The translations under genes were made by a program, and so were the position numbers. A model generated the notes under the pieces. That model was not told where the DNA came from. It made no database searches and was given only the letters and a program-made list of their open reading frames with translations. 64,000 nucleotides of DNA from Sphingomonas naphthae (GTDB taxonomy: Bacteria > Pseudomonadota > Alphaproteobacteria > Sphingomonadales > Sphingomonadaceae): positions 1,674,001 through 1,738,000 of the forward strand of contig NZ_CP117411.1 of the NCBI RefSeq assembly GCF_028607085.1. The letters are read 5' to 3'. Shown in pieces: positions 1-64,000 of this stretch (position 1 is its first letter; each line of letters starts with the position of its first letter).

Positions 1-198
1 CCGGCGATAACCGAACCGACGACGCTCGTTGGCGATCTCGCGCATCCGTTCGCGCACAGCGTCGTCCTTCCCGCGAAGCGGCTCATATTGCCATGCCGAC
101 CGGTTGACCCCGATCAGTCTGCAAGCGCGACGCTCGGAGAAGCCGTGGTCGGCCATCAGCTTCTCCACCGCAGCGTAGCGATCCACAGACCGGGTCAG
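1..198 (-). CDS. IS3-family transposase OrfB, N-terminal part (partial)
   Basis: The minus strand in the -1 frame relative to OrfA encodes 66 residues that run off the window. They include a helix-turn-helix-like stretch (SERRACRLIGVNRSAWQY) and the RRRFGYRR motif that precedes the DDE catalytic core in IS3-family OrfB proteins. There is no separate start codon with a ribosome site; expression is expected as an OrfAB fusion made by frameshifting at 198-204. The DDE catalytic core itself lies outside the window. Confidence 0.75.
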   Translation of the reverse strand, partial: MTRSVDRYAAVEKLMADHGFSERRACRLIGVNRSAWQYEPLRGKDDAVRERMREIANERRRFGYRR

Positions 199-458
199 TT
201 TTTTCCCAGCAGATCCTTCAGCGCCGACACGTCCAGCATCGACTCCGCCAGCAGCTTCTTCAGCCGACGGTTCTCATCCTCGAGCGTGCGCAACCGCGCC
301 GCCTCCGACACGGTCATGCCGCCGTACTTCGCCTTCCAGTTGTAGAACGTCGCATCGCTGATGCCATGCTTCCGGCATAGCTCGGCGGTCTTCACGCCCG
401 CCTCGTGCTCACGCAGCACGCCAATAATCTGGTCCTCGGTAAAACGGCCTCGACGCAT
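195..458 (-). CDS. IS3-family transposase OrfA
   Basis: This 87-residue protein has the typical OrfA architecture. An N-terminal helix-turn-helix (residues about 5-45, including AELCRKHGISDATFYNWK) binds the terminal repeats. A leucine-zipper-like coiled coil follows (residues about 50-80, LRTLEDENRRLKKLLAE). The frame ends just after an A-rich slippery run, the usual place for -1 frameshifting into OrfB. Length and sequence are typical of intact copies, so the element is probably functional at this end. Confidence 0.9.
   Translation of the reverse strand: MRRGRFTEDQIIGVLREHEAGVKTAELCRKHGISDATFYNWKAKYGGMTVSEAARLRTLEDENRRLKKLLAESMLDVSALKDLLGKN
198..204 (-). other. Candidate -1 programmed frameshift site between OrfA and OrfB
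   Basis: On the minus strand the last OrfA codons read GGA AAA AAC TGA, which contains the heptamer A AAA AAC in the zero frame. Slipping back one base leads directly into the OrfB frame. This is the canonical X-XXY-YYZ type of slippery site used by IS3-family elements. A stimulating downstream structure was not worked out. Confidence 0.65.
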
Positions 459-611
459 CGCTCGTCTCCATCTGACGAGCTAACCTACCAATGGCATGAT
501 TTCCGGGGAGCAGGTCAGCAGCCGGCCACGCGCGGGCGGATCGACGTCTAACCAGATCAATTGCTACGCTTCTTCCGCCAGATCATCCGTGACTTGAACT
601 TGACAGCGACA

Positions 612-1250
612 TCAGCCTTCAAATTCAAATCGGCCGGCGTTGCTTCCGGGCAGTGGATTGGGTTCGGGTAGATCGAACTGCCCAATTGTCGCAACGTCGG
701 CCTTGGTCACCCTTGAGAATTTTAACGTTTGTAGCCAACGTTTCACGGTTTCGGCGGCACTTGGTCGATCGTCGCCAGCATCCACTATCACGCCCAAACA
801 TCCTGGGTCGGTTGCCCCTGCTTCCCTCACAGGAAACCAATAGTCCGGCGCGATTATTTCATATTCCTCTGTGTCGGTATTAACGGATTTCGGCCTCTGA
901 TTGTCATCCAGAGTCGAAGTCATATATTTTAATGGCACTTTAAACGTCTGCCACGGCGTTCCGATATACGCATGATTTTGACAGGTCTCGGATGACGGTC
1001 TATTGGTCGTGATCGACAAATGTACCCACTTGTCTCGTAGGTTGAAGGGTATCGTTGCGTGCCAGCCTGACCAACGATATCGACCTAGGTCGTCATTTTG
1101 CTCGATCGGGAAGAAGCCGAATCTGTCCGGCTGGGGGATGCCAGATACATCTGCGCAGCCTAAGGCTGAGAAGCCGTTCCGGCAGGCCGACCTGGCGCAG
1201 CGGCGTAGAGCCATTGCCGCCTGGGCTATCGACGTGCCCTTACCTCCCAC
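612..1250 (-). CDS. Hypothetical protein, AT-richer than its surroundings
   Basis: This open frame encodes up to 212 residues with no domain I recognise. From about residue 40 onward it looks like a soluble, mixed-composition protein rich in W, Y, N and T (for example YRWSGWHATIPFNLRDKW). The DNA from about 650 to 1100 is clearly less GC-rich than the rest of the window. The first ~38 codons are GC-rich and may not be translated; no good ribosome site marks the start, so the true N-terminus is uncertain. It could also be the remnant of a larger gene. It lies next to an IS element, which fits acquisition by transfer. Function unknown. Confidence 0.5.
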   Translation of the reverse strand: MGGKGTSIAQAAMALRRCARSACRNGFSALGCADVSGIPQPDRFGFFPIEQNDDLGRYRWSGWHATIPFNLRDKWVHLSITTNRPSSETCQNHAYIGTPWQTFKVPLKYMTSTLDDNQRPKSVNTDTEEYEIIAPDYWFPVREAGATDPGCLGVIVDAGDDRPSAAETVKRWLQTLKFSRVTKADVATIGQFDLPEPNPLPGSNAGRFEFEG

Positions 1251-1271
1251 CGCCTGCGGCGGCGGGTCCCT

Positions 1272-1296
1272 CCCCTCTCCCTGAACGGGAGAGGGG
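1272..1296. repeat. Intergenic hairpin (10-bp perfect stem)
   Basis: CCCCTCTCCC at 1272-1281 pairs perfectly with GGGAGAGGGG at 1287-1296 around a 5-nt loop. It sits just past the nrdB stop codon, between nrdB and the orphan gene. There is no T-run, so it resembles the intergenic palindromes found elsewhere in this window (for example 7004-7132) more than a classical terminator, but it could protect or end the nrdB message. Confidence 0.6.
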
Positions 1297-1304
1297 CACG
1301 ATAT

Positions 1305-2360
1305 TCACTCCGCCGCCACGCCCGAATGGCCGAACATATCCCGCTCGGCGACATCCTCGTTCGCGACCAGCGTGGCCGTGTTGGCGGCCTTGCGGCGGTC
1401 GAAGGCGTCCCATACTTCGTTCCAGTTGCCCCGCGTGGCGGCCTTGGAATATTCGGTGGCGCGCTGTTCGAAGAAATTGGCGTGTTCGACGCCGTTGAGC
1501 ATCGGCGCGAGCCAGGGCAGCGGGTGCTCGTCGATCATGTAGATGGGCTTCAGGCCGAGCTGGCCGAGCCGCCAATCGGCGATGTAGCGGACGTATTTCT
1601 TGATGTCCTTGGGCGTCATGCCGCTGACCGGCCCCATTTCGAACACCAGATCGATGAAGGCATCCTCGATCCGCACCGTTTTCTGGCACATGTCCATGAT
1701 GTCGTCGCGCACCGACGGGGTCATGCAGTTCCGCTCCTTCACGAAGGCGTGGAACAGCTTGATGATGCCCTCGCAATGGAGCGTCTCGTCGCGGATCGAC
1801 CAGGTGACGATCTGGCCCATGCCCTTCATCTTGTTGAAGCGCGGGAAGTTCATCAGCATGGCGAAGCTGGCGAAGAGCTGGAGCCCCTCGGTAAAGCCGC
1901 CGAACATCGCCAGCGTCTTGGCGATATCCTCGTCGGTATCGACGCCGAAGGTGCTGAGGTAATCGTGCTTGTCCTTCATCTCCTTATATTGGAGGAAGGC
2001 CGAATATTCGGTCTCGGGCATACCGATCGTGTCGAGCAGATGGCTGTAGGCGGCGATGTGGACCGTTTCCATGTTGCTGAACGCGGTCAGCATCATCTTC
2101 ACTTCGGTCGGCTTGAACACGCGGCCGTATTTCTCGTGATAGCAATCCTGCACCTCGACGTCCGCCTGGGTGAAGAAGCGGAAGATCTGGGTGAGCAGAT
2201 TGCGCTCGTGATCGGTCAGCTTCTGCGCCCAATCGCGGCAATCCTCGCCCAGCGGCACCTCCTCCGGCAGCCAGTGGAGCTGCTGCTGGCGCTTCCAATA
2301 TTCGAACGCCCAGGGGTATTCGAACGGCTTGTAGGTGCGGGAGGCCTGGAGAAGGGGCAT
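1305..2360 (-). CDS. nrdB: Ribonucleoside-diphosphate reductase, beta (radical) subunit
   Basis: NrdB houses the di-iron tyrosyl-radical cofactor that starts catalysis in class I ribonucleotide reductase, which makes dNTPs from NDPs. All metal ligands can be placed by spacing against the E. coli protein: D67, E98, H101, E158, E192 and H195. The radical tyrosine is Y105 in ETVHIAAYSHLL, with the same EXXHXXXY spacing as E. coli. The length of 351 residues is normal. Its partner nrdA lies 1.1 kb upstream on the same strand, with two small genes between, so the two are probably transcribed separately. A possible NrdR site pair lies upstream at 2438-2482. Confidence 0.97.
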   Translation of the reverse strand: MPLLQASRTYKPFEYPWAFEYWKRQQQLHWLPEEVPLGEDCRDWAQKLTDHERNLLTQIFRFFTQADVEVQDCYHEKYGRVFKPTEVKMMLTAFSNMETVHIAAYSHLLDTIGMPETEYSAFLQYKEMKDKHDYLSTFGVDTDEDIAKTLAMFGGFTEGLQLFASFAMLMNFPRFNKMKGMGQIVTWSIRDETLHCEGIIKLFHAFVKERNCMTPSVRDDIMDMCQKTVRIEDAFIDLVFEMGPVSGMTPKDIKKYVRYIADWRLGQLGLKPIYMIDEHPLPWLAPMLNGVEHANFFEQRATEYSKAATRGNWNEVWDAFDRRKAANTATLVANEDVAERDMFGHSGVAAE

Positions 2361-2437
2361 CGCGAAAGCTCCATGGAAACGATAAGGCGGACGCGACCGG
2401 GGATTCGGACATCCTCCACGGCCAAGAACAGGAAACT

Positions 2438-2482
2438 ACCTCATCTTGGGGGCCGGTGCGAGCGTGAAACCCCATATGGTGA
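2438..2482 (-). promoter_or_regulatory. Candidate tandem NrdR-type boxes upstream of nrdB
   Basis: Two AT-centred imperfect palindromes, ACCCCATATGGTG (2469-2481) and ACCTCATCTTGGGG (2438-2451), have centres at about 2475.5 and 2444.5, that is 31 bp apart. Tandem NrdR boxes are known to be spaced by about three helical turns (31-32 bp). The match to the NrdR consensus is only partial. The same CCCCATATGG core occurs upstream of nrdA at 5529-5538. The assignment is tentative. Confidence 0.35.
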
Positions 2483-2548
2483 GGATTGCGCTGTGGAAAA
2501 GGTGGGCGACGTGCCGTTCCTCCCTGAGCTTGCTCGGGGAGGAGCTTT

Positions 2549-2764
2549 TTACCCCGTCGCCCACCAGAACAATGTCGTGAACGTCGCTAGGATCAGGCCG
2601 AGCGCCGTCAGCATCATGCCGGCGATGCGCAGGATATAGACCGATTGCGGCGTGCGCCCCCAGCCGAAGGCGCGGCGCACGATCGCGGGGGCGGTCAGCA
2701 TCGGCAGGCCCAGCGTGGCGGCGAGCGCGGCGACGGCCAGCAGGAGGAGTTGGGGCAGCGTCAT
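2549..2764 (-). CDS. Small two-helix inner-membrane protein
   Basis: This encodes 71 residues from the ATG at 2764 (a GTG at 2785 would add seven). Two hydrophobic segments, about residues 4-25 and 42-68, are separated by a basic loop containing RRAFGWGRTPQS, giving a probable helical hairpin in the inner membrane. No ribosome site is obvious for either start. It lies between nrdB and a DUF2171 gene on the opposite strand. I do not recognise the family; codon use matches the neighbours, so it is probably a real gene. Confidence 0.6.
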   Translation of the reverse strand: MTLPQLLLLAVAALAATLGLPMLTAPAIVRRAFGWGRTPQSVYILRIAGMMLTALGLILATFTTLFWWATG

Positions 2765-2832
2765 CGGCGGGTGCGACCATATCACGCGCGGCGCGTTCTA
2801 CACCCGAATTCCCCCGCACAGGAGACGCTATC

Positions 2833-3084
2833 ATGGTCGATGTCAGCCAGATCAAGGAACATGCCGAAGTGATCGGCGCGGACGGCGTGCATGTCGGCAC
2901 GGTCGACAAGGTCGATGGCGACCGCATCAAGCTGACCAAGAAGGACAGCGGCGAAGGCAGCCACGAAGGCCACCACCATTTCATCTCGGTCGGGCTGGTC
3001 GCCAGCATCGAGGGCGATACGGTGCGCCTGTCCGCCACAGGCGCCAATGCGGTGACGTTCGAGGAGGAAGAGAGCGAGGCGTAA
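2833..3084 (+). CDS. DUF2171 domain protein
   Basis: This 83-residue acidic protein begins MVDVSQIKEHAEVIGADG and contains HVGTVDKVDGDRIKLTKKDS, the pattern of the DUF2171/PRC-barrel-like family of small bacterial proteins, whose role is unknown. A glycine/histidine-rich stretch (residues about 40-50, GEGSHEGHHHF) follows the first beta segment and the C-terminus is very acidic. A strong ribosome site (AGGAGA) lies 7 nt before the ATG. It is monocistronic, with a good terminator at 3112-3147. Confidence 0.85.
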   Translation: MVDVSQIKEHAEVIGADGVHVGTVDKVDGDRIKLTKKDSGEGSHEGHHHFISVGLVASIEGDTVRLSATGANAVTFEEEESEA

Positions 3085-3111
3085 GCCGCGCGGATCTTCC
3101 GAGGTTCTGGA

Positions 3112-3147
3112 GCGCGCGTCGGGATAGTCCCCGGCGCGCGTTTTTAT
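3112..3147 (+). terminator. Rho-independent terminator of the DUF2171 gene
   Basis: A GC-rich stem, CGCGCGTCGGG at 3113-3123 pairing with CCCGGCGCGCG at 3130-3140, is followed directly by TTTTT at 3141-3145. The stem starts 28 bp past the stop codon of the DUF2171 gene. Confidence 0.85.
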
Positions 3148-3174
3148 TTGTGCCGCCTCATCCAACATCGCGCC

Positions 3175-3252
3175 GTGCTCCTGCGAAGGCAGGAGCCCAG
3201 GGCCACACGCGCTGCGCTTCGATAACCCTGTGCTCCTGCCTTCGCAGGAGCA
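3175..3252. repeat. Palindromic repeat element, GCTCCTGCGAAGG family
   Basis: The arms at 3176-3196 and 3232-3252 are perfect inverted repeats of 21 bp, and each arm is itself a hairpin (GCTCCTGC-gaag-GCAGGAGC). The centre contains ACGCGCTGCGCTTCG. The same right half and centre recur at about 34539-34592, so this is a dispersed family. It lies between the terminator of the DUF2171 gene and the 3' end of a small membrane-protein gene. Confidence 0.85.
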
Positions 3253-3261
3253 TGGTGTGGA

Positions 3262-3426
3262 TCAGGATAGGGCGCCGGCCAGATACACTGCGCTCGCCAG
3301 CAGCAGGACCACGCCGATCGCGCGGGTGATACCGGGGGCGAGGCGGAAGGTGCGCGGGCGGACCAGCATCACCAGCGCGAGGCCCCACAGGATCAGCAGG
3401 CCGAGGATCATCGGCAGCGGGTTCAT
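3262..3426 (-). CDS. Very small membrane protein (54 residues) downstream of nrdA
   Basis: Starting at the ATG 34 bp past the nrdA stop, this frame encodes 54 residues: MNPLPMILGLLILWGLALVM, then a short basic loop (RPRTFRLAPGITR), then a second hydrophobic stretch ending VYLAGALS. A strong ribosome site, GGGGAGGGG, precedes the ATG by 5-6 nt. Two transmembrane helices with the basic loop probably cytoplasmic are expected. It is probably co-transcribed with nrdA. I do not recognise it, but start signal, spacing and composition support translation. Confidence 0.6.
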   Translation of the reverse strand: MNPLPMILGLLILWGLALVMLVRPRTFRLAPGITRAIGVVLLLASAVYLAGALS

Positions 3427-3460
3427 GCCGCCCCTCCCCCGGCCTGCCTGTCCCCGTGCC

Positions 3461-5398
3461 TCACTGGCAGGCCAGACACTCGTCGTAATCGGTGCTTTCC
3501 ACGTCGATCTTGCGCAGGTCGATCGTGTTGTCCGTCTCGACCCCGCCGGCGAAGCCCGCGCGCTGGATCGATTTGGAGCGGAGGTAGTAGAGCGACTTGA
3601 TGCCCAATTCCCACGCGCGGAAGTGGAGCATCAGCAGATCCCACTTGTCCACGTCGGCCGGGATGAACAGGTTCAGCGACGAAGACTGATCGATGTAGGG
3701 CGTGCGATCGGCCTGAAGCTCGATCAGCCAGCGCTGGTCGATCTCGAAGCTGGTCTTGTAGCAATCCTTCTCGTCCTGGCTCAGGAAATCGAGGTGCTGG
3801 ACCGAGCCGCCCTTTTCGAGGATCGTGTTCCACACCGCATCCGAATTCTTGGACTTCGCCGCCAGCAGCTTTTCCAGATAGGGATTGCGGATCGAGAAGC
3901 TGCCCGACAGCGTCTTGTGCGTGTAGATGTTGGCCGGGATCGGCTCGATGCAGGCCGAGGTGCCGCCGCAGATGATGCTGATCGACGCGGTCGGCGCGAT
4001 CGCCATCTTGCACGAGAAACGCTGCATCACGCCCTGATCGGCGGCGTCGGGGCACGGGCCCCGCTCGATCGCGAGCTGCATCGAGGCTTCGTCGGCCTGC
4101 GCCGAGATGTGCTTGAAGATGCGCATGTTCCAGCTCTTGGCCATGGCGCCTTCCATCGGCAGGCCGCGCGCCTGGAGGAAGCTGTGGAAGCCCATCACGC
4201 CGAGGCCGACCGACCGCTCGCGGCCGGCGCTGTACTTGGCGCGCTCCATGCCGGGCTCGGACCGCTCGATATAATCGGTCAGCACATTGTCGAGGAAGCG
4301 CATCACGTCCTCGATGAACTGCTTGTCGCCGTTCCACGCATCCCACATCTCGAGGTTGAGCGAGGACAGGCAGCAGACGGCGGTGCGCTCCTTGCCGAAC
4401 TGGTCGCGGCCCGTCGGCAGCGTGATTTCCGAGCAGAGGTTGGAGGTGGAGACCTTCAGCCCCACGTCGCGCTGGAACTTGGGCATGGCGCGGTTCACCG
4501 TATCGGCGAACACCAGATAGGGCTCGCCGGTGGCGAGGCGCACCTCGACCAGCTTCTGGAACAGGGCGCGGGCGTTGACCGAGCCGCGCTTGGAGCCGTC
4601 CTTGGGGCTCTTCAGCTCGAAATCGGTGCCGTCGCGCACGGCCTCCATGAATTCGTCGGTGATGAGCACGCCGTGGTGCAGGTTGAGCGCCTTGCGGTTG
4701 AAGTCTCCACTCGTCTTGCGAATTTCGAGGAACTCCTCGATCTCCGGGTGGCACACGTCGAGATAGACCGCCGCCGATCCGCGCCGCAGCGAGCCCTGCG
4801 AAATCGCGAGGGTCAGCGAATCCATCACGCGGACGAAGGGGATGATGCCGCTGGTCTTGCCGTTCAGGCCGACCGGCTCGCCGATGCCGCGCACATTGCC
4901 CCAATAGGTGCCGATGCCGCCGCCGCGCGAGGCCAGCCACACATTCTCGTTCCAGGTGTCGACGATGCCGTTCAGGCTGTCGGGCACCGAATTGAGGTAG
5001 CAGGAAATCGGCAGGCCGCGCCCGGTGCCGCCGTTCGACAGGACGGGCGTGGAGGGCATGAACCAGAGGCGCGAGATATAATCGTACAGGCGCTGGGCGT
5101 GGGCGGCATCGTCGGCATAGGCCGATGCGACGCGGACGAAGAGATCCTGGAAGCTCTCGCCGGGCAGCAGATAGCGGTCCTTCAGCGTCTCCTTGCCGAA
5201 ATCGGTGAGGAGCGCGTCGCGGCTGTGATCGACCTCGACGGAATAGAGCTTGCGCGCGGGGGCGGAGGGCTGATCGGACGCCCGCGCCTCGGCGGGGCTC
5301 GCCTCGGCGGCGGATTTGGTCGCCGAAGCCGGGGCGATCGTCTCAAACAGCGATTCAACGTCGGTCGCGCTCACTTCACTATCCCTTGAAAGGTCCAT
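3461..5398 (-). CDS. nrdA: Ribonucleoside-diphosphate reductase, alpha (catalytic) subunit
   Basis: The 645-residue catalytic subunit reduces ribonucleotides by thiyl-radical chemistry together with NrdB. Visible active-site elements are the redox cysteine C133 (PISCYLNSV), the N320-x-C322-x-E324 triad in STSNLCSEI carrying the thiyl radical, the partner cysteine in TAVCCLSSLN, the radical-transfer pair YY near the C-terminus (SLYYLRSKS) and the C-terminal shuttle cysteines in DECLACQ. The N-terminal ~55 residues are Ala/Ser/Pro-rich and no ATP-cone is apparent; the protein is about 115 residues shorter than E. coli NrdA. The ATG at 5398 is preferred over an upstream GTG (5413) because a G-rich ribosome site precedes it. 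Confidence 0.97.
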   Translation of the reverse strand: MDLSRDSEVSATDVESLFETIAPASATKSAAEASPAEARASDQPSAPARKLYSVEVDHSRDALLTDFGKETLKDRYLLPGESFQDLFVRVASAYADDAAHAQRLYDYISRLWFMPSTPVLSNGGTGRGLPISCYLNSVPDSLNGIVDTWNENVWLASRGGGIGTYWGNVRGIGEPVGLNGKTSGIIPFVRVMDSLTLAISQGSLRRGSAAVYLDVCHPEIEEFLEIRKTSGDFNRKALNLHHGVLITDEFMEAVRDGTDFELKSPKDGSKRGSVNARALFQKLVEVRLATGEPYLVFADTVNRAMPKFQRDVGLKVSTSNLCSEITLPTGRDQFGKERTAVCCLSSLNLEMWDAWNGDKQFIEDVMRFLDNVLTDYIERSEPGMERAKYSAGRERSVGLGVMGFHSFLQARGLPMEGAMAKSWNMRIFKHISAQADEASMQLAIERGPCPDAADQGVMQRFSCKMAIAPTASISIICGGTSACIEPIPANIYTHKTLSGSFSIRNPYLEKLLAAKSKNSDAVWNTILEKGGSVQHLDFLSQDEKDCYKTSFEIDQRWLIELQADRTPYIDQSSSLNLFIPADVDKWDLLMLHFRAWELGIKSLYYLRSKSIQRAGFAGGVETDNTIDLRKIDVESTDYDECLACQ

Positions 5399-5824
5399 CG
5401 TGCCTGCCCCCACCGTTCTCGATCCGTTCGACTCGGGGGCGCTCCCCCGAGACTACACCCGGGGGCCGGCAGCGAACATCCGCGAAACATCGCACGCCCC
5501 GGCATGATATGCCGAACCGGCCCGCCACCCCCATATGGGAATGGTCTCGCGAAACTCAATCTGGTGTGCAGCCCCCTGGCGGCGACACCAGTGATAGTGT
5601 CATCGCCCCCCAACCGACACAAGCCGAAAATTCGACCACACGCCAGATTTGCGGGATTGACGACGGCTTTTCATGGGCCTGCCAAGCAGTTGCGGCCCGG
5701 CATGCCAAACCCATCACAGCAGAAGATGGCTCGACCAGCTTCTCCTTGCAGGCAGAGGATATCGACATGAGATCAACATCGGCGCAGGGGCGAGAGATCT
5801 GCCGGGGCCTACCCGCCACCCCTC
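5399..5824. promoter_or_regulatory. Divergent nrdA/hemW intergenic region
   Basis: These 426 bp separate nrdA (minus) from hemW (plus). The nrdA leader contains a hairpin (CTCGGGGG 5432-5439 with CCCCCGAG 5444-5451). The palindrome-like CCCCCATATGGG at 5528-5539 shares its core with the candidate NrdR box upstream of nrdB, and a second weak NrdR-like 16-mer lies at 5552-5567. These two are 25 bp apart rather than 31. From about 5570 to 5820 I see no convincing gene, RNA or riboswitch; short open frames there have no ribosome site or family resemblance. Confidence 0.4.
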
Positions 5825-7003
5825 ATGCGAATCCGCAATATCATGACCGACATGCCCCGCAGCGAAACGCCCCTCGCGCTCTACATCCACTGGCCGTTCT
5901 GCGTCTCCAAATGCCCCTATTGCGACTTCAACAGCCATGTGCGGGAGTCGGTGGATCAGGATCGGTGGCGGCGGGCGTTGCTGGCGGATCTGGCGCATGA
6001 GGCGGCGCTGACGCCGGGGCGGACCCTGGGGTCGATCTTCTTCGGCGGGGGAACGCCCTCGCTGATGGAGCCGGCCACCGCCGCCGCGCTGATCGACGCC
6101 GCCGCCGGATATTGGCGGGTGACGCCCGGTATCGAGATCACGCTGGAGGCCAATCCCTCCTCGGTGGAGGCGGCGCGGTTCGCCGATCTGGCGGCGGCGG
6201 GGGTCAATCGCGTGTCGCTGGGGTTGCAGGCACTCGACGATCGGGCGCTGGCGTTCCTGGGCCGGGCGCATGACGTGGCCGAGGGGCTGGGCGCGCTGGA
6301 AACGGCGCAGCGCCATTTCGGGCGGGTGAATTTCGACCTGATCTATGCCCGGCCCGGCCAGAGCGAGGCGGACTGGCGCGCCGAACTGGCCCGCGCGCTG
6401 GGCTTCGGCACGGGGCATCTGTCGCTCTACCAGCTGACGATCGAGCCGGGCACACGCTTCGCGGCGCTGGCGGCGAAGGGGGAACTGCCCGAGGTCGATC
6501 CCGACGAGGCCGCCACCCTGTTCGAGATGACGGCGGAGATGACGGCGGCGGCCGGCTTGCCGCGCTACGAAATCTCCAACCACGCCCGGCCCGCCGAACA
6601 GAGTTGCCACAATCTCGCTTACTGGCGGTATCGCGACTATCTCGGCATCGGGCCGGGGGCGCACGGGCGGCGGCTGGGCCAGGCGAGCGTGCGGCGCAGG
6701 AAGCCGGAAAACTGGCTGTCGCGCGTGGATGCCAACGGCCACGGGATCGAGAGCGAGGAAGACCTCGCCCCCCGCACCCGCGCGACCGAGGCGATGCTGA
6801 TGGGGCTGCGGCTGGGCGAGGGTGTCGATCTGGCACGGGTCGCGCGGGAGACGGGGCTGGCGGTGGATGCCATCGTCGATCCGGGCGCGGTGGCGCGGCT
6901 GGCGGGACATGGGTTGATCGGCCGGCAGGGCGAAGTGCTGACGGTTACGCCGGCGGGTATGCTGTTGCTGGACCGGATCTTGGCCGAGGTGGTCATCGCC
7001 TGA
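5825..7003 (+). CDS. hemW: HemW-like radical SAM heme chaperone
   Basis: HemW is a cytoplasmic radical-SAM protein related to coproporphyrinogen III dehydrogenase (HemN); family members studied bind heme and are thought to deliver it to target proteins. The cluster motif is C26-x3-C30-x2-C33 (HWPFCVSKCPYCDFNSH), followed by the SAM-binding FFGGGTPS and ETLxAN-like (TLEANPSS) strands, and the HemN C-terminal domain begins around residue 300. In-frame ATGs at 5825, 5843 and 5852 are possible starts; none has a strong ribosome site. Older annotations call this family oxygen-independent coproporphyrinogen oxidase. Confidence 0.9.
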   Translation: MRIRNIMTDMPRSETPLALYIHWPFCVSKCPYCDFNSHVRESVDQDRWRRALLADLAHEAALTPGRTLGSIFFGGGTPSLMEPATAAALIDAAAGYWRVTPGIEITLEANPSSVEAARFADLAAAGVNRVSLGLQALDDRALAFLGRAHDVAEGLGALETAQRHFGRVNFDLIYARPGQSEADWRAELARALGFGTGHLSLYQLTIEPGTRFAALAAKGELPEVDPDEAATLFEMTAEMTAAAGLPRYEISNHARPAEQSCHNLAYWRYRDYLGIGPGAHGRRLGQASVRRRKPENWLSRVDANGHGIESEEDLAPRTRATEAMLMGLRLGEGVDLARVARETGLAVDAIVDPGAVARLAGHGLIGRQGEVLTVTPAGMLLLDRILAEVVIA

Positions 7004-7132
7004 CCCTCTCCGGTACGGGGAGGTGGCGGCCCGTCAGGGCTGACGGAGGGGGCTCTCCATTTGCGCTGCGCTTCGGGGATAGCCCCCTCCACCATCGCTT
7101 TGCGATGGTCCCCCTCCCCGTGCCGGGGAGGA
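7004..7132. repeat. Long intergenic palindromic element (CCTCCCCGTGCCGGGGAGG type)
   Basis: The whole 130-bp gap between the convergent hemW and chorismate mutase genes is an imperfect nested palindrome. The outer arms are CTCTCCGGTACGGGGAGG (7008-7025) and CCTCCCCGTGCCGGGGAGG near the right end. Inner pairs are GGAGGGGGCT/AGCCCCCTCC, and ACCATCGC/GCGATGGT forms a local hairpin. It starts immediately after the hemW stop and ends at the chorismate mutase stop, so it may end transcription from both sides. Confidence 0.8.
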
Positions 7133-7133
7133 A

Positions 7134-7427
7134 TTATTTCGCGTCGAACTTGACCATTTCATAGTCGATCGAGGCTTCGACCAGCTGTTCCCACAGCGCG
7201 CCGATCACCGCGACCGGCGCACCCACCCGCTCCGCGACCGCGCAGGCGTTGGCGATCACCTGCGCCTTGCGGGGTTCGTCGCGGACTTGGCCGCGCTCGC
7301 CCTTGATGCGGGCGGCGGCGTCCATGTAACCGAAGCGGGTCGCCAGCAGCGCCACGATTTCGGCGTCGAGCGCGTCGACGCCGGCGCGGACGTCGACCAT
7401 CGTGCGGCAATCGGCCGGCGCGATCAT
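7134..7427 (-). CDS. Chorismate mutase, AroQ type
   Basis: This 97-residue all-helical protein matches the AroQ (type II) chorismate mutase domain, which converts chorismate to prephenate for Phe/Tyr synthesis. Conserved features are the N-terminal helix with RAGVDALDAEIVALLATR, the lysine in ARIKGERG, DEPRKAQVI and the C-terminal helix WEQLVEASIDYE. Isochorismate-pyruvate lyase (PchB) is a close relative and cannot be excluded by sequence alone. Its start overlaps the stop of the LpoA-like gene by 4 bp, so the two are translationally coupled. Confidence 0.88.
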   Translation of the reverse strand: MIAPADCRTMVDVRAGVDALDAEIVALLATRFGYMDAAARIKGERGQVRDEPRKAQVIANACAVAERVGAPVAVIGALWEQLVEASIDYEMVKFDAK

Positions 7428-8608
7428 TCGGCGAAGCTCCGCGAGGCGGGGGAGACGGTGCGGGCGCCCTGCCCCACTTCGTGCACTTCCAGCGCGCGCT
7501 CGGCGATGCCGTCGCGGCCGAAGCGGAAGGCGCCGTCGATGCCCGAAAAGCCGCCCGCGTCAGTGAGCTTGCCGACCGGGAAGCGATCGCCCACCTTCCA
7601 GTCGCTCGCCACCCGCACCGTCAGCAGCACCGAATCATAGCCGAGGCTGGCGAGGCGATAGGGCGCGCGGCCGTAGCGGGCGCGGAATTTGGCGGCGAGC
7701 TGATCGTACAGGCCGTCCGAGAAGCTGGCATACCAGGCGCCGGCCAGTGCGGGCGAGGCGTTGATCGTGCGATCGGTGCTCCACAGATCGGGGCCGAGCA
7801 GTTGCGCACTCGGGTTGGCCTTGCGGACGAGCGGGGCGGCCTGGATGGCGATGCGGCCGACGTCGGCGATCAGCACCGCGTCATAGTCGCCCTTGATGCC
7901 GGCCACCGCCGTGGCGAGCGACTTGACCGAGCGATCGTAGGTCTGGAGCGAGACGACGCTGCCGCCGGCCTCCTCCGCCGCCCTGATGAGGATGCCCTGC
8001 GCGTTGCGGCCGTAGAGGCCGGCCGGCACCAGCCCGGCGAAGCGGGTCAGGCCGCGCGACTTGGCGTAGCGCACGACGCGGTTGATCGACTGGGCCGGGG
8101 AAAGCCCCAGCACATAGACGCCGTCGCCGGCGATGCTGGCATCGTTGGAGAAAGCGATGACCGGCACGCCGGCCCCGCGCGCGGCCGAGGCGATGGCGCG
8201 CACGTCGTCGGCCAGAAGCGGCCCCAGGAACAGGCGATTGCCCTCGATCAGCGCGCGCTGCGCCGCCGCGAGCGCGCCGCCGCCGGTGTCGTAGGTGGTC
8301 ACCCGCACGCCCTTGCCGCCGGTATCGGCGACGGCAAGCATCGCGGCATCGGCGATCGACTGGCCGACCGCCGCATTGGGGCCGGTGAGCGGAACCAGCA
8401 GCGCCACCCGGTTGCGCGCGGCATCCTGCGGCAGATTGCCCTGCGGCGCGGTGGGCTTGGCGATCGGCGCGGTCGTGGCGGGCGGCGCACCGCGCGGCAC
8501 CACCGTGGAGCAGGCCGCCAGCAGCAGGGTCAAACCGGCGACGGCGAGACGCTTCGGCCACGCGATCGATTGGCGCGGAAGCCCGCGCTCTGCCATGACG
8601 TGTTCCAT
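7424..8608 (-). CDS. LpoA-like penicillin-binding protein activator lipoprotein
   Basis: The precursor has a basic N-region, a hydrophobic stretch and a lipobox (LTLLLAAC, Cys at residue 33), so it is an outer-membrane or periplasmic lipoprotein. After a Pro/Ala/Thr-rich linker (to about residue 60) comes a periplasmic-binding-protein type I fold (RVALLVPLTGPNAAVGQSI onward), as in the C-terminal domain of LpoA, the PBP1A activator. The neighbourhood (divergent rsmI-yraN) is the same as for lpoA in many proteobacteria. The start ATG at 8608 has a ribosome site (AAGGCGAGG); a second ATG at 8596 is possible. It lacks the N-terminal TPR domain of enterobacterial LpoA. Confidence 0.8.
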   Translation of the reverse strand: MEHVMAERGLPRQSIAWPKRLAVAGLTLLLAACSTVVPRGAPPATTAPIAKPTAPQGNLPQDAARNRVALLVPLTGPNAAVGQSIADAAMLAVADTGGKGVRVTTYDTGGGALAAAQRALIEGNRLFLGPLLADDVRAIASAARGAGVPVIAFSNDASIAGDGVYVLGLSPAQSINRVVRYAKSRGLTRFAGLVPAGLYGRNAQGILIRAAEEAGGSVVSLQTYDRSVKSLATAVAGIKGDYDAVLIADVGRIAIQAAPLVRKANPSAQLLGPDLWSTDRTINASPALAGAWYASFSDGLYDQLAAKFRARYGRAPYRLASLGYDSVLLTVRVASDWKVGDRFPVGKLTDAGGFSGIDGAFRFGRDGIAERALEVHEVGQGARTVSPASRSFAE

Positions 8609-9455
8609 GTCCTCGCCTTCACCTGAGAAATTGTCGCCCGGCCTCTATATCGTCGCGACCCCGATCGGCAATCTCGGCGATCTCTCGCCGCGCGCCGCCG
8701 ACATTCTTTCGCGCGCCGACGCCATCGCGGTGGAGGACAGCCGGGTCACCGCCAAGCTGATGCACCATATCGGCGCCAGGCGGCCGATGCTGCCCTATCA
8801 CGATCATAATGCCGATCGGGTGCGGCCGGGGCTGATCGAGCGGATGGCGCATGAGGCAGTGGCCTTGGTGTCGGACGCGGGAACGCCGCTGATCTCCGAT
8901 CCGGGCTTCAAGCTGGTGCGCGACGCGCGGGCGGCGGGGCATGTGGTGGTGACGATCCCCGGCCCCTGCGCGGCGATCGCGGCGCTGACATTGGCGGGGT
9001 TGCCGACCGACCGCTTCTTCTTCCTGGGCTTCCTGCCGCCGAAGGAGAAGGCGCGGGCGGAAGCGATCGCCGAGGTGGCGGCGATCCGCGCGACATTGAT
9101 CCTGTACGAGAGCGGACCGCGTCTGGGCGCGACCCTGGCGGCGCTGGCGGCAGGCTTGGGCGAGCGCGAGGCGGGTGTCGCGCGCGAGATCAGCAAGGCT
9201 TATGAGGAATGCGTGACGGGCACGCTGGAGACGCTGGCGGCGCGCTATGCCGAGGCGGGGCCGAAGGGCGAGATCGTGATCGTCGTCGGCCCGCCGGGCG
9301 AGGTGAAGCCGGCCGATCTGGATGCCGATACCCTCTTGGCCGAGGCGCTGACCCGCCTGCCCGCCGCCAAGGCCGCCAAGGAGGTGGCGCAGGCGACCGG
9401 CCTCCAGCGGGCCGACCTGTACGCCAAGGCGCTGGCGTTGAAGGACAAGGCGTGA
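8607..9455 (+). CDS. rsmI: 16S rRNA (cytidine1402-2'-O)-methyltransferase
   Basis: RsmI methylates the ribose of C1402 in the ribosomal decoding centre using SAM. The protein starts with the family signature LYIVATPIGNLGDLSPRA, followed by VEDSRVTAKL, SDAGTPLISDPG (SAM site) and PGPCAAIAAL, and ends with a small C-terminal domain. From the ATG at 8607 it has 282 residues, the usual size. That ATG shares the tetranucleotide CATG with the start codon of the divergent lipoprotein gene, so the promoter must lie inside that gene. An alternative ATG is at 8595. Confidence 0.93.
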   Translation: MSSPSPEKLSPGLYIVATPIGNLGDLSPRAADILSRADAIAVEDSRVTAKLMHHIGARRPMLPYHDHNADRVRPGLIERMAHEAVALVSDAGTPLISDPGFKLVRDARAAGHVVVTIPGPCAAIAALTLAGLPTDRFFFLGFLPPKEKARAEAIAEVAAIRATLILYESGPRLGATLAALAAGLGEREAGVAREISKAYEECVTGTLETLAARYAEAGPKGEIVIVVGPPGEVKPADLDADTLLAEALTRLPAAKAAKEVAQATGLQRADLYAKALALKDKA

Positions 9456-9805
9456 GGGATCGGGCCGCCGCCGAACGCCGGGGCCGTACCGCCGAGCGGG
9501 CGGCGGGCTGGTGGTTGCGGCTGAAAGGCTTCCGCATCCTCGACCGGCGCGTGCGGACGCCGGTGGGCGAGATCGACCTGATCGCCAAGCGCGGCGCCCT
9601 CGTCGCCTTCGTCGAGGTGAAATCGCGCGCGACCGATGCCGAACTGGATTTCGCGATCGATCACCGCCGGATGAAGCGGGTCGCGGCGGCCGCCGAGGCG
9701 GTGGCGCATCGCTACGCCGGACCGGCGGACGATATCCGCATCGACGTGATCCTGCTCGCGCCGGGGTGCCGGCCGCGCCATCTGGAGAATGTGTGGCATG
9801 GGTGA
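9452..9805 (+). CDS. yraN: YraN family (UPF0102) nuclease-like protein
   Basis: This 117-residue protein starts with GTG at 9452, overlapping the rsmI stop (GTGA arrangement). It carries the YraN signature: a basic first helix (AERRGRTAERAAGWWLRLKG), then GEIDLIAKRG and FVEVKSR, the E-D-ExK pattern of restriction-endonuclease-like folds. The biological role of the family is not settled. The rsmI-yraN pair is conserved in proteobacteria and gshB follows. The stop codon lies inside a repeat element at 9800-9843. Confidence 0.9.
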   Translation: MRDRAAAERRGRTAERAAGWWLRLKGFRILDRRVRTPVGEIDLIAKRGALVAFVEVKSRATDAELDFAIDHRRMKRVAAAAEAVAHRYAGPADDIRIDVILLAPGCRPRHLENVWHG

Positions 9806-9843
9806 GGATCCTCCCCTCCAAGGGGAGGATCATTAAGATCGTG
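9800..9843. repeat. Short palindromic repeat after yraN (GGGTGAG...CTCCCCT...AGGGGAG family)
   Basis: The segment begins GGGTGAG, carries a CTCCCCT/AGGGGAG hairpin and ends with ATCATTA. About 45 bp are clearly similar to the element at 11700-11743 inside imuB. In both places the element's TGA is the stop codon of the upstream gene (yraN here, imuA there). Confidence 0.65.
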
Positions 9844-9904
9844 ACGAGGGTGACATGAAGCCCCCGCCTCCCTATCTCCCGCACACCTCATCGGGAGTAT
9901 CGGA

Positions 9905-10852
9905 ATGGCCCTGAAGATCGCGGTTCAGATGGATCCGCTCGAGACGATCAACATCGCGGGCGATTCCACCTTCGCGATCATGCTCGCCGCGCAGGCGCGC
10001 GGGCACCAGCTGTGGCATTATGCGGCGGGCGACCTCACCTATCGCGACGGGCGACTGAAGGCGCCGGCGCGCGCGGTGACGGTGCGGCGGATCGCGGGCG
10101 ACCATGTCGATTTCGGGGGGTGGGAAACGCTCGATCTGGGCGCCGACGTGGATGTCGTGCTGATGCGGCAGGATCCGCCGTTCGACCTGGCCTATATCAC
10201 CGCGACCCACCTGCTGGAGCGCATCCAGCACGAGACTTTGGTGGTGAACGACCCCGCCGCCGTGCGCAACGCGCCCGAGAAACTGTTCGTGCTGGATTAC
10301 GCGCAGTTCATGCCGCCGACGATCATCACCCGCCATCTGGAGGAAACCCGCGCCTTCCATGCCGAGCATGGCGAGGTGGTGGTGAAGCCGCTGTACGGCA
10401 ATGCGGGATCGGCGGTGTTCCATGTCGGGCGGGCGGACGCCAATCTGGCGGCGCTGACCGAATTGTTCGGCCAGGTGTGGCGCGAACCCTTCATGGTGCA
10501 GGCGTTCCTGCCCGACGTGTCGAAGGGCGACAAGCGCATCGTGCTGATCGACGGCAAGCCGGCCGGCGCGATCAACCGCCTGCCCAAGGCCGGCGAAATC
10601 CGATCCAACCTGGCCGCCGGCGGCCGCGCCGACGCCACCGACCTGACCCCGCGCGAGCAGGAGATCTGCGCGGCTCTTGGGCCCGAGCTGGCCAAGCGCG
10701 GGCTGCTGTTCGTGGGGATCGACGTGATCGCGGGATATCTGACCGAAATCAACGTGACCTCGCCGACGGGGATCGTGGCGATCGACAAGTTCAACGGGAC
10801 GGATACCGCCGGGCTGATCGTGGAGACGATCGAGGCGAAGGCGCGGGGGTGA
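9905..10852 (+). CDS. gshB: Glutathione synthetase
   Basis: GshB joins gamma-glutamylcysteine and glycine with ATP in the cytoplasm, the second step of glutathione synthesis. The 315-residue sequence matches throughout: MALKIAVQMDPLETINIAGD, LMRQDPPFDLAYITATHLLE, VNDPAAVRNAPEKLF, then the ATP-grasp domain with VVKPLYGNAGSAVF, IVLIDGKPAGAINRLP and the C-terminal TEINVTSPTG. A ribosome site (CGGGAG) lies 6 nt before the ATG. It follows rsmI-yraN, with a palindromic repeat between. Confidence 0.97.
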   Translation: MALKIAVQMDPLETINIAGDSTFAIMLAAQARGHQLWHYAAGDLTYRDGRLKAPARAVTVRRIAGDHVDFGGWETLDLGADVDVVLMRQDPPFDLAYITATHLLERIQHETLVVNDPAAVRNAPEKLFVLDYAQFMPPTIITRHLEETRAFHAEHGEVVVKPLYGNAGSAVFHVGRADANLAALTELFGQVWREPFMVQAFLPDVSKGDKRIVLIDGKPAGAINRLPKAGEIRSNLAAGGRADATDLTPREQEICAALGPELAKRGLLFVGIDVIAGYLTEINVTSPTGIVAIDKFNGTDTAGLIVETIEAKARG

Positions 10853-10909
10853 CTTGGCTCAGCCGCCCCCAATCCCGCCCATTGAAATCATCTAGGATGG
10901 GATAGCCTC

Positions 10910-10945
10910 TTCAATCCCTTCCGCATAGAACATATAGTGAACATG
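10910..10945 (+). promoter_or_regulatory. LexA (SOS) box overlapping the imuA promoter
   Basis: The alphaproteobacterial LexA motif GAAC-N7-GAAC is present exactly: GAAC at 10928-10931 and at 10939-10942 with ATATAGT between. The spacer supplies a -10 element (TATAGT 10933-10938); a weak -35 (TTCAAT 10910-10915) lies 17 bp upstream. Transcription would start at about 10945, which is the GTG start of imuA, so LexA would occlude the -10 and the message may be leaderless. Confidence 0.85.
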
Positions 10946-11706
10946 TGGATGATTCGGCGCTCTCCTTCGCTGCCCTCAAGCGGCGCTTCGCCCGTAATGG
11001 GGAGGAACAGGCGCGGGCCGATCGCTTCGCGCTGGGGGATGCGGCGATCGATCGGGCGCTGGGCGGCGGGCTGGCGCGCGGGCGGCTGCACGAATTGGTG
11101 CCCGCCGCCGAGGACGACGGGCCGAGCGCGATGGGGTTCGCGATCATGCTGGCGTTGCGCGCGACCCCGGCCGCTCTGTTCTGGATCGGCGAGGACAAGG
11201 CCGGCCGGCCCCGGCTCCACCCGCCCGGCCTCGCCGAACTGGGCGCGGACCCCGGCCGCTTCCTCTTCGCCGATGCCGCCGACGAGGCCGGGCTGCTGCG
11301 CGCCGCCGCCGACGCGGTACGATCGGGCGCGGTCGGCGCGGTGCTGCTGGCGCCGGCGGGCAAGGCCAAGCTCTACGATCTCACCGCCAGCCGCCGGCTG
11401 AGTCTCGCCGCCGAGGGATCGGGCGTCACCATCCTGCTGCTGCGCGTGGCGGGGGACGACGGGCCGTCCGCCGCCGCGACGCGCTGGCGGATCGCCGCCG
11501 CCCCCTCCCGTCCGCTGGAGGCCGGCGCCCCCGGCCAGCCGACCTTCACCGCCGAACTGCTCCGCCATCGCGGCGGCATCACCCTGCCCGCCTGGCGCCT
11601 CGAATGGAACCGCGACGATGCCCTCTTCCGCCTCGCCCCGCCGCTATCTGGCGATCCATCTGCCCTTCCTGGCGATGCACGCCTGGGAGGAGGCTGGGCT
11701 GGGTGA
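10945..11706 (+). CDS. imuA: ImuA, SOS mutagenesis RecA-like accessory protein
   Basis: ImuA is a small RecA/SulA-like protein that acts with ImuB and DnaE2 in damage-induced mutagenic synthesis. Recognisable parts are RFALGDAAIDRALGGGLARG and LHELVP, the degenerate RecA-like core, and the C-terminal GGITLPAWRLEWN. Translation probably starts at the GTG at 10945; no ribosome site precedes it and it coincides with the predicted transcription start. It is first gene of a LexA-controlled imuA-imuB-dnaE2 operon. Its reading frame extends 89 bp into imuB and its stop codon lies inside a short palindromic repeat, which suggests the C-terminus was reshaped by that insertion. Confidence 0.9.
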   Translation: MDDSALSFAALKRRFARNGEEQARADRFALGDAAIDRALGGGLARGRLHELVPAAEDDGPSAMGFAIMLALRATPAALFWIGEDKAGRPRLHPPGLAELGADPGRFLFADAADEAGLLRAAADAVRSGAVGAVLLAPAGKAKLYDLTASRRLSLAAEGSGVTILLLRVAGDDGPSAAATRWRIAAAPSRPLEAGAPGQPTFTAELLRHRGGITLPAWRLEWNRDDALFRLAPPLSGDPSALPGDARLGGGWAG

Positions 11707-13147
11707 GAACCGCTCCCCTCAAGGGGAGGGAATCATTACGGTCTTCACCGAAAAACACGCCAACGCGATGCGCCTCACCGCGCTCAGCCCGCGAGCGCAG
11801 GCGATCGGGCTCACCGTCGGCCTCACCCTCGCCGACGCCCGCGCGCGCGAACCGGGCATCGCCGCCGTCGATCGCGATCATGCCGCCGAGGCGCGGCTGC
11901 TCGGGCGGCTGCTGGCGGGGCTGGTGCGCTACACGCCGATGGCGGCCGCCGAGCCGCCCGACGGGCTGATGCTCGACATCACCGGCTGCACCCATTTCTA
12001 TCGCGGCGAGATGGGCCTGCGCGCCGATGTCGATCGGCGCCTCGCCGCCGCGCGGGTGATCGCGCGCACCGCGATCGGGCACACGCCGCAGGCCGCCCGC
12101 GCGCTCGCCCGCTTCGGCGGACGCAATCTGATGGCGCTGCCCGTCGCCGCACTGGAGGCCCCGCCCGAGGTGGAACTGGCGCTGCGCCGCGCCGGCCTCA
12201 AGACGATCGCCGATCTCGCCGGGCGTCCGCGTGGGCCGCTGGCGGCGCGCTTCGGCGATCTGCCGCTGCGCCTCGCCCGGCTGCTCGGCGAGGAGGACAA
12301 GCGCATCACGCCGCACCGTGTGCCGCCCCCCGTCGCCGCCGTCCGCCGCTTCGCCGAGCCGGTCGCCAGGACCGAGCATGCGCTGGCGGTGCTGGCCGAA
12401 CTCGTCGCCGAGGCGGGCGCCGAACTGGAGCGGCGCGGGCAAGGCGGGCGGCGGTTCGAGGCGCGCTTCTTCCGCAGCGACGGGGCCATCGCCGCGCTGG
12501 CGGTCGAGACCGGCCGCCCGGCGCGCGACCCCGCGATCCTCGACCGGCTGTTCCGCGAACGGCTGGAGGCGCTCTCCGACCCGCTCGATCCGGGCTTCGG
12601 CTATGATCTGATCCGCCTCGACGTGCCGCGCGCCGAGCCGATGGGCGTCACCCAGCCTGGACTCGACGCGCCGGTAGAGGAGGCGAAGGAGGATATGGTC
12701 GCGCTGGTCGATCGACTTTCGGCGCGGATGGGCCGGCGGCGGCTGTCGCGCGCGCAACCCCATGCCAGCCACATCCCCGAACGCGCCGTCGCGCCCCTGC
12801 CGCCCGAGGCCGCGCCCGCCGCCTGGGGGGCAACCGAGCCGGGCGAGCCCCCGCTGCGCCCCCTGCTCCTCTTCGATCCGCCCCAGCCGGTCGAGGTGGT
12901 CGCCGGCACGCCCGATGGCCCGCCGAAGCGCTTCACCTGGCGCCGCACCGCCTATCAGGTCGCGACGGCCGAGGGGCCGGAGCGGATCGCTCCCGAATGG
13001 TGGCGGCGCCTCACCAGCACGGGCCGCACGCGCGATTATTACCGGATCGAGGATGGCGCTGGCCACCGCTTCTGGCTGTTCCGATCGGGCCTGTTCGGCG
13101 ACGAGGGCGATCCCCCGCGCTGGTACATCCACGGCCGCTTCGCGTGA
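11618..13147 (+). CDS. imuB: ImuB, catalytically inactive Y-family polymerase-like protein
   Basis: ImuB links DnaE2 and ImuA to the beta clamp; its Y-family fold lacks the normal acidic catalytic residues. The start is MPSSASPRRYLAIHLPFLAM; the degenerate palm segment reads GLMLDITGCTHFYRGE, helix-hairpin-helix regions follow (residues about 170-250), and the C-terminal region includes LLLFDPPQPVEVVAG and WYIHGRFA. Residues about 29-41 (GENRSPQGEGIIT) are encoded by a palindromic repeat inserted in frame (11700-11743), in the loop between the first strand and TVFTEKHANAMRL. The start overlaps imuA by 89 bp; the stop overlaps the dnaE2 GTG. Confidence 0.93.
   Translation: MPSSASPRRYLAIHLPFLAMHAWEEAGLGENRSPQGEGIITVFTEKHANAMRLTALSPRAQAIGLTVGLTLADARAREPGIAAVDRDHAAEARLLGRLLAGLVRYTPMAAAEPPDGLMLDITGCTHFYRGEMGLRADVDRRLAAARVIARTAIGHTPQAARALARFGGRNLMALPVAALEAPPEVELALRRAGLKTIADLAGRPRGPLAARFGDLPLRLARLLGEEDKRITPHRVPPPVAAVRRFAEPVARTEHALAVLAELVAEAGAELERRGQGGRRFEARFFRSDGAIAALAVETGRPARDPAILDRLFRERLEALSDPLDPGFGYDLIRLDVPRAEPMGVTQPGLDAPVEEAKEDMVALVDRLSARMGRRRLSRAQPHASHIPERAVAPLPPEAAPAAWGATEPGEPPLRPLLLFDPPQPVEVVAGTPDGPPKRFTWRRTAYQVATAEGPERIAPEWWRRLTSTGRTRDYYRIEDGAGHRFWLFRSGLFGDEGDPPRWYIHGRFA
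11700..11743. repeat. Palindromic repeat inserted in the imuA/imuB overlap
   Basis: This is similar over about 45 bp to the intergenic element at 9800-9843. It starts GGGTGAG, has a hairpin CTCCCCT (11713-11719) / AGGGGAG (11722-11728) and ends with AATCATTA. In the imuA frame it gives the stop codon TGA (11704-11706); in the imuB frame it is translated as about 13 extra residues. Confidence 0.65.
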
Positions 13148-16100
13148 GCGAGGCGGCGGCGCCCGGCCCGGCCTATGCCGAACTGGCATGCGCCTCGAAC
13201 TTCTCCTTTTTGCGCGGGGCGAGCCATGGGTCGGACCTCGTTGGCCAGGCCATCAAGCTTGGCCACAAGGGTCTGGGGATCGCCGATCGCAATACGGTGG
13301 CCGGGGTGGTGCGCGCGTGGAAGGCGCTGAAGGAAATAGGCGAGAGGGCCGAGGTGGCGGGATCGCCCTTCGCCGATTTCAAGCTGGCGACCGGCGCGCG
13401 GCTGGTGTTCGCGGACGGGACGCCGGACGTGATCGCCTACCCCGCGACCCGCCATGGCTGGGGGCGGCTGTGCCGGTTGCTGACCGAGGGGAACATGCGC
13501 GCGCAGAAGGGCAGTTGTATCCTCAGCATCGACGATCTGATCGCCTTTGCCGACGATCTGCTGCTGATCGTGCTGCCGACGAGCAGCGCCGATCCGGCCG
13601 AGCAGGTGCCGCATGGCAAGCCGATCGCGCTGCCGGGGGATGCGGTGGAGGCCATCGCCACCAACGTCCTGCCCTTCCCGTCGCCTCATAAGACCCCGTT
13701 CGTCCCGAGCGTAGTCGAGGGATGGGCCCCAGGCGGTGCGCCCTGCCTCACGTCCCTCGACTACGCTCGGGACGAACGGATGGGGGATAGTCCACCGAAG
13801 ATCGCCACCATCCACCCCCTGCCCACCCCCGTCCCCCGCCGCGACCTGATCGCCACGCTCGCCCGGCTGAAGGCCATCGCCCCCGATCGCGTCTGGCTGG
13901 GGGTGGCGATGCCGCGCAAGGGGCCGGACCGCCGCCGCCTCGCCCGCTTCGCGCGGATCGCGACGGCCGCTGGCGTGCCGCCCATCGCGATCAACGATGT
14001 CCTCTACGCCACGCCCGAGGAACGCCCGCTTCAGGACGTGCTGACCTGCATCCGCGAGGGGACAACCATCCAGTCCGCCGGCCTCCGGCTGGAGGCCAAT
14101 GCCGAGCGCCACCTGAAAGACGCCACGGAAATGGCCCGCCTGTTCGGCGACGCGCCCGAAGCCATCGCCGAAACCACCCGGCTGCTCGCCCGGATCGATT
14201 TCGACCTGCGCCAGATATCCTACGAATATCCGCATGAGCCCGTGCCCGAGGGTTGGCATCCGCAGAAATGGCTCCAGCATCTCGTGATCGCCGCCGCCCG
14301 CCGCAAATGGCCCGACGGCACCAGCGCCAAGGTCCGCAAATTGCTGCGCGAGGAGTTTCGGCTGATCCGGGTCGAGGGCTATGCTTATTACTTCCTCACC
14401 GTCCACGACGTGGTGAAGTTTGCCCGCGATCAGACGCCCCCGATCCTGTGTCAGGGGCGCGGGTCGGCCGCCAATTCGATGGTCTGCTATCTGCTGGGCG
14501 TCACCTCGGTCGATCCCGCCGCGCACGACCTGCTCTTCTCGCGCTTCCTGTCCACCGACCGCAAGGAGCCGCCCGACATCGATGTCGATTTCGAGCATGA
14601 GCGGCGCGAGGAGGTGATGCAATATATCTACCGCCGCTATGGCCGTCATCGCGCGGGCATCGTCTCGACCGTGATCCACTTCCGTTCGCGCTCCGCCGTG
14701 CGCGAAGTGGGCAAGGCGCTGGGGCTGACCGAGGACGTCACCACCCGCCTCACCAGCACCGTCTGGGGCAGCTATTCGACGAAGATGGAGGAAAGCCGCT
14801 TCAAGGAAACCGGCTTCGATCTCGACAATCCCGAAATCGCGCGCCTCAACCATTTCGTCGCGCAGCTACTGACGGGGCCGGATGCCGATACCGACGAGCC
14901 CGTCGCTTTCCCGCGCCACCTGTCACAGCATGTCGGCGGCTTCGTGCTGACCGAGGGGCGGCTGGACGAGACCGTGCCGCTTCACCATGCGGCGATGGAC
15001 GACCGCACCTTCATCGAATGGGACAAGGACGATATCGATGCGCTGAAGCTGATGAAGGTGGATGTGCTGGCGCTGGGGATGCTGACGTGCATCCGCAAGG
15101 CGTTCGTTCTGATGCGCGAGTCAGGCGGGCCGGAGTATCTGCTGGAAACGGTGCCTTCCGAGCAGCCCGACGTCTACGACATGCTCTGCAAGGGCGACAG
15201 CATCGGCGTGTTCCAGGTGGAGAGCCGGGCGCAGATGAACATGCTGCCGCGCCTCAAGCCGCGCGTGCTGTACGATCTGGTGGTGCAGGTCGCGATCGTG
15301 CGGCCGGGGCCGATCCAGGGCGACATGGTCCATCCTTATCTGCGGCGGCGCGAGGGGACCGAGCCGACCGAATATCCCTCTCCCGGCCCACCGCACCCGC
15401 CGAACGAACTGGAGGAGTTGCTGGGCAACACCTTCGGCGTGCCGCTGTTTCAGGAACAGGCCATGAAGCTGGCGATCGTCGCCGCCGGCTTTTCGGGGGC
15501 GGATGCAAATCGCTTCCGGCGGGCGATGGCGACGTTCCGTAACGTCGGCACCATGCCGCAGTTCGAGACGAAGCTGGTCGAGGGGATGGTCGGGCGGGGC
15601 TATGCCCGCGATTTCGCCGAGCGGTGCTATCAGCAGATCAAGGGCTTCGGCAGCTACGGTTTTCCCGAGAGCCATGCCCAGTCGTTCGCGCGGCTGGTCT
15701 ATGTGTCGTCGCTGCTCAAATGCCGCCACCCGGCCGCTTTCTGCGCGGCGATCCTCAATTCGCAGCCGATGGGTTTCTATGCACCGGCGCAGCTCGTGCG
15801 TGATGCGATCGAGCATGGGGTGGAGGTGCGGCGGATCGATGTGCTGGCGAGCGGGTGGGACAATGGGCTGGAGCCCGCCGATCCGCTGCGGGGCGATCCG
15901 CCGCGCGAAGGGCTGGAGTCGGGGTGGGACGGGCCGGCGGTGCGGCTGGGGTTTCGGCAGATCGATGGATTCAGGGAGGATTGGGCGAAGGTGATCGGGG
16001 AGATCGTCAGCGGCGCCCCAGCCCCAAATCGTCACCCCAGCGAAAGCTGGGGTCTCCCACCACAGGCGCTACGCCCAGTCGGGAAAGACCCCAGCTTTCG

Positions 16101-16884
16101 CTGGGGTGACGAGAAAGGGGGCTGGGGTGATGATAGAAAAGGGGGTGACACCCTCGTCCAGCGCCTCGCCCATGCCCTCCCCGCCCGCGCGCTGCGCCTC
16201 CTCGCCGATGCGGATGCCTTCCGCTCGATCGGCCTCGATCGGCGGCAGGCGTTGTGGGAGGTGCGGCGCCAGCCCGATACGCCGCTGCCGCTGTTCGCCG
16301 CCGCCGAGGCGCGCGAGCTGGGGGACGAGGCGGATGCGCGCCTGCCCGCGATGCCGCTCTCCGAACAGGTCGCGGCCGATTATCAGATGACGCGCATGTC
16401 GCTGAAGGAGCATCCGATGACCTTCCTGCGCGATCTCTTCCGATCCGAAGGGGTGCGCAGCTGCCGCGAGATCGGCACCGTCAAGGACGGGCGGCGCGCG
16501 CGGGTGGCCGGGGTGGTGCTGGTCCGCCAGCGGCCGGGCAAGGGCAATGCCATCTTCGTCACGCTGGAGGACGAGACGGGCGTGACCAACCTGGTGATGT
16601 GGGCGCGCGTGTTCGAACAATTCCGCCGCGACGTGATGGCCTCCCGCCTGATCCTGGCCGAAGGGGTCGTGCAGAACAGCAAGGAGGGGATCGTTCATCT
16701 GATGGTCGATCGGGTCGAGGATCGCACCGCCGAGCTGGGCCGCTTGTCGAGCGATCACCCCACCCGCGTCACGCTCAGCCGCGCCGACGAGTTCGAGCAT
16801 CCCCAGCATCCGCGCTACAAGGTCCATCGCGGCAGCCACCCGCGCGAGGTACGCATCCTGCCGCCCTCCCGCGATTTCCATTGA
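13144..16884 (+). CDS. dnaE2: Error-prone DNA polymerase III alpha subunit DnaE2 (ImuC), with two repeat insertions
   Basis: DnaE2 is the SOS-induced translesion polymerase of the ImuA-ImuB-DnaE2 mutasome. Order: degenerate PHP domain (YAELACASNFSFLRGASH), polymerase core with catalytic PDIDVDF (D478, D480, D482), helix-hairpin-helix domain and OB fold near the C-terminus. It begins with GTG overlapping the imuB stop. At 1246 residues it is clearly longer than the roughly 1,050-1,150 usual for the family. Two long palindromic repeats, 13696-13779 (residues 185-212) and 16031-16110 (residues 963-989), are translated in frame, plus low-complexity flanks. All core motifs remain intact, so activity is plausible but untested. 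Confidence 0.94.
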   Translation: MSEAAAPGPAYAELACASNFSFLRGASHGSDLVGQAIKLGHKGLGIADRNTVAGVVRAWKALKEIGERAEVAGSPFADFKLATGARLVFADGTPDVIAYPATRHGWGRLCRLLTEGNMRAQKGSCILSIDDLIAFADDLLLIVLPTSSADPAEQVPHGKPIALPGDAVEAIATNVLPFPSPHKTPFVPSVVEGWAPGGAPCLTSLDYARDERMGDSPPKIATIHPLPTPVPRRDLIATLARLKAIAPDRVWLGVAMPRKGPDRRRLARFARIATAAGVPPIAINDVLYATPEERPLQDVLTCIREGTTIQSAGLRLEANAERHLKDATEMARLFGDAPEAIAETTRLLARIDFDLRQISYEYPHEPVPEGWHPQKWLQHLVIAAARRKWPDGTSAKVRKLLREEFRLIRVEGYAYYFLTVHDVVKFARDQTPPILCQGRGSAANSMVCYLLGVTSVDPAAHDLLFSRFLSTDRKEPPDIDVDFEHERREEVMQYIYRRYGRHRAGIVSTVIHFRSRSAVREVGKALGLTEDVTTRLTSTVWGSYSTKMEESRFKETGFDLDNPEIARLNHFVAQLLTGPDADTDEPVAFPRHLSQHVGGFVLTEGRLDETVPLHHAAMDDRTFIEWDKDDIDALKLMKVDVLALGMLTCIRKAFVLMRESGGPEYLLETVPSEQPDVYDMLCKGDSIGVFQVESRAQMNMLPRLKPRVLYDLVVQVAIVRPGPIQGDMVHPYLRRREGTEPTEYPSPGPPHPPNELEELLGNTFGVPLFQEQAMKLAIVAAGFSGADANRFRRAMATFRNVGTMPQFETKLVEGMVGRGYARDFAERCYQQIKGFGSYGFPESHAQSFARLVYVSSLLKCRHPAAFCAAILNSQPMGFYAPAQLVRDAIEHGVEVRRIDVLASGWDNGLEPADPLRGDPPREGLESGWDGPAVRLGFRQIDGFREDWAKVIGEIVSGAPAPNRHPSESWGLPPQALRPVGKDPSFRWGDEKGGWGDDRKGGDTLVQRLAHALPARALRLLADADAFRSIGLDRRQALWEVRRQPDTPLPLFAAAEARELGDEADARLPAMPLSEQVAADYQMTRMSLKEHPMTFLRDLFRSEGVRSCREIGTVKDGRRARVAGVVLVRQRPGKGNAIFVTLEDETGVTNLVMWARVFEQFRRDVMASRLILAEGVVQNSKEGIVHLMVDRVEDRTAELGRLSSDHPTRVTLSRADEFEHPQHPRYKVHRGSHPREVRILPPSRDFH
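13696..13779. repeat. Palindromic element (CGTTCGTCCCGAGC family) inside dnaE2
   Basis: Perfect 27-bp inverted arms at 13696-13722 and 13753-13779 surround a 30-bp loop. The 84 bp equal exactly 28 codons and are read as PFVPSVVEGWAPGG followed by APCLTSLDYARDER. The same family occurs between genes at 46276-46358, which shows that this is a mobile or dispersed repeat rather than native dnaE2 sequence. Confidence 0.92.
16031..16110. repeat. Palindromic element (GTCACCCCAGCGAAAGC family) inside dnaE2
   Basis: Perfect 25-bp inverted arms at 16031-16055 and 16086-16110 are each self-complementary hairpins (CCCCAGC-gaaa-GCTGGGG). They are translated as RHPSESWGLP and DPSFRWGD within dnaE2. The same element lies between genes at 25111-25196. 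Partial copies of the right arm (GGGGGCTGGGGTGA, GGGGGTGAC) follow at 16117-16149. Confidence 0.92.
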
Positions 16885-16886
16885 AA

Positions 16887-16925
16887 AGGCCCGCCCGCAC
16901 CATCGTGCGAGCGGGCCTCGAAAAA
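16887..16925. terminator. Bidirectional terminator between dnaE2 and a small membrane-protein gene
   Basis: AGGCCCGC (16887-16894) pairs with GCGGGCCT (16911-16918), and CGCAC/GTGCG extends the stem inside. The plus strand continues with TCGAAAAA and the minus strand with CTTTTC, so the structure can stop transcripts from the convergent genes on both sides. Confidence 0.7.
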
Positions 16926-16943
16926 CACCTAAATGGCCGCCGG

Positions 16944-17120
16944 TCAGCCGGTCGCGGTGCGACGTCCCTTGCCCGGACGCGGCTCTTCGGGCGCGGGCTT
17001 GGGCTCCTCGTGCGGCACCGCGACCATCAGGTTGAACAGGCCATAGAGAAACATCAGTCCAAGGCCGACCGCGAACACCGAAAAGATGATCGAGAAAATC
17101 CGCATCGCTTCCGATACCAT
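16944..17120 (-). CDS. Small single-pass membrane protein
   Basis: This encodes 58 residues from the ATG at 17120, chosen because AAGGAA lies 8 nt upstream; a longer frame exists to 17174. One hydrophobic helix (residues about 7-33, RIFSIIFSVFAVGLGLMFLY) is followed by a Pro/Glu-rich and then basic tail (EEPRPGKGRR). Function unknown. It converges on dnaE2 across a shared terminator. Confidence 0.65.
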   Translation of the reverse strand: MVSEAMRIFSIIFSVFAVGLGLMFLYGLFNLMVAVPHEEPKPAPEEPRPGKGRRTATG

Positions 17121-17342
17121 CGGGTTATTCCTTCGCATGTCCTGGCCGTAGCCATGTGACCCCTGTGGAAGCATTAACGGCGCACGCGTGTGTTCGATCC
17201 GTAATGGATGATTTCGGGATGTTTCTTATCCCGTTGATGGCACGTCTCATGGTTAATCCCGCGTGCGGCCGATGCCCCTTGGCCGCCGCCCGCGCATGCC
17301 ATAGGGCGCGATGCGATGCCGCCCCGCCCCCGCCCCGTCCGC

Positions 17343-18152
17343 CTATCGCCGACGCGCCAGTTGCGCCGCGAGGCTGCGCGCGGCCAGCACATAGGCCGGG
17401 CCGCCGCATACGGTCCACGCCTCGGGAATGCGCAGGCGCGGGATGGCGGCGAGGATCGGGTGGTGGAGCATTTCCGTCCCCTGATCGGTCACGCGATCGG
17501 TGGCGCTCTCGACGATCAGGAAATCGGGGCGGGCGGCGATCATCTCTTCCAGCGAGAGCTGCGACAGCGGTGGCTTGCCGAGCCTTGCCGCCAGATTGAC
17601 GAGGCCGACGCGCGCCATCAGATCATCGACCAGGGTGCCCGTGCCCGTCATGAAGCCGCGCCGCTGGTAATAAGCCGCGACCCGCCCGCGACCGGGCCGG
17701 GGCAGCGCGGCGAGTTCACGGTCCATCCGCGCGACCAGCGCCGCGCCGCGCGCCGGATGGCCGACCGCCGCCGCCACCGTGCGGACCTGCTCGACGATCG
17801 CGGCATAGCTTTCGGCGGGCGGCAGCGGCAGCACGGGCACGCGCGGATCGGCGGTCGCGGTCAGCCCCCACGTCTTGCCGAGGATCAGATCGGGATCGAG
17901 CGCCAGCCGCTCCTCGGCGGATTTGCGCATGATGTGGTGCCCGCGCGCCTGCGCGGCGGCGGCCGACATGTCGGGATCGGCGGCGTTCGAGGTGAGGCCG
18001 GCGATCTGCGCGGGATCGGCCAGCGCGAGCAGATATTGATCGGCGCACAGATTGACCGAAACGATGCGTTTCGGCGGCGCGGGCGCGGCGCCGAGCAGGG
18101 CGAGGGCCGCGAGGGCGATCGGGAGCGGGGGACGCGGCACGACGCGATCCAT
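17343..18152 (-). CDS. BtuF/FecB-like substrate-binding protein of an ABC transporter
   Basis: The 269-residue precursor has a signal peptide (MDRVVPRPPLPIALAALALL ending around GAAPA) followed by the periplasmic helical-backbone binding fold: KRIVSVNLCADQYLLALADP, ILGKTWG and PDFLIVESATD. The family carries vitamin B12 or ferric siderophores to a cognate permease. It is divergent from the permease and ATPase genes at 18326-20082, with which it probably forms one BtuFCD-like system. Substrate cannot be fixed from sequence. The start at MDRVV was chosen for the signal peptide; the upstream part of the frame is read through a palindromic repeat. Confidence 0.82.
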   Translation of the reverse strand: MDRVVPRPPLPIALAALALLGAAPAPPKRIVSVNLCADQYLLALADPAQIAGLTSNAADPDMSAAAAQARGHHIMRKSAEERLALDPDLILGKTWGLTATADPRVPVLPLPPAESYAAIVEQVRTVAAAVGHPARGAALVARMDRELAALPRPGRGRVAAYYQRRGFMTGTGTLVDDLMARVGLVNLAARLGKPPLSQLSLEEMIAARPDFLIVESATDRVTDQGTEMLHHPILAAIPRLRIPEAWTVCGGPAYVLAARSLAAQLARRR

Positions 18153-18190
18153 AAAGGGGGCGAGCGGTTTTGCCAGCCTCCCTCCATCTT

Positions 18191-18297
18191 CGTCACCCCG
18201 GACTTGTTCCGGGGTCCACGGCACCCCGATCGCGGCGCCGAATCACAGCCGATATCGCCTGCGGCCCGGTGGACCCCGGAACAGGTCCGGGGTGACG
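18191..18297. repeat. Palindromic element (GTCACCCCGGAC family) filling the divergent btuF/btuC gap
   Basis: Inverted arms of 28 bp at 18191-18218 and 18270-18297 match at 27 positions; each arm is a hairpin around CCCCGGA/TCCGGGG. A second member is at 55589-55696. The element occupies most of the 173-bp gap between the two divergent transporter genes, so their promoters must lie in the ~40 bp on the left, the ~30 bp on the right, or in the repeat itself. Confidence 0.9.
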
Positions 18298-18325
18298 GCC
18301 GGGGGTATGGCATGGCTATCCGCTC

Positions 18326-19312
18326 TTGACCCGCCCCGCCCTCCTCGCCCTCCTCACCGGGCTCGCCCTCCTCACCGCCATCGCCTCGCTCGGCCTCGGC
18401 GCGGTGCCGATCTCGCCCGCGCGCATCTGGGCGGCGTTCGCGGGCCATGGCGACCGGATCGCCAGCGCCATCCTGTTCGACCTGCGCATCCCCCGCACCC
18501 TGCTCGGCCTGCTCGTCGGCGCGATGCTCGGGCTCGCCGGGGCGGCGTTGCAGGGGTATCTGCGCAACCCGCTGGCCGAGCCGGCGGTGCTGGGCGCCTC
18601 CAACGCCGCCGCGCTGGGCGCCGTGGGTGCGCTGTATTTCGGGCTGGCGGAGATCAACACGCTCCTGTTGCCGGCCCTGGCCATCGTCGCCGGGCTGCTG
18701 GCGCTGGCGTTGCTGTTCCTGCTCGCCGGTCGATCGGAAAGTCCGCTCGGCCTGATTCTCGCCGGCATCGCCGTCTCGACCTTGGCGGGCGCCGGCATCA
18801 GCCTCGCCCTCAACCTGTCGCCCAATCCGTTCGCGGCGATGGAGATCATGAGCTGGCTGATGGGGTCGATCGAGAATCGCGCCTATAGCCATGTCTGGAT
18901 CGCCTTGCCCTGCATCCTTGTCGGCGGCGGGCTGCTGCTGTTCGACGGCCGCGCGCTGGACGCGCTGACCCTGGGCGAGGACGCCGCGCAGGCGCTGGGG
19001 GCCGATCTGCGCGCGGTGCGGCTGCGGATGCTGCTGGGGGTCGCGATCGGCGTCGGCGGGGCGGTGGCGGTATCGGGGGCGATCGGCTTCGTCGGGCTGA
19101 TCGTGCCGCATCTGGTGCGCCCGCTCACCGATCGCAGCCCTTCGGCCATCCTCCTCCCCTCCGCGCTGGCCGGCGCCGCGCTGCTGACGGCGGCCGACAT
19201 CGGCGTGCGGCTGATGCCGACCAGCGCCGAACTCAAGCTGGGCGTCGTCACCGCCTTCCTCGGCGTGCCGGTGTTCCTGGCGCACCTGACGCGGGCGCGG
19301 CGCTTATGGTGA
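18326..19312 (+). CDS. FecCD/BtuC-type ABC transporter permease
   Basis: The 328-residue protein has about ten hydrophobic segments and the FecCD family signatures RIPRTLLGLLVGAMLGLAGA, LRNPLAEPAVLGAS and GAIGFVGLIVPHLVRP (the region that contacts the ATPase). It transports cobalamin, heme or ferric siderophore across the inner membrane with the BtuF-like protein and the ATPase that follows. The start appears to be TTG at 18326, since in-frame ATG codons upstream are lacking. The stop overlaps the ATPase start by 7 bp. Confidence 0.92.
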   Translation: MTRPALLALLTGLALLTAIASLGLGAVPISPARIWAAFAGHGDRIASAILFDLRIPRTLLGLLVGAMLGLAGAALQGYLRNPLAEPAVLGASNAAALGAVGALYFGLAEINTLLLPALAIVAGLLALALLFLLAGRSESPLGLILAGIAVSTLAGAGISLALNLSPNPFAAMEIMSWLMGSIENRAYSHVWIALPCILVGGGLLLFDGRALDALTLGEDAAQALGADLRAVRLRMLLGVAIGVGGAVAVSGAIGFVGLIVPHLVRPLTDRSPSAILLPSALAGAALLTAADIGVRLMPTSAELKLGVVTAFLGVPVFLAHLTRARRLW

Positions 19313-20082
19313 CGATCGCGCTCGATCGCGTCTCGGTGCGCCTCGGCCGGCGGGCGGTGGTGGAGCAGGTCTCCGCCACCCTCACGCCGGGATCGCTCGT
19401 CGGCATCATCGGCCCCAATGGCGCGGGCAAATCCACGCTCGTCCGCGCCATGCTCGGGTTGCTCCCAACCACCGCCGGCACGATCGCGATCGATGGCGAT
19501 CCGGTCGCACGGATGCCCCGCGCCGCCATCGCCCGCCGCATCGCCTATCTGCCGCAGGGGCAGGCCCTGCACTGGCCGCTGGAGGTGCGCCGCGTCGTGG
19601 CGCTCGGCCGGCTACCGCACATGGCCCCGCTCTCGGGCCTCGCCCCCGCCGACGCCGCCGCGATCGACCGCGCCATCGCCCGCGCCGACATCGCCCACCT
19701 CGCCGGCCGCACCGCCACCGAACTTTCGGGGGGCGAGCGCGCGCGGGTGCTGCTGGCGCGCGCGCTGGCGGTCGAGGCCCCCGCCCTCGTCGCCGACGAA
19801 CCCCTCGCCGCCCTCGACCCCGGCCACCAGATCGACGTGATGCGCCTGCTCGCGGACGAGGCGCGCGGCGGCGCGCTGGTGGTCGCCGTGCTGCACGATC
19901 TCACCATGGCGGCGCGCTATTGCGACCGGCTGCTGCTGATGGATGGCGGCCGGCTGATGGCGGACGGCGCGCCGATGGAGGTGCTGAGCGCGGATCGGCT
20001 GCGCGCAGTCTATGGCATCCGTGCGATGGTCACCGAGAGCGAGGCCGGGCCGATGATCGTGCCGCTGGGGCGGGCGGAATAA
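19306..20082 (+). CDS. ABC transporter ATP-binding protein (BtuD/FecE type)
   Basis: A 258-residue ABC ATPase with Walker A GPNGAGKST, Q-loop YLPQGQ, signature LSGGERARV, Walker B ALVADEPLAALD and H-loop VLHDL. The ATG at 19306 overlaps the permease stop, so the two are coupled. Together with the divergent binding protein it completes an import system for a metal-chelate or corrinoid. Confidence 0.93.
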   Translation: MVTIALDRVSVRLGRRAVVEQVSATLTPGSLVGIIGPNGAGKSTLVRAMLGLLPTTAGTIAIDGDPVARMPRAAIARRIAYLPQGQALHWPLEVRRVVALGRLPHMAPLSGLAPADAAAIDRAIARADIAHLAGRTATELSGGERARVLLARALAVEAPALVADEPLAALDPGHQIDVMRLLADEARGGALVVAVLHDLTMAARYCDRLLLMDGGRLMADGAPMEVLSADRLRAVYGIRAMVTESEAGPMIVPLGRAE

Positions 20083-20093
20083 AGCGATAATCG

Positions 20094-20201
20094 CCCCTCC
20101 CGCTTGCGGGAGGGGCCGGGGGTGGGCCGCGACACCAGCGTCGGAGCGCGACCCTAGCGGGCCGCGCACCCACCCCTAGCCCCTCCCGCGAGCAGGAGGG
20201 G
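20094..20201. repeat. Intergenic palindromic element upstream of priA
   Basis: Two hairpin arms, CCCCTCCCGC-TT-GCGGGAGGGG (20094-20115) and a related CCCCTCCCGCGAGCAGGAGGGG (20180-20201), flank an inner inverted pair GGGGGTGGGC/GCACCCACCCC. It starts 12 bp past the ATPase stop and probably ends that transcript. The rest of the 276-bp gap up to priA (20202-20358) shows only a GC-rich presumptive promoter region with nothing I can name. Confidence 0.75.
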
Positions 20202-20358
20202 AATATTGTCGCAATTTTCCGCTGTCCTACAGCCCCCGCCCCGGTCCAAAAGCCCGCCCGACTCACCCGCTGCGCCGCCGCCCGATGGGCCATCGAAACC
20301 GCCGTGTAGGATGCGAACTTCGTGAACTTCCGCGCCGCACCCCCTATCTGCTGAGCGC

Positions 20359-22527
20359 ATGTCCCGCGCCCGCGTCCTCCTCCTCAATGCCGCGCTCGGC
20401 CCGCTCGACTATCGCGTGCCCTATGGCATGGCGGTCGAGCCCGGCTCGATCGTCCTCGCGCCGCTCGGCCCCCGCCAGCTGGCCGGTGTCGTGTGGGAGC
20501 CGGAGCGGATGCCGTCCGATGCCGAGGTCGGCGACAATCGCCTGCGCAACCTCGTCAGCGTCTACGACGTGCCGCCGCTGGCCGCGCCGCTGCGTCGCCT
20601 GATCGAGTGGACCGCGAACTATTATCTCGCCCCGCCCGCCGCCGTGCTGCGGATGGCGCTGGCCTCCGCCTCGGCGCTGGATGGTGCGCGCAGCGTCACC
20701 GAATATCGCCTGACCGGCCATGTGCCCGATCGCCTCACCCCGCAGCGCGCGCAGGCCCTGGAGCGGATCGGCGAGCGGCAGGGGCTGGTGCGCGAGCTGG
20801 CGACGATCGCCGACGTGTCGGACGGGGTGATCCGCGGCCTCGTCAAGATCGGCGCGATCGAGCCCGTCGAGGTCACCATCGACGACCCCTACCCCATTCC
20901 CGACCCCGCCTTCGGCGCGCCCGATCTCTCGCCCGACCAGACCGCAGCCGCCGATCGCCTGCGCGAAGCCGTCAAGGCGGAGGCCTTCGCCCCGATCCTG
21001 CTCGATGGCGTCACGGGCTCCGGCAAGACCGAAGTCTATTTCGAGGCCGTGGCCGAGGCGATCCGCGCCGGCCGCCAGACGCTCGTCCTGCTGCCCGAAA
21101 TCGCGCTGACCGAGCCTTTCCTCAAGCGCTTCGCCGCGCGCTTCGGCCATGTGCCGGTCGCCTGGCATTCCGATCTGCGCCAGTCGCAGCGCCGCCGCGC
21201 GTGGCGGGCGATCGCCAGTGGCGAGGCGCTGGTCACGGTCGGCGCTCGCTCGGCGCTGTTCCTGCCCTATCGCAACCTCGGGCTGATCGTGGTCGACGAA
21301 GCGCACGAGACCAGCTTCAAGCAGGAAGACGGCGTGATGTATCACGCCCGCGACGTGGCGGTGATGCGCGGCCAGTTCGAGCAGGTGCCCGTCATCCTCG
21401 CCTCGGCCACCCCGGCGATCGAGACGCGGCAGATGGTGGCGCAGGGCCGCTACGAGGAACTGAAGCTCGCCGCCCGCCACGGTGGCGCGACCATGCCCGA
21501 GATCACGCCGATCGACCTGCTCGCCGATCCCCCCCCGCGCGGCCGCTGGCTGGCGCCCACATTGGTGGCGGCGCTCACCGAGACGCTGGAGCGCAAGGAG
21601 CAGGCTCTCCTGTTCCTCAACCGGCGCGGCTATGCCCCGCTCACGCTGTGCCGCACCTGCGGTCACCGCTTCCAATGCCCCAATTGCACGGCGTGGATGG
21701 TCGAGCATCGCCTCGTCCGCCGGCTGCAATGCCATCATTGCGGCCACCTGATGCCGCCGCCGCGCGCCTGCCCCGAATGCAACGAGGAGGACAGCCTCGT
21801 CGCCTGCGGCCCCGGCGTGGAGCGCATCGCCGACGAGGTGGCGGCGCTCTTCCCCGATGCCGCCACCGCCATCGTCACCTCGGACACGCTGTGGAGCCCG
21901 GCCAAGGCGGCCGAGTTCGTCGGCAAGATGGAGGCGCGCGAGATCGACATCGTCATCGGCACGCAGCTCGTCACGAAGGGCTATCACTTCCCCAATCTGA
22001 CGCTGGTGGGGGTGATCGATTCCGACCTCGGTCTGTCGGGCGGCGACCTGCGTGCGGCAGAGCGCAGCTTCCAGCAGATCGCGCAGGTGGCGGGGCGCGC
22101 CGGGCGCGGCGAGAAGCCCGGCCACGTCTTCGTCCAGACGCGCGAGACCAAGGCGCCGGTGATCGAGGCGCTGGTCTCGGGCGACGCCGCCAGCTTCTAC
22201 GCCGCCGAAACCGAGAGCCGCCGCCACGCCGGCGCCCCGCCCTTCGGCCGCTATGCCGGGATCATCGTCTCGTCGGAACAGCTCGACGAGGCGGTCACGA
22301 CGGCGCGCGCGATCGGCCGCAGCGCGCCACGGGTGGAGGGGATGGAGGTCTACGGCCCCGCCCCCGCCCCGCTCGCCATGCTGCGCGGCCGCCACCGCCA
22401 GCGCCTCCTCGTCCATGCCCGCCGCGCGCTCGACGTGCAGGATGTGATCCGCAAATGGCTGGGCGGGCTGGAATGGCCGCGCGGCGTGCGGGTGGCGGTC
22501 GATGTCGATCCCTACAGCTTCCTGTGA
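20359..22527 (+). CDS. priA: Primosomal replication protein N' (PriA helicase)
   Basis: PriA rebuilds replication forks at stalled or recombined forks and loads the replisome. The 722-residue sequence shows the N-terminal DNA-binding domain (PLDYRVPYGM), Walker A GVTGSGKT (residues 217-224), the DEAH box VVDEAHE, eight zinc-binding cysteines in CRTCGHRFQCPNC and CHHCGHLMPPPRACPEC, and the motif V/VI region GTQLVTKGYHFPNLTLVG to QVAGRAGRGE. The GTG of the next gene overlaps its stop. Confidence 0.97.
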   Translation: MSRARVLLLNAALGPLDYRVPYGMAVEPGSIVLAPLGPRQLAGVVWEPERMPSDAEVGDNRLRNLVSVYDVPPLAAPLRRLIEWTANYYLAPPAAVLRMALASASALDGARSVTEYRLTGHVPDRLTPQRAQALERIGERQGLVRELATIADVSDGVIRGLVKIGAIEPVEVTIDDPYPIPDPAFGAPDLSPDQTAAADRLREAVKAEAFAPILLDGVTGSGKTEVYFEAVAEAIRAGRQTLVLLPEIALTEPFLKRFAARFGHVPVAWHSDLRQSQRRRAWRAIASGEALVTVGARSALFLPYRNLGLIVVDEAHETSFKQEDGVMYHARDVAVMRGQFEQVPVILASATPAIETRQMVAQGRYEELKLAARHGGATMPEITPIDLLADPPPRGRWLAPTLVAALTETLERKEQALLFLNRRGYAPLTLCRTCGHRFQCPNCTAWMVEHRLVRRLQCHHCGHLMPPPRACPECNEEDSLVACGPGVERIADEVAALFPDAATAIVTSDTLWSPAKAAEFVGKMEAREIDIVIGTQLVTKGYHFPNLTLVGVIDSDLGLSGGDLRAAERSFQQIAQVAGRAGRGEKPGHVFVQTRETKAPVIEALVSGDAASFYAAETESRRHAGAPPFGRYAGIIVSSEQLDEAVTTARAIGRSAPRVEGMEVYGPAPAPLAMLRGRHRQRLLVHARRALDVQDVIRKWLGGLEWPRGVRVAVDVDPYSFL

Positions 22528-22700
22528 CCCCGCCCTCGCCCTGCATCCGCATTTGCACGCTCGACGCGGCGGACGAATGTCTCGGCTGCGGGCGCACCCT
22601 GGCGGAGATCACCGGCTGGCTCGCCGCCACCGATGCCGAGAGGCGACGCATCGCCGGGGCGGCGGCCATCCGCCGCGATCGGCGGCGAGGCGCCTTGTAG
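22524..22700 (+). CDS. DUF1289 small zinc-finger-like protein
   Basis: 58 residues beginning VTPPSPCIRICTLDAADE with cysteines at 7, 11, 19 and 22 (C-x3-C-x7-C-x2-C), then RTLAEITGW, which is the DUF1289 signature. A basic tail follows. The GTG start overlaps the priA stop (GTGA), so it is translationally coupled. The family is small and of unknown function, often fused or adjacent to other genes. Confidence 0.85.
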   Translation: MTPPSPCIRICTLDAADECLGCGRTLAEITGWLAATDAERRRIAGAAAIRRDRRRGAL

Positions 22701-22756
22701 GCGCCGGCCCGGCCCGGTAATCTTTCGTCACAGAATCGTTGTTGGGGGACAACAAG

Positions 22757-24340
22757 TTGAAGACGCGCTTTAAAATCCTCGCCACGCTTGGCGCCTCGCT
22801 CCTCGGCCTCGCCGCGCCCGCGCAGGCGGAGTGGCAGGTGGCGACCGCGAAGCATTTCACGGTCTATTCGAATGACACGCCGGCCAATGTGCAAGCCTAC
22901 GCCAACAGTCTGGCGCGGTTCGACAAGGCTGTGCGGGTGCTGCGTGGCATGAACGACGCAGAAACGCCCGACTGGCAGCGCGTGCGCATCTACGTCTTGA
23001 AGGATGGCGATGAATTGCACCGCATGATGGGCGAGGGGTCCGAGAACATCGGTGGCTTTTATCGGCCGTTGGCGAGGGGACCGCACGCCTTCATGTATCG
23101 CGAAGGCGGCGAAAGCGGTCAGCAGAAGTTGGTCCTGCAGCACGAATATACGCACCACATCCAGTTGACCACCTGGACGGGCGCTCTCTTCCCGCGATGG
23201 TTCACCGAAGGCTTCGCCGAGTTCCACGCGACGGCCTACGCTCAGCCTGACGGCAGCATCGTATTCGGCGCGGTCCCGAAGGGCCGCCGTTACGGGGTGG
23301 GTGAACTCAACCTCATGCCGCTCGAGCGGGTCATGGCCCTAAATCCCGGCTATAAAGACGGCCGTTCCGGTGACGCTTTTTATGCCCGCGCGTGGTTGCT
23401 GATGGATTACCTCACCTTCGATGCCGAGCGGCGCAAGGATCTTGCCGCTTATGTCGGCGCGATCAACAACGGCAAATCGTTTGACGAAGCTGCCAAGCTT
23501 ATCCAGCCGGGCTCGCTGTCCGATCTCAGGCTGAACAGTTGGGGCAAGCGTCCCCGTCTTCCGTCGGCGGTGGTTCCAGCCGATAAACTTACTGCCAGCC
23601 AAGTGAATCTTCGCGCCGCCACCCCCGGCGAGATTGCGATCCTGCCAAGTTTGATCCAGTCGACCATTGGAGTAAACAAGAAAACTGCCCCGGCCTTGGT
23701 AATCAAGGCGCGTGCCGCTGCGGCCGCCTTCCCGAATGACGCCTTCGTTCAGAACGAGCTTGCCGAGGCGGAATATGATGCGGGCAACTTCGAAGCGGCA
23801 GGCGCTGCGGCGGAGCGCGCTGTGGCGGCCGATCCGAAATCGATCCATGCGTTGATCTACAAAGGCATGGCGCAAACGGCTGCGCTCAAGAAAGCCAAAG
23901 TGACGGACGCTGCGAAATGGCAAGCTGCGCGCCGCTCCTTCCTTGCCGCCAACAAGGTGGAATCGGAGAACCCCTGGCCACTGCAGGCCTATTATGAGAG
24001 CTTCGAGGAGGCTGGCGAAAAGCCGTCAGCCAACGCCGACAACGCAATCCTTTATGCTCAGGCACTGGCGCCGTTCGACGACAGTCTGCGTATTCCCTCG
24101 ACCAAGGCGTTGTTGCGTCAGGGCAAGGTCGCTCAGGCAAAATCGATGCTCGCCCCCGTTGCGTATCAGATCGAAGAAAAGGATAGCGACAGCGACGCTT
24201 TGTATCTGCGTAAGGCGCTGGCCTCCATTGAGGCTGGCGATGGTCCGGCTGCGCTGAAGATCATCGATGAGGCGGAGGAAAAAGCAAAAAAGAAGGCCGA
24301 CGACGAAAAGGCCAAGACGGACGCCAAGGCCAAGGCCTGA
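22757..24340 (+). CDS. Secreted HExxH metallopeptidase-like protein with TPR-type C-terminal half
   Basis: The precursor starts with a signal peptide (LKTRFKILATLGASLLGLAA, cleavage after AQA) and an N-terminal domain like the DUF1570/peptidase-MA group. It has a zinc-binding HEYTH motif in LVLQHEYTHHIQ and the downstream glutamate in WFTEGFAEFHA, as in gluzincins. The second half is helical with TPR-like repeats (for example NELAEAEYDAGNFEAAGAAA), ending in a Lys/Glu/Ala-rich charged tail. The TTG at 22757 follows a GGGGGA ribosome site; a TTG at 22739 is less likely. Codon use looks less GC-biased than in neighbours. Substrate unknown. Confidence 0.78.
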   Translation: MKTRFKILATLGASLLGLAAPAQAEWQVATAKHFTVYSNDTPANVQAYANSLARFDKAVRVLRGMNDAETPDWQRVRIYVLKDGDELHRMMGEGSENIGGFYRPLARGPHAFMYREGGESGQQKLVLQHEYTHHIQLTTWTGALFPRWFTEGFAEFHATAYAQPDGSIVFGAVPKGRRYGVGELNLMPLERVMALNPGYKDGRSGDAFYARAWLLMDYLTFDAERRKDLAAYVGAINNGKSFDEAAKLIQPGSLSDLRLNSWGKRPRLPSAVVPADKLTASQVNLRAATPGEIAILPSLIQSTIGVNKKTAPALVIKARAAAAAFPNDAFVQNELAEAEYDAGNFEAAGAAAERAVAADPKSIHALIYKGMAQTAALKKAKVTDAAKWQAARRSFLAANKVESENPWPLQAYYESFEEAGEKPSANADNAILYAQALAPFDDSLRIPSTKALLRQGKVAQAKSMLAPVAYQIEEKDSDSDALYLRKALASIEAGDGPAALKIIDEAEEKAKKKADDEKAKTDAKAKA

Positions 24341-24359
24341 TCCGCCCGCCCTTCGTGGC

Positions 24360-25055
24360 CTACCGCGCCATGCTGTAGGCCACGAACGGCTCGGTCAGCT
24401 CCACCTTGCCGCCGCGCGTTACCGTCAGGGTGCCGCCGGCGGTCCCGTGGCCGGCGACGAGGCGATAGTCGTAGCCCTTGTTGGTGAAGCGATAGGCGAT
24501 GCCGTTGCCCGCAGGCACCGCCTCGCCGCGCGCGAGGCGGATCGCAGGCGTGGTCTTGCCGGGCTCGAAGGCGCGGTAGACCAGTCCGCCACGCTCGCGT
24601 GAGACGATCAGGCTGCGTTTCGTGGTCATAGCCAGCAGAATCGCGCCGTCGGCCATGCGGCATTGGGTGCGGTGGTTGTCGAGCGTCACGCTGGATATGC
24701 TCGGCAGGCGCGGGTTGGGATCGGCCATTCCGGGGTTGATCCCGTGGATATTGCCCCGCTCGCGGCCCTTGGCGCTCAGCGCGAAATAGATCTGCCCCGC
24801 CCCCGGATCGGCGCGGCCGAGGGTGAAGTCGCCCTTCCACGGCAGGCTCGCGTCGCGCTTCATCCGCCACAGCGTCACCCTGGCCTTGCGCGGCTCGCCG
24901 GCGACGATCAGGTCGTTTGCGCCGATCGGGTCGCAGGCGAACCAGGCGGCCTGCCAGCCCTTGGGCGCGCGGACGTAGGTCGCGGCGCCCAGGGTGAGCG
25001 GGGGCTGGGCGGCGGCGGGGGCCGCCAGGGCGGCGAGGAGGACGGCGAGGCGCAT
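24360..25055 (-). CDS. Secreted hypothetical protein
   Basis: 231 residues from MRLAVLLAALAAPAAAQ, a clear signal peptide with cleavage after AAAQ or nearby. The mature protein is beta-rich with no recognised motif (YVRAPKGWQAAWFACDP, GIAYRFTNKGYDYRLVAG). The start was placed at the signal peptide although the frame stays open to 25163 through a palindromic repeat. It converges on the metallopeptidase gene, 19 bp away. Probably periplasmic; function unknown. Confidence 0.7.
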   Translation of the reverse strand: MRLAVLLAALAAPAAAQPPLTLGAATYVRAPKGWQAAWFACDPIGANDLIVAGEPRKARVTLWRMKRDASLPWKGDFTLGRADPGAGQIYFALSAKGRERGNIHGINPGMADPNPRLPSISSVTLDNHRTQCRMADGAILLAMTTKRSLIVSRERGGLVYRAFEPGKTTPAIRLARGEAVPAGNGIAYRFTNKGYDYRLVAGHGTAGGTLTVTRGGKVELTEPFVAYSMAR

Positions 25056-25110
25056 GGCGTCGGAATGAGCGACGGAGGTGTGGGTTCCCCTCCTCCCATC
25101 CCACTCAACC

Positions 25111-25196
25111 GTCACCCCAGCAAAAGCTGGGGTCTCCCGACGCGGCCACAACGGTTGCCCCAAGCCGCAGGAGGCCCCAGCTTTCGCTGGGGCGAC
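25111..25196. repeat. Palindromic element (GTCACCCCAGCGAAAGC family), intergenic copy
   Basis: Arms at 25111-25135 and 25172-25196, imperfect inverted repeats, are each a hairpin CCCCAGC-nnaa-GCTGGGG. It lies between the secA stop and the start of the secreted hypothetical gene. It is the intergenic relative of the copy inside dnaE2 at 16031-16110. Confidence 0.9.
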
Positions 25197-25220
25197 GTAT
25201 TTCTATCGGGCGTGTTTACC

Positions 25221-27959
<2,739 letters not shown>

Positions 27960-28060
27960 AAGCGTGATCCTGATATCTGTAGGGCGCGTCGCGGGCACGA
28001 ACCCACGGGACGCGGAAATGGGGGCGATGGAACGGAGCGGCAAGCCGCCGCCCGGCCGGC

Positions 28061-28315
28061 TTACTCGCGCCGCCGCTCGTGCCAGAGCGCGACGGCGGGC
28101 CGCAGCGCGAAATCGGCGAGCGCGATCGGCTCGACCGGGATGAGCGCGGCGAGCGGGCGTTGCCCGGCGGGAAGGACGGCGCGCACCGCCGTCTGAACCG
28201 TGGCGGCATCGGCCACGGCACTGGCGGCCGCCACCTCCTGCGGGGCCACGACACGCCCCGTCACCACGCCGGTAAGCGCGGTCAGGATCGCGGAGAGGAA
28301 AAGCAGCAACTGCAT
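28061..28315 (-). CDS. Small exported or membrane-anchored hypothetical protein
   Basis: 84 residues from the ATG at 28315: an N-terminal hydrophobic helix ([20 protein letters not shown]) that may be a signal peptide or anchor, then an Ala/Val-rich soluble part ending ALWHERRRE. Composition fits neighbouring genes but no family is recognised and the ribosome site is weak. It lies between secA and the toxin gene on the same strand. Confidence 0.5.
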
Positions 28316-28374
28316 CGCGTTGGCCCGGTCCTTACGGGAGGCGGGCGGATGCGTCCAGATGGTTGGGGTGTGGC

Positions 28375-28749
28375 TCACCACAGCGTCTCGACGGGGTAGC
28401 GCGGTATCATTCGGTCGGCGGTGAGCAGGGTGAAGCCAGATTGGCGGGCGTGCGCGATCAGCATCCGATCCACCGGATCGCCATGGATCGGCGGCAAAGC
28501 CTCCGCGATACGCCACAAGCCCGCCGGCAGATCGAGCACGACAAGGCCCAGCCGATCCTCCAGCACGTCGAACCCGACCGTCCGCTGAAGGCGTCCACGA
28601 ACGGTCAGATCGGCGAACTCCCAAGCGGTGACCGCGCTCACATGCAAACGGCTGTCGGGATCGGCCAGAGCCGCTCGTGCCGTCTGGCTCAACCTGCCTT
28701 GATCGGCCACCGCCCAGATCAGGACGTGCGTATCAATCAGGAGATTCAA
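28375..28749 (-). CDS. VapC-like PIN-domain toxin
   Basis: The 124-residue protein starts with the PIN signature LLIDTHVLIWAV and has further acidic positions in VSAVTAWEFADL and HGDPVDRMLIAHA, ending LLTADRMIPRYP. PIN toxins are Mg-dependent RNases that cleave tRNA or other RNAs. A TTG at 28749 with AGGAGG immediately upstream is the likely start, overlapping the antitoxin gene by 17 bp, the usual antitoxin-first arrangement. It belongs to the YhcG/VapC-like group often paired with Phd-type antitoxins. Confidence 0.87.
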   Translation of the reverse strand: MNLLIDTHVLIWAVADQGRLSQTARAALADPDSRLHVSAVTAWEFADLTVRGRLQRTVGFDVLEDRLGLVVLDLPAGLWRIAEALPPIHGDPVDRMLIAHARQSGFTLLTADRMIPRYPVETLW

Positions 28750-29026
28750 ACTTCCTCCTGAACCGCTCCTCAGGATCGCCACGTCCCGATTTCAGGGCCT
28801 CAATCGAGAGATCAAGGCCCGCGAACTCCTTCTCCCACATGCCGAACGCAGCTTCGCGCTTGGCACGGATCGCTTCACGCTCTCGCTCGGCGGCATCTTC
28901 GACCGCAACGAAGCGAATCTGTGGGACCCCGGCCTTCTCGACGACGATCTCTTCGCCACGCACGGCAGCGGCGACCAATTCCGAAAACCGGGCCTTGGCC
29001 TCACCGATGTTGACGTGAATGGTCAT
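28733..29026 (-). CDS. Phd/YefM-type antitoxin
   Basis: 97 residues beginning MTIHVNIGEAKARFSELV, followed by GEEIVVEKAGVPQIRFVAV, the Phd/YefM DNA-binding domain; the C-terminal half (residues 50-97, highly charged) would wrap the toxin. It is first gene of the pair and lies just downstream of a perfect palindrome (29038-29063) suited to autoregulation. Confidence 0.87.
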   Translation of the reverse strand: MTIHVNIGEAKARFSELVAAAVRGEEIVVEKAGVPQIRFVAVEDAAEREREAIRAKREAAFGMWEKEFAGLDLSIEALKSGRGDPEERFRRKFESPD

Positions 29027-29037
29027 GCCGTAAATAT

Positions 29038-29063
29038 GCTTGACCAAGCAAACTTGGTCAAGC
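29038..29063. promoter_or_regulatory. Operator palindrome of the toxin-antitoxin operon
   Basis: GCTTGACCAAG (29038-29048) and CTTGGTCAAGC (29053-29063) are perfect 11-bp inverted repeats around a 4-nt centre. They lie 12 bp upstream of the antitoxin ATG, where an autoregulating antitoxin-toxin complex would bind. The palindrome contains a TTGACC that could serve as a -35 element on either strand. Confidence 0.75.
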
Positions 29064-29148
29064 CGGCGCAAGGATACGTCGTTCGATCGAAATCCCTCCT
29101 CGACCCCTCGCCCGCGATCCTATACCCGCGCCCCGAAGGAGCAAGCCC

Positions 29149-30372
29149 ATGTCCGATATCTCCCCCCTCGCCACCCCCTTCCCCGATCTTCCGCCGATCG
29201 CGGGTGTGTCGGTCGCGGTGGCGCGGGCGCGATACAAGGCGTGGGATCGGTGCGATCTGACCCTGGTGCGGTTCGACGAGGGGACGACCGTGGCGGGCGT
29301 CACCACGAAGTCCAAATGCCCCTCGCCCGAGGTGGAATGGTGCCGCGCGGTGCTGCCGCTGGGGTCGGCCCGCGCGCTGGTGGTGAATGCCGGGAACAGC
29401 AATGCCTTCACCGGTAGCCGGGGCCGCGCCGCCGTCGAGGCGATCGCGGCGCGGGTGGCGGCGGGGATCGGCTGCCTGCCGTCCGACGTGCTGGTGTCCT
29501 CCACCGGCGTGATCGGCGTGCCGCTGCCGATCGACAAGGCCGAGGCCGGGATCGACGCCGCGCTCGCCGCGCCGCCGGCCAGCTGGCTCCAGGCGACCGA
29601 GACGATCGGCACGACCGACACCTTCCCCAAGGCCGCCTCCACCAGCGCGATCGTCGGCGGGCGCACCGTCACCCTCGTCGGCATCATCAAGGGTTCGGGC
29701 ATGATCGCGCCCGACATGGCGACGATGCTGGGCTATATCTTCACCGATGCCGCGATCGAGCCCGGCCTGCTCCAGCGGATGCTGGACGAGGCCAATGGCC
29801 AAAGCTTTTCCTGCATCACGGTCGATGGCGACACCTCCACGTCGGATACGGTGCTGGCCTTCGCCACCAACAAGGCGGGCCATGCGCCGCTGGCCTCGAT
29901 CGAGGATGACGGCGCCGATGCCTTCCAGGCGGCGCTCTCCGAAATCTGCCTGCGCCTCGCCCATCTGGTGGTGCGCGACGGCGAGGGCGCGTCGAAGTTC
30001 ATCGAGGTCGCGGTGGAGGGCGCCGTGTCGGACGAGAGCGCGCGCACCATCGGGCTCTCCATCGCCAATTCTCCGCTGGTGAAGACCGCCATCGCCGGCG
30101 AAGACGCCAATTGGGGCCGGATCGTGATGGCGGTCGGCAAGGCCGGCGAGCCCGCCGAGCGCGACAGGCTGGCGATCCGCTTCGGCGCGACGCAGGTGGC
30201 GAGCGGCGGCCTCGCGGTCGAGGGCTATGACGAGGCGCCCGTCGCCGCGCATCTGAAGGGGCAGGATATCGAGATCGGCGTCGATCTCGGCCTCGGCGAG
30301 GGCCGCGCGACGGTGTGGACCTGCGATCTCACCCACGGCTACATCTCGATCAACGCCGATTACCGGAGCTGA
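29149..30372 (+). CDS. argJ: Arginine biosynthesis bifunctional protein ArgJ
   Basis: ArgJ transfers acetyl groups from N-acetylornithine to glutamate (and in some species uses acetyl-CoA) in the arginine pathway. The 407-residue precursor cleaves itself at A191-T192 in KGSGMIAPDMATMLG, with T192 as nucleophile. Other family blocks are NAGNSNAFTG, VSSTGVIGVPLP and the C-terminal THGYISINADYRS. A good ribosome site (GAAGGAG) precedes the ATG. A GST and an inositol-phosphatase-like gene follow closely, forming an operon. Confidence 0.97.
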   Translation: MSDISPLATPFPDLPPIAGVSVAVARARYKAWDRCDLTLVRFDEGTTVAGVTTKSKCPSPEVEWCRAVLPLGSARALVVNAGNSNAFTGSRGRAAVEAIAARVAAGIGCLPSDVLVSSTGVIGVPLPIDKAEAGIDAALAAPPASWLQATETIGTTDTFPKAASTSAIVGGRTVTLVGIIKGSGMIAPDMATMLGYIFTDAAIEPGLLQRMLDEANGQSFSCITVDGDTSTSDTVLAFATNKAGHAPLASIEDDGADAFQAALSEICLRLAHLVVRDGEGASKFIEVAVEGAVSDESARTIGLSIANSPLVKTAIAGEDANWGRIVMAVGKAGEPAERDRLAIRFGATQVASGGLAVEGYDEAPVAAHLKGQDIEIGVDLGLGEGRATVWTCDLTHGYISINADYRS

Positions 30373-30377
30373 TCGGG

Positions 30378-30986
30378 ATGCTGACGATCTGGGGCCGGCT
30401 CAATTCGCACAATGTGAAGAAGGTCGCGTGGCTCGCCGAGGAGATCGGCCTGCCCTACGTCCGCCACGACGTGGGCGGTGCCTTCGGGATGGATGCGGCC
30501 TATCTGGCCAAGAACCCCAACGCCCTGATCCCCACGATCGAGGACGAGGGGCTGATCCTGTGGGAATCCAACGTGATCCTGCGCTATCTCGCCGCGCGCC
30601 ATGCGCCGGACCTGTGGCCCGCCGATCCGGCGGCGCGGGCGATCGGCGATCGCTGGATGGACTGGCAGTTCGGCTATGCCGACGTGCAGCGCGGCCTGTT
30701 CCTCAATCGCGTCCGCCGGGCGCCCGAGGCGCGCGATCCGGCGGAGGCCGAGCGTGCGACGATCGCTTGCGGTGAGCAGATGGCGATCCTCGATGCGGCG
30801 CTGGCCGAACGGCCGTGGCTGTCGGGCGAGGCGTTCGGGATCGGCGACATTCCGATGGGCGTCTATACCCACACCTATTTCACGCTGGCCGACACCCGCC
30901 CGCCTTTGCCCCACGTCACCGACTGGTACGGGCGGCTGAAGGCGCGACCCGGCTATGCCGCCACCGTCATGATCCCGCTCACCTGA
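30378..30986 (+). CDS. Glutathione S-transferase family protein
   Basis: 202 residues with an N-terminal thioredoxin-like domain (MLTIWGRLNSHNVKKVAWLA, then NPNALIPTIED and LWESNVILRYLA, the cis-proline and glutathione-binding ESN motif) and a helical C-terminal domain. GSTs conjugate or reduce substrates with glutathione in the cytoplasm. The ATG lies 5 bp past the argJ stop and the stop overlaps the next ATG, so it is in the argJ operon. Confidence 0.9.
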   Translation: MLTIWGRLNSHNVKKVAWLAEEIGLPYVRHDVGGAFGMDAAYLAKNPNALIPTIEDEGLILWESNVILRYLAARHAPDLWPADPAARAIGDRWMDWQFGYADVQRGLFLNRVRRAPEARDPAEAERATIACGEQMAILDAALAERPWLSGEAFGIGDIPMGVYTHTYFTLADTRPPLPHVTDWYGRLKARPGYAATVMIPLT

Positions 30987-31783
30987 TGGCGGATCTGCGC
31001 GATTGGGCGGTCGCCGAGGCGATGCGCGAAGTGGCCGCCCAGGTCATCATGCCGCGTTTCCAGCGGCTCGCCGAACATGAGATCGACGAGAAGGAGCCCG
31101 GCGACCTCGTCACCGTGGTCGACAAGCAGAGCGAGGCGCGCCTCACCCGCGCGCTGATGGCGATCGAGCCGGGCTCGCGCGTCGTCGGCGAGGAAGCGGT
31201 GGCGGCCAACCCGGCCTTGCTCGGCACGATCGGCGACGGGCTGGTGTGGATCGTCGATCCGCTAGACGGCACCGCCAATTATGCGGCGGGCGACACGCCC
31301 TTCGCGGTGATGGTGGCGCTGGCGCGGGATGGCGTGGTCGAGGCGGGGTGGATCCTCGATCCGGTCTCGCCGCGGATGCTCCATGCGGTGAAGGGCGAAG
31401 GCGCCTTCGTCGACGGCGTCCGCATCCGCAGCCGGGGCACCGGCCTGCCGATGCCGGTCGCGGCGCTGGCCACCCGTTTCCTGCCGCTGGGCGTGCGCGA
31501 ACAGTTCGAGACCCGCTCGCTCGGCCACCTCGCCCCCGTGCCGATCCCCGGCTGCGCTGGCGAGCAATATCCGCGCGTCGGGCTGGGGCTGAACGACGTG
31601 GCGCTGTTCTGGCGCTCGCTGCCGTGGGATCATGCCCCCGGCGCGCTGTGGCTGGAGGAAGCCGGCGGCAAGGTCGCACGGCTGGACGGGCGCCCCTATC
31701 GCGTGACCGAAACGGGCGAGGGCCTGCTGGCGGCGGCCACGCCGGAATTGTGGGATCGGGCGGCGGCGATCCTGGTGGGGTGA
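30986..31783 (+). CDS. Inositol monophosphatase family phosphatase
   Basis: 265 residues of the Li-sensitive sugar phosphatase family. The metal-binding motifs are GEEAV, DPLDGTANYAAG and WDHAPGALWLEEAGG. Such enzymes dephosphorylate inositol phosphate, histidinol phosphate or 3'-phosphoadenylyl compounds. The association with argJ hints at amino-acid metabolism (histidinol phosphatase), but the substrate cannot be settled. ATG overlaps the GST stop (ATGA). Confidence 0.88.
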   Translation: MADLRDWAVAEAMREVAAQVIMPRFQRLAEHEIDEKEPGDLVTVVDKQSEARLTRALMAIEPGSRVVGEEAVAANPALLGTIGDGLVWIVDPLDGTANYAAGDTPFAVMVALARDGVVEAGWILDPVSPRMLHAVKGEGAFVDGVRIRSRGTGLPMPVAALATRFLPLGVREQFETRSLGHLAPVPIPGCAGEQYPRVGLGLNDVALFWRSLPWDHAPGALWLEEAGGKVARLDGRPYRVTETGEGLLAAATPELWDRAAAILVG

Positions 31784-31885
31784 GACCCTTATCGGCACGG
31801 CCGGCGCTTTATCTCCATTTCGGAGGAATCCGGGACAGCCTCAAAAACCCGCGCTAAGCATCGGACATCTTTGGGGGGATGTTGC

Positions 31886-33343
31886 GTGAAGCGTGCGTTG
31901 ACGAGTGTTCTGTGCCTGGCCGTGCTGCTTTCCGGCTGCGGCGGCGGTGGATCGGGCGGCACGACCGCCACGCCGACACCGACCGCGACGACACCCACCC
32001 CGACACCCACGCCCACCCCGACCGCCTCGACGGGTTGCACGCTGCGCGAACGACAGGACTGGGCCGCCGCCCAGTTGCGGGAGTGGTATCTGTTTCCGGA
32101 GACGCTGCCGTCCGTCCTCGATCCGGCCGCCTATGCCAGCGTCGATGATTATATCGATGCGCTCACGGCAACGGCGCGGGCGCAGGGCAAAGATCGCTAT
32201 TTCACCTATCTGACCTCGATCGCCGAGGAGAATGCCTACAACAACTCCGGCGATACGGCGGGTTTCGGCTTCCGTATCGGCGTGGATTCGACCCAGACGC
32301 GGGTTTACATCACCGAAACGTTCGAGGGCGCGCCGGCGCTCGCTGCCGGTATCGATCGCGGCGCGGAAATCCTCGGCATCGGGACGACGCCCTCGACCAT
32401 CCGCACGATCAACCAGATCGCGCGCGAGGATAATGGCTCGCTTACCAATGCGCTTGGCCCCGACACGGTCGGGACGACGCGCACGTTCCAGATTTCCCAG
32501 GGCGGGACGAACCGCGCCTACACGATCAGCAAGGCCAATTTCTTGATCAGCCCCGTCTCGTCACGCTACGGCTCGCAGATCATCGATTATAACGGCGGCC
32601 GCTATGGCTACATCAATCTGCGCACCTTCATCCGCACCGCCGACGACCAGATGCGGACCGCCTTCGCCAGCTTCCGGGCGGCGGGCATCACCAACGTCGT
32701 CGTCGATCTGCGCTACAATGGCGGGGGTCTCATTACGACCGCGCAATTGATGGGCGACCTGCTCGGCGGCAACCGGTCCACGAGCGACGTATTCAATTAC
32801 ATCACCTTTCGGCCGGAGAAGTCCGTCGAGAACCAGACGCGCTTTTTCGCGCCGCAGCCGCAATCGATCTCGCCGATGCGGATATCCTTCATCGGGCTGA
32901 GCGGAACGGCATCGGCCAGCGAACTGGTCATCAACGCCTTCATCCCCTTCCTCGGCAATCGGGCCGCGCTGGTGGGTGCGAACACCTATGGCAAGCCGGT
33001 CGGCCAGATCGCGCTCGACCGCCCCGCCTGCGACGATCGGCTGCGTGTGGTGGCGCTGGCGACGGAGAACGGCCAGCACCAGGGCACCTATTATTCCGGC
33101 CTCGCGAGCAAGGTCGGCGCTTTCTGCGCGGCGGGCGACACCTATGCCGCGCAATTGGGATCGACGCAGGATTCGCTGACTAACGCGGCGCTCAGCTTTG
33201 CCGCCGGACTGCGCACCTGCCCGGCCGGCACGGGCGGCACCGACGGCATCTCGACCCGCGCGCTGGCCCGGAGCGAGGACATCACACCGCTGCGGCCCGA
33301 TCACCCCTCGGTGGCGCAGCGCGATATTCCCGGTTTGTTCTGA
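31886..33343 (+). CDS. S41-family peptidase lipoprotein
   Basis: A 485-residue lipoprotein: signal VKRALTSVLCLAVLLSGC with lipobox LSGC, then a Gly run and a Thr-Pro repeat linker (residues about 25-48). A helical cap, a PDZ-like domain (residues about 130-210) and the S41 protease domain follow, with VVDLRYNGGG, GTASASE (residues 340-346, catalytic serine) and the lysine motif NTYGKPVGQ. This is the CtpA/tail-specific protease fold working in the periplasm. The GTG at 31886 was chosen because GGGGGG lies 7 nt upstream. The Pro-Thr linker would span the peptidoglycan or hold the domain off the membrane. Confidence 0.9.
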   Translation: MKRALTSVLCLAVLLSGCGGGGSGGTTATPTPTATTPTPTPTPTPTASTGCTLRERQDWAAAQLREWYLFPETLPSVLDPAAYASVDDYIDALTATARAQGKDRYFTYLTSIAEENAYNNSGDTAGFGFRIGVDSTQTRVYITETFEGAPALAAGIDRGAEILGIGTTPSTIRTINQIAREDNGSLTNALGPDTVGTTRTFQISQGGTNRAYTISKANFLISPVSSRYGSQIIDYNGGRYGYINLRTFIRTADDQMRTAFASFRAAGITNVVVDLRYNGGGLITTAQLMGDLLGGNRSTSDVFNYITFRPEKSVENQTRFFAPQPQSISPMRISFIGLSGTASASELVINAFIPFLGNRAALVGANTYGKPVGQIALDRPACDDRLRVVALATENGQHQGTYYSGLASKVGAFCAAGDTYAAQLGSTQDSLTNAALSFAAGLRTCPAGTGGTDGISTRALARSEDITPLRPDHPSVAQRDIPGLF

Positions 33344-33385
33344 TTTTGCTTGCAATGTAGGAAATCGTTTCCGATACAGCCGACG

Positions 33386-34483
33386 ATGCCCGGTCGCCTG
33401 CTCCTCGCCTTCGCGCTTGCGCTGATCGCCGCCGCCGCGCCGGCGCGGCCGCCGGCCGACCGCTACGCTCCGGCCCGCGCGATCGTCGCCGATATCGGGC
33501 GGATCGTGACGCCGAACGGCGTGCAGGAGACGTTCGAGGCGACGCTCGGCGGGGCGCGGCAGGTGGTGAACGTGCGCGGAGCGGATCGCGCCAATCCGAT
33601 CCTGCTGTTCGTCCATGGCGGCCCCGGCGCGGTCGAGATGCCGGTCGCCTGGGCGTTCCAGCGACCGTGGGAGGATCATTTCACGATCGTCCAGTGGGAC
33701 CAGCGCGGTGCCGGGCGATCCTTCCCGCTCAACGACCCCAAGGCGCTCGCCCCGACCCTCACGGTCGATCGCTACCGCGACGATGCGATCGAACTGATCG
33801 AGCTGCTGCGGCGGAAATACGGCCAGCGGCGCGTGTTCCTGATGGGGCATAGCTGGGGGTCGATCGTCGGGCTCTCGGTGGCGGCGAAGCGCCCCGATCT
33901 GCTCCACGCCTATATCGGCGTCGGCCAGATCATCGATTTCCGCGAGAATGAGCGGCAGGGGTTCGACTGGACCTTGGCGCAGGCGCGCAAGGCGGGCAAT
34001 GCCAAGGCGGTGGCCGAACTGGAGGCGATCCGCCCCTACCCCGGCCCCGGCGCCTTCTCGATCGACAAGATGACGACCGAGCGCACATGGTCCGTCCATT
34101 ATGGCGCGCTGGCGGCCTATCGCGACAACGCCGATTTCTACTTCCGCGCGCCGCGCCTCTCGCCCGAATATACGCCGGCCGACGTGACGGCGTGGGACGA
34201 GGGGAGCAAGTTCACGATCAATGTGCTGTTTCCCAAGCTGGCGGATATCAGCTTCGTGCCGCTGACGAAGCTCGACGTGCCGGTGTTCCTGTTCCTCGGG
34301 CGGCAGGATTATACGACGCCATCGGGCATCGCGGCGGCATGGCTCAATCGGGTGAAGGCACCGCGCAAGGGCGCGATCTGGTTCGAGCATTCGGCGCACC
34401 TGCCGATGATCGAGGAGCCCGGGCGCGTGCTGGTGGCATTGGTGGAACAGGTGCGACCGCTGGCGGGTAAAGTGCCGAGGTAG
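33386..34483 (+). CDS. Secreted proline iminopeptidase-like alpha/beta hydrolase
   Basis: 365 residues starting MPGRLLLAFALALIAAAAPA, a signal peptide. The hydrolase carries the oxyanion motif FVHGGPG, WDQRGAGRS, the nucleophile elbow GHSWGS, an aspartate in FLGRQDYT and a histidine in EHSAHLP, the proline iminopeptidase (S33) pattern. It may remove N-terminal residues from peptides in the periplasm, or hydrolyse esters. It lies 42 bp past the S41 peptidase and is probably co-transcribed. Confidence 0.87.
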   Translation: MPGRLLLAFALALIAAAAPARPPADRYAPARAIVADIGRIVTPNGVQETFEATLGGARQVVNVRGADRANPILLFVHGGPGAVEMPVAWAFQRPWEDHFTIVQWDQRGAGRSFPLNDPKALAPTLTVDRYRDDAIELIELLRRKYGQRRVFLMGHSWGSIVGLSVAAKRPDLLHAYIGVGQIIDFRENERQGFDWTLAQARKAGNAKAVAELEAIRPYPGPGAFSIDKMTTERTWSVHYGALAAYRDNADFYFRAPRLSPEYTPADVTAWDEGSKFTINVLFPKLADISFVPLTKLDVPVFLFLGRQDYTTPSGIAAAWLNRVKAPRKGAIWFEHSAHLPMIEEPGRVLVALVEQVRPLAGKVPR

Positions 34484-34512
34484 GCACGGCTGCGCAGGCT
34501 AGAGCTGGTCCG

Positions 34513-34592
34513 CTGTCCTCCCCGGAAGCGGGGGGCCAGGGGCGGCACGCGCTGCGCTCCGTGACCCTGGGCTCCTGCCTGCGCAGGAGCAC
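34513..34592. repeat. Palindromic element, partly GCTCCTGCGAAGG family
   Basis: The right half (about 34539-34592: ACGCGCTGCGCTCCGTGACC then GCTCCTGC-ctgc-GCAGGAGC) matches the centre and right arm of the element at 3175-3252. The left half carries a different hairpin (TCCTCCCCGGAAGCGGGG), so this copy looks like a mosaic of two families. It fills the gap between the convergent hydrolase and the small helical-protein gene. Confidence 0.75.
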
Positions 34593-34618
34593 ATGGGCAT
34601 TTCAGGCGCTCAGGGCGC

Positions 34619-34801
34619 TCAATGCAGCTTGGCGATGCTCAGCCCGTCCAGCTTCGCCCGATCCTTCACCGATTCCTCGCTCCGCGTCAGCGCCTTGGCG
34701 ATGGCCTTCAGCGCCATGCCCTTCTTCGCCAGCGTGTGGAGCTTCTGGATCTCGTCGGTGCGCCACGGCTGGCGGTGACGTTCGAACTTCTCGGCGGCCA
34801 T
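34619..34801 (-). CDS. Small helical DNA-binding-like protein
   Basis: 60 residues, MAAEKFERHRQPWRTDEIQK followed by LHTLAKKGMALKAIAKALTR and SEESVKDRAKLDGL. The W-T-E-I-x-K-L pattern and the helix-turn-helix-like AIAKALTRSEESVK suggest a homeodomain/SANT-like fold. Small proteins of this type occur widely in sphingomonads without known role. Confidence 0.7.
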   Translation of the reverse strand: MAAEKFERHRQPWRTDEIQKLHTLAKKGMALKAIAKALTRSEESVKDRAKLDGLSIAKLH

Positions 34802-34869
34802 GGACTGTCCCGGTTTGTGTTTATCGGCGCATCTGCCTTACGTTGCGACCGGACCGGAGGGGAAGGCCG

Positions 34870-35259
34870 ATGCGGAGATATGCGGCGATCATCGTGATAT
34901 TGGCGCCGGCGCTGGCGGGATGCGACCGACCGCAGGGCATGGCGCCCGATCCGACGCGGGGGCGGTATGCCGGAGTGGGCATCTATGCGGCCGACAAATT
35001 GTGGTCCCATGTCGAGGGCAGCAAGCCGGCCGATCCGGCGATCGCATCGCCGGCCGATGACGAATATATCATCGTCGTGTCCGACACGCAGACGGGCGAG
35101 ATCCGGCAGTGCGGCAATCACAGCGGCCGCTGCGTCAGCCTCAAGGCTTGGGGGAAAGATGCCGCCAGCAGCCTGCCGGTGCGGATCGACCAGCACCTCG
35201 CCGACCTGACCACCGCCGACGCGCTGGCGCCGGAGCGGAAAGCCACGCCGCCGCGCTGA
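34870..35259 (+). CDS. Small lipoprotein
   Basis: 129 residues with a short signal and lipobox (MRRYAAIIVILAPALAGC, Cys 18). The mature part is a soluble domain with YIIVVSDTQTGEIRQCG and cysteines that could pair (CGNHSGRC). A ribosome site (GGAGGGGAAGG) precedes the ATG. It is convergent with uvrC and the two stop codons are directly adjacent (35259/35260). Family not recognised. Confidence 0.75.
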   Translation: MRRYAAIIVILAPALAGCDRPQGMAPDPTRGRYAGVGIYAADKLWSHVEGSKPADPAIASPADDEYIIVVSDTQTGEIRQCGNHSGRCVSLKAWGKDAASSLPVRIDQHLADLTTADALAPERKATPPR

Positions 35260-37176
35260 TCATCCGCCCGGGTGAAAATGATCGTAGACGGCGCGCGCCA
35301 TCGCGGCGGAGACGCCGGGCACCTTGGCCAGATCCTCCAGCGCGGCGCCGCGCACCGCCTTGGCGGTGCCGAAGTGCATCAGCAACGCCTTCTTGCGCGC
35401 GGGGCCGATGCCGGGGACGTCGTCGAGCGGGCTGGCGGTGAAGGCCTTCGCGCGCTTCGCCCGGTGGGTGCCGATGGCAAAGCGGTGGGCCTCGTCGCGC
35501 AGGCGCTGGAGGAAGAACAATACGGGCGAGTTGAGCGGGAGCATGGATTCGCGGCCGTCGGGCAGATGGAAATGCTCGCGCCCGGCGTTGCGGTCCGGCC
35601 CCTTGGAGATGCCGACGATCGGCACATCGTGGACGCCCAGTTCCTCCATCACCTTGTAGACGGCCGAGACCTGCCCCTTGCCGCCGTCGATCAGCAGGAG
35701 ATCAGGCCATTCGCCGCTGGCGCGATCGGGGTCTTCGGCCTCCAGCCGGGTGAAGCGGCGTTCCAGCACCTCGCGCATCATCGCGAAATCGTCGCCGGGG
35801 GCGACGTTGGCGCCCTTGATGTTGAACTTACGATAGGCGCTCTTGCGATAGCCCTCCGGCCCGGCGACGATCATCGCGCCGACCATGTTGGTGCCCATGA
35901 TGTGGCTGTTGTCATAGACCTCGATGCGGTTCGGCACCGCGTCCAGCTCGAACAGGTCGGCCACCTCCTGCAAGAGCTTGCCCTGCGTGGTGGATTCGGC
36001 CAACCGCCGGTCGAGCGCCTCGACGGCGTTACGTGTCGCCTGCGCCAGCAGGCGGCGCTGGTCGCCTCGCTGCGGCACGCGCAACTCCACCTTGCGCCCC
36101 GCCTTCTCGGCCAGCGCCTCGGCGACGAGCCCTTCCTCGTCCAGCGTGCGATCGAGCAGGATCAGCTTCGCGGGCGGCACCTCCTCGTAGAATTGCATGA
36201 GGAAGCTGGTCAGCACCTCCACCTCGGGCACGTCGGCGGTGTGCTGGGGGAAGAAGCTGCGGTGGCCCCAATTCTGCCCGCCCCGAATGAAGAAGGCCTG
36301 GATGCACATCGAGCCCGACTTGCACGCCATGGCGAACACGTCGGCATCGCCCACGCCCTCGGCGTTGATCGCCTGGCTGCCCTGGATGTAGGTGAGCGCC
36401 TTCAGCCGATCGCGCAGCACGGCGGCCAGCTCGAAGTCCATCGCCTCGGCCGCCGCGCTCATCTGCTCGCCCAGCCGGCGCTGGACCTGTGTGGACTTGC
36501 CCTGGAGGAACGCCTTGGCGTCGGCCACCAGATCGCCATAGGCCGCCGCGTCGATCCGGTCGACGCACGGCGCGGAGCAGCGCTTGATCTGATAGAGCAG
36601 GCACGGCCGCGATCGATTGGCGAAGAAACTGTCGGTGCAGGATCGCAGCAGGAACAGTTTCTGGAGCGCCGTCAGCGTCTTGCGGACGGCGCCGGCCCCC
36701 GCGAACGGCCCGTAATATTGCCCCTTGGCCCGCCGCGCGCCGCGATGGAGCTGCGCACGCGGGAAGGCATGATCCTCGCGCAGCAGGATGAAGGGAAAGC
36801 TCTTATCGTCGCGCAGCAGGACGTTGTAGGGCGGGCGGAAGCGCTTGATGAGCTGCGCCTCGAGCAGCAGCGCCTCGGCCTCGGTATTGGTCGTCACGAT
36901 CGTCATGCCGCGCGTCTGGCTCACCATCCGCTGGAGCCGGCGTGGCAGTCGGGTGACCTGCGTATAGTTCGTCACCCGCGCCTTCAGCGCTCGCGCCTTG
37001 CCGACGTAGAGCGCGTCGCCCTTGGCATCGAGCATCCGGTACACGCCGGGCCGTGCCGGCAGGGTCGCCAGCACGTTGCGGATCGCGGCGACCCCCGCCT
37101 CCAGATCGGGCGCGTCGGAACCGCGCACGGTATAGGTGGCGTTTTCTTCGTTGAAACGGTCGGTCGTCTTGCTCAC
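35260..37176 (-). CDS. uvrC: UvrABC system protein C (excinuclease)
   Basis: UvrC makes both incisions in nucleotide excision repair. The 638-residue protein has the N-terminal GIY-YIG nuclease (ARPGVYRMLDAKGDALYVGK), the cysteine-containing linker, a UVR domain (residues about 235-270), the RNase-H-like C-terminal nuclease (IEVYDNSHIMGTNMVGAMIV, LLIDGGKGQ) and the terminal helix-hairpin-helix (LDDVPGIGPARKKALLMHFG). Length and motifs are normal. No SOS box was found upstream. Confidence 0.97.
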   Translation of the reverse strand: MSKTTDRFNEENATYTVRGSDAPDLEAGVAAIRNVLATLPARPGVYRMLDAKGDALYVGKARALKARVTNYTQVTRLPRRLQRMVSQTRGMTIVTTNTEAEALLLEAQLIKRFRPPYNVLLRDDKSFPFILLREDHAFPRAQLHRGARRAKGQYYGPFAGAGAVRKTLTALQKLFLLRSCTDSFFANRSRPCLLYQIKRCSAPCVDRIDAAAYGDLVADAKAFLQGKSTQVQRRLGEQMSAAAEAMDFELAAVLRDRLKALTYIQGSQAINAEGVGDADVFAMACKSGSMCIQAFFIRGGQNWGHRSFFPQHTADVPEVEVLTSFLMQFYEEVPPAKLILLDRTLDEEGLVAEALAEKAGRKVELRVPQRGDQRRLLAQATRNAVEALDRRLAESTTQGKLLQEVADLFELDAVPNRIEVYDNSHIMGTNMVGAMIVAGPEGYRKSAYRKFNIKGANVAPGDDFAMMREVLERRFTRLEAEDPDRASGEWPDLLLIDGGKGQVSAVYKVMEELGVHDVPIVGISKGPDRNAGREHFHLPDGRESMLPLNSPVLFFLQRLRDEAHRFAIGTHRAKRAKAFTASPLDDVPGIGPARKKALLMHFGTAKAVRGAALEDLAKVPGVSAAMARAVYDHFHPGG

Positions 37177-37367
37177 CCCCGCGATCTAGTGCGGGTAAGC
37201 GGGAAAATCACCCGTGGTGATATCGGCGGACGGGCGAGAGCGGGGATAAATCCGGCGATCCGTGCCGATACGCGCCGGTTGCGAACGGCGGCCGCCCTCG
37301 CCTGTCGTCTTGCGGCATAGCACCCGCCCGCCCCCTCATGGGCGGCACGGGTGCGGTTTGCGTCCGC

Positions 37368-39101
37368 TTACTGGGTGCCTTCGGCGTACCAGGTGCGGAA
37401 TTCGGGGTATTTCGGCATCTCTTCCGAATTGGCCTTCGGATCGATCACGACGTGGACAACGCCAACCTTGCCGCTGGCATAGGCGCGTTCGATGGCGGGT
37501 TTGATGTCCTCCACCTTCGTCACATATTCGCCGTGGCAGCCGAAACCCTCGGCGACCTTGTCGAAGCGGACGTCCTTGCTCCAGTGGACGCCGGTTTCCT
37601 CGGTGCCCTGGCCGAAGGTGCGCTTGTAGACGCCGACTTCGAGGCCCCACTGATTGTCGACGCCGACGACGCACACGAGCGGCAGGTTGCAGCGCGCCGC
37701 CGTCTCCAGCTCGGCGATGTGGAACATGAAGGAGGAATCGCTGGTGATGAGCATGCCCGGCCGCGACTTGCCCGTCGCCGCCTTGTCCGCCAGCATCGCG
37801 CCGGTCGCATAGGGAAGCCCCGTGCCGATGTGTCCGAAATTCTGGTTCCAGATCACGTCGTGCGGCTTCGACTGCGAATAGGTCCACTGATAGACCACGG
37901 TGGCGCCGCCGTCGCGGATCAGGATGCCGTCCTTGGGGAAGGCCTCGCTCGCCTCGACCACGAAGCGCGACGGGTGGATCGGCAGATTGCCATGCCCGTC
38001 GCTCTTGGTGCGCGATTCCACCGCCAGATCGTCAAGCTCGGCCTGACCGTCGCGCATGAAGGCGGCGAGGCCGGGCGCGGGCTCGAGCGGCGTATCCTTC
38101 AGCGCGGCGACGAGCTGCGGCACGACGCCGCGCAGATCGCCGACCAGCGGCACGTCGATCGGGCGGTTGACGCCGATCGCGGTGGGATCCTGCTCGACAT
38201 AGATCCACTTGCGGATCGCCTCGTTCTTCACCCAATAGCGCCAGCGGCCATAGTGGACCGGCTCGCCCAGTTCGGTGCCGAGCGCGAGGCATAGATCGGA
38301 TTCGGTGACGGCCTCGATCGAAGCGTTGGAGAAGACGTACTGGAAGGTGCGATCCTCGATGCCCTTGATGTACGACGTGCCGCCCGAGGTCTGGATGACC
38401 GGGCAGTTCATCAGCAGCGCCAGCTCCTTCACCGCCTCGCCCATGCGCGTCGTGTGGACGCCGTGGCCGACGAGCAGGATCGGGTTCTTGGCGGCGCGGA
38501 TCAGCGCGACCGCTTCGGCGACCCGATCGATGTCGGCGCCCTGGTTGACCAGCCGGTAGCGCGACGGCGGCAGCGGCTCGGGCAGGTCCAGCTCTTCGGT
38601 GATGATGTGGCTGGGATATTCGATGTAGACCGGGCCGGGGGTGCCGCCGAGCGCCTTGCGGATGCCCTCGCGGATGATCTCGTCGGTCTGGTCGGCATAT
38701 TCGATCGAGGCGGAATATTTCACCGAATTCTCGAACAAAGGCATCTGCTTGACGAACTGGATGCGGCCGCGACGGACGCGCTGCTCGGTCACGCGGGCGC
38801 GCTGGCCGCTGAGGTAGATGACCGGCGAATTCTCCACCAGCGCGCACTGGATGGCGGGCGCCGAATTGGCGATGCCCGGCCCGAGCGTGCCGATCGCGAC
38901 CGAGGGCTTGCCGGTGATGCGCGAGGCGGCCTCCGCCATGAAGCCGGCGGCCGCCTCATGGTGCGGCGCCACGACCGTCCAGCCGCGACGCTCGGCGGCG
39001 AGGAACATGTGGACGAAGTTCGGATCGGGGATGCCGAACAGCGTGTTGATGCCCTCGGCCTCGAACAGCTGAAGAATACGCTCGTAAACGGGTACTGGCA
39101 T
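37368..39101 (-). CDS. Thiamine-diphosphate-dependent lyase/decarboxylase (2-hydroxyacyl-CoA lyase / benzoylformate decarboxylase superfamily)
   Basis: The 577-residue enzyme has the three-domain layout of the acetolactate synthase superfamily: PYR domain with the catalytic glutamate E49 (VAPHHEAAAGF) and GTLGPGIANSAPA, a central domain, and the PP domain. The usual Mg/ThDP motif GDG...NN is replaced by SDS (S454-D455-S456) and DN (482-483) with the normal spacing. Family relatives include oxalyl-CoA decarboxylase, 2-hydroxyacyl-CoA lyase and benzoylformate decarboxylase. In this island, cleavage of a 2-hydroxy- or 2-oxo-acid intermediate is plausible. The ATG at 39101 has GGGAGGAG upstream. 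Confidence 0.85.
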   Translation of the reverse strand: MPVPVYERILQLFEAEGINTLFGIPDPNFVHMFLAAERRGWTVVAPHHEAAAGFMAEAASRITGKPSVAIGTLGPGIANSAPAIQCALVENSPVIYLSGQRARVTEQRVRRGRIQFVKQMPLFENSVKYSASIEYADQTDEIIREGIRKALGGTPGPVYIEYPSHIITEELDLPEPLPPSRYRLVNQGADIDRVAEAVALIRAAKNPILLVGHGVHTTRMGEAVKELALLMNCPVIQTSGGTSYIKGIEDRTFQYVFSNASIEAVTESDLCLALGTELGEPVHYGRWRYWVKNEAIRKWIYVEQDPTAIGVNRPIDVPLVGDLRGVVPQLVAALKDTPLEPAPGLAAFMRDGQAELDDLAVESRTKSDGHGNLPIHPSRFVVEASEAFPKDGILIRDGGATVVYQWTYSQSKPHDVIWNQNFGHIGTGLPYATGAMLADKAATGKSRPGMLITSDSSFMFHIAELETAARCNLPLVCVVGVDNQWGLEVGVYKRTFGQGTEETGVHWSKDVRFDKVAEGFGCHGEYVTKVEDIKPAIERAYASGKVGVVHVVIDPKANSEEMPKYPEFRTWYAEGTQ

Positions 39102-39156
39102 GGTCACTCCTCCCGGTGGGGTGATGGCGCCGGGGCGCCAGGATTGTTGATCGCGA

Positions 39157-39219
39157 TCAGAATTCGGCGCCCAGCGACACGCCGGAGGCGCGGTGGATCA
39201 TCTGGAAAATGTCACTCAT
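39157..39219 (-). CDS. Possible 20-residue leader peptide upstream of the ThDP enzyme
   Basis: A short frame, MSDIFQMIHRASGVSLGAEF, with a G-rich ribosome site (GGGGGA) 8 nt upstream, ends 55 bp before the ThDP-enzyme ATG. The last residues GVSLGAEF look like the C-terminal beta-signal of a TonB-dependent receptor, so this may be the tail of a deleted receptor gene rather than a functional peptide. The rest of the 294-bp gap (39102-39395) holds nothing else I can name. Confidence 0.3.
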   Translation of the reverse strand: MSDIFQMIHRASGVSLGAEF

Positions 39220-39395
39220 CGGATCATCCCCCGAACGGCGCCGCTCCTGTCGACCGGCTATGTCCACCCAAACGCCCGGCGACGTTCTTTTTACTGAGGA
39301 GTAAGATAGCGACCGGCCAGCAACTTCGGCTTGATCTTTTTTGACAAAACCGGGGTTCGGCGGGGCCGGGGCGCAATAACGCCCCGGCGATTCCG

Positions 39396-40328
39396 TCAGC
39401 TTTCCGCCGCTGCCGCCGCGATGCCGGCGCGGGCGATGGCGAAGCTCTGCTGGAGATGCTCGATATAGCCGGTGGTCGCCGGAAAGGCCCATTGCGGCCC
39501 GGCGGTGCGGATCGCCTCGACCTGATCGGCCACTTCGTCGATCGTCCAGCTCGGCTGGAACACGCCCTCATTCTCCACGATCCGCGCCCGCGCGACCCGC
39601 CCGCCGATCGCGGAGAACATCTCGCCCGACACGGGGCAGCTTTCGTGCGCCAGCCAGCCGACGACGGGCGCCACCAGTTCCGGCCCCATGGGCGGATATT
39701 GCGAGATGTCGAGCCCGTCGGCCATGCGCGTCACGGCGCCCGGCAGGATGATGTTGGACTTCACATCATGCTCGGCGCCCTCGATCGCCACGACATTGTT
39801 GAGGCCGATCATCGCCGCCTTCGACATGCCGTAATTCACCACGTTGCGCGTGCCGTAGATGCCGCCGATCGACGAGGTGAGGATGATCCGCCCGTAGCCG
39901 GCCCCGGTCATCAGCGGAAAGGCCGGCCGCACCACATGGAAGGCGCCGAGCAGGTGGACATCCACCACCGCGCGGAAATCCTCGTAGCTGATCGTGTCGA
40001 GCGATCCGTAGCGCACGTTGCCGGCGTTGTGGATCAGGATGTCGATCCGGCCATAATGGTCGATCGCCGACTGGATGATCGCCTGCCCGCCCTCCGGCGT
40101 GGCGACGCTGTCGGTGTTGGCGACCGCCTGGCCGCCGGCCGCCTCGATCTCGGCGACGAGTTGCGCGGCGACCGACGTGTCGGCGCCCTCCCCCGCGATC
40201 GCCACGCCCGGATCGTTGACGACGATCTTCGCGCCCTTCGACGCCAGCAGCAGCGCATAGGCCCGGCCGAGCCCCCGCCCGCCCCCGGTGATGACCGCGA
40301 CGCGATCGTCGAACCTGCGTTCCGCCAT
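39396..40328 (-). CDS. SDR family dehydrogenase, (3R)-hydroxyacyl-CoA dehydrogenase (HSD17B4) type
   Basis: 310 residues resembling the dehydrogenase domain of peroxisomal multifunctional enzyme 2: TGGGRGLGRAYALLLASKGA (NAD site), VVNDPG, HNAGNVRYGS, the catalytic serine in SSIGGIYG and Y-x3-K in NYGMSKAA. These enzymes oxidise (3R)-hydroxyacyl-CoA or similar alcohols. A ribosome site (GAGGAAAAGAGG) precedes the ATG. It follows the second SDR by 17 bp and is part of the minus-strand oxidation operon. Confidence 0.9.
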   Translation of the reverse strand: MAERRFDDRVAVITGGGRGLGRAYALLLASKGAKIVVNDPGVAIAGEGADTSVAAQLVAEIEAAGGQAVANTDSVATPEGGQAIIQSAIDHYGRIDILIHNAGNVRYGSLDTISYEDFRAVVDVHLLGAFHVVRPAFPLMTGAGYGRIILTSSIGGIYGTRNVVNYGMSKAAMIGLNNVVAIEGAEHDVKSNIILPGAVTRMADGLDISQYPPMGPELVAPVVGWLAHESCPVSGEMFSAIGGRVARARIVENEGVFQPSWTIDEVADQVEAIRTAGPQWAFPATTGYIEHLQQSFAIARAGIAAAAAES

Positions 40329-40345
40329 GCCTCTTTTCCTCTCGT

Positions 40346-41200
40346 TCAGACCGGTTGCCAGATCGGCGCGCCCCGCTCGGCGCGCAGCGACGGAATGGTT
40401 CGCCCGTCCACGTCGGTGACGCCGTAGTCGGCGGCCAGTTCGGCATTGATGAAGGTGCCGCCCGATCGCGCAATGACCTTCGGATCGCAGGCCAGCGCCG
40501 CGATGACGCGACCGGGAAATTCGACCGACGTGCCCGCTGCGCTGTTCAGCTGGGATGCCATGCCCGGCACGGTGCGCAGATTATCCTGCGCCCGCTCCGT
40601 GTAGGTAAAGCCCTGCCACAGCGAGAGGGAGGCGACGCCGTGCGGCTTCAACTCGATCGCCAGATCGCGCGCCATCCGGTCGGTCGCGGCCTTGGCGACA
40701 CCGAAGATGGTATCGTAGGTATAGGTGACGCCGACATAGCCCGACAGCGCGACGATCAGCCCCGATCGCTGCGGCACCATGATCCGCGCGGCATGCCAGG
40801 CTGCGACGAATGCCGCGCGCACGCCAATGTCGAAGATCTCCCAATTGGAGAGCGGCTTTTCCCAGAAGCCGATCCGCTGCGTCATCTCGGGCGGGATGGC
40901 CATGGCGTTGTTGACGAGAATGTCGAGCCGCACCTGATCGGCGCGTATCCGATCGAACAACGCACCGATCTGCGCGTCGTCGCCATGATCGACCTGGACC
41001 GCGATCCCCTGCCCGCCGCGCCGATCCACCTCGGCTGCCGTCGCGCCGACGCTGCCGCCCAGCGGATTTCCGTCACCGATGGTGCGGCCGGTGACGTAGA
41101 CGGTGGCGCCCTCGTCGGCGAGCGCCAGGGCGATGCCCCGGCCGATGCCGCGGCTCGCCCCGGTGACGACCGCCACCTTGCCTCTCAGAGCATCCGCCAT
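40346..41200 (-). CDS. SDR family oxidoreductase (DHRS1-like), copy A
   Basis: 284 residues with TGASRGIGRGIALALADEGA, LDILVNNAMAIPP, SGYVGVTYTYDTIFGVAKAA (Ser, Tyr and Lys of the catalytic set) and LWQGFTYTERAQDN. It is clearly paralogous to the gene at 41758-42627; the blocks FWEKPLSN, AAWHAA-IMVP and DVDGRTIPSLR are shared. The two flank a SnoaL-like gene. Substrate unknown; likely an alcohol or ketone intermediate of the island pathway. Confidence 0.9.
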   Translation of the reverse strand: MADALRGKVAVVTGASRGIGRGIALALADEGATVYVTGRTIGDGNPLGGSVGATAAEVDRRGGQGIAVQVDHGDDAQIGALFDRIRADQVRLDILVNNAMAIPPEMTQRIGFWEKPLSNWEIFDIGVRAAFVAAWHAARIMVPQRSGLIVALSGYVGVTYTYDTIFGVAKAATDRMARDLAIELKPHGVASLSLWQGFTYTERAQDNLRTVPGMASQLNSAAGTSVEFPGRVIAALACDPKVIARSGGTFINAELAADYGVTDVDGRTIPSLRAERGAPIWQPV

Positions 41201-41203
41201 CGC

Positions 41204-41755
41204 CTAGACCTGCGGCACGTTGCGGGAACGGACGTTGCGCAGGGGACGCAGATAGGATGCGTCCTCCCGGCTGCGCGCGGCGATGCCGTTGGCGTGGATG
41301 TCGGGCAGCGCGTTGAGCGGATTGTCGAGCGCCGGCACGATGCTCGACCATTCGATCAGATTGTTGCGGACCAGCAGCTTCCACTGCCCATCCCTTTTCT
41401 CGAACCGGTCGAGGTAGCGCCCGCCCGCCAGGATGTTGGTCTGGTCGCGGTTGGCGGCGGCGTAGAGATAATAGGTCTCGCCATGCGCGGTATCGCCCTC
41501 GATCTCGCAATGGTGGTTCAGGATGTTGTGGAAGGTCGCGCTGTGCGCCTGTTCCTGCAACGCCGAGGCCCAGTCGAACAGCTCTACCGGGCTGCCGACG
41601 AACGGCCCCGCCGCGATGATCGCATCCGCGTGGAAGGCGGAGAGGAACAGGTCGCGGTCGGCGCGGTCGGTGGCGCGGCTCATGCGGGTCAGGCAATCGA
41701 GGATGTCCTGCCGATCGAGCAGGGCCTGCATCCGCGCGGCGAGGGCCTCGTCCAT
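41204..41755 (-). CDS. SnoaL-like (NTF2-fold) protein, copy A
   Basis: 183 residues with the SnoaL-4 pattern DRQDILDCLTRMSRATDRAD, FHADAIIAAGPFVG and HHCEIEGDTAHGETYYLY. The cone-shaped NTF2 fold is used as isomerase, hydratase or cyclase active site, often on steroid- or polyketide-like substrates. It lies between two paralogous SDR genes with only 2-3 bp gaps, which points to one co-translated pathway unit. Confidence 0.85.
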   Translation of the reverse strand: MDEALAARMQALLDRQDILDCLTRMSRATDRADRDLFLSAFHADAIIAAGPFVGSPVELFDWASALQEQAHSATFHNILNHHCEIEGDTAHGETYYLYAAANRDQTNILAGGRYLDRFEKRDGQWKLLVRNNLIEWSSIVPALDNPLNALPDIHANGIAARSREDASYLRPLRNVRSRNVPQV

Positions 41756-41757
41756 GG

Positions 41758-42627
41758 TCAGGCTCGGCCGATCGGCTGCCAGATCGGCGACCCGCGCTTG
41801 TCGCGCAGCGAGGGGATCGTCCGCCCGTCGACATCGGTGATGCCATAATCCCGCGCCACCTCGGCGGTGATGAAGCTGCCGCCCGATCGCGCCATCACGT
41901 CGGGATCGGCGGCCAGCGCGGCGATCACCCGGCCGGGATGTTCGGGCGTACTGCCGTCCGTCAGCGTGGTCGCCGGCGCGTCCTTGAGGTGGGGGATATT
42001 GGCGAGATTGTGCCTGGCCCGCTCGGTCAGGGTCAGCCCCTGCCACAACGAGAGCGAGGCGATGTGATGAGGCTGAAGCTCGATCGCCATGTCGCGCGCC
42101 ATGCGATCGACCGCCGACTTGGCCGTGCCGAACAGGGTGCCGTAGGTGAAGGCGACGCCGGTGTAGCCCGAGATCGCAACGATCAGCCCGGATTTCCGCG
42201 GCACCATGATCTTCGCGGCATGCCACGCCGCGACATAATTGGACCGCACGCCCACCTCGAACATCTGGAGGTTCGACAGCGGCTTTTCCCAGAAGGGCGA
42301 TGTGTCGGTCAGATCCTCGGGCAGCGCGAAGGCGTTGTTTACGAGGATGTCGAGCCGGCCCTGTTCCGCCCGCACCCGATCGAACAGCGCGGCCACCGCC
42401 TCATCGTCGGCATGGTCGAGCCCGACCGAGATGCCCATGCCGCCGCGCCGGGTGACTTCCTCGGCGGTCTCGCCGACGGTGCCGGGCAGCGGGTAGCTGC
42501 CCTGCTCCACCGTCCGCCCGGTGACGTAGACGGTGGCCCCCTGCTCGCCCAGCACCAGCGCGATGCCCTTGCCGATCCCCCGGCTGGCGCCGGTGACGAC
42601 CGCGACCTTTCCGTCCAATGCGCCCAT
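41758..42627 (-). CDS. SDR family oxidoreductase (DHRS1-like), copy B
   Basis: 289 residues (from the ATG at 42627; an ATG at 42645 would overlap the monooxygenase gene). Motifs: TGASRGIGKGIALVLGEQGA, LDILVNNAFALPE, catalytic SGYTGVAFTYGTLFGTAKSA, LWQGLTLTERARHN. It is the closer partner of the upstream monooxygenase gene, 4 bp away. Paralogous with copy A at 40346-41200, probably by local duplication, with divergence suggesting different substrates or stereochemistry. Confidence 0.9.
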   Translation of the reverse strand: MGALDGKVAVVTGASRGIGKGIALVLGEQGATVYVTGRTVEQGSYPLPGTVGETAEEVTRRGGMGISVGLDHADDEAVAALFDRVRAEQGRLDILVNNAFALPEDLTDTSPFWEKPLSNLQMFEVGVRSNYVAAWHAAKIMVPRKSGLIVAISGYTGVAFTYGTLFGTAKSAVDRMARDMAIELQPHHIASLSLWQGLTLTERARHNLANIPHLKDAPATTLTDGSTPEHPGRVIAALAADPDVMARSGGSFITAEVARDYGITDVDGRTIPSLRDKRGSPIWQPIGRA

Positions 42628-42631
42628 CGCC

Positions 42632-44479
42632 TTACGCGTCGCCACGGGCGGGCGGGGTCAATTCCAGCCCCCGGAGATCGCCTGCGTCGCGCCATGCCTG
42701 CAACAGCGCCTCGAAAGCATGCCAGCCCGGCCCATAGGGCTCACCGGCATAGGATTTGGGTTTCTCCGAATTCTCGCCGTTGAAATAGCTCGGCGTGCAT
42801 TCGCTCAGGAATTGCGAGGCATCGACCGCCGTTTCGCGGATATGCGCCACCCAGGCCGACTCCTCGTCGGCACTCGGCTCGACCGCCACCGCGCCGCGTT
42901 CCATCGCCTGCCGGATGATGTAGGCGATGTGGTAATCGTGACGGCTCATTTGTTCGGTGGTGCTGGAATTGAGCGCGCTCTGGACATAGCCGGTGAAGAA
43001 CATGTTCGGGAAACCGCGCGTCATCATCCCGTGCAGGGAGGTGAAGCCGTCGCGCCAATGATCGTAGAGCGACACGCCGTCGCGGCCGACGATCTCGGCG
43101 ATGCCCCAGCGGCGATCCAGGCTGCTGCTGGCTTCAAAGCCGCTGGCGAAGATCAGGCAGTCGATCGGATATTCGGTGCCGTTGGCGACGAAACCCTGTT
43201 CGGTCAGCCGCTCGACGCCCCGCGTCGCCGCGACGTCGATCAGCGTGACGTTCGGCCGGTTGAAGGTCGGGTAGAAGGCATCGTTGGAAGCCGGCCGCTT
43301 GCACAGGAAGCGATACCAGGGCTTCAGGGATTCGGCCGTTGCCGGATCATCGACCAGTTCGTCGACCCGCGCGCGAAGCCGTTCCATCACGCGATAATCG
43401 ACAACTTCGCGCCGGGCATAATAATCGCCGATGGCGATGTCCGGCCAGCCCTCCGCCGCCAGTTCGGCCGACATGTTGCGGCTGATCTCGGTCCAGATGT
43501 CGCAGATCAGATCGGGCTCGCCCGGCCGGAACCGCTCCATCGCCGCGCGATGGAAATTCTCCTGCCGCGCCTTCTGCCAGCCGGGCTCCAGCGTCTTGAC
43601 CCATTCCGGGTCGGTCGGCGGATTGACCCGCTTGTCGACCGTGGAGGGTGTCCGCTGGATCACATAAAGCTGCGCGGCATGGCGGCCGAGGAAGGGCACC
43701 GCCTGCACGGCCGTCGCACCCGTACCGATGATCGCCACCCTCTTGTCGGCCAGCTTTTCCAGCGCCGGATCTTCGGGCGTGCCGCCGGTATAGTCATAGT
43801 CCCAACGGCCGGTGTGGAAGATCTTGCCCTTGAAATCCGCGATGCCGGGCACGCCGGGCAGCTTGGGGATGTTGAGCAGCCCGTTGGCCATGATGACGAA
43901 GCGCGCGCGGATGTCGTCGCCGCGATCGGTCGTGACGTGCCACCGCTGGATCGCGTCATCCCAGCGCAGGCCGGTGACGCGCGTATGGAACAGCGCATTT
44001 TCGCCCAGCCCGAAACGGTCGGCGATGGTGTTCATGTAGGCGCGGATCTCATAGCCGTCGGCGAATTTCTTCGACGGCATGAAGCCGGTCTCTTCGAGCA
44101 GGGGCAGGTAGCAATAAGCGTCATTGTCGCAGGACAGGCCCGGATAGCGGTTCCAGTACCAGACGCCGCCGAAGCCGCCGGCATGATCGATCACCCGGAA
44201 GGTGGAGACGCCCCGCTGCCCGAGGTGATAGGCGGCCAGCACCCCCGTCCAGCCGCCACCCAATATGGCGACGTCGAGATCCTCCTCGATCGGCAGGCGG
44301 GCGACCACCGGGCTGTGGGGGTCGGCCTCGTAGATTTCCTCGAAATCACCCGTGGCGCGAACATATTGATCGGTCGTCGCGCGATTCACCCGTTTGTCGC
44401 GCTCGAGGCGGTAACGCGCGCGCAGCGCATCGATGTCGAAGCTGTCGGCGGGCGGCGTGTCGGTCGGCTGGCAGGTCAT
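42632..44479 (-). CDS. FAD-dependent Baeyer-Villiger monooxygenase
   Basis: The 615-residue class B flavin monooxygenase inserts oxygen next to a ketone, making an ester or lactone, with NADPH and O2. The fingerprint FxGxxxHxxxW is intact: FKGKIFHTGRWD at residues 216-227. FAD is bound through LGGGWTG (residues 73-79) and NADPH through IIGTGATAVQAVP; GGVWYWNRYPGLSCD is the usual FAD-proximal block. A 65-residue N-terminal extension is typical of the larger members. It is the probable entry reaction of the island. A ribosome site (GAGGGAA) precedes the ATG. Confidence 0.93.
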   Translation of the reverse strand: MTCQPTDTPPADSFDIDALRARYRLERDKRVNRATTDQYVRATGDFEEIYEADPHSPVVARLPIEEDLDVAILGGGWTGVLAAYHLGQRGVSTFRVIDHAGGFGGVWYWNRYPGLSCDNDAYCYLPLLEETGFMPSKKFADGYEIRAYMNTIADRFGLGENALFHTRVTGLRWDDAIQRWHVTTDRGDDIRARFVIMANGLLNIPKLPGVPGIADFKGKIFHTGRWDYDYTGGTPEDPALEKLADKRVAIIGTGATAVQAVPFLGRHAAQLYVIQRTPSTVDKRVNPPTDPEWVKTLEPGWQKARQENFHRAAMERFRPGEPDLICDIWTEISRNMSAELAAEGWPDIAIGDYYARREVVDYRVMERLRARVDELVDDPATAESLKPWYRFLCKRPASNDAFYPTFNRPNVTLIDVAATRGVERLTEQGFVANGTEYPIDCLIFASGFEASSSLDRRWGIAEIVGRDGVSLYDHWRDGFTSLHGMMTRGFPNMFFTGYVQSALNSSTTEQMSRHDYHIAYIIRQAMERGAVAVEPSADEESAWVAHIRETAVDASQFLSECTPSYFNGENSEKPKSYAGEPYGPGWHAFEALLQAWRDAGDLRGLELTPPARGDA

Positions 44480-44489
44480 GGCTGTTCCC

Positions 44490-45026
44490 TCACCGGGCGG
44501 CGGAGAAGAAGGCGGCGCTGTGGTCGCCCACCGCGCGGCCGGCGAAATGCGGTGCGCTGAAGGGCAGGCCCATCACGCCGTGCGACCAGTCGATCGCGTC
44601 ACCCCAATCCTGATACCAATCGTAGAGCATGGTCCGCGCGGCGATGCGCCACAGGCCGTCCCGCCTGGTCAGCACGTCGAGATAGCGCCCGCCGATGCAG
44701 GTATCCCGCTCGCCCGCGCCCATATCGACCCGATGGTAGGAGACGACGTGGGTCTCGACCCGCGCGGCATCACCGTCGATCTCGATCACGCTCTGGCCGA
44801 GGACATGCTGGGTGTTGGTGATCGCGTCCGCACCCGGATAGACCCAGGCGAAATAGTCGTCGAAGCTGCCCGCGAAGACACCATAATCGGTCGTGGCGTC
44901 GGGCCAGTAGGCGCTACGGATCAGATCCGGGTCGCGCCGATCCTCCCCTCTCGCCAGCCGGGCGATACAGTCGCGAATCCGGTCGCGCTGCACCAGCGCC
45001 TGCAAACCCTCGATGTCGGCGTCCAT
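44490..45026 (-). CDS. SnoaL-like (NTF2-fold) protein, copy B
   Basis: 178 residues: LVQRDRIRDCIARLARGEDR, YWPDATTDYGVFAG, NTQHVLGQSVIEIDGDAARV and GGRYLDVLTRRDGLWRIAAR define the SnoaL-4 family. It is distinct from copy A. It is first gene of the minus-strand oxidation operon and lies divergent from an AraC-type regulator, 162 bp apart. Predicted to act on a cyclic or hydroxylated intermediate; reaction unknown. Confidence 0.85.
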   Translation of the reverse strand: MDADIEGLQALVQRDRIRDCIARLARGEDRRDPDLIRSAYWPDATTDYGVFAGSFDDYFAWVYPGADAITNTQHVLGQSVIEIDGDAARVETHVVSYHRVDMGAGERDTCIGGRYLDVLTRRDGLWRIAARTMLYDWYQDWGDAIDWSHGVMGLPFSAPHFAGRAVGDHSAAFFSAAR

Positions 45027-45109
45027 CTCGCTCCCGCCCCCAATGCCGGCCCCGATCATCGTCGGGGCGCTGTTTCCCCGAGTCCCTACCCACTGACCAA
45101 CCACGCCGC

Positions 45110-45126
45110 TTGACCGATTCTGACAA
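45110..45126. promoter_or_regulatory. Divergent promoter region between the oxidation operon and araC-type gene
   Basis: TTGACC (45110-45115, plus strand) and TTGTCA (45121-45126, minus strand) form a back-to-back pair of candidate -35 elements, flanked by CGCCG (45104-45108) and CGGCG (45128-45132) in inverted orientation. A regulator bound here could control both directions. No convincing -10 elements were fixed; AraC control is inferred from position only. Confidence 0.4.
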
Positions 45127-45188
45127 ACGGCGAGGCTTCCGGGCGATGTGATGCGCGGCCGATCAGGGTCGCGATGGAGGAGCGGGAC

Positions 45189-46253
45189 ATGGGCAAGGCG
45201 GCAGTAAGGGATAAGCCGGCGCCGCAGCCGGACGTGTTCGATGTCGTCCATGCCCACACGCTGCGGGTCTATCCCGATCTCGTCCGGCAATTGGGCGGCG
45301 ACCCGGCCGAGCTTGTCGCGCAGGCGGGGATGGACGCCGATCGCCTCGACGAATTCAGCGTCGCGGCCAATTATCGCGAGATGGTGCGGCTGACCGACCT
45401 GACCGCCGTCGCGCTGCGCTGCCCCGATTTCGGCCTGCGGCTGGCGGCGTTGCAGGGCGGCGCGATCTTCGGGCCGCTCGGCCGGGTGATGCGCAACTCC
45501 GCCACCTTCGGCGAGGCGATGGAATATGTCTGCGACCACACCTATGCCCACAGCCTGGCCGCGCGCATCTGGATCGAGCGCGACGAGGCCGAGGAGGAGA
45601 CGTTCGTCGGCCACGACATCCTGCTCGACCGGATCGGCAACAAGAGCCAGCTCGTCGAGCAATTGATGCTCGTCGGTCATCTGGCGGCGGGGCAGATGAC
45701 CGGCGGCTATGCCCGCGCCCGGCGTGTCCATTTCCGCCATCAGCCGAACGCCTCGATCGGCATCTACCGCCGCCATTTCGATTGCGACGTCCTGTTCGAT
45801 CAGCCCGAGGACGGCATCGTCTTCTACGAACGCGACATGGCCCGCCCCATTCTGGAGCCGGACCCGCTCAGCCTGCGCGTCGCCACCGACCGGATCGAGA
45901 CGGAATTCACCCAGCAGCGCGCGCCCTTCGAGGTGCAGGCGCGCGGCGTCATCATGAAGCTGCTCGGAACGGATGCCTGCACCCACGAACGGGTCGCCGC
46001 CGTCCTGGCGATCAACCCCTGGACGCTCCACCGCCGGCTGACCGCCGAGGGCAGTTCCTTCCAGAAGATCAAGGACGAGGTCCGCCGCGACCTGATGCTC
46101 TATTACCTCCAGAAGACCGACATGGGCTTCTGCCGCATCTCCGAAAAACTCGGCTTCTCCGAACAATCGGTGATGACCCGCCGCTGCCACACATGGTTCG
46201 GCGGATCACCCAGCCGGGTGCGATCGCAGGCACGGGAACTGGCGAACGCCTGA
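45189..46253 (+). CDS. AraC family transcriptional regulator
   Basis: 354 residues: an N-terminal Arabinose_bd-like effector domain (YREMVRLTDLTAVALRCPDF, LAALQGGAIFGPLGR) and a C-terminal AraC double helix-turn-helix (LAINPWTLHRRLTAEGSSFQ, then ISEKLGFSEQSVMTRRCHTW). This is the OruR/ArgR-like subgroup of AraC regulators. ATG at 45189 was chosen for the GGAGGAG 8 nt upstream. It is divergent from the SnoaL/monooxygenase operon and is its likely activator. Confidence 0.92.
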   Translation: MGKAAVRDKPAPQPDVFDVVHAHTLRVYPDLVRQLGGDPAELVAQAGMDADRLDEFSVAANYREMVRLTDLTAVALRCPDFGLRLAALQGGAIFGPLGRVMRNSATFGEAMEYVCDHTYAHSLAARIWIERDEAEEETFVGHDILLDRIGNKSQLVEQLMLVGHLAAGQMTGGYARARRVHFRHQPNASIGIYRRHFDCDVLFDQPEDGIVFYERDMARPILEPDPLSLRVATDRIETEFTQQRAPFEVQARGVIMKLLGTDACTHERVAAVLAINPWTLHRRLTAEGSSFQKIKDEVRRDLMLYYLQKTDMGFCRISEKLGFSEQSVMTRRCHTWFGGSPSRVRSQARELANA

Positions 46254-46275
46254 CAGACCGAGCGCCAGTTCGACA

Positions 46276-46358
46276 CCGTTCGTCCCGAGCGCAGTCGAGG
46301 GACGTTCCCCAAACGACACCGCGTGCCTCCGTGCCTCGACTTCGCTCGACACGAACGG
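46276..46358. repeat. Palindromic element (CGTTCGTCCCGAGC family), intergenic copy
   Basis: Arms at 46276-46302 and 46332-46358 are imperfect 27-bp inverted repeats. The left arm differs from the dnaE2 copy (13696-13722) at one position. It sits in the gap between the araC-type gene and the convergent ABM-domain gene. Confidence 0.9.
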
Positions 46359-46411
46359 TTGAACTTTCTGGCAAGAAACCGGGCCTGGGGTGCTGATCGC
46401 GGCGTGAGCCG

Positions 46412-46702
46412 TCAGCCGATCAGAAAATGCTCCATCGCCGCACTCTCGACGAACGGCCCCATCAGCGCGCGCAACTCGCCGGCCGGCGGCGTTTCCTTAT
46501 AGGCGCCGTGCGCGTCCATGTCGGCCCATTCGACCAGCAGTATGAATTTGCGCGGATTCTCCACGCCGCGCCCGAAATCGATCGCGCCGACCCCCGCGAC
46601 GCTGGCGAGAATCTCGACGCCGCGCCCGCGGACCGCCTGCTCGAACGCCTCCGCCTGCCCGTCCTTCACCACCAGTTCGGACCGCTCCATGAGCTTCGCC
46701 AT
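46412..46702 (-). CDS. Antibiotic biosynthesis monooxygenase (ABM) domain protein
   Basis: 96 residues with the dimeric alpha/beta-barrel (ABM) pattern: ERSELVVKDGQAEAFEQAVR, FILLVEWADMDAH, FVESAAMEHFLIG. Such proteins act as cofactor-free monooxygenases, isomerases or heme-degrading enzymes, or have unknown roles. The ATG at 46702 follows GGGAGGA. It lies in the catabolic island but is transcribed separately from the monooxygenase operon. Confidence 0.85.
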   Translation of the reverse strand: MAKLMERSELVVKDGQAEAFEQAVRGRGVEILASVAGVGAIDFGRGVENPRKFILLVEWADMDAHGAYKETPPAGELRALMGPFVESAAMEHFLIG

Positions 46703-46797
46703 CGCCTCATCCTCCCGTTGATCGCGGGCATATGAGCCGCAGGCGTGAGGTGATGGCCAGAGCGGCGGGGCAAACATCGGCGGGACGATGGCGGCGA

Positions 46798-47349
46798 TCA
46801 GAAGCCCGACGACCGCAGCAGTGCGGCGAGGTGCGAGTCATCGGCATCGTAGAGGCCGAGCATCGCCACATAAGGATCGCCGGTCAGTCCCAGCGCGGCG
46901 GCGAAGGCCGGTTCGGTCTTCTCGCCGGTATGGCGCCGGTCGCGAATGGCGGTGCGGAAGCGCGGCGGCGCGAGATCGAGCAACCGCCGCTCCACCACGA
47001 AATGCCGCCAGCCCGCCTGCCGCTCGACGGGTTCGCCGACCGCGAAAATCTCGAACGGCCATCCGTCGCGCCGGAAGCGGGCAACGATCGCGTGCGGCAC
47101 GACCGTCCATTGATGGATCGCGAAATCCGCTTCGTCGCGCCAGCCCGCCCATAGCCGGTCGGCGAAGGCGGCCAGATCGGTCGCGTGGCACAGAATGTCG
47201 ATATCGCTGTCCGCCCGATCCAAGCCGATCGGCAGGGTGCCGGCGACATGCGGGTCGAAATCCGCAAGCCGCGCGAGCAGCCCGATCGCATCGAGCGCCT
47301 GCCGCCACGCGGGCCGGGCATCGGTGGGCGTTACAGGATTGCCAGCCAC
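46798..47349 (-). CDS. DUF4269 nucleotidyltransferase-like protein
   Basis: 183 residues from the GTG at 47349 (an ATG at 47421 is possible). VAGTLPIGLDRADSDIDILC is the nucleotidyltransferase-type G-S/T...DxD pattern of DUF4269, followed by VVPHAIVARFRRDGWPFEIF and VERRLLDLAPPRFRTAIRD. No known substrate. Its role in the catabolic island is unclear; it may be a bystander. Confidence 0.75.
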   Translation of the reverse strand: MAGNPVTPTDARPAWRQALDAIGLLARLADFDPHVAGTLPIGLDRADSDIDILCHATDLAAFADRLWAGWRDEADFAIHQWTVVPHAIVARFRRDGWPFEIFAVGEPVERQAGWRHFVVERRLLDLAPPRFRTAIRDRRHTGEKTEPAFAAALGLTGDPYVAMLGLYDADDSHLAALLRSSGF

Positions 47350-47411
47350 CCGCTCAGCATCGCCGGGGCGATCGGGATAATCAACCGCCCGCCAACACCG
47401 ACAAAGACCAC

Positions 47412-47425
47412 GATAATGCATTGTG
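47412..47425. promoter_or_regulatory. Candidate GntR operator upstream of the HTD2-type hydratase gene
   Basis: GATAATGCATTGTG shares 12 of 14 bases with the perfect palindrome GATAATGCATTATC at 55505-55518 and the core ATAATGCATT with the site at 58303-58316. It lies 61 bp upstream of the hydratase ATG and could overlap a -10 (GATAAT). Proposed ligand: the GntR protein encoded at 56294-56992. Confidence 0.6.
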
Positions 47426-47485
47426 CAGCATCATCGTCGAAGTAGAAGCCGATCCGATACGTTCGGTCGATGGGTGAGGACAGGC

Positions 47486-48328
47486 ATGAGCAACGATTTT
47501 TCCGCATGGGCCGGTCGCAGCGAGCAGGCCATCGACACGCTCGAACCCGCCCGCTCCAACGCCCTGAACGCCGCGACCGGCGATCTTGCGGTCGGCGCCG
47601 CCGGCGATCCGCTCCCCCTCCTCCACCATTGGCTCTATTTCTGGGATGTCCGCCCGCCCGAGGGGCTCGGGATCGATGGCCACCCCGCGCGCGGCGGTTT
47701 CCTGCCACCGGTGCCGCTGCCCCGCCGCATGTGGGCCGGCGGTCGCCTGAAATTCCTCCAGCCGCTCCTCCTCGGCGAGCAGGTCGCGCGCACATCGACC
47801 ATCCTCAAGGTCGAGGCCAAAAGCGGCAAGACCGGCGATCTCGTCTTCGTCACCGTCCGCCACGAACTGACCGGCGGCGCCGGCCTCGCGATCGTCGAGG
47901 AACAGGATATCGTCTATCGCGGCGCGGCGGCGCCCGGCTCGATCGCCCCAACCGCCACCGGCATCGCCCCCGGCGCGGCGAGCTGGCGGCAGGATGTGCT
48001 ACCCGATACGATTCTGCTGTTCCGCTACTCGGCGCTCACGATGAACGGCCACCGCATCCATTACGACCGCCCCTATGCGATCGACGAGGAAGCCTATCCC
48101 GCTCTGGTCGTCCACGGCCCGTTGCAGGCGACCTTGCTGGCGGCGCTGGCCACGAAGAACGTCGCCGCACCCGTCACCGGCTTCGATTTCCGCGGCCAGT
48201 CGCCCGCCTTCGACGGCGTTCCGCTGCACGTCTGCGGCGGACCGACCGAAGACGGCGCGAGCCTCTGGACCGAACAGGGCGGCACCAGGAACATGGTCGC
48301 CACGATCCGCTGCGGGGCCGCCGCTTGA
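47486..48328 (+). CDS. HTD2/mesaconyl- or itaconyl-CoA hydratase-type MaoC-like enzyme
   Basis: 280 residues of the HTD2-like double hot-dog family: LLHHWLYFWDV, PPVPLPRRMWAGGRL, SALTMNGHRIHYDRPYA and LVVHGPLQATLL (the H-R-I-H-Y-D active-site block). Known relatives are mesaconyl-C4-CoA hydratase and bacterial itaconyl-CoA hydratase. Start MSNDFSAW has GAGGA upstream. It overlaps the CitE-type lyase gene by 4 bp, giving a hydratase-lyase pair as in itaconate/citramalyl-CoA degradation. Actual substrate inferred only. Confidence 0.82.
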   Translation: MSNDFSAWAGRSEQAIDTLEPARSNALNAATGDLAVGAAGDPLPLLHHWLYFWDVRPPEGLGIDGHPARGGFLPPVPLPRRMWAGGRLKFLQPLLLGEQVARTSTILKVEAKSGKTGDLVFVTVRHELTGGAGLAIVEEQDIVYRGAAAPGSIAPTATGIAPGAASWRQDVLPDTILLFRYSALTMNGHRIHYDRPYAIDEEAYPALVVHGPLQATLLAALATKNVAAPVTGFDFRGQSPAFDGVPLHVCGGPTEDGASLWTEQGGTRNMVATIRCGAAA

Positions 48329-49134
48329 GCGCCCTGCCCCGCAGCTGGCTCTTCACCCCCGGCTCGCGGCCCGATCGCTTCGCCAAGGCGGCGGCGACAG
48401 GCGCGGACGCGTTGATCCTCGATCTGGAGGATGCCGTCGCCGAGGATCGCAAGGTCGAGGCGCGGGGCCATGTGATCGCCTTCCTCGACAGCGCGCCCGC
48501 CATCGCCCAGGCCATCGCCGTGCGGATCAACCCGCTCGGCCGCGCGGTCGGGCTGGAGGATCTCGCCGCGCTGGCCCGACTATCCCGCGCGCCGGACTAT
48601 ATCCTCGTTCCCAAGGCCGAGGAGCCCGCCGAACTGGCGCTGGTCGCGCGGGTGCTGGACGATGCCGGCTCGACCGCGCGGATCGCCGCGCTGGTCGAAT
48701 CCGCGCGCGGCATCGCCAACGCCCCCGCCCTCGCCCGCGCTACGCCGCGCCTTGCCGCGATGCTGTTCGGCGCGGCGGATTATGCGGCGGACCTCGGCCA
48801 GCAGGTCGGCAGCTTCCAGCCCGATTTCGCCCGCGCCGCGCTCGTCAACGCCGCCGCCGGCGGGGGCGTGATCGCGATCGATTCGCCCTTCTTCGCGATC
48901 GATCGGCCCGACGATCTCGCCGCCGAATGCGGCAAGGTCCGCGCGCTCGGCTATCAGGGCAAGGCCGCGACCCACCCCGCCCAGCTCGATCCGATCAACG
49001 CCGCCTTCGCGCCCACCGCAGACGAACAGGCCCTCGCCCGCCGCATCCTCGCGGCGGCGCCCGATGGGGTCGGCGTGCTGGACGGCAAGATGATCGACAT
49101 CGCCATGGTCCGCTGGGCGCGCCGCATCGCCTGA
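48325..49134 (+). CDS. CitE-like CoA-ester lyase
   Basis: 269 residues of the HpcH/CitE aldolase family: WLFTPGSRPDRFAKAAATGA, LILDLEDAVAEDRK (Mg-binding acidic residues), VRINPLG, ALVESARGIANA and AIDSPFFAI. Members cleave malyl-, methylmalyl- or citramalyl-CoA to acetyl-CoA (or propionyl-CoA) plus a 2-oxoacid. The TTG start overlaps the hydratase stop (TTGA). With the upstream hydratase this would hydrate and split a C5-type unsaturated acyl-CoA. Confidence 0.88.
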   Translation: MSALPRSWLFTPGSRPDRFAKAAATGADALILDLEDAVAEDRKVEARGHVIAFLDSAPAIAQAIAVRINPLGRAVGLEDLAALARLSRAPDYILVPKAEEPAELALVARVLDDAGSTARIAALVESARGIANAPALARATPRLAAMLFGAADYAADLGQQVGSFQPDFARAALVNAAAGGGVIAIDSPFFAIDRPDDLAAECGKVRALGYQGKAATHPAQLDPINAAFAPTADEQALARRILAAAPDGVGVLDGKMIDIAMVRWARRIA

Positions 49135-49140
49135 GCCGGC

Positions 49141-50079
49141 TCAGCCCGGCACATAGCCCTGATGAACCAGCGGCAGGCCCGGTCGCGGCCAGTCCACCGC
49201 CACCAGCATCCCATATCCCGAGAGGGTGATATAGGCCGTCCGCATGTCCGGCCCGCCGAAGCAGATGTTGGTGCAATAAGGCTCGGGTGCCTCGTGAAAT
49301 TCGATCAGGCCACCCTCCGGCGAGAACACGCTGATCCCGCCATGGACGAGGCTGGCGACGCAGATATTGCCGTTCGCCTCGACCGCCATGGAATCGAACC
49401 GCTGATAGCCCTGCGATCCGCCGACGAAGCGGCCGCCGTGCGGGCTCGGCCAGGCTTCCTTGGCCAGTTCGCCCCGGCCCGTGATCGGCCACGCCCACAG
49501 CCGCCCCGTCTCGGTTTCCGAAGCGTAGAGCGTCCGCCCGTCGGGCGAGAGGCCGCAGCCGTTGGGGGTGATGACCGGAAAGGCCGCCTCGCGGATGAAG
49601 CTGCCGTCGAGCGCGGCATAGTAAAGCGCGCCGCGATCCATCAGCCGGTCATAGCTCTTGCCATGATCGGTGAACCAGAAGCCGCCCTTGCCATCGAACA
49701 CGATGTCGTTGGGCCCCATGATCGGGTTGCCGTCGCATTCGGTGTAGAGCGTTTCCACCGCGCCGGTCACCAGATCGACCCGCTGGATGCTGCCGCCGGT
49801 ATAGCGATCGGCGCGGCCGTGCGGGCGGGAGAAGCCGTCGTCATGGTGGATCCAGTTGAACCCGCCATTGTTGCAGACATAGCATAGGCCATCCGGCCCG
49901 ATCGCGGCGCCGTTCGGCCCGCCACCCAGTTCGGCCGCCACCGCCTTCGTGCCGTCGCGCAGCACGCGGATCAGCCGCCCGCCCTCGATCTCGACCACCA
50001 GCACCGATCCGTCGGCCATGGCGATCGGGCCTTCGGGGAATTTCAGGCCGCGCGTGATCTCGCGATAGTCGAGTTTCAT
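49141..50079 (-). CDS. SMP-30/gluconolactonase family lactonase
   Basis: 312 residues of a six-bladed beta-propeller lactonase: GLKFPEGPIAMADGSVLVVE (metal-binding Glu), GGPNGAAIGPDGLCYVCNNG, MGPNDIVFDGKGGFWFTDHG (Asn ligand) and RFDSMAVEANGNICVA (Asp ligand). It hydrolyses lactones with a divalent cation. In this island it could open the lactone made by the Baeyer-Villiger enzyme. It converges on the CitE gene with 6 bp between, and follows the dehydrogenase gene by 4 bp. Confidence 0.88.
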   Translation of the reverse strand: MKLDYREITRGLKFPEGPIAMADGSVLVVEIEGGRLIRVLRDGTKAVAAELGGGPNGAAIGPDGLCYVCNNGGFNWIHHDDGFSRPHGRADRYTGGSIQRVDLVTGAVETLYTECDGNPIMGPNDIVFDGKGGFWFTDHGKSYDRLMDRGALYYAALDGSFIREAAFPVITPNGCGLSPDGRTLYASETETGRLWAWPITGRGELAKEAWPSPHGGRFVGGSQGYQRFDSMAVEANGNICVASLVHGGISVFSPEGGLIEFHEAPEPYCTNICFGGPDMRTAYITLSGYGMLVAVDWPRPGLPLVHQGYVPG

Positions 50080-50083
50080 GGCC

Positions 50084-50962
50084 TCACGCCTTTCCGATCA
50101 GTTCGATGATCGCGGGGAAATATTTCGCGCCGATCCCCTGTTCGACCGCGGCCCGATAATATTCGCCCGCCAGCTTCGACATGCGCGCGTCGACGCCGGT
50201 GCCCTCGGCCATCTCGATCGCATAGCCCAGATCCTTGAGGACATAGGGCGAGGGGAAGGCCTTCTCCGGGAAGTCGCGCGGCAGCATCGCCTTCATCCCG
50301 TGATTGCGCAGCGCGAAGCTGTCGGCCGAGCTGATCGCCAGCACGTCGAGCAAGGTCGCCGGCGGCACCCCGGCACGCTCGGACACGACCATCATCTCGG
50401 CCAGCGCCGCGACATGCTCGAACAGCAGGCTGTTGTTGACGAGCTTCACCACCTGCCCGCAGCCGACTTCGCCGCAGCGGGTCACGTCGGTCCCCATGTA
50501 GCGCAGCACCGGCTCGATCCGCGCGAACAGCGCCTCGCTGGCCCCCACCATGATGCTGAGCGTGCCGGCGTCCGCCGCCGCCCGCGCCCGCGCGACGGGC
50601 GCGTCGGCGAAGGCGATGCCCTTGTCCGCCAGCGCCGCATGCACCGCGCGCGCCTCGTCCACGCCGGTCGTGCTGAGATCGACGACGATCGCGCCCGGCC
50701 GGGCCTGCGCGGCGATCTCCTCGCACACCGCCGCCACCTGCTTGCCGCCGGGCAGCGAGAGCAGGACGATGTCCGCCTTCGCCCCGATCTCAGGGACCGA
50801 GGCCGCCGCCACCGCGCCCGCCGCGACGGTCGCCGCCAGTGCCTCGGGGTTCATGTCATAGGCAAGGACCGTGCCGCCATGCTTGGCCGCGACGTTGCGC
50901 GACATGCCGCCGCCCATCGCGCCCAGGCCGATGAAGCCGATCGTGGGAAGGGGATGGCTCAT
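50084..50962 (-). CDS. Beta-hydroxyacid dehydrogenase (3-hydroxyisobutyrate dehydrogenase family)
   Basis: 292 residues with the N-terminal Rossmann fold GFIGLGAMGGGMSRNVA, the substrate-binding DAPVARARAAADAGTLSIMVG (family norm DAPVSGG, here modified to DAPVARA) and the catalytic lysine in GCGQVVKLVNNS. Oxidises 3-hydroxyacids or reduces the semialdehydes with NAD(P). The change from SGG to ARA next to the substrate site may signal an unusual substrate. Co-transcribed with the SDR upstream (7-bp gap) and the lactonase. Confidence 0.9.
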   Translation of the reverse strand: MSHPLPTIGFIGLGAMGGGMSRNVAAKHGGTVLAYDMNPEALAATVAAGAVAAASVPEIGAKADIVLLSLPGGKQVAAVCEEIAAQARPGAIVVDLSTTGVDEARAVHAALADKGIAFADAPVARARAAADAGTLSIMVGASEALFARIEPVLRYMGTDVTRCGEVGCGQVVKLVNNSLLFEHVAALAEMMVVSERAGVPPATLLDVLAISSADSFALRNHGMKAMLPRDFPEKAFPSPYVLKDLGYAIEMAEGTGVDARMSKLAGEYYRAAVEQGIGAKYFPAIIELIGKA

Positions 50963-50969
50963 GGCCGCC

Positions 50970-51722
50970 TCAATCCATCAACATGCCGCCGTTGATGTCG
51001 AGCGTGGTCCCGGTGATCCAGTTCGACTGCGGCGAGCAAAGGAAGAGAATGCCCTGGGCGATATCCTCGGGCTGACCATAGCGGCCGAGCGGGACATTGC
51101 CGTTGGGCGAGGGTGGCGCGCGATCGGTACAGGCCTCCCACATCGGCGTCTCGACCGGGCCGGGGGCGACGATATTGGCGTAGACGCCCTTGGAAGCGCC
51201 CGATTTCGCCACCCATTTCATGATACCATGCACCGCCGACTTGGCCGCGACATAGGCCGGGCCGGACTGGACCCCGCCGATCTTGGCCGCGATCGATCCC
51301 AGCGCGACGATCTTGCCATAGGCCTGCTCCACCATCAGCGGATAGATTTTCCGCAGGGGGTTCACGACGCCCATCACATTGATCTTGTAGATGCGATCCC
51401 ATTCGCCATCGCTCGCCACGTCGAGCGACTGGTTGGAGATGGCGCCCGCGCACAGCACCAGCGAGTCGATCCGGCCATGCTTCGCCAGCACAGCCGCAAC
51501 GACGCTTTCGGTCGCCTCCATGCTGGTCACGTCATAGCGGTGATAATCGACCTTCGCTTCGCCCGCGAAGGGATTGGCCTCGACCAGATCGGTCGCGATC
51601 ACGGTGGCGCCGGCGGCGAGGAAGCTGCGGACGATCTCGCTGCCGATGCCGCCCGCCGCGCCGGTGACAAAGGCGATCTGCCCGTCGAGCCGGGGCGGGG
51701 CACTGATCGGAATATTGACCAC
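50970..51722 (-). CDS. SDR family oxidoreductase
   Basis: 250 residues of classical SDR type: VTGAAGGIGSEIVRSFLAAG, CAGAISNQSL (NAG-like), catalytic serine in ALGSIAAKIGG, Y-x3-K in AYVAAKSAV, PGPVETPMW and the C-terminal TLDINGGMLMD. The GTG at 51722 is preferred because AGAGGAA lies 9 nt upstream; a GTG at 51746 is possible. It is most like the 3-oxoacyl-ACP reductase-type SDRs used in catabolic clusters. Confidence 0.9.
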   Translation of the reverse strand: MVNIPISAPPRLDGQIAFVTGAAGGIGSEIVRSFLAAGATVIATDLVEANPFAGEAKVDYHRYDVTSMEATESVVAAVLAKHGRIDSLVLCAGAISNQSLDVASDGEWDRIYKINVMGVVNPLRKIYPLMVEQAYGKIVALGSIAAKIGGVQSGPAYVAAKSAVHGIMKWVAKSGASKGVYANIVAPGPVETPMWEACTDRAPPSPNGNVPLGRYGQPEDIAQGILFLCSPQSNWITGTTLDINGGMLMD

Positions 51723-51775
51723 GAAACTGTTCCTCTCTCTCTCCACCCCGCGCCCTCATGGAGCACAGGGTCCGT

Positions 51776-52972
51776 TCAGTAGATCACGCCGTCGTCCTGC
51801 AGGTTCTGCCGCTCGCGATCGGTCATTTCCAGCAGCTCGCCGAACACATGATCCTCATGCTCGCCCAGCTTCGGCGTACCACGCGCGATGCCGATCTCGG
51901 GGCCTTTCGACAGCATCATCGGCACGCCGACGGCGGCGCGCTCCTTGCCGTCGGGCTCGGCCACGTCGACGATCGCGCGGCGGGCGCGCAGATGCGGGTC
52001 GGCGGCGATCTCGGGCGTCGTCCACGAGGCGTGGGCGGCGATGCCGGCGGCCTGCAAGGTCTCGGCCGCCAGATCGGCCGGCAGGGTCGCGCTCCACACC
52101 GCCACCACCTCGTCGATCGCGGCGCGGTTGGCGTGGCGCGCGACGGCGGTGGCGAAGCGCGGATCGTCGGCCAGTTCGGGCGCATGCATGATCCCGGCCA
52201 TCGCCCGCCATTCCGCATCGCTGCCCAGCGCGATCGACAGCCAGCGATCCTGCCCCTCGGCCGGGTAGACACCGTGCGGCGCCATGCGTGGATGATCGTT
52301 GCCGGTGCGGTGCAGTTCGCTGCCCGCCGCCGCCAGCAAAAGCGCCTCGCCGAGCAGCGACGACGACACCTCGCGCGCCGAGACGTCGACCAGCCCGCCC
52401 TGCCCGGTCGCGCGCCGCCGGTGCAGCGCCGCCATCACCGCGACCGCCGCGTTCATGCCGACGGTATGGTCCATCACATGGCGCATCTCGATCGGCGGGC
52501 CATCGGCATAGCCGCTCATCTCGCCCAGCCCGCCCCACGCGCCGAACAGGGGCGCATAGCCAGCGAAATGCGAATCCGGCCCGCTCTGCCCCGACGAGGA
52601 CACGCACAGCATCACGATATCGGGCTTCACCGCCGCCAGCGCGGCATAGCCGAGCCCCAGGCGCCCGATCACCCCCGGACGAAAGCTCTCCGCCGCCACG
52701 TCGGAAATGCCGACCAGCCGTTTGGCGAGCGCGATGCCCTCGGGCTTCTTGAGGTTGATCCGCACCGACAATTTGGTCGAGGCGACCTGATCGAAGGTCG
52801 CGGGCCCCATGCGGCCATAGACCGGATGCGGCTTGCGGAAGGCATCGGGCCGCATCGCGCTCTCGATCTTGATGACCTCCGCGCCGAGCTGCGACAGCAG
52901 ATGGGTGCAGAACGGCCCGGCATTGTGGACCGTGAAATCGGCGATGCGGATACCGGCCAAGGGCTTCGCCAT
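51776..52972 (-). CDS. Family III CoA-transferase, catalytic-type subunit
   Basis: 398 residues of the CaiB/BaiF family: LAGIRIADFTVHNAGPFCTH, GAEVIKIES, NLKKPEGIALAKRL, and the active-site aspartate at D168 (HVMDHTVGMNA), equivalent to Asp169 of formyl-CoA transferase. It moves CoA between carboxylic acids. The gene is 1 bp from the next CoA-transferase gene, whose product lacks this Asp; together they look like a heteromeric enzyme similar in concept to BbsE/BbsF of benzylsuccinate degradation. Confidence 0.9.
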   Translation of the reverse strand: MAKPLAGIRIADFTVHNAGPFCTHLLSQLGAEVIKIESAMRPDAFRKPHPVYGRMGPATFDQVASTKLSVRINLKKPEGIALAKRLVGISDVAAESFRPGVIGRLGLGYAALAAVKPDIVMLCVSSSGQSGPDSHFAGYAPLFGAWGGLGEMSGYADGPPIEMRHVMDHTVGMNAAVAVMAALHRRRATGQGGLVDVSAREVSSSLLGEALLLAAAGSELHRTGNDHPRMAPHGVYPAEGQDRWLSIALGSDAEWRAMAGIMHAPELADDPRFATAVARHANRAAIDEVVAVWSATLPADLAAETLQAAGIAAHASWTTPEIAADPHLRARRAIVDVAEPDGKERAAVGVPMMLSKGPEIGIARGTPKLGEHEDHVFGELLEMTDRERQNLQDDGVIY

Positions 52973-52973
52973 G

Positions 52974-54122
52974 TCAGCCCCCCACCCGGGCGCGGCGATA
53001 TTCGCCGAGCGCCGGAGGACCGCCGTTCAGCACGAGCGGCCCGCCATCGAAATGGAAGGGCGACACCAGCATGTCGAGCGTGCCGGCGCCGTCGATCGCG
53101 ACCGGCTGGAACAGGCCGCGCACCGCCTCGTGCGGATCGCGCACCACTTCGGCCGGCGTGTAATATTTGGCGAGCGGGACGCTCAGCGCCTGCCCGTCGC
53201 GCACGATATCCTCCACCTTGCGGACCTTGGCCCAGGCGCGGATATGCCCGTTGATCTCCGGCCCGCGCCGGCTGCGCTCCAGCGAATCCGCCAGTGCCGG
53301 ATCGAGCGCCCAGGCCGGCTCGCCCAGCAGCTTGACCAGACCGTCCCACTGGCGCTGCTCCAGGGTCAGCAACTCCACATAGCCGTCGGCGCAGGGCAGC
53401 ACCCCGCCATAGCGGAACGAGCGTTCGATGCGATGCTCGACCGATCCGTCGCCCAGCCGCTGGATGGCGAAGGCGCCCACCGCCAGCGCGGCATCCTGCG
53501 ACGCGACATCGACATATTGCCCGCCCAATTCCGGCCGCACCCACAGCGCCGACAATGCCCCCAGCGCCGCCGCGATGCCCCCCTGCATCGAGGCGAAATG
53601 GCCGAAGATCTTGACCGGCGGCCGTTCCGGGAAAAGCTCGATCGACAGGCCGTTGGGCAGCAGATTGCCCTCGCCCGAGGCGTGCTGGAGGTTGATCTCC
53701 TCCGCCTTCCAGTCCGCCTTCGGCCCGCTCGCCCCGAACGGCAGCAGCGATACGTGGATGAGATCGGGATGGCGCGCCGCCACGCCCGCCTCGTCCAGCC
53801 CCAGTGCCTCGCGATCGGCCAGCGGCGTATCGTCGATGAAGATGTCGCTCTCGCTCAGCAGCGCCGCCGCCCCGGCCCGGCCCCCGGCCGTGTCGAGATC
53901 GGCGACGATGCTGCGCGCGCCGGCCGTGAGATAGGCGAACAGCGCGCTCACGCCGTCCGTCTTCTCCAGAAATGGCGCCTCACGCCGCAGCGGCGATCCG
54001 GCGGGGCCTTCGAGCAGGATCGTCTCTGCGCCCATCGTGCCGAGCATCCGCCCCGCATAGGCGGCCGCCACGCCCGCAGCGCGCACGACCACCCGCAGGC
54101 CCGTCAAGGGTGCGTTCGCCAT
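52974..54122 (-). CDS. Family III CoA-transferase, Asp-less partner subunit
   Basis: 382 residues: LTGLRVVVRAAGVAAAYAGR, GAETILLEGPAGSPLRRE and VDVASQDAALAV place it in the CaiB/BaiF family. At the aligned catalytic position (ten residues after the conserved Pro-Pro, four before Gly) it has A177 instead of Asp (KIFGHFASMQGG). It is therefore probably inactive alone and works with the catalytic-type subunit encoded directly downstream. Gap to that gene is 1 bp; gap to the upstream MaoC-type gene 23 bp. Confidence 0.82.
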   Translation of the reverse strand: MANAPLTGLRVVVRAAGVAAAYAGRMLGTMGAETILLEGPAGSPLRREAPFLEKTDGVSALFAYLTAGARSIVADLDTAGGRAGAAALLSESDIFIDDTPLADREALGLDEAGVAARHPDLIHVSLLPFGASGPKADWKAEEINLQHASGEGNLLPNGLSIELFPERPPVKIFGHFASMQGGIAAALGALSALWVRPELGGQYVDVASQDAALAVGAFAIQRLGDGSVEHRIERSFRYGGVLPCADGYVELLTLEQRQWDGLVKLLGEPAWALDPALADSLERSRRGPEINGHIRAWAKVRKVEDIVRDGQALSVPLAKYYTPAEVVRDPHEAVRGLFQPVAIDGAGTLDMLVSPFHFDGGPLVLNGGPPALGEYRRARVGG

Positions 54123-54145
54123 CCCCCTGCCCCGCCGGCCTCGCC

Positions 54146-55348
54146 TCAGCGCACCACGGGCAGGTCGAGGTCGAGGTTCGATCCGTCGACGAACACCTTG
54201 ATGTTCGGATCGAGCGACGGGAGCACGACAGTCGCCAGACCCGGCGTGGTCAGCTCGCCGCGCTGGTTCTCGCCGGTGATCTCGATATCGACCAGCGCGT
54301 GGCCATCCTTCACATATTTGCGCGTCACCTTACCGCGCGCCCAGGTGCAGTCGCCCATCGTGTTGAAGCGGCTCATGCGGGTGCGGATGCGCTTCAGGAA
54401 GCCCGCGTCGCCCATCCAGTTGGTGATGAAGCTCGCCATCCACGCCGAACGCTGGGGGCCGTAATCATACACGCCCGGAACGCCCACTTCCTTGGCGGTG
54501 GATTCGCGGTGATGGCCGATGCCGGTATATTCGATGCCGCCGCCGGCCTCCGGGTTGCGGAAGAAGTGGCCGGGGTGCTTGACGGCATTCTTGAAGATCA
54601 CGCCATGGGTATGGCCCCGGCCGCAGCCGACGAGGAAGCCCATCGTGTCCATCAGGCTCAGCGGCCCGCGCACGATCTCGGGCAGGATTTCGCCTTCCTG
54701 CACCTCTTCCCAATAGCGGACCGTGCCGCCGCGCATGTTCTTCTCCTCGTCGAGGATGGCGGCGTCGATCTTCGCGAATTCGTCTGCGGTATATTCGTGC
54801 GTCTTGATGTCGGCATATTTGCCGGCCTCGCGCGCGGCCTTGCGCTCGTGGCGGGTGCAGGTGCCGAGCGCGCGGGCGACCAGCTCGCCGCGCTGGTTGT
54901 AATAGCTCGCCTCGACATATTGCAGCACGAGCGTGCCCGAGAACTGACTCTCCTTCACGTCCACGCCGACGACGCGCTCGATCGCGCTGATGCGATCGCC
55001 GGGGCGGACGTGGCGATACATCTCCCAATCGTTGCCGGCATAGAAGCCGTGGACGCCCGGCAGGCCCCAGCGCGTGCGGCCGACCCAGCCGAAAGCCATT
55101 GGGAAGTTCGGGTGCGCCAGCATCGATCCGTGGCGCGTCAGCCGGCCCACCTCCAGATCGCGATACAGCGGGTTCAGATCGCCGATGCCGTTGCAGAAAT
55201 TGCGGATCGTGTCCTCGGTGGCGTCCTGGAGATAGGGGCCTTCGGGGCGCAGCTGCATCCCGATCATATTCTCGGCCGCCTTGATCGCCTCCGGCGTGAT
55301 CTTGCCCTCGGCCGGCGCCGACCCAACGTCCTGTTCGGAAATGCTCAT
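54146..55348 (-). CDS. MaoC-like acyl-CoA hydratase/dehydratase (double hot-dog)
   Basis: 400 residues with two hot-dog domains: the first has FCNGIGDLNPLYRD and RHGSMLAHPNFPMAFGW, an FAS1-like dehydratase N-terminal domain, the second includes YDYGPQRSAWMASFITNWMG. Members hydrate 2-enoyl-CoA type substrates. It starts the minus-strand operon that runs through the two CoA-transferase subunits, an SDR, a dehydrogenase and the lactonase. A candidate GntR operator lies at 55505-55518, 157 bp upstream. Confidence 0.85.
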   Translation of the reverse strand: MSISEQDVGSAPAEGKITPEAIKAAENMIGMQLRPEGPYLQDATEDTIRNFCNGIGDLNPLYRDLEVGRLTRHGSMLAHPNFPMAFGWVGRTRWGLPGVHGFYAGNDWEMYRHVRPGDRISAIERVVGVDVKESQFSGTLVLQYVEASYYNQRGELVARALGTCTRHERKAAREAGKYADIKTHEYTADEFAKIDAAILDEEKNMRGGTVRYWEEVQEGEILPEIVRGPLSLMDTMGFLVGCGRGHTHGVIFKNAVKHPGHFFRNPEAGGGIEYTGIGHHRESTAKEVGVPGVYDYGPQRSAWMASFITNWMGDAGFLKRIRTRMSRFNTMGDCTWARGKVTRKYVKDGHALVDIEITGENQRGELTTPGLATVVLPSLDPNIKVFVDGSNLDLDLPVVR

Positions 55349-55504
55349 CTCATACTCCCCATGCGGCGCGACCGCATCGCGCCTGGCTGTCCCTCGATCG
55401 CCGGATGGCCGGCATCGCCCGTGACCGGGCTGTCGCTGCGCTCGTGACGAGCACCGCCGGCGTGGCGGACGGCGAACCGCCCACCCCTCGCTCTCCTTGT
55501 GATG

Positions 55505-55518
55505 GATAATGCATTATC
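55505..55518. promoter_or_regulatory. Candidate GntR operator upstream of the MaoC-type gene
   Basis: GATAATGCATTATC is a perfect 14-bp palindrome. On the minus strand it follows TTGACC (55528-55533 on the plus strand as GGTCAA), a candidate -35, so it would cover the -10 region. The same core occurs at 47412-47425 and 58303-58316. The 5' untranslated stretch would be about 150 bp. Confidence 0.65.
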
Positions 55519-55588
55519 GTGAGAGCCGGTCAATCGGAGCGGCGCGCGCATCGCCGGGGCGATTGGTGGGGTCGGTAAAACTTTAGCT

Positions 55589-55696
55589 CGTCACCCCGGC
55601 CTCGTGCCGGGGTCCACCGCGAAACAGGCGCAGCGTATCAAACGCGGCGATACCGCGCGTCCTGAGGTGGATCCCGGCGCATGGTCGGGATGACGG
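55589..55696. repeat. Palindromic element (GTCACCCCGGAC family), second copy
   Basis: Arms at about 55589-55618 and 55666-55696 are imperfect inverted repeats around CCCCGGC/GCCGGGG hairpins and resemble the element at 18191-18297. It lies between the isochorismatase-fold gene and the MaoC-type promoter, and may end transcription from the gene at 55716-56297. The right arm is degraded. Confidence 0.8.
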
Positions 55697-55715
55697 TACG
55701 ATAAGGTGTCGCCCC

Positions 55716-56297
55716 TCAGGCGGCGAAATCGAACTCGGCGCTGTTCACGATCTTCGCAAACCGGCCGAGGCAGGCGATCGCATGCATATGCTCGTCCGGC
55801 GTCACGCCCGCGCAGCAATCCTCGAGGATGATGCATTCGTAATCGCGGTCATGCGCCTCGCGCGCGCCCGAATGGACCACGCCGTTGGTCGAAACGCCCG
55901 ACAGGATCACCCGCTCGATCCCGTTGACGCGCAGGATCGGCTCCAGCGACGTGCCGTAGAACGGGCTGACGCGATGCTTGACGATGTCGAAGTCGCCCTC
56001 CTCCGGGGCGATCGAGGCATGAACTTCGGTGCCCCAGGTGCCGAGCTTGAAGATGCCGTTGTTCCGCGCGCCCGAGAAGATCGGCGAGGCGGGCGGGCAT
56101 TCGCGATAGTCGGATGAGAAGCCGACGCGGACGTAGCCGATCCTCACCCCCGCCGCGCGGGCCGCCGCGATCGCCTTAGCGGTGTTCGGGAGCACGTTGC
56201 GCTCCCTGACCTGAACCCCATAGGTCTTGGCGTTGAAGCCGTTTTCGTCGACCAGGTCGTTCATCATGTCCATGGCGAGGAACAGGGATTTCTTCAT
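55716..56297 (-). CDS. Isochorismatase-fold hydrolase without the catalytic cysteine
   Basis: 193 residues with the Rossmann-like isochorismatase fold: D10 in FLAMDMMNDLVD, K107 in IVKHRVSPFYGT and the GVSTNGVVHSGAREAHD loop. In cysteine amidohydrolases this loop reads GVxTNxCV; here the Cys position is V140, so a nicotinamidase/biuret-hydrolase-type thiol mechanism is not available. Isochorismatase proper also lacks the Cys. Its reaction in this island is unknown. The ATG overlaps the GntR stop by 4 bp. Confidence 0.85.
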   Translation of the reverse strand: MKKSLFLAMDMMNDLVDENGFNAKTYGVQVRERNVLPNTAKAIAAARAAGVRIGYVRVGFSSDYRECPPASPIFSGARNNGIFKLGTWGTEVHASIAPEEGDFDIVKHRVSPFYGTSLEPILRVNGIERVILSGVSTNGVVHSGAREAHDRDYECIILEDCCAGVTPDEHMHAIACLGRFAKIVNSAEFDFAA

Positions 56298-56992
56298 GGG
56301 CTTGAACTCTCCATCAGATGTTTGGCCGAAAATTTCGCGGGCGGCTCGCCGGGGTCGGCGGCCTGCACCGAGGCGCGCAATTCCATCCAGCCGGCCTCGA
56401 TATGCTGGCGGGTCGCCAGCATCACCGCCGCCACGTCCGACGCGATGAACGCGCGGAGCAATTCCTCATGCTCCTCCGCCGCCCGGCTCACCCGGCCCTT
56501 GAGGCGGTTGATGAGGTCGAACGGATAGCGCGCCCACAATATCTGCACGAAATGCAGCGTCTGCGGCATGCGCGCGATCTCGTACATGCGGTGGTGGAAA
56601 CGGTAGTTGGCCGCCCGCGCCGTCTCGTTGTCGCCCGCGTCGAAGGCATGTTCGAACTCGGCGGCCAGCACGCGCAATTCCTCGATATCCTTGCCCGTCG
56701 CCCGCTCGACCGATCCGCGCACCAGTTGCGTCTCGAGCAGGATGCGCAGGTTCAGCGTCTCGCTGGAGGCGCTGATGTCGAACGGCGCCACGGTCGCCCC
56801 GCGATAGGAATCGCCGGTCACATAGCCTTCGGCCACCAGCAGCTTCAGCGCCTCGCGAACCGGCGTGATGCTCGTCTGGAGGAGCGTGGCGATCTCCTGC
56901 TGTTTCAGGCGGGTGCCGCGCGGAAAGCGCCCGGCGATGATGCCCTCGCGAAGATAATCGGCGACCTGCTCTTCCTTCGTCCGATAGTCCAT
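56294..56992 (-). CDS. GntR family (FCD domain) transcriptional regulator
   Basis: 232 residues: winged helix at residues about 5-70 (VADYLREGIIAGRFPRGTRL, LLQTSITPVREALKLLVAEG) and the FCD effector domain (LRILLETQLVRGSVERATG, NYRFHHRMYEIARMPQTLHF with the metal-binding His residues). FCD regulators bind carboxylates or acyl-CoA-like ligands. It is in the middle of a CoA-transferase - gntR - hydrolase operon whose promoter carries the candidate operator at 58303-58316, so autoregulation is likely, with two more sites at 47412 and 55505. Confidence 0.93.
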   Translation of the reverse strand: MDYRTKEEQVADYLREGIIAGRFPRGTRLKQQEIATLLQTSITPVREALKLLVAEGYVTGDSYRGATVAPFDISASSETLNLRILLETQLVRGSVERATGKDIEELRVLAAEFEHAFDAGDNETARAANYRFHHRMYEIARMPQTLHFVQILWARYPFDLINRLKGRVSRAAEEHEELLRAFIASDVAAVMLATRQHIEAGWMELRASVQAADPGEPPAKFSAKHLMESSSP

Positions 56993-57052
56993 GGTGCACT
57001 AGCCTTCTGTGGATCGTCAGCGCGCCACTCTAGCCGATAAATGCCTTGCCGC

Positions 57053-58279
57053 TCAGCCTTTCTGCCGCACCGGCGCCCAGGCGAAATCGCCCGGCTCCGC
57101 CTGCTTCACCGCCCGGCTCGCCAACATCGCGTCGCGCGCCGCCGCGTCGTAGCCGAGGCTTTCCAGCACCTCGACGCTATGCTCGCCCAGCTCCGGCGGG
57201 GGCAGGCCGGGCACCACGTCGGTCGTCGCCGCCCCGGGAAATTCCGGCACCTCGAAGCGCAGCCCCCGGAAATCCAGATCGCGCAGCTTGCCCGGCTGGC
57301 GCGCCTGCGGCACGTCGAGCACGCGCTCCAGCGGCATCACCTCGTTGAAGCCGACACCCCCGGCGCGCAGCTTCGCCTCGGCCTCGGCATAGCTCAACGC
57401 GCCGATCGCCGCCCGCACCGCCGCCTCGACCCGGAGGCGCTGCTTCTTGCGATCGCGCAGCTTCGCCAGATCGGGATCGTCCGCCTCGGCCATGGCGAGC
57501 GAGCGCGTCAGCCTCGCCCAATGCGCGTCGGTCAGCACCAGCAGATAGAGCCAGCGGCCGTCCCGCGTTTCATAGGCGCCATAGCCCGGCATCGCGAACT
57601 CGCCCCCGGCCTCCTTCTCGGGCCGGCCGAGCAATTGCGTCTTGAGCTGCACCCCCGCCAGATCGCGCGCGGCCAGATGCAGCCCCGTCTCGTACAGCCC
57701 GATCTCGATCCGCCGGTCGGCCGGGGTCGGCTCCGGGTTGAGCATCGTCGCGAGGATGCGGATCACCGAATAGGTGCCGGCGAACTGGTCGTGATAGGAT
57801 GGCCCCAGCCGGCTCGGCCGCCCGTCGATGCGGTGATCGTCCATCACCCCGGTCGAGGCTTCCGCCACCGGATTGGTCGCCAGATCCTCGGCCAGCGGCC
57901 CGGCGGCATAGCCGCGCACATGGCAATAGATGATCGCCGGGTTGAGCGCCGCGATATCGTCCGCCGATACCTTCAGCTTGCGCGCCGATCCCGGCGCCAG
58001 ATTGTGGATGAACACGTGGGCCGTCGCGATCAGCCGGGCGAACGCCTCGGCGCCCTCGGGCGAGGCCAGATCGATCGCGACGCTCTTCTTGCCATGGCTG
58101 TAGGCGATCAGGGTGCCACTCGGGCCGCCACGCACCAGCGCCCGCGTCGTGTCCCCGGTCAGCGGCTCCACCTTGATGACCTCCGCGCCCAGCTGCGACA
58201 GGATATGCGTCGCGAAGGGTGCCGCGACCATCGTGCCGAGTTCCACCACGCGCCGGCCGGAAAGAGACTGGTGATCCAA
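57053..58279 (-). CDS. Family III CoA-transferase (complete catalytic form)
   Basis: 408 residues of the CaiB/BaiF family: SLSGRRVVELGTMVAAPFAT, GAEVIKVEPLTGDTTR, SVAIDLASPEGAEAFARL and the catalytic aspartate D164 in RLGPSYHDQFAGTYS. The TTG at 58279 is preferred (GAAGGG 6 nt upstream); the upstream ATG at 58312 lies inside the promoter. First gene of an operon with gntR and the isochorismatase-fold gene. It may activate the pathway substrate with CoA from succinyl-CoA or an intermediate. Confidence 0.9.
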   Translation of the reverse strand: MDHQSLSGRRVVELGTMVAAPFATHILSQLGAEVIKVEPLTGDTTRALVRGGPSGTLIAYSHGKKSVAIDLASPEGAEAFARLIATAHVFIHNLAPGSARKLKVSADDIAALNPAIIYCHVRGYAAGPLAEDLATNPVAEASTGVMDDHRIDGRPSRLGPSYHDQFAGTYSVIRILATMLNPEPTPADRRIEIGLYETGLHLAARDLAGVQLKTQLLGRPEKEAGGEFAMPGYGAYETRDGRWLYLLVLTDAHWARLTRSLAMAEADDPDLAKLRDRKKQRLRVEAAVRAAIGALSYAEAEAKLRAGGVGFNEVMPLERVLDVPQARQPGKLRDLDFRGLRFEVPEFPGAATTDVVPGLPPPELGEHSVEVLESLGYDAAARDAMLASRAVKQAEPGDFAWAPVRQKG

Positions 58280-58302
58280 AATGCGCCCTTCGATGCTGTG
58301 CC

Positions 58303-58339
58303 GATAATGCATTATATATATCGCATCCGATCTTGGCAA
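58303..58339 (-). promoter_or_regulatory. Promoter with overlapping GntR-type operator
   Basis: On the minus strand TTGCCA (58339-58334) and TATAAT (58316-58311) are separated by exactly 17 bp, a strong sigma-70-like promoter. The candidate operator GATAATGCATTATA (58303-58316) covers the -10 and start point, suiting repression. The transcript would start near 58304 and lead into the CoA-transferase TTG at 58279. Confidence 0.75.
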
Positions 58340-58382
58340 TCGGCGCAGCGGACAGGCAGGCGATCGGGTATCAAGCATCGCC

Positions 58383-58643
58383 ATGGCGCGAAAACGGCGA
58401 TACCTCACGGCCACCCTGCCCGATGGCTACGTCAAGACGATCGGCCCCACGGCCGATCCCTTCACCCATTATTGGCGGATCGTCGCCACACTCGCCGACG
58501 GCAAGACCGAGGTGTTCTGGGGCCATGCCAAATCGCTGGCCGAAGCGCGCAAGACCCGTGTCTCGGTCGTCGAGGCCGCCCGCAAGCGCGGCTGGGCGAA
58601 TTACACGATCGATATCGTCGAACTGGTCGAAACCGCGCCCTGA
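58383..58643 (+). CDS. Small conserved hypothetical protein
   Basis: 86 residues, basic: MARKRRYLTATLPDGYVKTI, FTHYWRIVATLADGKTEVFW, AKSLAEARKTRVSVVEAARK. The pattern of a short beta-sheet and a helix does not match a family I know. The gene is divergent from the CoA-transferase gene but codon use and its plus-strand continuation to trhO suggest it belongs to the chromosome backbone. Confidence 0.65.
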   Translation: MARKRRYLTATLPDGYVKTIGPTADPFTHYWRIVATLADGKTEVFWGHAKSLAEARKTRVSVVEAARKRGWANYTIDIVELVETAP

Positions 58644-58737
58644 CCCGCTATAATGGACAAGCGCCGCGCCGCTGCTATGGCGCCGCCTTTCCGTCTGGAG
58701 CCCGACCATCTCGACCGACGTCCCTCTGCCGATCCGG

Positions 58738-59682
58738 GTGGTGGCCCTCTACCAATTCACCCGCTTCGACGATCGCGCGGGCGTCCGCGCGGGGCTGGCC
58801 GCCGTCTGTGCGCGCCGCGACATCCGGGGCACCTTGCTGGTCGCGCGCGAGGGCATCAACGGCACGATCGCGGGGAGCGACGCGGGGATCGGCCACGTCC
58901 TCGATCACATCCGCGCCCTGCCCGGCTGCGCCGCGATCGACGTGAAGGAATCGCGCGCCGCCACCCTGCCCTTCCATCGCATGAAGGTGCGCCTCAAGGC
59001 CGAGATCGTGACGATGGGCCTGCCGGACGTCGATCCGCTGGGCGGCACCGGCCATTATGTCGAGCCGGCCGACTGGAACGCCCTGATCGACGATCCCGCC
59101 ACCATCCTTATCGATACGCGCAACGATTATGAGGTCGCCATCGGCACCTTCGCCGGCGCGATCGACCCGCGCACGAAAAGTTTCCGCGACTTCCCCGACT
59201 GGTTTCGAGCCTACCGCGACGAACTCACCGCCGGGGGCCAGCCGCCGAAGATCGCGATGTTCTGCACCGGCGGTATCCGCTGCGAGAAAGCCACCGCCTT
59301 CCTCAAGGCCGAGGGGCTCGACGACGTCCATCATCTGAAGGGCGGCATCCTCGCCTATCTGGAAAAGGTCGAGGCGCGGGACAGCCGCTGGCAGGGCGAA
59401 TGCTTCGTGTTCGACGAGCGGGTCGCGATCGGCCACGGCCTCCAGCCCGGCAGCCACGCGCTATGCCGCGCCTGCCGGATGCCCGTCAGCCCCGAACAGC
59501 GCGCCTCCCCGCTCTATGTCGAGGGCGTGAGTTGCCCCGCCTGCCACGCTGATCGCACCGAGGATCAGCGGCGCGGCTATGCCGAACGCCACCGCCAGAC
59601 CCGCCTCGCCGAAGCGCGCGGGCAGCGCCATATCGGATCGGTCGGGGGTTCGGCCGTGGACTCAGTCGCGCGCGACGAGTGA
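58738..59682 (+). CDS. trhO: tRNA uridine(34) hydroxylase TrhO (rhodanese-domain)
   Basis: TrhO (YceA) adds oxygen at uridine 34 of certain tRNAs to form 5-hydroxyuridine. The 314-residue protein has the N-terminal acylphosphatase-like domain (REGINGTIAGSDAGI), the rhodanese domain with DTRNDYEVAIGTFAGAIDP and the catalytic-loop MFCTGGIRCEKATAFL (active cysteine), and the C-terminal Cys motif CRACRMPVSPEQ...CPAC. GTG at 58738 is the apparent start; the upstream frame has no ATG nearby. It converges on gmhB with a 21-bp overlap. Confidence 0.9.
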   Translation: MVALYQFTRFDDRAGVRAGLAAVCARRDIRGTLLVAREGINGTIAGSDAGIGHVLDHIRALPGCAAIDVKESRAATLPFHRMKVRLKAEIVTMGLPDVDPLGGTGHYVEPADWNALIDDPATILIDTRNDYEVAIGTFAGAIDPRTKSFRDFPDWFRAYRDELTAGGQPPKIAMFCTGGIRCEKATAFLKAEGLDDVHHLKGGILAYLEKVEARDSRWQGECFVFDERVAIGHGLQPGSHALCRACRMPVSPEQRASPLYVEGVSCPACHADRTEDQRRGYAERHRQTRLAEARGQRHIGSVGGSAVDSVARDE

Positions 59683-60207
59683 CTCGATCAGGATCGCGGC
59701 GGCCAGCAGATCGGCCACGATCGGCGATCCATCGGTCACTTTCCCGGCCTCCTCGCCGCCATGGCCGGTCGTGACGAGGATGCCGCGCGCGCCCGCCGCC
59801 TTCGCCGCCCCCAGATCGGCGCGCTTGTCGCCCACCATGAACGAGCGCGCCGGATCGAGATCGAGATCGCGCGCCGCCTCCAGCAGCATCCCCGGCGCGG
59901 GCTTGCGGCAATCGCAGACATCCTCCGGCCCGTGCGGGCAGAGATACCAGCCGGCGATCTCCACGCCCTCGGCCGCCAGATATTCGCCGACCCGCGCATT
60001 GACCGCCTCGGCCGCCGCGCGATCGAAATAGCCCCGGCCGATGCCCGACTGGTTGGTGACGACCACCAGCGGCCACCCCTGCCCCGCCAGCCGCCGCAGC
60101 CCTTCGGCGGCATTGGTTTCCAGCTCGACGCCGTCGGGATCGGCCAGATAGTCGCGCTCGACGATGATCGTGCCGTCGCGGTCCAGGAAGATCGCCGGCC
60201 GGCTCAT
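59662..60207 (-). CDS. gmhB: D-glycero-D-manno-heptose-1,7-bisphosphate 7-phosphatase
   Basis: The 181-residue HAD phosphatase removes the 7-phosphate from heptose bisphosphate on the way to ADP-heptose. DxD motif in FLDRDGTII (D9 and D11), VVTNQSGIGRG, zinc-binding CPHGPEDVCDCRKPAPGM, and motif IV GDKRADLGAAKAAG. ATG at 60207 overlaps the stop of the GT9 gene by 4 bp. Last gene of the heptose operon. Its 3' end overlaps the trhO 3' end by 21 bp. Confidence 0.93.
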   Translation of the reverse strand: MSRPAIFLDRDGTIIVERDYLADPDGVELETNAAEGLRRLAGQGWPLVVVTNQSGIGRGYFDRAAAEAVNARVGEYLAAEGVEIAGWYLCPHGPEDVCDCRKPAPGMLLEAARDLDLDPARSFMVGDKRADLGAAKAAGARGILVTTGHGGEEAGKVTDGSPIVADLLAAAILIESLVARD

Positions 60208-61208
60208 CCGATCAGCTCCAGCGCGGCCGCGCGCACCTGCTCGGGCAGGATCGCCGCCACGCCGCGCATGTCGTGCACCACGCGATGCCCCTGGCCATAA
60301 GGGTGCCATTTGCGCGGCCGGTTGAAATTGCCGAAGATGCCCACCGTCCGCGTGCCGCCCGCCGCCGCCAGATGCAGCGGCCCGCTGTCATGGCCGATGA
60401 ACAATCTGGCGCCGCCCAGCGCGGCGGCGGATTCGCGCGGCTTCAGCCGGCCGCACAGATCGACGCTCGGCCCCGGCCATTCCGCCAGCACCGCCGCCGA
60501 CCGCGCCGAATCCTCGGCCGCGCCCACCGCGACCAGCCCATGCCCCGGAAAGGCGGGCGCGAGCGAGGCCAGCAGCGCCGACCAGTTCGCATCGCCCCAA
60601 TCCTTCGACGCGTCCTTGCCGCCCAGATTGATGCCGATGAAGGGTGCATCGCCCAGCGGCGCCAGCGCGGTCGCCGCCGCCGCTTTCTCGGCCGCCGTCA
60701 ACCGTAGATCCCAGCCATCGGCCGCATGCGGATCGACGACACCCAAAGGCGCCATCGTCCGCGCCAGCCGCTCGACCTCGGGCTCTTCCTCGCCGGTCGC
60801 GGGATCGATGCGGTTGTCGTGCAGGTCTGCGGTGACGGGCGCGCACAGCACCGTCTTGATCCCCGCCAGCCGGAAGAAGGCGATGTCGCGCCGCACATTC
60901 TTCAACCCGCGCGCCGCCGCCAGATAGACGAGCGTATCCGCCCCCGTCTTGCGCAGCGCCCGCGCCACCCGCCACAGCTTCAGCGGCGATCGCGTGCCGA
61001 CCGGATAGTCGATCACCCCGTCGATCAGCCCGCCCGGCCCCAGGATGATCTCCAGCGCCGCCGCCTTGGACGAGATCGGCACGTTGGTCAGCACCAGCCG
61101 CCGCCGCCCCGGAAAGGCCCGCTCGATCGCGTGGAAGCAGGGCAGCGCCACGACGGTGTCGCCGAGGCTGCCGAGGCGATAGATCAGGATCGGGGCATCG
61201 TTGGCCAT
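60204..61208 (-). CDS. Glycosyltransferase family 9 (heptosyltransferase-like)
   Basis: 334 residues of the ADP-heptose:LPS heptosyltransferase family: ILIYRLGSLGDTVVALPCFH (N-terminal donor-domain motif), GINLGGKDASKDWGDANWSA, LFIGHDSGPLHLAAAGGTRT (nucleotide-sugar site) and VGIFGNFNRPRKWHPYG. Cytoplasmic, membrane-associated; likely transfers heptose to a glycolipid or glycan. Sits between the hldD and gmhB genes, 4-bp overlaps or gaps, so the sugar made by the operon is probably its donor. Confidence 0.9.
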   Translation of the reverse strand: MANDAPILIYRLGSLGDTVVALPCFHAIERAFPGRRRLVLTNVPISSKAAALEIILGPGGLIDGVIDYPVGTRSPLKLWRVARALRKTGADTLVYLAAARGLKNVRRDIAFFRLAGIKTVLCAPVTADLHDNRIDPATGEEEPEVERLARTMAPLGVVDPHAADGWDLRLTAAEKAAAATALAPLGDAPFIGINLGGKDASKDWGDANWSALLASLAPAFPGHGLVAVGAAEDSARSAAVLAEWPGPSVDLCGRLKPRESAAALGGARLFIGHDSGPLHLAAAGGTRTVGIFGNFNRPRKWHPYGQGHRVVHDMRGVAAILPEQVRAAALELIG

Positions 61209-61212
61209 GGGA

Positions 61213-62199
61213 TCAGCGATAGCGATCCTCGCGGCCGAGATGCTCGAACACATAGTCCGCCACCCCGTCCTCCAGCGACGTCGCCGGCGCGTCATAGCCC
61301 ATGCCGCGCAGCTTCCCCATCTCCGCCTCGGTGAAGTATTGATATCGATCGCGGATCGATTCCGGCATCTCGATATATTCGACGTCGACGGCCTTGTTCA
61401 TCACCCGGCCGAGCGCCTTGGCGATATCCAGGAAGGACCGCGCCTCTCCCGATCCGATGTTGAACACGCCATTGTCGAACTTGTTATCGAGCAGCCACAG
61501 GATCGACCGCGTGCAATCGCGGACATAGACGAAGTCGCGCCGCTGATCGCCGTCGGCGATGCCGTCGCGATACGACTTGAACAGCCGCACCTTTTCGCCG
61601 GCCGTCACCTGCGCGTGCAGCTTGCACGCGACCGACATCATGTCGTCCTTGTGATATTCGTTCGGGCCATAGACGTTGAAGAACTTGAGCCCGGCCCATT
61701 GCGGCGGCGTCGGCTCGCCCGCCGCCACCCGCTCGGCGAAGATCACGTCGGTCGCCTTCTTGCTCCACCCATAAGCGTTGAGCGGCTGGAGCGCCTGCTG
61801 CGCGGCGAGGCTGTCGTCGTCGGTGAAGCCCGTCTCGATCCCGCCATAGGTCGCGGCCGACGAGGCGTAGATCAGCGGCACCTGATGCTTGGTGCACCAG
61901 TCCCACAGCGCGACCGTATAATTGATGTTGAGATCGACGAGCCTGTCCACGTCGCGCTCGGTCGTCGCCGAGATGGCGCCCATGTGGATCACCGCGCGGA
62001 TCTCGGCGGCGTGCGCGTCGAGGAAGGGAAGGATCACCTCCGGCTTCACGAAATGGCGGATGCGCCGCTTGGCCAGATTGCGCCACCGCTCGTCGGTGCC
62101 GAACCAGTCCACCACCGCGATCGGCCCGTCCCCCCGCGCCTCGAGATCCGCGACGATATTCGAGCCGATGAACCCGGCGGCCCCTGTGACGACGATCAT
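61213..62199 (-). CDS. hldD: ADP-L-glycero-D-manno-heptose 6-epimerase
   Basis: 328-residue extended SDR: NAD site MIVVTGAAGFIGSNIVADLE, the catalytic serine in YASSAATYGG, Y-x3-K in YGWSKKATD, and KFFNVYGPNEYHKDDMMSV, which is a typical HldD (RfaD) block. Converts ADP-D-glycero- to ADP-L-glycero-manno-heptose. The ATG overlaps the hldE stop by 4 bp (ATGA). Confidence 0.95.
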   Translation of the reverse strand: MIVVTGAAGFIGSNIVADLEARGDGPIAVVDWFGTDERWRNLAKRRIRHFVKPEVILPFLDAHAAEIRAVIHMGAISATTERDVDRLVDLNINYTVALWDWCTKHQVPLIYASSAATYGGIETGFTDDDSLAAQQALQPLNAYGWSKKATDVIFAERVAAGEPTPPQWAGLKFFNVYGPNEYHKDDMMSVACKLHAQVTAGEKVRLFKSYRDGIADGDQRRDFVYVRDCTRSILWLLDNKFDNGVFNIGSGEARSFLDIAKALGRVMNKAVDVEYIEMPESIRDRYQYFTEAEMGKLRGMGYDAPATSLEDGVADYVFEHLGREDRYR

Positions 62200-63668
62200 T
62201 CCGCAGCCTCCGCCGGCGCCGAGGCCCGTGCAATGATGTTGGTGGTGCTGCGCCCCGGCACCAGTTCGTAGGTCAGCACCGTGCCGCCGCGCGCCAGCAC
62301 CGTGTCCGCGCCTATGATCTGGTCGATCGTGTAATCGGCGCCCTTCACCAGCAGGTCGGGCTGGAGCGCCTCGATCAGTTCCTTCGGCGTATCCTCCTCG
62401 AACACCACCACCAGATCGGTCACGCCGAGCGCAGCGATGATCTGGGCGCGGTCGCTCTCGCTGTTGATCGGGCGGCTCGGCCCCTTGAGGCGCTTGACCG
62501 AGCTGTCGGCGTTCACCGCCACGATCAGCCGGTCGCAATGCGCGCGGGCGAATTCGAGGATGCCGACATGGCCGACATGCAGGATATCGAAGCAACCGTT
62601 GGTGAAGCCCACCGTCAGCCCGTCGCGCTCCCACAGCCGCCGCCGGGTGATCGCCAGATCGAGATCGGCCACCTTGGAATTGGGCGAGGACATGCCGAGG
62701 CTCGACAGCCGCGCCAGTTCCTCGTGCAGTTCGGATCGGCTGACCGTCGCGGTGCCGCGCTTGCCGACGACCACGCCGCCCGCCGCATTGGCGATCGTCG
62801 CCGCCTCGGGCAGCGCCAGCCCCGCGCCGAGGCACAGCGACAGCGTCGCGATCACCGTATCGCCCGCGCCAACCACGTCGAACACGTCGCGCGCGCTGGC
62901 GGGGATATGCACCGGCGCCTGATCGGGCCGCAGCAGCGACATGCCGCGCTCGGCCCGCGTCAGCAGGATCGCCTCGATATCCGTGCCGCTGAGGGCGATA
63001 CCACCCGCCTGCTCGGCACCCTCGTCCTCATGCGGATCGATCCCGGTCGCGGCCAGCGCCTCCTTGGCATTGGGGGTCACAACCGTCGCCCCGGCATAGC
63101 GGCGGAAATCGGGCGTCTTGGGATCGACCACCACCGGCACCCCGGCGGCGCGCGCGACCGCGATGATCCCGGCCACCACCTCGGGCGTCAGCACGCCCTT
63201 GGCATAATCGGAGAGGACGACGACCTGATGCTCGCCGATCTGGTCCGCCACGGTCTTGACGATCGCCTGGCCAGTCGCCGCGGCGATGTCGCCCGGTTCC
63301 TCGCGGTCGGCGCGCAAGAGATGCTGGCCCTGCGCCACGAAGCGGGTCTTTTCGATCGTCGGCCGCCCGGCTTCGGCGATCAGCGCCGGGGTGATCCGCC
63401 CGCAGGTGGAAAGCTGGAACGCCAGCTCGGCCGCCGCCGCATCCTCGCCGACGCAGCCGATCAGGGTGCAGCGTCCGCCCAGCGCCGAGATGTTGCGGCC
63501 GACGTTGGCGGCGCCGCCGGGCACGCTCTCGGTCGCCTTCAGATGGATGATCGGCACCGGGCTTTCGGGCGAGATGCGCTGCACCACCCCCTTCATGAAC
63601 CGGTCGAGCATCACGTCGCCGACGACCAGGATCGCGATACTCTCGAAATCCGGCAAACCGTTCGTCAT
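62196..63668 (-). CDS. hldE: Bifunctional D-glycero-beta-D-manno-heptose-7-phosphate kinase / adenylyltransferase
   Basis: 490 residues: an N-terminal ribokinase-like kinase (VGDVMLDRFMKGVVQRISPE, GGAANVGRNISALGG, ARDVFDVVGAGDTVIATLSL with the catalytic Asp) and a C-terminal cytidylyltransferase-like domain (TNGCFDILHVGHVGILEFA, ATP-binding HxGH). It phosphorylates heptose-7-phosphate at C1 and later adds AMP. ATG at 63668 is the conventional start; the longer frame to 63731 has no support. Confidence 0.96.
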   Translation of the reverse strand: MTNGLPDFESIAILVVGDVMLDRFMKGVVQRISPESPVPIIHLKATESVPGGAANVGRNISALGGRCTLIGCVGEDAAAAELAFQLSTCGRITPALIAEAGRPTIEKTRFVAQGQHLLRADREEPGDIAAATGQAIVKTVADQIGEHQVVVLSDYAKGVLTPEVVAGIIAVARAAGVPVVVDPKTPDFRRYAGATVVTPNAKEALAATGIDPHEDEGAEQAGGIALSGTDIEAILLTRAERGMSLLRPDQAPVHIPASARDVFDVVGAGDTVIATLSLCLGAGLALPEAATIANAAGGVVVGKRGTATVSRSELHEELARLSSLGMSSPNSKVADLDLAITRRRLWERDGLTVGFTNGCFDILHVGHVGILEFARAHCDRLIVAVNADSSVKRLKGPSRPINSESDRAQIIAALGVTDLVVVFEEDTPKELIEALQPDLLVKGADYTIDQIIGADTVLARGGTVLTYELVPGRSTTNIIARASAPAEAAE

Positions 63669-63756
63669 TCCTGCGTCCCCCCATGCCGAAACAATCGGCA
63701 TCGAAATGGTGAAAATCCCGTGCAATCTCACCGGGAGCCCCCCGCCCCCGTCCTTG

Positions 63757-64000
63757 TTATTGCGCCGCAGCGACAGCCGGCCGGCCGGTGGGGTCGAACG
63801 AACCGGTATGCAGCAGCGGCAGCAGACCGGTCATGATATGATAGAAGGACGATGCGGTCGCCGGCTCGTCGACGATCGAGCCGTCGAGCAGCATCCGATC
63901 GAGCCAGAGGCCCGGCACGGGCACCTCCAGAAACCGTCGCAACGTTCCGAAGGCATCGAGCGCGGCGGTATCGAGCCTCGCCTTTTCCGCCCCTTCGACC
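63757..64000 (-). CDS. AGE-family epimerase/isomerase, C-terminal part (partial)
   Basis: The last 80 residues of a gene that enters from beyond the window on the minus strand: LDAFGTLRRFLEVPVPGLWL, DRMLLDGSIVDEPATASSFY, HIMTGLLPLL. This is the C-terminal end of the (alpha/alpha)6-barrel N-acylglucosamine 2-epimerase / mannose isomerase family. It precedes hldE by 88 bp, in the same direction, so it may belong to the same sugar operon. Confidence 0.82.
   Translation of the reverse strand, partial: VEGAEKARLDTAALDAFGTLRRFLEVPVPGLWLDRMLLDGSIVDEPATASSFYHIMTGLLPLLHTGSFDPTGRPAVAAAQ

Follow-up and report, generated by a model that had tools for sequence, protein, structure and literature searches.

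How a perfect palindrome comes to be translated inside the gene of an error-prone DNA polymerase, and why it should sit in this gene in particular, are the questions raised by dnaE2 in the 64,000-nucleotide stretch of the Sphingomonas naphthae genome analysed here (the window). The gene lies in an operon with imuA and imuB, and the features needed below are as follows.

10945..11706, + strand: imuA, operon partner (ImuA_translesion, E 3e-9, below cut-off)
11618..13147, + strand: imuB, operon partner, 509 aa (tblastn to the upstream genes of related dnaE2 loci)
13144..16884, + strand: dnaE2 (imuC), error-prone polymerase, 1246 aa; its GTG start overlaps the imuB stop
13588..13845, + strand: length-variable PHP-domain loop, residues 149-234 of this DnaE2; recurrent insertion site in relatives, with NVLPF upstream of the REPIN
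13696..13779, no strand assigned: REP dimer (REPIN) of family A, in frame in dnaE2, encoding PFVPSVVEGWAPGGAPCLTSLDYARDER (residues 185-212)
13696..13722, + strand: left REP unit, 27 nt, itself an imperfect palindrome
13753..13779, - strand: right REP unit, an exact inverted copy of the left one
16029..16112, no strand assigned: second REP dimer, CGTC-1 type, of a family unrelated to A, in frame in dnaE2 (residues 962-990)
46275..46359, no strand assigned: the window's other family-A REP dimer, intergenic; its right arm has diverged

The palindrome at 13696-13779 is a copy of a high-copy REP dimer

Re-deriving arms and coordinates gave the element that the earlier note had described: 84 bp, or 28 codons, with perfectly complementary 27-bp arms around a 30-bp loop, encoding residues 185-212. 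The intergenic relative claimed at 46276-46358 is also present, at 46275-46359, with 30-nt arms that are 87% complementary. The family-A arm has four matches in the window vs none in 100 dinucleotide shuffles, and 161 matches within 3 mismatches in the 4.31-Mb genome, where a reversed-pattern control gave 0. Folded alone, the 30-nt arm forms a stem around an inner stem-loop (-9.4 kcal/mol). A census of the sequence stretches around these matches, in which diverged copies can be missed, counted about 106 elements, including 77 dimers, nearly all head to head and with a modal span of 82-83 bp; the dnaE2 copy is most similar to one at 3530381, with 90% identity across the complete dimer, spacer included. 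The idea that a dispersed repeat had entered a coding sequence in frame is thus borne out.

Most copies are intergenic, in keeping with the mainly extragenic distribution of REPs, and six occupy recognisable genes without breaking the frame: mtaB, a 2-oxoacid dehydrogenase E2 gene (between the lipoyl and catalytic parts), coaBC (between its two domains), hrpB, cbiB and dnaE2. Third-position GC and curated models served to decide which copies are coding, because long open frames over copies are too common in this GC-rich genome (90/133 elements). Of 67 short head-to-head dimers, 64 have an open forward frame 1 and 61 an open frame 3; frame 2 is open in 15.

Family A has the features of a REPIN: a short imperfect palindromic unit (20-40 nt), head-to-head units separated by a spacer of about the same length, and many dispersed copies. 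It is a candidate member of the GTAG or CGTC super-family, whose units carry the tag, unpaired, at one of their ends: the family-A unit is CGTTCGTCCCGAGCGNAGTCGAGGGA, CGTC is legible solely at the inner end, and in some copies (GAGGGACG), and the tag boundary is blurred. We found no family-A copies or palindromes within 1.5 kb of the genome's single Y1_Tnp (RAYT-type) gene, and a linked RAYT was rejected as the mover of family A. A RAYT flanked by the same REP is an optional feature of REPINs, and CGTC REPs have been reported without one. Across 10500-17500 of the window, Rfam gave no match.

Whether residues 185-212 could be native to the protein was answered by its relatives. The four nearest DnaE2 proteins (about 66-69% identical, none congeneric) all lack the family-A insert and have other sequence at this site; native conserved sequence was therefore rejected. 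One more DnaE2 (L147) has a degraded REP of family-A type at the same site, which we regard as an independent insertion given its absence from the four nearest relatives. The S. naphthae genome also holds a second DnaE2-like gene at 2.744 Mb (G000:C1:2744487-2747651; L033, L035, L036; open frame of 1106 aa), whose protein has nothing alignable with either insert region of DnaE2. Altogether, the element at 13696-13779 is a REP dimer (REPIN) of a non-autonomous, high-copy family and has entered dnaE2 without shifting the frame.

A second, unrelated dimer and the loops that hold both

dnaE2 contains a second 84-bp palindrome, missed in the earlier note, at 16029-16112. It also has perfect 27-bp arms, and its unit, CGTC-ACCCCAGC-GAAA-GCTGGGGT, consists of the CGTC tag, an 8-bp stem and a 4-nt GAAA loop in a head-to-head dimer, as in CGTC-1 elements; the arm has 43 matches genome-wide. 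Another dimer of this type lies in the window at 25110-25197 (arms 25110-25134 and 25173-25197), and ORF translations at about 17900-18330 (TPDLFRGP...RWTPEQVRGD) look like a further palindromic repeat family.

An AF2 model of residues 1-460, for which E. coli Pol III alpha and further DNA polymerases are PDB matches, shows a confident PHP domain in which residues 157-220 fall below pLDDT 50; in a model of residues 800-1246, the same holds for residues 967-997. Both inserts are thus predicted to lie in disordered segments, which supports the earlier suggestion that added loops may be tolerated.

Two insertions in one gene, in a genome with another DnaE2-like gene, could point to a pseudogene in decay, no longer under selection against insertions. 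We consider this extremely improbable, as the frame is open over 1246 codons, the product scores 1328.7 bits against the curated NCBIfam error-prone DNA polymerase model (cut-off 939), third-position GC is high on either side of the insertions, and both inserts are in frame and in loops.

Very probably, then, a selfish REPIN has inserted in dnaE2 and survives because the loops tolerate in-frame additions. A family-A REPIN would have entered the gene with its 84 bp keeping the reading frame, helped towards in-frame survival by two of its three frames being usually open, and the encoded peptide would extend a surface loop of the PHP domain that was already disordered. The second REP family would have followed the same course in the C-terminal loop, and the mover expected for family A would be a RAYT-type HUH transposase. 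The insert would be kept because of the preserved frame, the two usually open frames and the disordered loop, and it is probably close to neutral for the enzyme.

The inserts might instead change DnaE2 function or expression, through an mRNA hairpin or extra loop residues, and be selected as modulators of mutagenesis. The predicted RNA hairpins are very stable (-70.4 and -68.2 kcal/mol), insertion recurs in a mutagenesis gene, and mutator effects were speculated on by Di Nocera et al. (PMC3733652); since families, lengths and peptides at the sites vary, most DnaE2 genes are without inserts and the insert segments are predicted to be disordered, we regard such a role as very unlikely.

Recurrent insertion in DnaE2 relatives

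The comparison set comprised 170 DnaE2 genes (163 unique), mostly from Sphingomonadales with some other alphaproteobacteria. Palindromes scoring 14 or more numbered 25 in the 163 genes, of which some with scores close to 14 may be due to chance (as L196 and L208 appear to be); 14 of the 25 fall in the PHP loop (one inter-core gap, residues 148-235 of our DnaE2) and nine towards the C terminus, between its residues 914 and 1004. Several families are represented: CGTC-1 type (L062, L073, L115, L155), an HPGLVPGS type (L080), a CCCTCGCCCCCTTTAGGGGGAGAGGG repeat (L058), CGCTCGCARAGGCGC repeats (L100, L144) and CCGCTCATGCCGAGCTTGTCGAGG (L104). In G030, G065, G074, G103, G109 and G113, pattern searches showed that the respective repeat is dispersed in the genome. 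On the tree, parsimony gives minima of 12 changes for the PHP-loop site, a count that includes a palindrome just upstream of the loop (L210), and 8 for the C-terminal site, or at least about 20 independent changes together. Unrelated REPs have thus been inserted repeatedly into the same two DnaE2 regions.

In control gene sets, palindromes were found in 15/90 of the DnaE2 family set and 3/70 replicative DnaE genes (Fisher p=0.02), the DnaE sample having deliberately included alignments broken near residue 335; UvrA (3/30) was not clearly lower than DnaE2 and RpoB gave 0/30, both being sets of best-scoring loci that may favour uninterrupted genes. The REP-like palindromes of replicative DnaE (L366, L368, L372) all lie between residues 336 and 442, and that of L372 is of family A, as in the window (PFVPSEVEG). 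Tolerance alone may not explain the excess of DnaE2 over DnaE.

Alternatively, REPs might land preferentially in dnaE2 or the imu cassette, owing to a target-site, strand or expression-linked bias that goes beyond tolerance. Several observations fit such a bias. dnaE2 holds two of the approximately seven recognised in-gene insertions of this genome, from two unrelated families, and the 5' flanks are G-poor in both. G077 has three genome-wide matches to its CGTC-1 pattern, two of them forming its dnaE2 dimer, and in G103 the same 133-bp element occurs in both dnaE2 regions with one more nearby. Palindromes also occur in two ImuB genes, at comparable positions near the N terminus, about 30 residues in (L257:3703-3821 and L146:668-797).

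A short conserved motif also borders the first site. N-V-[VIL]-[PRA]-[FL] occurs in 29/64 long PHP loops, against a mean of 0.2 and a maximum of 3 in shuffles, a comparison that serves as description and no blind test, the pattern having been picked after viewing the loops. Our DnaE2 has its copy, NVLPF, beside the first insertion site, and in several genomes CGTC units begin exactly after the codons CCYTTY of NV[VI]PF: CGTC or CGTC-like sequence starts directly after the motif in L155, L097, L117, L113 and L107. Another type of PHP loop carries AHRKPVDY...HLRLVPPP.

Each of these patterns has to be set against survival after insertion. The same clustering would be expected if copies survived selectively in loops, some of the motif-adjacent copies in those five genes may share one old insertion, and UvrA and DnaE are hit too. 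Copies in genes may, in addition, outlast intergenic ones, since the gene would not survive most deletions and those out of frame would be selected against. We therefore think a landing preference unlikely, and likewise doubt that DnaE2 (perhaps with ImuB) is a true REP hot spot in alphaproteobacteria, with unrelated families inserting beside the PHP-loop motif; if it were, selfish repeats would repeatedly remodel the mutagenesis machinery. The clustering is probably explained by selection against disruptive insertions and against out-of-frame deletions.

Relation to known repeats and meaning

The kind of element described here is already known. Di Nocera, De Gregorio and Rocco (PMC3733652) described REPs within DnaE2 and further repair genes in 2013 and also suggested mutator effects; the present elements resemble their GTAG/CGTC-tagged in-gene REPs in forming head-to-head dimers, in encoding 20-30 residues, in occurring in DnaE2 and repair genes, and in belonging mostly to alphaproteobacterial CGTC families. 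According to that study, other genes sharing a functional category have their REPs at differing positions, recB being the sole case of a common site, whereas here two regions are common to many DnaE2 genes. REPINs (PMC3116915) likewise pair two inverted REP units with a spacer and are high-copy, dispersed and mostly intergenic; as differences, no RAYT was found beside a family-A copy, and the dnaE2 copy is intragenic.

The likeness to Rickettsia palindromic elements (RPEs) drawn in the earlier note holds for the mode of insertion, as these older analogues are palindromes that have become translated, in-frame parts of unrelated genes. RPEs are described as about 150 bp long with about half of their copies in genes (PMC10969869), whereas family A measures 84 bp here and has only about 6 of 106 elements in recognised genes; REP dimer, or REPIN, is the better name. 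The recurrence at two DnaE2 regions and the motif beside the first site were not found in the literature compared; they may be new, or may be published elsewhere.

These genes show selfish hairpin repeats turning into protein sequence. With more than 20 genes, several repeat families and empty relatives, they form a natural series for asking whether repair polymerases are targets of REPs or merely tolerant hosts, a question left open in 2013.

Follow-up and report, generated by a model that had tools for sequence, protein, structure and literature searches.

Two adjacent genes in the window, the 64,000-nucleotide stretch of the Sphingomonas naphthae genome analysed here, encode homologous CoA-transferases, and only one of them has the catalytic Asp. 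Do the two proteins make up one enzyme with a working and a dead site, and what would such an enzyme do? We consider it very probable that the products of these genes, A and B, assemble into a single family III (Frc/CaiB) CoA-transferase, a BbsEF-type heteromer in which A is catalytic and the site of B is dead. We infer the physical complex, its chemistry and its CoA donor, and, from the neighbouring genes, its substrate.

Gene pair and sampling of related loci

Gene A (51776..52972, minus strand), the predicted catalytic subunit, encodes 398 amino acids, and gene B (52974..54122, minus strand), its partner subunit without the Asp, encodes 382. The CoA_transf_3 domain (PF02515, cut-off 23.3 bits) spans the full chain of both, with 308 bits for A and 205 bits for B. 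The two CoA-transferase genes share a strand and are, as the initial annotation had stated, 1 bp apart, with a lone base (52973..52973, minus strand) between the TGA stop of B and the ATG start of A. That annotation had called A the first protein. The adjacency holds, but A is the downstream gene and B is transcribed before it.

A pattern derived from ten sequences was scanned against 84,980 species genomes and yielded 121 relatives. The best 80 of these, together with plasmid and genome loci and after removal of one duplicate record, make up the 88 loci compared below. Some are near-copies of each other (L066/L067, L045/L070, L047/L076 and L049/L053), so the counts are of loci and not of independent events. 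As L062 (titled Actinobacteria) and L066 (titled planctomycete) come from metagenome assemblies, their titles were given no weight in judging the host. A adjoins B in 85 of the 86 loci in which B was scored; the sole non-adjacent score is from L079, where A is frameshifted yet still lies beside B. The two genes overlap by 4 bases in 59/85 related loci, against the 1-base gap in the window.

Within the window's genome, B alone has no Asp among 12 full CoA_transf_3 domains, a count that excludes one open reading frame whose two partial CoA_transf_3 matches are not scorable. At L013/L014 (C1:971715-972860) of this genome, a 593-codon open frame has two partial CoA_transf_3 matches, and the Asp region falls opposite a gap. 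The genome also holds a second adjacent pair of family III CoA-transferases (L004/L010, C1:2543597-2545884), both with Asp.

The catalytic position in A and B

The expected CoA carrier of A is Asp168 (codon 52469..52471, minus strand), within the motif RHVMDH. The closest PDB chain to A is 9fn0_B of BbsEF (phmmer, 185 bits). Asp168 aligns to residue 178 of this chain, and the PDB title of entry 9fol names a 'D178-CoA adduct'. The position is Asp in 88/88 A sequences (87 loci plus the window; the A of L079, split over two frames by the frameshift, is omitted), which bears out the earlier claim that A keeps this residue.

B had been described as having Ala177 opposite Asp168. Ala177 (codon 53592..53594, minus strand) is present and the site has no Asp, but the true counterpart is Ser178 (codon 53589..53591, minus strand), one residue further on in the motif GHFASMQGG. 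Ala177 was rejected as the counterpart because all three kinds of alignment give Ser178: the B family profile against that of A (hhalign), the B profile against the PDB (hmmsearch), and MAFFT. In the comparison with the PDB, residue 178 (consensus Glu) is matched to the Asp in 4ed9, 10uh and 4hl6.

Across 87 B sequences (86 loci plus the window), position 178 is Glu in 44, Gly in 18, Ser in 12, Ala in 9, Gln in 3 and Thr in 1, and Asp in none. The joined open reading frames of L106 and L122 are omitted from this count; read separately, their B parts have Gln and Glu at the site. The surroundings are much more uniform, with Phe176 and Gly182 constant, Gln180 in 84/87 and Gly181 in 85/87. Mapped on a tree of these 87 B sequences, the six states of residue 178 require at least 19 changes, and A168 is invariant. 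A residue that drifts in this way is unlikely to serve as a nucleophile. An Asp elsewhere in the active site of B, which the initial annotation had named as evidence against its proposal, was not seen in the alignments either. Glu is the residue chemically nearest to Asp, and some of the B subunits that have it might retain residual function; the B in the window has Ser. With Asp in 0/87 sequences, B is a member of the family by fold and not an active enzyme by motif, and of the two proteins only A has the counterpart of the catalytic Asp of Frc (D169).

Further losses and conserved loops in B

The Asp is not the only family-kept residue that is gone from B. Lys35, Arg104 and Gly224 are constant in 92/92 A domain copies, and among 121 other family III domains Lys/Arg occurs at 35 in 118, Lys/Arg at 104 in 107 and Gly at 224 in 106. 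The 93 B copies have Leu/Met at 35 in 85, Ala (55) or Arg (13) at 104, and Thr/Glu at 224 in 76, among the top four residues per column and with copies of the window genes from several loci included. By formyl-CoA transferase, Lys35 and Arg104 of A presumably contact CoA. Arg98 and Asn225 are likewise constant in A and mostly missing from B. They were rejected as general losses, as only 38/121 and 56/121 of the other domains have them.

The claim that the rest of the B fold is intact holds for the backbone, with a monomer model at pLDDT 82.5 and pTM 0.80, but not for the residues that most of the family keeps. Compared with the BbsEF chains, the B model gives a Z of 32.5, tied with other family members (32-33). 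Its main low-confidence parts (residues 143-163, 166-173 and 222-235) lie in or next to conserved loops, which would fit loops that become ordered only against a partner.

B nevertheless has a conserved character of its own. His147, Glu151, Asn157, Lys171, Arg231 and Arg234 are each kept in at least 97% of the 87 sequences, and many of its most conserved residues lie in two loops, GEGxLLPNGL and SFRYGG. For comparison, the active centre of YfdE has a GNxH loop, according to the accessible portion of PMC5592240. There are 123 invariant columns among ten B sequences, and over nine pairs dN/dS is 0.09-0.24 for B and 0.07-0.24 for A. By these measures B is under purifying selection, with no decay. 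The initial annotation had cast B as the structural subunit. The strong conservation of its own loops suggests that B is probably not merely structural.

Descent and relation to BbsEF

The 69-row maximum-likelihood tree has a branch (100/99) that sets apart 21 Asp-less rows, and it gathers the 21 Asp-bearing partners of these rows in a single clade (100/100). Both groups are present in 100% of 200 bootstrap trees, and a 64-row tree gives 100/99 for the Asp-less rows and for the partners. B sits with 9fn0_A, the BbsEF chain that has no Asp, and A sits with 9fn0_B, the chain with Asp178; both BbsEF chains entered the trees as fragments. The branching of the two halves is mirrored: BbsEF, L141 and L019/L021 (90/87 and 97/86) stand opposite a group made up of the L124/L130 fusion, L048 and the window family, for which support is weaker (92/69 and 87/69). 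This matching placement of both chains indicates that A-B is a BbsEF-type heteromer by descent and not by resemblance alone. The earlier proposal of a heteromeric family III CoA-transferase like BbsEF thus gains support from the tree grouping, from the closest chain and from two natural fusions described below. As the tree is unrooted, gain and loss of the Asp are not separable by the tree itself, and the simplest reading is that the Asp-less subunit would have arisen once.

At the site, the Asp-less BbsEF chain has Tyr by search alignment and MAFFT, and Glu by the B-profile alignment; none of them gives Asp. Of the 121 family III domains that belong to neither the A nor the B group, 114 have the Asp, in a non-random sample gathered by likeness to B and BbsEF. 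The seven without it are from L019, L021, L048, L072 and the extra genes of L121, L124 and L130, of which the L072 gene and the L121 extra gene are not in the 69-row tree. Searching 299 genomes with the Asp-less BbsEF chain fragment returned 30 loci, in which 30/30 scored domains have Asp. L141, one of these loci, has a pair with an Asp-less member that falls below the coverage filter and hence outside the 306-domain set, and that is included in the 69-row tree.

More Asp-less/Asp pairs occur at L019, L021, L048 and L141, with Tyr, Tyr, Ser and Phe at the site, and their members fall on the same tree sides. A Novosphingobium locus with a B-A pair holds a second Asp-less CoA-transferase (L072:1180-2388, minus strand), which is L048-like with Ser at the site, and on the same strand an A-like gene (36%).

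Natural fusions

In Shinella lacus (L106:10001-12352), B and A are joined in one chain of 784 residues by a linker about 25 residues long. The AlphaFold model of this fused chain has a pTM of 0.88, which rests on 20 sequences, and a pLDDT of 79.2 over the 784 residues, and suggests a defined arrangement of both halves. In its structural alignment 49/50 rows match the second half, so the first half is barely covered. The same locus has two near-identical MaoC400 copies (1212-2378 and 8809-9975; MaoC400 is described below) and a third on the opposite strand.

In two Burkholderiales assemblies, a second, two-domain CoA-transferase directly follows the B-A pair (L124:12326-14809, 828 codons; L130:12023-14614, 864 codons). 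These extra genes have an Asp-less domain (Ala) followed by an Asp domain, so that the order is the same in both separate fusions (L106 and L124/L130). What appears to be the start of the same extra fused gene lies near the contig end of L121. L122 was rejected as a B-A fusion, as the C-terminus of B is out of frame in this metagenome-assembled genome.

Gene neighbourhood

MaoC400, a 400-residue MaoC-type hydratase/dehydratase (54146..55348, minus strand; PF13452), is the first gene of a MaoC400-B-A core that is the most constant part of the cluster and is found across Alpha- and Betaproteobacteria. It lies directly upstream of B in 84/86 loci. MaoC400 is also the most conserved cluster gene, 70-94% identical over the 88 loci, and has two weak matches only in the PDB (E about 0.001-0.002).

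Counts for the other neighbours, based on score thresholds over 88 loci that include short contigs, are lower bounds. Beyond MaoC400, on the minus strand, are an isochorismatase-family hydrolase (55716..56297; PF00857; at least 72/88 loci), a GntR/FCD regulator (56294..56992; PF07729 and PF00392; at least 75/88) and a third family III CoA-transferase that keeps its Asp in the motif SYHDQ (57053..58414; PF02515, 259 bits; at least 32/88). Downstream of A on this strand are an SDR oxidoreductase (50970..51746; PF13561; at least 52/88), a 3-hydroxyisobutyrate-dehydrogenase-like oxidoreductase (50084..50962; PF03446 and PF14833; at least 73/88) and an SMP-30-type lactonase (49141..50079; PF08450; at least 47/88). 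The closest PDB entries to the last are the lactonases 8djf/7ris (331 bits), for which our literature search traced no substrate. Four annotated plasmid loci have an AHL-lactonase-like gene in place of the missing SMP-30 gene.

Two genes on the plus strand converge with the operon. One encodes an itaconyl-CoA-hydratase-like (Ich-like) MaoC protein of 301 residues (47423..48328; PDB 8huc/8khg, 231/229 bits); 8khg, its near-closest entry, is named itaconyl-CoA hydratase. The other encodes a citramalyl-CoA-lyase-like CitE protein of 268 residues with an inferred start codon (48328..49134; PF03328). Its closest PDB match is 3qll ('Citrate lyase', 224 bits), which we take to be RipC of Y. pestis. 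By similarity, these two genes correspond to the itaconyl-CoA hydratase and citramalyl-CoA lyase genes of clusters for the degradation of itaconate, a C5 dicarboxylate. The Ich-like gene is present in at least 69/88 loci, the CitE lyase in at least 57/88 and both in at least 54/88.

Predicted reaction and pathway

In family III dimers the two chains interlock, and the active sites lie where they meet (PMC9813914, in the portion accessible). In the reaction that we propose, Asp168 of A would attack a donor CoA thioester, probably succinyl-CoA, hold the CoA as a beta-aspartyl thioester and then hand it to a carboxylic acid. B would complete the interlocked dimer, closing and shaping the active site of A.

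The joint presence of the Ich-like and CitE genes in so many loci suggests that this acid is probably a branched dicarboxylate rather than benzylsuccinate. No acyl-CoA dehydrogenase or thiolase, the neighbours in bbs operons, was found among the ten Pfam-scanned products and the lyase at 47.4-58.4 kb. A possible scheme would begin with lactone opening and alcohol oxidation to give the branched dicarboxylate, which A-B would activate; the CoA ester would then be hydrated by a MaoC enzyme and cleaved by CitE to an acyl-CoA and an oxo acid. Most CitE matches outside Sphingomonadales are only 33-47% identical to the window CitE, so the exact substrate need not be common to all. The host lifestyle is apparently aerobic, judging by the Sphingomonadaceae group.

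Alternative explanations

Several of the family III enzymes that have been characterised come from one gene each and are homodimers or monomers (PMC5592240, as far as its accessible text goes), and A and B could thus be separate homodimers that are adjacent by chance, A as an ordinary CoA-transferase and B with another job. This is unlikely: the natural fusions in L106 and L124/L130 argue against it, as do the grouping mirrored with both chains of the solved BbsEF heteromer, the near-universal adjacency of A and B and their frequent 4-base overlap. The distance correlation of 0.92 between A and B (85 loci) would also be produced by shared species history.

We regard as very unlikely a catalytically active B with another nucleophile, such as Glu178 or a residue of the conserved loop 147-171. 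It could draw on the frequency of Glu at the site, on the six nearly invariant residues listed above and on the use of Glu by family I CoA-transferases (noted in the available text of PMC9813914). The site residue is Ser in the window, however, and can be Gly, Ala, Gln or Thr in other loci, with the many changes counted above, and the basic residues matching Lys35 and Arg104 of A are mostly missing. The titles of PDB entries also list the Frc mutants D169A, D169E and D169S, and these mutants are reportedly inactive. That B is the product of a decaying pseudogene without a role, as the absence of the Asp and of further family-kept residues might suggest, is hardly credible given an open frame in all 87 scored sequences (the unscored B of L122 is broken at its end), the low dN/dS and the invariant columns.

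Implications

Taken together, we lean towards an old, largely unrecognised lineage of heteromers that includes BbsEF, with a single loss of the Asp, a dead half that serves specificity and at least two fusions, and in which the window branch would belong to an undescribed aerobic pathway for lactone-derived branched dicarboxylates with MaoC/CitE cleavage. In this joint reading the former catalytic position could vary freely (Tyr, Phe, Glu, Ser, Gly, Ala, Gln, Thr). The design with one dead half was already known from BbsEF; what is added here is how broad the lineage is, together with the drift of the dead site and the fusions that occur in nature. The design would not be confined to the anaerobic degradation of toluene but would occur in many Alpha- and Betaproteobacteria outside that pathway, with a history of the dead subunit that suggests one loss followed by many substitutions. 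In the natural single-chain fusions the working and dead sites are separately mutable, and the MaoC400-B-A core marks a catabolic pathway with a testable substrate.

Comparison with known systems

Our literature search, for which subscription papers were mostly out of reach, found no publication that deals with the structure of BbsEF or with this operon. Like A-B, BbsEF consists of two homologous family III subunits, one with the catalytic Asp (D178) and the other without. The identity in structural alignments is only 22-29%, however, and BbsEF has bbs-type beta-oxidation neighbours, whereas A-B has none and lies instead in a MaoC/CitE context. The A-B lineage also differs in its apparently aerobic hosts and in the occurrence of natural fusions. 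Frc, YfdE and human SUGCT share the fold of A and B, and Frc-type enzymes are encoded by a single gene. Frc and SUGCT form homodimers in which each subunit has the Asp. The accessible text of PMC5592240 gives BbsEF as alpha2beta2 and SmtAB, a family III enzyme that is heteromeric as A-B is predicted to be, as (alpha beta)6. The Asp chemistry proposed for A is that described for family III in the accessible part of PMC9813914.

The nearest parallel in gene content is the itaconate Ict-Ich-Ccl pathway, as the window likewise has Ich-like and Ccl-like genes beside CoA-transferases. Ict is a single gene (PMC12290011, in the part available), in contrast to the two subunits A and B, and to this scheme the window adds MaoC400, a lactonase, an isochorismatase-like hydrolase and dehydrogenases.
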